6,842 bases of DNA from Pseudomonadota bacterium (GTDB lineage: Bacteria > Pseudomonadota > Alphaproteobacteria > Acetobacterales > Acetobacteraceae), in NCBI GenBank assembly GCA_021808205.1, contig JAKBCD010000096.1, forward strand, positions 1-6,842. Reading direction: 5' to 3'. Position numbers and translations under genes: made by a program. The notes beneath the pieces were generated by a model that saw only the letters and a list, made by a program, of their open reading frames with translations, was not told the origin of the DNA and searched no databases. Shown piece by piece: positions 1 through 6,842 of this stretch (its first letter is position 1; every line of letters starts with the position of its first letter).

Positions 1-152
1 TCGATATGGTGCGCCGGGATGCGTTGAAAATGGGCTATACCCATATCGAACTTTCCTGGATTCTTGAAGACAATATGCCAATGCGCCGGATGATCGAGAG
101 CATGAACGCCAAGCCCTACAAAACCTATCGGGTGTTTGAGGCGGCGCTTTAA
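1..152 (+). CDS. GNAT-fold N-acyltransferase, C-terminal end (5' truncated by window); candidate ceramide synthase-like
   Basis: The gene enters from the left edge; the first complete codon is at base 3 and the TAA stop is at 150-152, so 49 residues are visible. The residues ELSWILEDNMPMRRMIESM followed by AKPYKTYRVFE are the typical end of a GNAT domain. The strand with ELSWILEDN comes first, then a helix that lines the acyl donor pocket, then the last strand KTYRVFE. This ending is common in a group of alphaproteobacterial GNAT proteins often labelled only as acyltransferase. The bacterial ceramide synthase (bCerS), which N-acylates the sphingoid base, is also a GNAT-like protein. The adjacent acyl-AMP ligase and epimerase make that role attractive here. 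The catalytic part lies outside the window, so the substrate is inferred from context only. It is convergent with the epimerase gene and shares its stop-codon bases. Confidence 0.7.
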   Translation, partial: DMVRRDALKMGYTHIELSWILEDNMPMRRMIESMNAKPYKTYRVFEAAL

Positions 153-1105
153 CCGCGCAGCCAGCCTGCCTGGCGATACCACGCAACGGTTTCGGCAAAG
201 CCCCGCGCCAGATTTATGCGCGGGGTGTAAATCTCTCTCGGCAAAAGCTCAGCCGGGTGCACAGACCAATCGGGGTGCAGAACCTCCCGCGCTTTGCCAA
301 GGGTAAAAATCGGCGGGGTTTTGCTAAAGCCGCCCAGCAGCCCGGAAGAAAACCCCGCTGATAAAACCAAAGCTTTTGGCAAACGTATCAATTTTGTTCG
401 CCCACCAGTGGCGCGCGCGGCCGCATTCATCAGCGCGCGCAGGGTGTAGCCTTCCGGGCGCTCATCGGCGAGGGCAAAGCAACCAGGCTGAAACTTCGGC
501 CCTGCCATGGCGGTAATGGCACCTGCCGCGTCCGCCGCATTTATCACCGCGGCTTTGCCCTCGCTCAGTAATGGCGCGACTAGGTATAAACTTGCCCGGA
601 ACAGCGCCAAGGTTTGCCTGTCCCACGCTCCGTAAATCGCTGGTGGACGCAGGATCGCCAATTGTGCCTCGGCATCACGGAATTCCCGTCGTGCCGCGTC
701 CTCCGCAGCTTGCTTACTGAATGCGTAGTCAGAGAGTTGCGGCTCCCGTGCTGCCAGGGATGAGATCAGAGTAAATTTCGCATCAGGTGCCACGCGCCGC
801 GTTATCCGCGCCAATGCCGCCGTGCCGCCCTGATTGGCGTGCAGAAATGCCCCCCGGTTGCGCGCCTTGATCAGCCCGGCGGCATGCACCACCACATCTG
901 CATCCTGCACAAGTGCCGCCAGAGCTGATTTATCCTCCAGCCTGCCCCGCACGGTTTCAAAGCTGATGCCATCAAAAACCGGATGCGCTGTGCCGTGCCG
1001 CGCCAGCAGCCGCAGCCGGAAGCCTGATTGCGCCAGAGCAGGGACGAGATGCAGCCCTAAAAACCCGGTGCCACCAGTGACGGCAACGAGCGGGCCAGGG
1101 CTCAT
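149..1105 (-). CDS. NAD(P)-dependent epimerase/dehydratase of the extended SDR family; candidate 3-keto-ceramide reductase (CerR-like)
   Basis: This complete gene encodes 318 residues, a normal length for an extended SDR. The N-terminus carries the Rossmann nucleotide loop TGGTGFLG at residues 10-17, preceded by a hydrophobic strand. VVVHAAG at 71-77 is the usual strand-4 motif. The catalytic set is visible: SS at 115-116, Tyr127 and Lys131 (YAFSK), with RPPAIYG at 153-159 after it. No signal peptide or clear membrane segment is seen, so it should be cytosolic or peripheral. The ATG overlaps the TGA of the upstream acyl-AMP ligase by four bases (ATGA, 1102-1105) and has no good Shine-Dalgarno, so translation is probably coupled. 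In Caulobacter an enzyme of this family reduces the 3-keto group during ceramide synthesis and sits beside an acyl-ACP synthetase. That precedent plus the GNAT neighbour suggests the same job. Sugar-nucleotide or steroid-type SDR activity cannot be excluded. Confidence 0.85.
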   Translation of the reverse strand: MSPGPLVAVTGGTGFLGLHLVPALAQSGFRLRLLARHGTAHPVFDGISFETVRGRLEDKSALAALVQDADVVVHAAGLIKARNRGAFLHANQGGTAALARITRRVAPDAKFTLISSLAAREPQLSDYAFSKQAAEDAARREFRDAEAQLAILRPPAIYGAWDRQTLALFRASLYLVAPLLSEGKAAVINAADAAGAITAMAGPKFQPGCFALADERPEGYTLRALMNAAARATGGRTKLIRLPKALVLSAGFSSGLLGGFSKTPPIFTLGKAREVLHPDWSVHPAELLPREIYTPRINLARGFAETVAWYRQAGWLRG

Positions 1106-2841
1106 TCCGCTGCGGTGGCGGTGGCCTGAGGAAGAAAGGCGCCGGCCTGATACATCATCCGTGCGCGGGAGCGGCTGAGCTTGCCAGAGGATGTTTGCGG
1201 CAGGCTATGCGGTGGCACCAGCACAACGCGGGTTTCCAGCCCTTGGCGGCCAAGGAAGAAGCGGGTGAGCGCCAGCGCCAGCGCCTCGCGTTGGGCGGGG
1301 TCGGTCATACGGCATTGCACCAGCACCACAACCTCCTCATCCTCGCCGTTATCCACCGAGAACACCGCCACATCGCCGCTGCGCAGGCTTTGCACCTCAG
1401 CCTCGGCGGCCCATTCAAGGTCTTGCGGCCAGACATTGCGGCCATTGACGATGAGGAGATCCTTCGCCCGGCCGGTAATGACGATCTGCGTGTTGACAAG
1501 ATAGCCAAGATCACCGGTATCCAGCCAGCCATCCTGGGCGAGTACGCGTGCGGTTTCCTCCGGTGCGCCGAAATAGCCTAGCATCATGCTTGGCCCACGC
1601 ACGAAGATGCGACCCACCTCGCGTTCGCCCAGCGTGGTGCCGTCTTCACCGCGCACCTCTACCTCATGATTGGGCAGCATTTGTCCGCAGATCACGAAGC
1701 GGCGTGTACGTTCGCTATCTGCACTGGCGGGCACGGCACGGTGCTCGCGCTCCAGGGCTAGCCCATCCACGGCGTCTTCCCGGGCACCCTGGCCATCCGG
1801 GCTGAAGCTCAACGCCACCGTTGTCTCGGCCATCCCGTAGCAGGGAATGAAGGAGGTTCCTGGAAAGCCGTTGGCGCTGAAGCGCTCGGCAAAGCGGGTC
1901 AGCACGGCCGGGCGGATCATGTCGCCGCCGATGCCAGCGCGCCGCCAGGAGGAAAGGTCGATATCGTCTGTCGAAGCTGTTCGCGCCCGGCGGGTGCACA
2001 GCTCGTAGCCAAAAGAGGGGCTGAACGAGATGCTGGCCTTGTTCCGGGTGATGAGCTGCAGCCAGAGCAAGGGCCTGCGGGCAAATTCGCGTGTCGGCAG
2101 AATATCAACCGAGATCTGACAGGCCAAGGGCATCAGCAGAAATCCGACCAGCCCCATATCGTGATAGAAGGGCAGCCAGCTCGTGCAGCGATCTTCCTCG
2201 TTCACCTGTAAACCGAATTTCGCCATGTAATAGGCATTGGCCATGAAGGCGGATTGCGTGATCGCGATGCCAAGCGGAAAGCGTGTACTGCCGGAGGAGA
2301 ATTGCAGGTAGGCGAGGGATTCGGGGGCCGGCAGTGCTTCTTCGTCCACCATCGGCGCGCCCTCAAGCGCTGCAATCATGCCCGAGCAACGCAGGCCGAG
2401 CCCTTCCACCGCCTCCGCCAGCCAGTCAGCCAGCACGGCAGGGCCGAACACGGCGTGCGCATCGGCACCCTGGATCATCCGGCGCAAGAAGGAGATATAT
2501 CCCTCCTTGCCGCCAAAGGCTGAGGGCAAAGGCAGCGGGGCGGGCACCAGCCCGGCATATTGGCATGCGAAAAACGCGCGAGCGAAATCGCCATCGCTCT
2601 CGGCCAGCAGCCCCACACGTTCGCCGGGTTGCAGCCCAGCACCCAGCAGCCGACGCGCCAGCGTCACGGCCTGGTTTCGCAAGGCGGCGTAGGGCAGCAC
2701 CTCGGTCAGCACGCCTTTGCCGGAGTAGAAATTCAGGCCAGTGGTGCCGCGCGCGGCATAATCCAGGGCTTCGGCGAGAGTCCCGAAATCGGCGATACGC
2801 ATGGCCAGCCCATTCTGGTGAGTCGGGGTGGGCTCAGTCAT
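1102..2841 (-). CDS. Fatty acyl-AMP ligase / acyl-ACP synthetase (ANL superfamily), AasR-like candidate
   Basis: This is a 579-residue adenylate-forming enzyme. Motifs appear in the usual order: P-loop SSGSTRFPLG (182-191), SWLPFYHDMGL (221-231), SFSPSFGYELC (272-282), YGMAET (335-340), TGDLGY (442-447), GRAKDLLIVNGRNVWPQDLE (457-476) and the C-terminal catalytic lysine in SSGKLSR (Lys554). The P-loop reads STRFPLG instead of the STGxPKG of acyl-CoA ligases. That variant, with the YHDMGL segment, is typical of fatty acyl-AMP ligases, which load acyl-AMP onto an acyl carrier protein rather than CoA. The chosen ATG at 2841 begins MTEPTP; an alternative Met lies 13 residues later. The open frame continues to 3078, but those 79 residues are basic and unlike the family, so I exclude them. 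An AGG precedes the ATG at short distance. The gene overlaps the epimerase by four bases and probably supplies the fatty acid for N-acylation of a sphingoid base. No carrier protein gene is visible here. Confidence 0.88.
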   Translation of the reverse strand: MTEPTPTHQNGLAMRIADFGTLAEALDYAARGTTGLNFYSGKGVLTEVLPYAALRNQAVTLARRLLGAGLQPGERVGLLAESDGDFARAFFACQYAGLVPAPLPLPSAFGGKEGYISFLRRMIQGADAHAVFGPAVLADWLAEAVEGLGLRCSGMIAALEGAPMVDEEALPAPESLAYLQFSSGSTRFPLGIAITQSAFMANAYYMAKFGLQVNEEDRCTSWLPFYHDMGLVGFLLMPLACQISVDILPTREFARRPLLWLQLITRNKASISFSPSFGYELCTRRARTASTDDIDLSSWRRAGIGGDMIRPAVLTRFAERFSANGFPGTSFIPCYGMAETTVALSFSPDGQGAREDAVDGLALEREHRAVPASADSERTRRFVICGQMLPNHEVEVRGEDGTTLGEREVGRIFVRGPSMMLGYFGAPEETARVLAQDGWLDTGDLGYLVNTQIVITGRAKDLLIVNGRNVWPQDLEWAAEAEVQSLRSGDVAVFSVDNGEDEEVVVLVQCRMTDPAQREALALALTRFFLGRQGLETRVVLVPPHSLPQTSSGKLSRSRARMMYQAGAFLPQATATAAE

Positions 2842-2990
2842 ATCGCCTAGAAAACGCCGTGGTTGCCATCCTGTTGGCGCTAACAGAGTCGCAAGGAAAT
2901 GGCAATGCTTTGCCGTGTGTGCGGTTGATAGCGCCGCCCGCCGCCGAGCACAAGCGCAAGGCCGTTTTGGCATCTTGCCGCGAAGTCTCC
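2842..2990. other. Divergent intergenic region between acyl-AMP ligase and glycosyltransferase remnant
   Basis: These 149 bases lie between the minus-strand acyl-AMP ligase start and the plus-strand glycosyltransferase remnant, so they must hold the promoter of the minus-strand pair unless it is farther upstream. On the minus strand I see only a weak pair, TTGCCA and, after about 17 bases, TAGCGC. This is too poor a match to sigma-70 consensus to call. No convincing operator, terminator or RNA gene is visible. Open frames crossing it in several frames are overextensions. Confidence 0.4.
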
Positions 2991-3403
2991 ATGAGCATCC
3001 CCAGAACGCTGCATTTTTGCTGGATCGGCCCCCATCTTGTCTGGGCGCAAGGTGTCGCGCTGCTCTTCGCCGCGGCACAAAGCGGCATCGACGAGATCAT
3101 TCTGCATCACACGGACGCGCTGGCCGAGGGCCGGTACCGCGCGCCTCGGCCAAGGCGGGGGTAAAATGCCAGCGCTTGACGCCGGAATCGCTGCTGGCTC
3201 CGGCGCCGGCGCGCTTGGGCTTGGGCTTGGGCGAGGCGCTCACCCGGCTTTACGCGCGGCTCTCCAGCCCGGTGCGCACCAAGCCCTATGTTGCGGTGAT
3301 CAACCCCGATTATGTGCCCGCCCATCGCCAAACTCAGCTCTACAGCGCCCTGGTGGATGCAAACATTCCAGGCTTATTCCGGCTGGAGCATGGTACCCGC
3401 TGA
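2991..3403 (+). pseudogene. Decayed DXD-type sugar glycosyltransferase (Gly_transf_sug-like): frameshifted and truncated
   Basis: An ATG at 2991 opens a frame whose start, IPRTLHFCWIG, is the signature N-terminus of bacterial capsular/sugar glycosyltransferases with a DXD motif. This frame continues through SGIDEIILHHTDALAEGRYR and then stops at TAA 3162-3164 after 57 residues. The frame one base back resumes family-like sequence from about 3143 (VKCQRLTPESLL, then GEALTRLYARLSSPV). This suggests a one-base loss in the GC run near 3138-3150. The family's next block, a helix followed by GGxYxDxD with the metal-binding aspartates, is missing. The frame instead runs into unrelated residues (TKPYVAVINPDYVPAHRQ onward) and ends at TGA 3401-3403. 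The conceptual product is about 137 residues, whereas family members usually exceed 230. I read it as a dead gene with an internal deletion or junction near 3265-3275. A sequencing error could explain the frameshift but not the missing DXD part. It may once have glycosylated a lipid or polysaccharide. Confidence 0.6.
3214..3231 (+). repeat. Short tandem repeat (CTTGGG)x3 inside the glycosyltransferase remnant
   Basis: Three perfect copies of the hexamer CTTGGG lie head to tail. In the second frame of the glycosyltransferase remnant they encode alternating Leu and Gly (LGLGLG) just before EALTRLYARL. Related proteins, as I remember them, carry fewer LG units here, so one copy may be a slippage expansion, consistent with relaxed selection. 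The comparison is from memory and not computed. Confidence 0.7.
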
Positions 3404-3414
3404 CACGGCTGTCA
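3401..3414. promoter_or_regulatory. Perfect inverted repeat TGACA-N4-TGTCA, possible operator
   Basis: TGACA (3401-3405) and TGTCA (3410-3414) form a perfect 5-4-5 palindrome at the end of the glycosyltransferase remnant. A further GACAC occurs at 3422-3426. It sits about 320 bases upstream of the inositol-phosphate synthase start, where a promoter of a long leader could lie. Such short palindromes are typical operators but also arise by chance, and I cannot name a regulator. No T-run follows, so it is not an intrinsic terminator. Confidence 0.25.
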
Positions 3415-3734
3415 CACTTGCGACACATGCCGGAACAAGCTAGGACGCTTGACTACTTACCGCGCAAAGTTCGGACCCACCCAGGTTTAGCCCGCAGTCC
3501 GTCCGGAGCCTTACGCGTGAAAGCGCGTCGCTCCGGTGCCGAATGTCCCGGCGGGGTTGCGGCAGGCAAGGAGGCTTGGGTTTCAGGATTGAGATACGTC
3601 GGCGACTCACGAAACGGCAATTCGAAGTGGCAAGCCTGCGCCCGTGGCGGGCGTGTGCCTGCTCGCCATGCGCTCGCCCGGCTTTTTGCAACGCCCTGTT
3701 CCCCAGCAGAATTTAGCGAGAATCGAGGTTGATT
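3404..3734 (+). promoter_or_regulatory. Long non-coding leader of the inositol operon with several potential RNA helices
   Basis: No credible protein is encoded on either strand of these 331 bases. A strong nested hairpin occupies 3503-3536. Its outer stem is CCGGAGC (3503-3509) with GCTCCGG (3530-3536), and its inner stem is ACGCG (3513-3517) with CGCGT (3524-3528), closed by the loop TGAAAG. Downstream, AGGCTTG (3572-3578) is perfectly complementary to CAAGCCT (3631-3637), and within that GTTTC (3580-3584) pairs with GAAAC (3611-3615). This gives a branched domain of about 65 bases. An attenuator-like element follows at 3639-3687. A TTGACT at 3449-3454 could be a -35 box, but no good -10 is spaced correctly. 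The sequence ends in the Shine-Dalgarno GAGG (3725-3728), six bases before ATG 3735. I do not recognise a known riboswitch or ncRNA family. The pairings were found by eye; no folding energy was computed. Confidence 0.45.
3639..3687 (+). terminator. Attenuator-like hairpin with T5 tail and competing anti-hairpin ahead of ino1
   Basis: GGCGGGCG (3646-3653) can pair with CGCCCGGC (3675-3682) with one mismatch, and TTTTT follows directly at 3683-3687, which looks like an intrinsic terminator. The same GGGCG (3649-3653) can alternatively pair with the preceding CGCCC (3639-3643) around a GTGGC loop, which would break the terminator stem. GCTCGCC occurs twice as a direct repeat (3661-3667, 3672-3678), offering a further alternative partner. 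Mutually exclusive stems are the hallmark of attenuation. However, the terminator loop is long (21 bases) and GC-rich DNA yields such matches easily. Confidence 0.35.
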
Positions 3735-4868
3735 ATGGCGAAGAACGGCGGCATCCGCATCGCGATCGCGGGCATTGGCAATTGTGCCAGCTCCCTGATC
3801 CAAGGACTTTACTATTACACGCCAGAGCGCTGCGCCGAGGGCGTCGTCGGCCTGATGCACACTGAGATCGGCGGCTATCAGCCGAATGACATCAAGGTTG
3901 TGGCCGCGTTCGACGTGGATGCCCGCAAGGTCGGCCAGGATGTCTCCAAGGCCATGTTCGCCAAGCCCAACTGCACCACGGTGTTTCAGACTGAAATCCC
4001 GGAAATGGGTGTCACCGTGAAAATGGGCCAGGTGCTGGATGGTATTTCCGAGCATATGGCCAATTACGACGAGGACCGCACCTTCGTACGCTCTGACGCC
4101 AAGGAGCTGACCAAGACCGAGGTCGTCGCCGAGCTGAAGGCGAGCCGCGCCGACGTGCTGCTGAACTACATGCCTGTGGGTTCCGAGGCTGCCGCGCGGT
4201 TCTATGCCGAATGCGCGCTGGAGGCAGGCTGCGGCTTTGTCAACAACATGCCGGTGTTCATTGCCAGTGACAAAGCCTTTGCCGACCGCTTCGCTGCCGC
4301 CAACCTCCCGATCATTGGCGACGACATCAAATCCCAGGTGGGTGCCACCATCACTCATCGTGTGCTGACGGACCTGTTCGCCAAGCGCGGGGTTAAGCTG
4401 CTGCGGACCTACCAGCTCAACACCGGCGGCAACACGGACTTCCTGAACATGAAGAATCAGGATCGCCTGGCTTCGAAGAAAGTCTCCAAGACCGAGGCCG
4501 TGCAGGCCGTGACCAAGAAGCGGCTGGAGCGGGAGGATGTGCATATCGGCCCCTCCGACTACGTGCCCTGGCAGAACGACAACAAGATCGCCTTCATCCG
4601 CATGGAAGGCCTTTTGTTCGGCGATGTGCCGATGGATATCGAGCTGCGCCTCTCCGTGCAGGACAGCCCGAACTCCGCCGGCGTGGTCATCGACATGGTC
4701 CGCTGCTGCAAGTTGGCACTGGAGCTGGGCGTTGGCGGCGTGCTGGCCGGCCCCTCCGCCTATTTCTGCAAACACCCGCCCGTGCAGTACACGGACGATG
4801 TGGCCTACGAGATGACCGAGGCGTTCATCCGCACCCGTCCAGCCCTTGCGGTGACTGCCGCCGAATGA
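3735..4868 (+). CDS. ino1: myo-Inositol-1-phosphate synthase (inositol-3-phosphate synthase, prokaryotic type)
   Basis: The 377-residue protein converts D-glucose-6-phosphate to 1L-myo-inositol-1-phosphate with an internal NAD+ redox cycle in the cytosol. The NAD-binding loop IAGIGNCASS is at 11-20. Family blocks follow in order: LNYMPVGS (143-150), GDDIKSQVGATITHR (195-209, with active-site Lys199), QLNTGGNTDFLNM (227-239) and SKKVSKTEAV (247-256). The length fits the short bacterial/archaeal type, like the mycobacterial Ino1, rather than the roughly 510-residue eukaryotic type. The start is ATG 3735, six bases after GAGG (3725-3728); an in-frame TTG at 3729 would sit directly on the Shine-Dalgarno and is unlikely. 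Its TGA overlaps the next ATG (4865-4868), so it is the first gene of a translationally coupled operon that uses its product. The unusually long structured leader suggests RNA-level control. Confidence 0.95.
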   Translation: MAKNGGIRIAIAGIGNCASSLIQGLYYYTPERCAEGVVGLMHTEIGGYQPNDIKVVAAFDVDARKVGQDVSKAMFAKPNCTTVFQTEIPEMGVTVKMGQVLDGISEHMANYDEDRTFVRSDAKELTKTEVVAELKASRADVLLNYMPVGSEAAARFYAECALEAGCGFVNNMPVFIASDKAFADRFAAANLPIIGDDIKSQVGATITHRVLTDLFAKRGVKLLRTYQLNTGGNTDFLNMKNQDRLASKKVSKTEAVQAVTKKRLEREDVHIGPSDYVPWQNDNKIAFIRMEGLLFGDVPMDIELRLSVQDSPNSAGVVIDMVRCCKLALELGVGGVLAGPSAYFCKHPPVQYTDDVAYEMTEAFIRTRPALAVTAAE

Positions 4869-5581
4869 AATGCCTCATCGTCGCCGCCGGGCAGGGTACC
4901 CGCCTGCGCGAGAAGGGGGAGTTGAAGCCGCTCATCCCCATCCGTGGCATGAAGCTGATCGAGCGGGTAATCCTTAACGCCAGACAGGCCGGCATCGACG
5001 AGTTCCTCGTTGTCACCGGCTACCGCTCGGAGGAATTGCAGGCCCATCTTGGGGAATTTGCCAGCCGCTCGGGTATTCACATCACCCGTATCTTCAACCG
5101 CGCCTGGGACAGGGCAAACGGCGTTTCCGTGCTGGCGGCCAAACAATATCTGGATGAGCCGTTTCTGCTGACCATGTGCGACCATCTGGTGCAGCCGGAG
5201 ATACTGCGAGAGCTGATGGAGGCGAAGCAGGAACCCGGCACCGTCACGTTGGGGGTGGATTTCAACATCGAAAACCCGTTGAACGACCCGGACGATGTGA
5301 CCCGTGTGAAATGCGAGGGCGACCACCTCAAGCATATCGGCAAGATCATCCGCGACTATAATTGCTTCGATACTGGTGTGTTCCGCTGCACTCCGGTGAT
5401 GTTCGAGGCGCTGGAAGCTTCCCAGGCGCGGGGCGATGACAGCATCTCAGGTGCGATGAGCGTGCTGGCCGAATGGGGTAAGGCGCGTGTGCACGATATC
5501 GGTACCCGGCTTTGGGTGGATGTTGACGACCCCATCGCCTTCGGCAAGGCCGAGGCGCTGCTGGATGAAGGCAGGCTTTAA
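4865..5581 (+). CDS. Nucleotidyltransferase, probable CTP:inositol-1-phosphate cytidylyltransferase
   Basis: This 238-residue Rossmann-like NTP transferase carries the signature AAGQGTRLREKGELKPL at 7-23, with the GxGTRL phosphate loop and Lys21. NGVSV at 86-90 probably contacts the base. CDHL at 105-108 supplies the metal-binding Asp106; the CDHL form resembles the DH motif of inositol-1-phosphate cytidylyltransferases rather than the GD of glucose-1-phosphate enzymes. NCFDTGVF at 166-173 and WVDVDDP at 217-223 (Asp219/Asp221) complete the site. In Archaeoglobus and Thermotoga relatives this domain makes CDP-inositol and is often fused to a CDP-alcohol phosphatidyltransferase. Here it is free, but it lies directly between the inositol-phosphate synthase (ATGA overlap) and a CDP-alcohol phosphatidyltransferase (no spacer). 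The substrate is inferred from this context and these motifs. A choline-phosphate (LicC-like) or sugar-phosphate substrate is the main alternative. No strong ribosome binding site precedes it, so coupling is likely. Confidence 0.82.
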   Translation: MKCLIVAAGQGTRLREKGELKPLIPIRGMKLIERVILNARQAGIDEFLVVTGYRSEELQAHLGEFASRSGIHITRIFNRAWDRANGVSVLAAKQYLDEPFLLTMCDHLVQPEILRELMEAKQEPGTVTLGVDFNIENPLNDPDDVTRVKCEGDHLKHIGKIIRDYNCFDTGVFRCTPVMFEALEASQARGDDSISGAMSVLAEWGKARVHDIGTRLWVDVDDPIAFGKAEALLDEGRL

Positions 5582-6460
5582 ATGAGCAACGCCGCCTTTG
5601 GCGCGGCGGACCCCATCCGCCGGACCTTTGAGATTGAGGACCCGACCAACCTCTATTTCATCCACCCTCTCTCCGCCCGGCTGGTACCGGTGTTCGCCAG
5701 ATACGGCATCACCCCCAATACGGTGTCGTTCATCGGCATGGGCTGCGGCATTCTGGCTGGTGTAGCCTATCATTTCTATAATCATACCGCCTGCGCCCTG
5801 CTCGGCTTCGCGCTCATGCTCGCCTGGCATGTGATGGACGGCGCAGACGGCCAGCTCGCCCGCCTCACCAAGAGCTATTCCGAGCTTGGCAAAGTACTGG
5901 ATGGCATTTGCGACTACGTCACCTTCACCGCCGTTTATGTGGGGCTGGCCTTGGCCATGAGCCGTTTCATGGGCGGTTGGGCCTGGGCGCTGGTGGCGTG
6001 TTCAGGTGCTGCCCATGCCGTGCAATCCGCCGCTTTCGAAATGCAACGTCAGGATTATAATTTCTGGGGCTGGGGGCGTGCTTCCGCGGCGCTGCCAAAG
6101 CTGGAAGAGAGGCCAAGGGGCATTGCCGGGCATCTGCACCATCTCTACGCCCGCGTGCAGCTATGGGCCGCGGGCGGCGCGGCGCAATTCCATGCCGGAT
6201 TCGGCGCGTTGCTGGTGGCGAATCCGCAACGCGAGGTTAATTTGCGCGCCGCCTATAGAGAGTCCTTCGCCCCGGTGATCCGCCGCTGGGGAGTGCTCGG
6301 CGCCAATTACCGCACGCTGGGGTTGTTCATCGCGGCACTGATCAAGCTGCCGGTGCTGTATTTTGTATTCGAAATACTGGGCTTTGGCGCGATTCTGTTC
6401 GTACTGCTGGAGGCGCAGAAAGCGCATTACCGCTCGTTCCTGGCGCAGGTCAGGGATTAG
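5582..6460 (+). CDS. CDP-alcohol phosphatidyltransferase, probable phosphoinositol (CDP-inositol-dependent) transferase
   Basis: The 292-residue integral membrane protein holds the complete family signature at 86-111. Asp86 and Asp89-Gly90 are followed by Ala93-Arg94, Gly103, Asp107 and Asp111, the D-x2-DG-x2-AR-x8-G-x3-D-x3-D pattern that binds two metals and the CDP substrate. Hydrophobic segments lie near 47-65, 70-85, 112-130, 133-150 and two in 245-280, which gives the expected six helices. GITPNTVSF at 42-50 precedes the first helix, as is usual. Between helices four and five there is a long polar, aromatic stretch (about 155-240, beginning QRQDYNFWGWG), so the protein is longer than the roughly 200 residues of PgsA-like enzymes. 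The ATG directly follows the TAA of the cytidylyltransferase, with AGG at 5573-5575. The likely reaction joins phosphoinositol from CDP-inositol to a membrane or soluble alcohol. Whether the acceptor is diacylglycerol, ceramide or inositol phosphate cannot be read from sequence. Confidence 0.88.
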   Translation: MSNAAFGAADPIRRTFEIEDPTNLYFIHPLSARLVPVFARYGITPNTVSFIGMGCGILAGVAYHFYNHTACALLGFALMLAWHVMDGADGQLARLTKSYSELGKVLDGICDYVTFTAVYVGLALAMSRFMGGWAWALVACSGAAHAVQSAAFEMQRQDYNFWGWGRASAALPKLEERPRGIAGHLHHLYARVQLWAAGGAAQFHAGFGALLVANPQREVNLRAAYRESFAPVIRRWGVLGANYRTLGLFIAALIKLPVLYFVFEILGFGAILFVLLEAQKAHYRSFLAQVRD

Positions 6461-6468
6461 AGCGCTAT

Positions 6469-6507
6469 GACTTTAGGTTCGCTCACTTTACGAGCGAGCC
6501 TGAAGTC
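6469..6507. terminator. Perfect 16-bp hairpin just after the inositol operon
   Basis: GACTTTAGGTTCGCTC (6469-6484) pairs along its full length with GAGCGAGCCTGAAGTC (6492-6507), counting two G-U pairs, around the seven-base loop ACTTTAC. It begins nine bases after the TAG of the phosphatidyltransferase. No T-run follows, so it is either a 3'-end stabiliser, a weak or bidirectional terminator, or the first unit of a repeat cluster. Confidence 0.6.
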
Positions 6508-6546
6508 TGAATCGCCCTCTATCTCATTGTTTTAGAGGCGGATTCA
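6508..6546. repeat. Second hairpin of the intergenic cluster
   Basis: TGAATCGCCCTCTA (6508-6521) faces TAGAGGCGGATTCA (6533-6546). Twelve of fourteen positions pair; a GC/CG swap gives a central 2x2 mismatch, and the loop is eleven bases with a TTTT at its end. It abuts the first hairpin with no gap. Read on the minus strand it lies downstream of lptG, so it could also help end that transcript. Confidence 0.55.
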
Positions 6547-6585
6547 GATTTTAGAGCGGATTACGTCGTGATTCGATCTAAAATC
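6547..6585. repeat. Third hairpin, overlapping the lptG stop codon; TTTAGAG/CGGAT repeat
   Basis: GATTTTAGAGCGGAT (6547-6561) pairs with ATTCGATCTAAAATC (6571-6585) with one mismatch and one G-U pair around a nine-base loop. Its right arm contains two bases of the lptG TGA stop (6584-6586, minus strand). TTTTAGAG followed by CGGATT occurs at 6530-6544 and again at 6549-6562, and an inverted TTTAGAGC-CGGAT copy reads on the minus strand at about 6586-6598. This pattern of repeated, palindromic, AT-rich units in a GC-rich genome resembles a dispersed intergenic repeat. Copies elsewhere cannot be checked here. Confidence 0.55.
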
Positions 6586-6842
6586 ATCCGGCTCTAAATC
6601 CACCAGCGTGACCGCGTTCCAGCAGCCAGCCGCCAAGCGCCAATAACAGTAGAGGTGGCGCAAGGGCCGAAAAGGCTGGGTTCACCGCCAGCAGCAGACC
6701 AAGATAGCCAGTGATCTGCTGCACCAGCACAAACACCATCCCCAGCAGCGCGCCGACAACAATCTGCCGCCCCGCCCCGCCCGAACGCTGCGGCCCGAAT
6801 GCGAAGGGCGCTGCGATCATCGCCATGCCAATTATCGAGAGC
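6584..6842 (-). CDS. lptG: LPS export ABC transporter permease LptG, C-terminal end (5' part outside window)
   Basis: The frame enters from the right edge as LSIIGMAMIAAPFAFGPQRSGG and ends at TGA 6584-6586, giving 85 visible residues. AAPFxxxPQRxGG followed by a hydrophobic helix (IVVGALLGMVFVLVQQITGYL) and a final helix (LAPPLLLLALGGWLLE) is the hallmark end of the LptF/LptG (YjgP/YjgQ) permeases. These proteins work with the ATPase LptB to extract lipopolysaccharide from the inner membrane. The arrangement fits LptG better than LptF, but the split is not certain from this fragment. The last residues (GGFRAG) are read from repeat-like DNA, so the natural C-terminus may have been altered. 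The gene is convergent with the inositol operon; an ATG at 6826 is internal, not the start. Confidence 0.8.
   Translation of the reverse strand, partial: LSIIGMAMIAAPFAFGPQRSGGAGRQIVVGALLGMVFVLVQQITGYLGLLLAVNPAFSALAPPLLLLALGGWLLERGHAGGFRAG

Follow-up and report, generated by a model that had tools for sequence, protein, structure and literature searches.

A conserved Acidocella gene cluster joins ceramide-type genes to an inositol operon and probably makes inositol phosphoceramide via CDP-inositol

The window, which is the whole stretch of DNA analysed here (6,842 nt), is set in a sphingolipid-type cluster of the acid-loving genus Acidocella, and its features are listed in Table 1. The sequence-only reading had named a GNAT end, an SDR, a FAAL, MIPS, a cytidylyltransferase and a CDP-alcohol transferase, and all of these genes are found where it had placed them. 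The LptG end is additional to them, and its TIGR04408 score, being that of a fragment, is below the whole-protein cut-off. The start positions of FAAL and MIPS were picked by likeness to relatives. MIPS, IPCT and the CDP-alcohol phosphotransferase (hereafter the transferase) form a tight operon, in which IPCT overlaps MIPS by 4 bases.

Table 1. Features of the window
Feature	Position	Strand	Evidence
GNAT-type N-acyltransferase, C-terminal end (bCerS/YghO-like)	3..152	+	49 residues; YghO 53% over 32 aa
SDR/NAD-dependent epimerase family, CerR-type reductase	149..1105	-	PF01370, 66.9 bits
Fatty acyl-AMP ligase (FAAL), AasR-type acyl-ACP synthetase, 579 aa	1102..2841	-	NF006624, 835.9 bits, cut-off 600
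Decayed PF04488 (DXD) glycosyltransferase	2989..3400 (about)	+	Aligns in two blocks with relatives' open gene (319-339 aa)
Conserved non-coding block 5' of MIPS with TGTC-N8-GACA palindrome	3410..3492	+	Alignment of the window with 5 relatives
Inositol-3-phosphate synthase (MIPS/INO1)	3735..4868	+	PF01658, 128 bits
Nucleotidyltransferase, predicted CTP:inositol-1-phosphate cytidylyltransferase (IPCT)	4865..5581	+	PF12804; nearest solved structure 2xme
CDP-alcohol phosphotransferase, predicted CDP-inositol:ceramide phosphoinositol transferase	5582..6460	+	PF01066, 52 bits, cut-off 22
LptG, C-terminal end, from a second (sphingolipid-linked) LptF/LptG pair	6584..6842	-	PF03739, TIGR04408

Contig C10 of the same species' assembly matches window bases 1-3482 at 99.9%, the glycosyltransferase remnant included; the window and this contig may share one sample, so their agreement is only weakly independent. 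An assembly chimera or a chance neighbourhood was considered and rejected, because relatives, including Nitrospirillum, show the same gene joins. The non-coding block 5' of MIPS is a candidate promoter or operator, judging from its conserved palindrome, in which one base differs in one relative's locus (L035). A search for RNA elements, this block included, gave no Rfam match at an E value of 1.

No Pfam family matches the GNAT end alone or, at an E value of 0.01, the full-length protein of a relative, so the GNAT label rests on likeness to YghO; no solved structure was found as a relative. In the assembly of the same species the gene is complete (L031:3331-4461, reverse strand), and its 376-aa product shares 43% identity with E. 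coli YghO over 371 aa (312 bits), and YghO is a relative of the Caulobacter ceramide acyltransferase (PMC9386255). The SDR matches 'epi' of the E. coli BL21 sphingolipid cluster (33% over 296 aa), and the FAAL matches aasR of the same strain (43% over 558 aa). Serine palmitoyltransferase (SPT) and an acyl carrier protein (ACP), which the sequence-only reading had proposed to look for nearby, come directly past LptG-LptF in relatives, where SPT scores 651.8 bits against NF047599 (cut-off 500). They are unseen in the window species' assembly (G000), which ends at window base 3482 and gives no SPT match. The break of this assembly falls inside the cluster, and neither the transferase nor the second LptF/LptG pair is present in it, so the missing SPT is a gap and not evidence of absence. 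SPT and ACP of relatives, together with the SDR, FAAL and GNAT end of the window, represent the rhodobacterial ceramide gene set, and all five proteins match the spt cluster of E. coli BL21, where lptG-lptF also adjoin spt.

The head-group half starts with MIPS, which scores 447.8 bits against TIGR03450, under the cut-off of 638, and has 1gr0 as its nearest solved structure (E value 1.7e-116). In sequence alignments the best solved relatives of IPCT are 2xme, 4mnd and 4jd0, of which 2xme is a solved inositol-1-phosphate cytidylyltransferase. IPCT also keeps the GxGTRL ... KP signature, in line with its prediction as a CTP:inositol-1-phosphate cytidylyltransferase. The transferase belongs to the CDP-alcohol phosphotransferase superfamily by motif, by fold and by its PF01066 match: DxxDGxxAR-x8-GxxxDxxxD is invariant in 18 aligned sequences, and the structure model (pLDDT 83) has AF2299 as its best Foldseek match. 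In some sources, proteins related to the transferase are labelled phosphatidylserine or phosphatidylglycerophosphate synthase, and such names hide it in annotation. MIPS alone was considered as a lipid marker and rejected: in Sphingomonas LK11 the best plasmid MIPS match adjoins ion-channel and metal-transport genes, and no cytidylyltransferase or CDP-alcohol transferase is annotated in that stretch, indicating that MIPS by itself is uninformative on lipids.

We then compared the two halves across relatives. The order FAAL-MIPS-cytidylyltransferase-transferase is kept in 16 of 16 relatives' loci with a long enough contig, the complete order from GNAT to the transferase in 10, and two Nitrospirillum loci (L071 and L082) have the same layout as Acidocella. 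The transferase occurs in 19 of the 36 other Acidocella genomes, and every one of these 19 has SPT and GNAT/bCerS as well, while the transferase is found in none of the 15 genomes that lack SPT; a GNAT orthologue is present in 20 of the 36. Two Acidocella genomes have SPT and no transferase, which counts against the linkage; in one (G001) a contig break explains the miss, and in the other (G025) the transferase is not adjacent to LptG. In the family (299 genomes), SPT is present in 24 of 25 transferase carriers and in 75 of 274 non-carriers, and the transferase gene of the sole carrier without SPT has an internal stop. The linkage of the ceramide and inositol halves, suggested earlier from the window, is thus kept in relatives, and the neighbourhood is not chance.

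Of 80 loci, 56 hold MIPS and the cytidylyltransferase together with the transferase. SPT lies within 10 kb in only 14 of the 36 loci with full flanks, which counts against the sphingolipid reading, because SPT sits elsewhere in Gluconacetobacter, Emcibacteraceae and others. In 46 further carrier genomes where SPT is not adjacent, 39 have SPT above the cut-off and 5 have no clear SPT. The class-wide profile finds the transferase in 1 of 327 genomes and so adds one case only; the SPT of this carrier is split over two contigs, with 495 bits on one (cut-off 500) and its start on the transferase contig.

A glycosyltransferase remnant had been noted between the two halves, and its two blocks indeed align to an open gene of relatives. 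Against the intact reading frame in a sister species, the remnant has lost about 570 internal bases, the DXD stretch included, and its N-terminal piece hits a stop at 3162-3164. The PF04488 enzyme has only a weak match to solved structures, an initiation-specific mannosyltransferase (E value 0.051). The open copies of relatives agree with the guess that this enzyme once served to extend the head group, and another glycosyltransferase, an MshA/BshA-like GT4, accompanies the transferase family-wide. It is found in 25 of 25 carriers and in 1 of 274 non-carriers, indicating that GT4 tracks the transferase and not SPT. The nearest structures to GT4 are BshA, MshA and PimB, and a PIG-L protein adjoins it in relatives. 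This resembles MshA/MshB of mycothiol and BshA of bacillithiol synthesis, with the difference that the predicted acceptor here is a lipid; against the mycothiol equivalog models GT4 reaches 105 of 462 bits (MshA) and the PIG-L protein 23 of 224 bits (MshB). The second LptF/LptG pair adjoins SPT, and the extra copies follow it: SPT-bearing Acidocella have four LptF/LptG matches in 18 of 22 genomes (2, 3, 5 and 5 in the remaining four), and SPT-less Acidocella have two in 15 of 15.

From the observed gene families, their order, conservation and co-occurrence, we infer that the window is probably the central part of a sphingolipid cluster producing inositol phosphoceramide via CDP-inositol. FAAL/AasR would load a fatty acid onto the dedicated ACP, SPT would condense the ACP-bound acyl chain with serine, GNAT/bCerS would attach the second acyl chain, and SDR/CerR would reduce the keto group to give (dihydro)ceramide. 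MIPS would supply inositol phosphate, from which the cytidylyltransferase would make CDP-inositol, and the transferase would pass phosphoinositol from CDP-inositol to the 1-OH of ceramide with release of CMP. Ceramide, not diacylglycerol, is the predicted direct acceptor, with co-occurrence as the one basis for this assignment. CerR is periplasmic in Caulobacter (PMC11087976) and CDP-inositol is presumably cytosolic, so that reduction may precede or follow head-group transfer; this counts against the scheme. In relatives, GT4, the PIG-L protein and the PF04488 glycosyltransferase may decorate the inositol, the PF04488 step having been lost in the window's lineage, and LptF2/LptG2 may help lipid export. 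A tentative extension, to which we give somewhat less than even weight, is that the product is a glycosylated inositol phosphoceramide, probably GlcN-inositol-phosphoceramide, in which GT4 adds GlcNAc after direct transfer from CDP-inositol to ceramide, the PIG-L deacetylase bares the amine, and a dedicated LptF2/LptG2 pair moves the lipid toward the outer membrane. If true, bacteria would have arrived on their own at an equivalent of GIPC and GPI core lipids, by a route that differs from the fungal and plant one.

In another order of events, the transferase would make phosphatidylinositol from CDP-inositol and diacylglycerol, either as the end product or as a donor from which a PAP2_3 or HAD protein passes phosphoinositol to ceramide. 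Heaver et al. proposed a phosphatidylinositol-first order for an alternate Bacteroidetes cluster (PMC9246714). The best NCBIfam matches of the transferase are archaetidylinositol-phosphate (53 of 180 bits) and PI-phosphate synthase (40 of 170), both far under the cut-offs, and PI-phosphate synthases are also near it by Foldseek and sequence, which counts against direct transfer to ceramide; against NF052561, the model of the BT1523-type PIP synthase, it scores 22.5 bits (cut-off 350). Its solved sequence relatives include CEPT1 and CPT1, whose substrates are a lipid alcohol and a soluble CDP-alcohol; this counts for direct transfer. Moreover, if the enzyme served glycerolipids, there would be no cause for its near restriction to genomes with SPT. 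Six of 20 congeneric carriers have an AUR1-like PAP2_3 protein above the cut-off, and so does the assembly of the window species, in which it occurs in two places, one of them a truncated copy on the cluster's contig beside an IS1595-type transposase; weaker matches reach 28 of 38 genomes of the genus at an E value of 0.001. Such a protein is missing above the cut-off in 14 of the 20 carriers, 9 of them at least 95% complete, and is thus rejected as a general inositol phosphoceramide synthase. By likeness to the window species' PAP2_3 fragment, none of 80 loci has a PAP2_3 of at least 50 bits, and no HAD gene is among the scanned genes of locus L034. We therefore consider the phosphatidylinositol order unlikely.

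Two further readings are very improbable. The cytidylyltransferase could be a CpgD-like enzyme for phosphoglycerate or another polyol phosphate, giving a head group other than inositol, as Caulobacter CpgD has the same fold family, a Thermotoga IPCT as its closest structure, and makes CDP-glycerate for a sphingolipid (PMC12275187); however, MIPS overlaps the cytidylyltransferase, both accompany the transferase in most loci, and the nearest solved relatives are IPCTs, CpgD being known here by description alone. It is equally hard to credit that CDP-inositol feeds a soluble di-inositol phosphate or glycan beside sphingolipid genes that are adjacent by accident: hyperthermophiles make di-inositol phosphate with an IPCT and a CDP-alcohol transferase (PMC9246714), and NF041135 weakly matches both halves (120.7 bits over the IPCT half, cut-off 580), but NF041135 enzymes are fused while those of the window are separate, DIPPS (4mnd) ranks only 20 in the transferase fold search, and SPT co-occurs tightly in genus and family.

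The proposed inositol phosphoceramide synthesis via CDP-inositol combines features of several known systems. The rhodobacterial ceramide pathway (Caulobacter spt, acpR, aasR, cerR/epi and bcerS/aca; E. coli BL21 ECD_02850-02854) shares all five families, with SPT and ACP in relatives, and likewise has SPT next to ACP with an additional LptF/LptG pair alongside (PMC9386255, PMC11324152); its head-group genes are glycerate-type, whereas those here are inositol-type, and the Caulobacter genes were likened via E. coli sequences and published descriptions. In the Caulobacter CPG2 system (CpgA-D), an IPCT-fold cytidylyltransferase and a CDP-alcohol transferase-domain protein likewise extend a sphingolipid head group (PMC12275187, PMC11324152), but with CDP-glycerate and after a ceramide kinase, while here MIPS is within the operon and no ceramide kinase is among the scanned L034 genes. 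The unconfirmed alternate cluster of Bacteroidetes (B. vulgatus BVU_RS13095/13105/13115) also has MIPS, an NTP transferase and a CDP-alcohol phosphatidyltransferase together; compared by description only, it differs by an extra HAD hydrolase, which is absent from the scanned L034 genes, and a proposed PI-DAG route, and the portion of the description consulted names no adjoining ceramide genes (PMC9246714). The Caulobacter CDP-glycerate sphingolipids and this Bacteroidetes cluster are the closest precedents. The Bacteroides thetaiotaomicron pathway (BT_1522-1526) shares MIPS and the inositol phosphoceramide product, but uses a PIP synthase, a PIP phosphatase and an AUR1-like synthase (PMC9246714).

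Fungi, plants and protozoa are the best-known sources of inositol sphingolipids, which some Bacteroidetes also make. Eukaryotic IPC/GIPC synthesis uses AUR1, a SUR1-type glycosyltransferase and phosphatidylinositol as the donor. The predicted glycosylated inositol phosphoceramide and the PF04488-type glycosyltransferase resemble it, but the predicted donor here is CDP-inositol and the transferase is of another family, so the head group is probably attached by a shorter route than in yeast and plants. Another alphaproteobacterium, Novosphingobium acidiphilum, was reported to contain a lipid consistent with phosphoinositol dihydroceramide, with no genes assigned to it (PMC9246714). The cluster need not account for this lipid, because one genome (G048) has SPT and no close transferase relative. 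Judged by its SPT, we take G048 to be sphingomonad-like. Named carriers that have isolates include Acidocella aminolytica, A. facilis, A. aromatica, Gluconacetobacter diazotrophicus and Nitrospirillum, and their cluster genes make it possible to test the proposed direct CDP-inositol route, to which the phylogenetic profile also ties GT4.

The locus is real. Its organism is an Acidocella or a near relative, since the closest named loci come from Acidocella and Rhodospirillales MAGs. Contig C10 of the 1.84-Mb, 81% complete assembly of the window's species matches window positions 1-3482 at 99.9% and ends there. The CDP-alcohol phosphotransferase (hereafter transferase) was not found in a search of that assembly. 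There is a four-base overlap between the genes for inositol-3-phosphate synthase (MIPS) and the cytidylyltransferase (IPCT), and the transferase begins directly after the cytidylyltransferase stop; these features make the three genes look like a single operon. Upstream of MIPS, the non-coding positions 3410-3492 contain a TGTC-N8-GACA palindrome followed by a conserved stretch; the block is conserved in the window and five relatives, with one base different in locus L035, and looks like a common promoter or operator. In the gap where the transferase and LptG genes converge, two neighbouring imperfect inverted repeats (6500-6585) perhaps form a two-way terminator.

Genes and gene fragments in the window
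Feature	Position	Strand	Remark
GNAT, C-terminal end	3-152	+	
SDR	149-1105	-	Rossmann stretch from residue 7 on
FAAL	1102-2841	-	
Glycosyltransferase remnant	about 2989-3400	+	
MIPS	3735-4868	+	
Cytidylyltransferase	4865-5581	+	
CDP-alcohol phosphotransferase	5582-6460	+	
LptG end	6584-6842	-	

The glycosyltransferase remnant noticed in the sequence-only reading consists of pieces of a PF04488 gene, which is open in sister species (about 319-339 aa). The window copy has lost ~570 bases of its middle including the DXD stretch, its N-terminal frame ends at a stop at 3162-3164, and the species' own assembly has the same pieces. Since the gene is not seen in some other loci (e.g. L037, L071, and L082), the PF04488 decoration looks optional.

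We compared the gene order with 19 other loci of the genus, three of which (L033, L038, and L043) lie on contigs that end before FAAL. FAAL stands divergently beside MIPS-cytidylyltransferase-transferase in all 16 loci whose contigs reach it, and the full order GNAT-SDR-FAAL-MIPS-cytidylyltransferase-transferase is kept in 10 of them; GNAT lies on the opposite side in L047, L048, and L049, and the contig ends first in the remaining three. In L047, L048, and L049, which share contigs with L088, L093, and L101, GNAT is found across the transferase, so that the cluster is rearranged yet together. Serine palmitoyltransferase (SPT) and an acyl carrier protein (ACP), for which the sequence-only reading had suggested looking nearby, were found in relatives beyond LptG-LptF: in L034, L035, and L037, the genes after LptG encode LptF, SPT, a glycosyltransferase of the GT4 family, and a PIG-L protein. 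The SPT genes of L034 and L037 are each immediately preceded by an ACP gene of 83-84 aa (PF00550 in the L037 copy), as are those of L164, L168, and L169 by an ACP gene, and the L034 SPT scores 651.8 bits against NF047599 (cut-off 500).

This arrangement resembles a cluster of E. coli BL21 that is named in PMC9386255, a study that cloned aasR, acpR, and spt from it. The identities are 43% (GNAT-YghO), 33% (SDR-epi), 43% (FAAL-aasR), 35% (ACP-acpR), 55% (SPT-spt), 32% (LptG), and 30% (LptF), and lptG-lptF adjoins spt in BL21 as LptG-LptF adjoins SPT in the relatives. Second copies of LptC, LptF, and LptG are reported for the Caulobacter sphingolipid region (PMC11324152).

That the ceramide and inositol halves belong together had been an inference from one locus, and the survey of relatives bears it out, with SPT present in 24 of the 25 family carriers of the transferase and 19/19 genus carriers. 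Among 36 Acidocella genomes besides the window species' own, 19 have the transferase (E < 1e-80), 21 have SPT (E 1e-60), and 20 have GNAT (E 1e-20); all genus carriers also have GNAT, and none of the 15 SPT-less genomes has the transferase (Fisher p 2.4e-8, uncorrected for kinship). Of the genomes with SPT and no transferase, contig ends interrupt the cluster of G001 precisely where the missing stretch would lie, and G025 has LptG-LptF-ACP-SPT without a transferase alongside. LptF/LptG matches number two in all 15 SPT-less genomes, and four in 18 of 22 SPT genomes (2, 3, 5, and 5 in the others). A family sample of 299 genomes contains 25 with the transferase (E 1e-30) and 99 with SPT (E 1e-90), 97 of the latter over the cut-off; the overlap is 24 genomes (p 6.9e-12, uncorrected for kinship). 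In a class sample of 327 genomes, SPT occurs in 48 and the transferase in one, which has SPT.

Among 80 loci found by the transferase, MIPS and IPCT lie within the stretch examined in 56, LptF or LptG in 50, and SPT of at least 250 bits in 27; three more (L069, L072, and L092) have a partial SPT, and L065, L093, and L107 appear to come from Acidocella genomes that have SPT. A genome-wide search covering 46 of the remaining 47 loci (L120 left out) found SPT over the cut-off in 39 genomes, split across two contigs in G381, and at 393 bits in G398 (Rhodothermia); it was not found in 5/46 (G355, G379, G395, G396, and G399). The two halves therefore travel together, whether linked or unlinked, and the link between them is well supported. 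The transferase of the sole SPT-less carrier in the family sample (G192/G399; L137, ~8318-9300) has an in-frame TAG, as if it had decayed once ceramide was lost, or perhaps through a MAG error.

The cluster product is predicted, very likely, to be an inositol sphingolipid. The DxxDGxxAR-x8-GxxxDxxxD motif is invariant across 18 aligned transferases. The structure model (pLDDT 83) best matches AF2299 (E 1.8e-4, TM about 0.47), followed by PI-phosphate synthases, CEPT1, and DIPPS; by sequence, the solved relatives are all weak (AF2299, CEPT1/CPT1, PI-phosphate synthases, and phosphatidylserine synthases), no NCBIfam model matches at its cut-off, and some sources label relatives phosphatidylserine or phosphatidylglycerophosphate synthase. 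Ceramide versus diacylglycerol as acceptor cannot be read from the motif, model, or relatives. An alternative route would use an AUR1-like PAP2_3 protein as IPC synthase. PAP2_3 over the cut-off is present in 6 of 20 congeneric carriers (the 19 genus carriers and G061) and in the window species' own assembly, which counts against ceramide as the direct acceptor; it is absent from the other 14, nine of them at least 95% complete, and this absence, together with the tie between transferase and SPT, favours ceramide. Direct transfer from CDP-inositol to ceramide is a good hypothesis. CerR is reported to be periplasmic in Caulobacter (PMC11087976); if the window SDR likewise acts outside, reduction would have to follow the transfer of the head group from cytosolic CDP-inositol.

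The strongest new observation is that GT4 tracks the inositol transferase, not ceramide. GT4 (E 1e-70) is found in 26/299 family genomes, namely all 25 transferase carriers and G256 (67% complete), and is absent from 75 of the 99 genomes with SPT. A single stop is flagged in ten of the 26 matches; in the two checked (G061 and G090) it marks the normal end of the gene. In G273, GT4 lies ~150 kb from the transferase, indicating that the tie is not mere neighbourhood. The nearest structures to the cluster GT4 are BshA, MshA, and PimB, enzymes whose substrates, going by the structure entry names, are malate, inositol phosphate, or phosphatidylinositol mannoside. Glycosylation of the predicted lipid is a good hypothesis; given that a PIG-L gene adjoins GT4 in Acidocella, GlcN-inositol-phosphoceramide would be the simplest product, the identity of the sugar being a guess.

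Among the literature matches listed, from a search mostly outside subscription journals, we recognised no description of an Acetobacteraceae cluster like this one or of a proteobacterial glycosyl inositol phosphoceramide pathway. PMC8791184 concerns the B. thetaiotaomicron IPC pathway. Heaver et al. (PMC9246714) describe an unconfirmed Bacteroidetes cluster that combines an NTP transferase and a CDP-alcohol transferase with a HAD hydrolase and is proposed to act via PI-DAG. They also report that Novosphingobium acidiphilum contains a lipid consistent with phosphoinositol dihydroceramide and is without homologues of both Bacteroidetes clusters. Caulobacter CpgD is reported to make CDP-glycerate for ceramide diphosphoglycerate (PMC12275187).

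Past GNAT, on the cluster's other side, relatives carry a fatty-acid hydroxylase gene (PF04116). Upstream of the hydroxylase gene on a contig of the window's species (L031:6025-6534 and 6616-7533), an N-terminally truncated PAP2_3 gene lies beside an IS1595-type transposase. Genome G026 has two GNAT copies, on contigs C99 and C144, with 91% and 93% identity to the query, from duplication or mixed strains. In L067, from a MAG that carries the label Geothrix (Acidobacteriota), the entire cluster is present at 50-83% identity, probably on a mis-binned Acetobacteraceae contig. In some Acidocella, an EamA-type transporter gene, with the lipid or a precursor as possible cargo, lies between SDR and GNAT (L034:16545-17417 and L164:913-1731).
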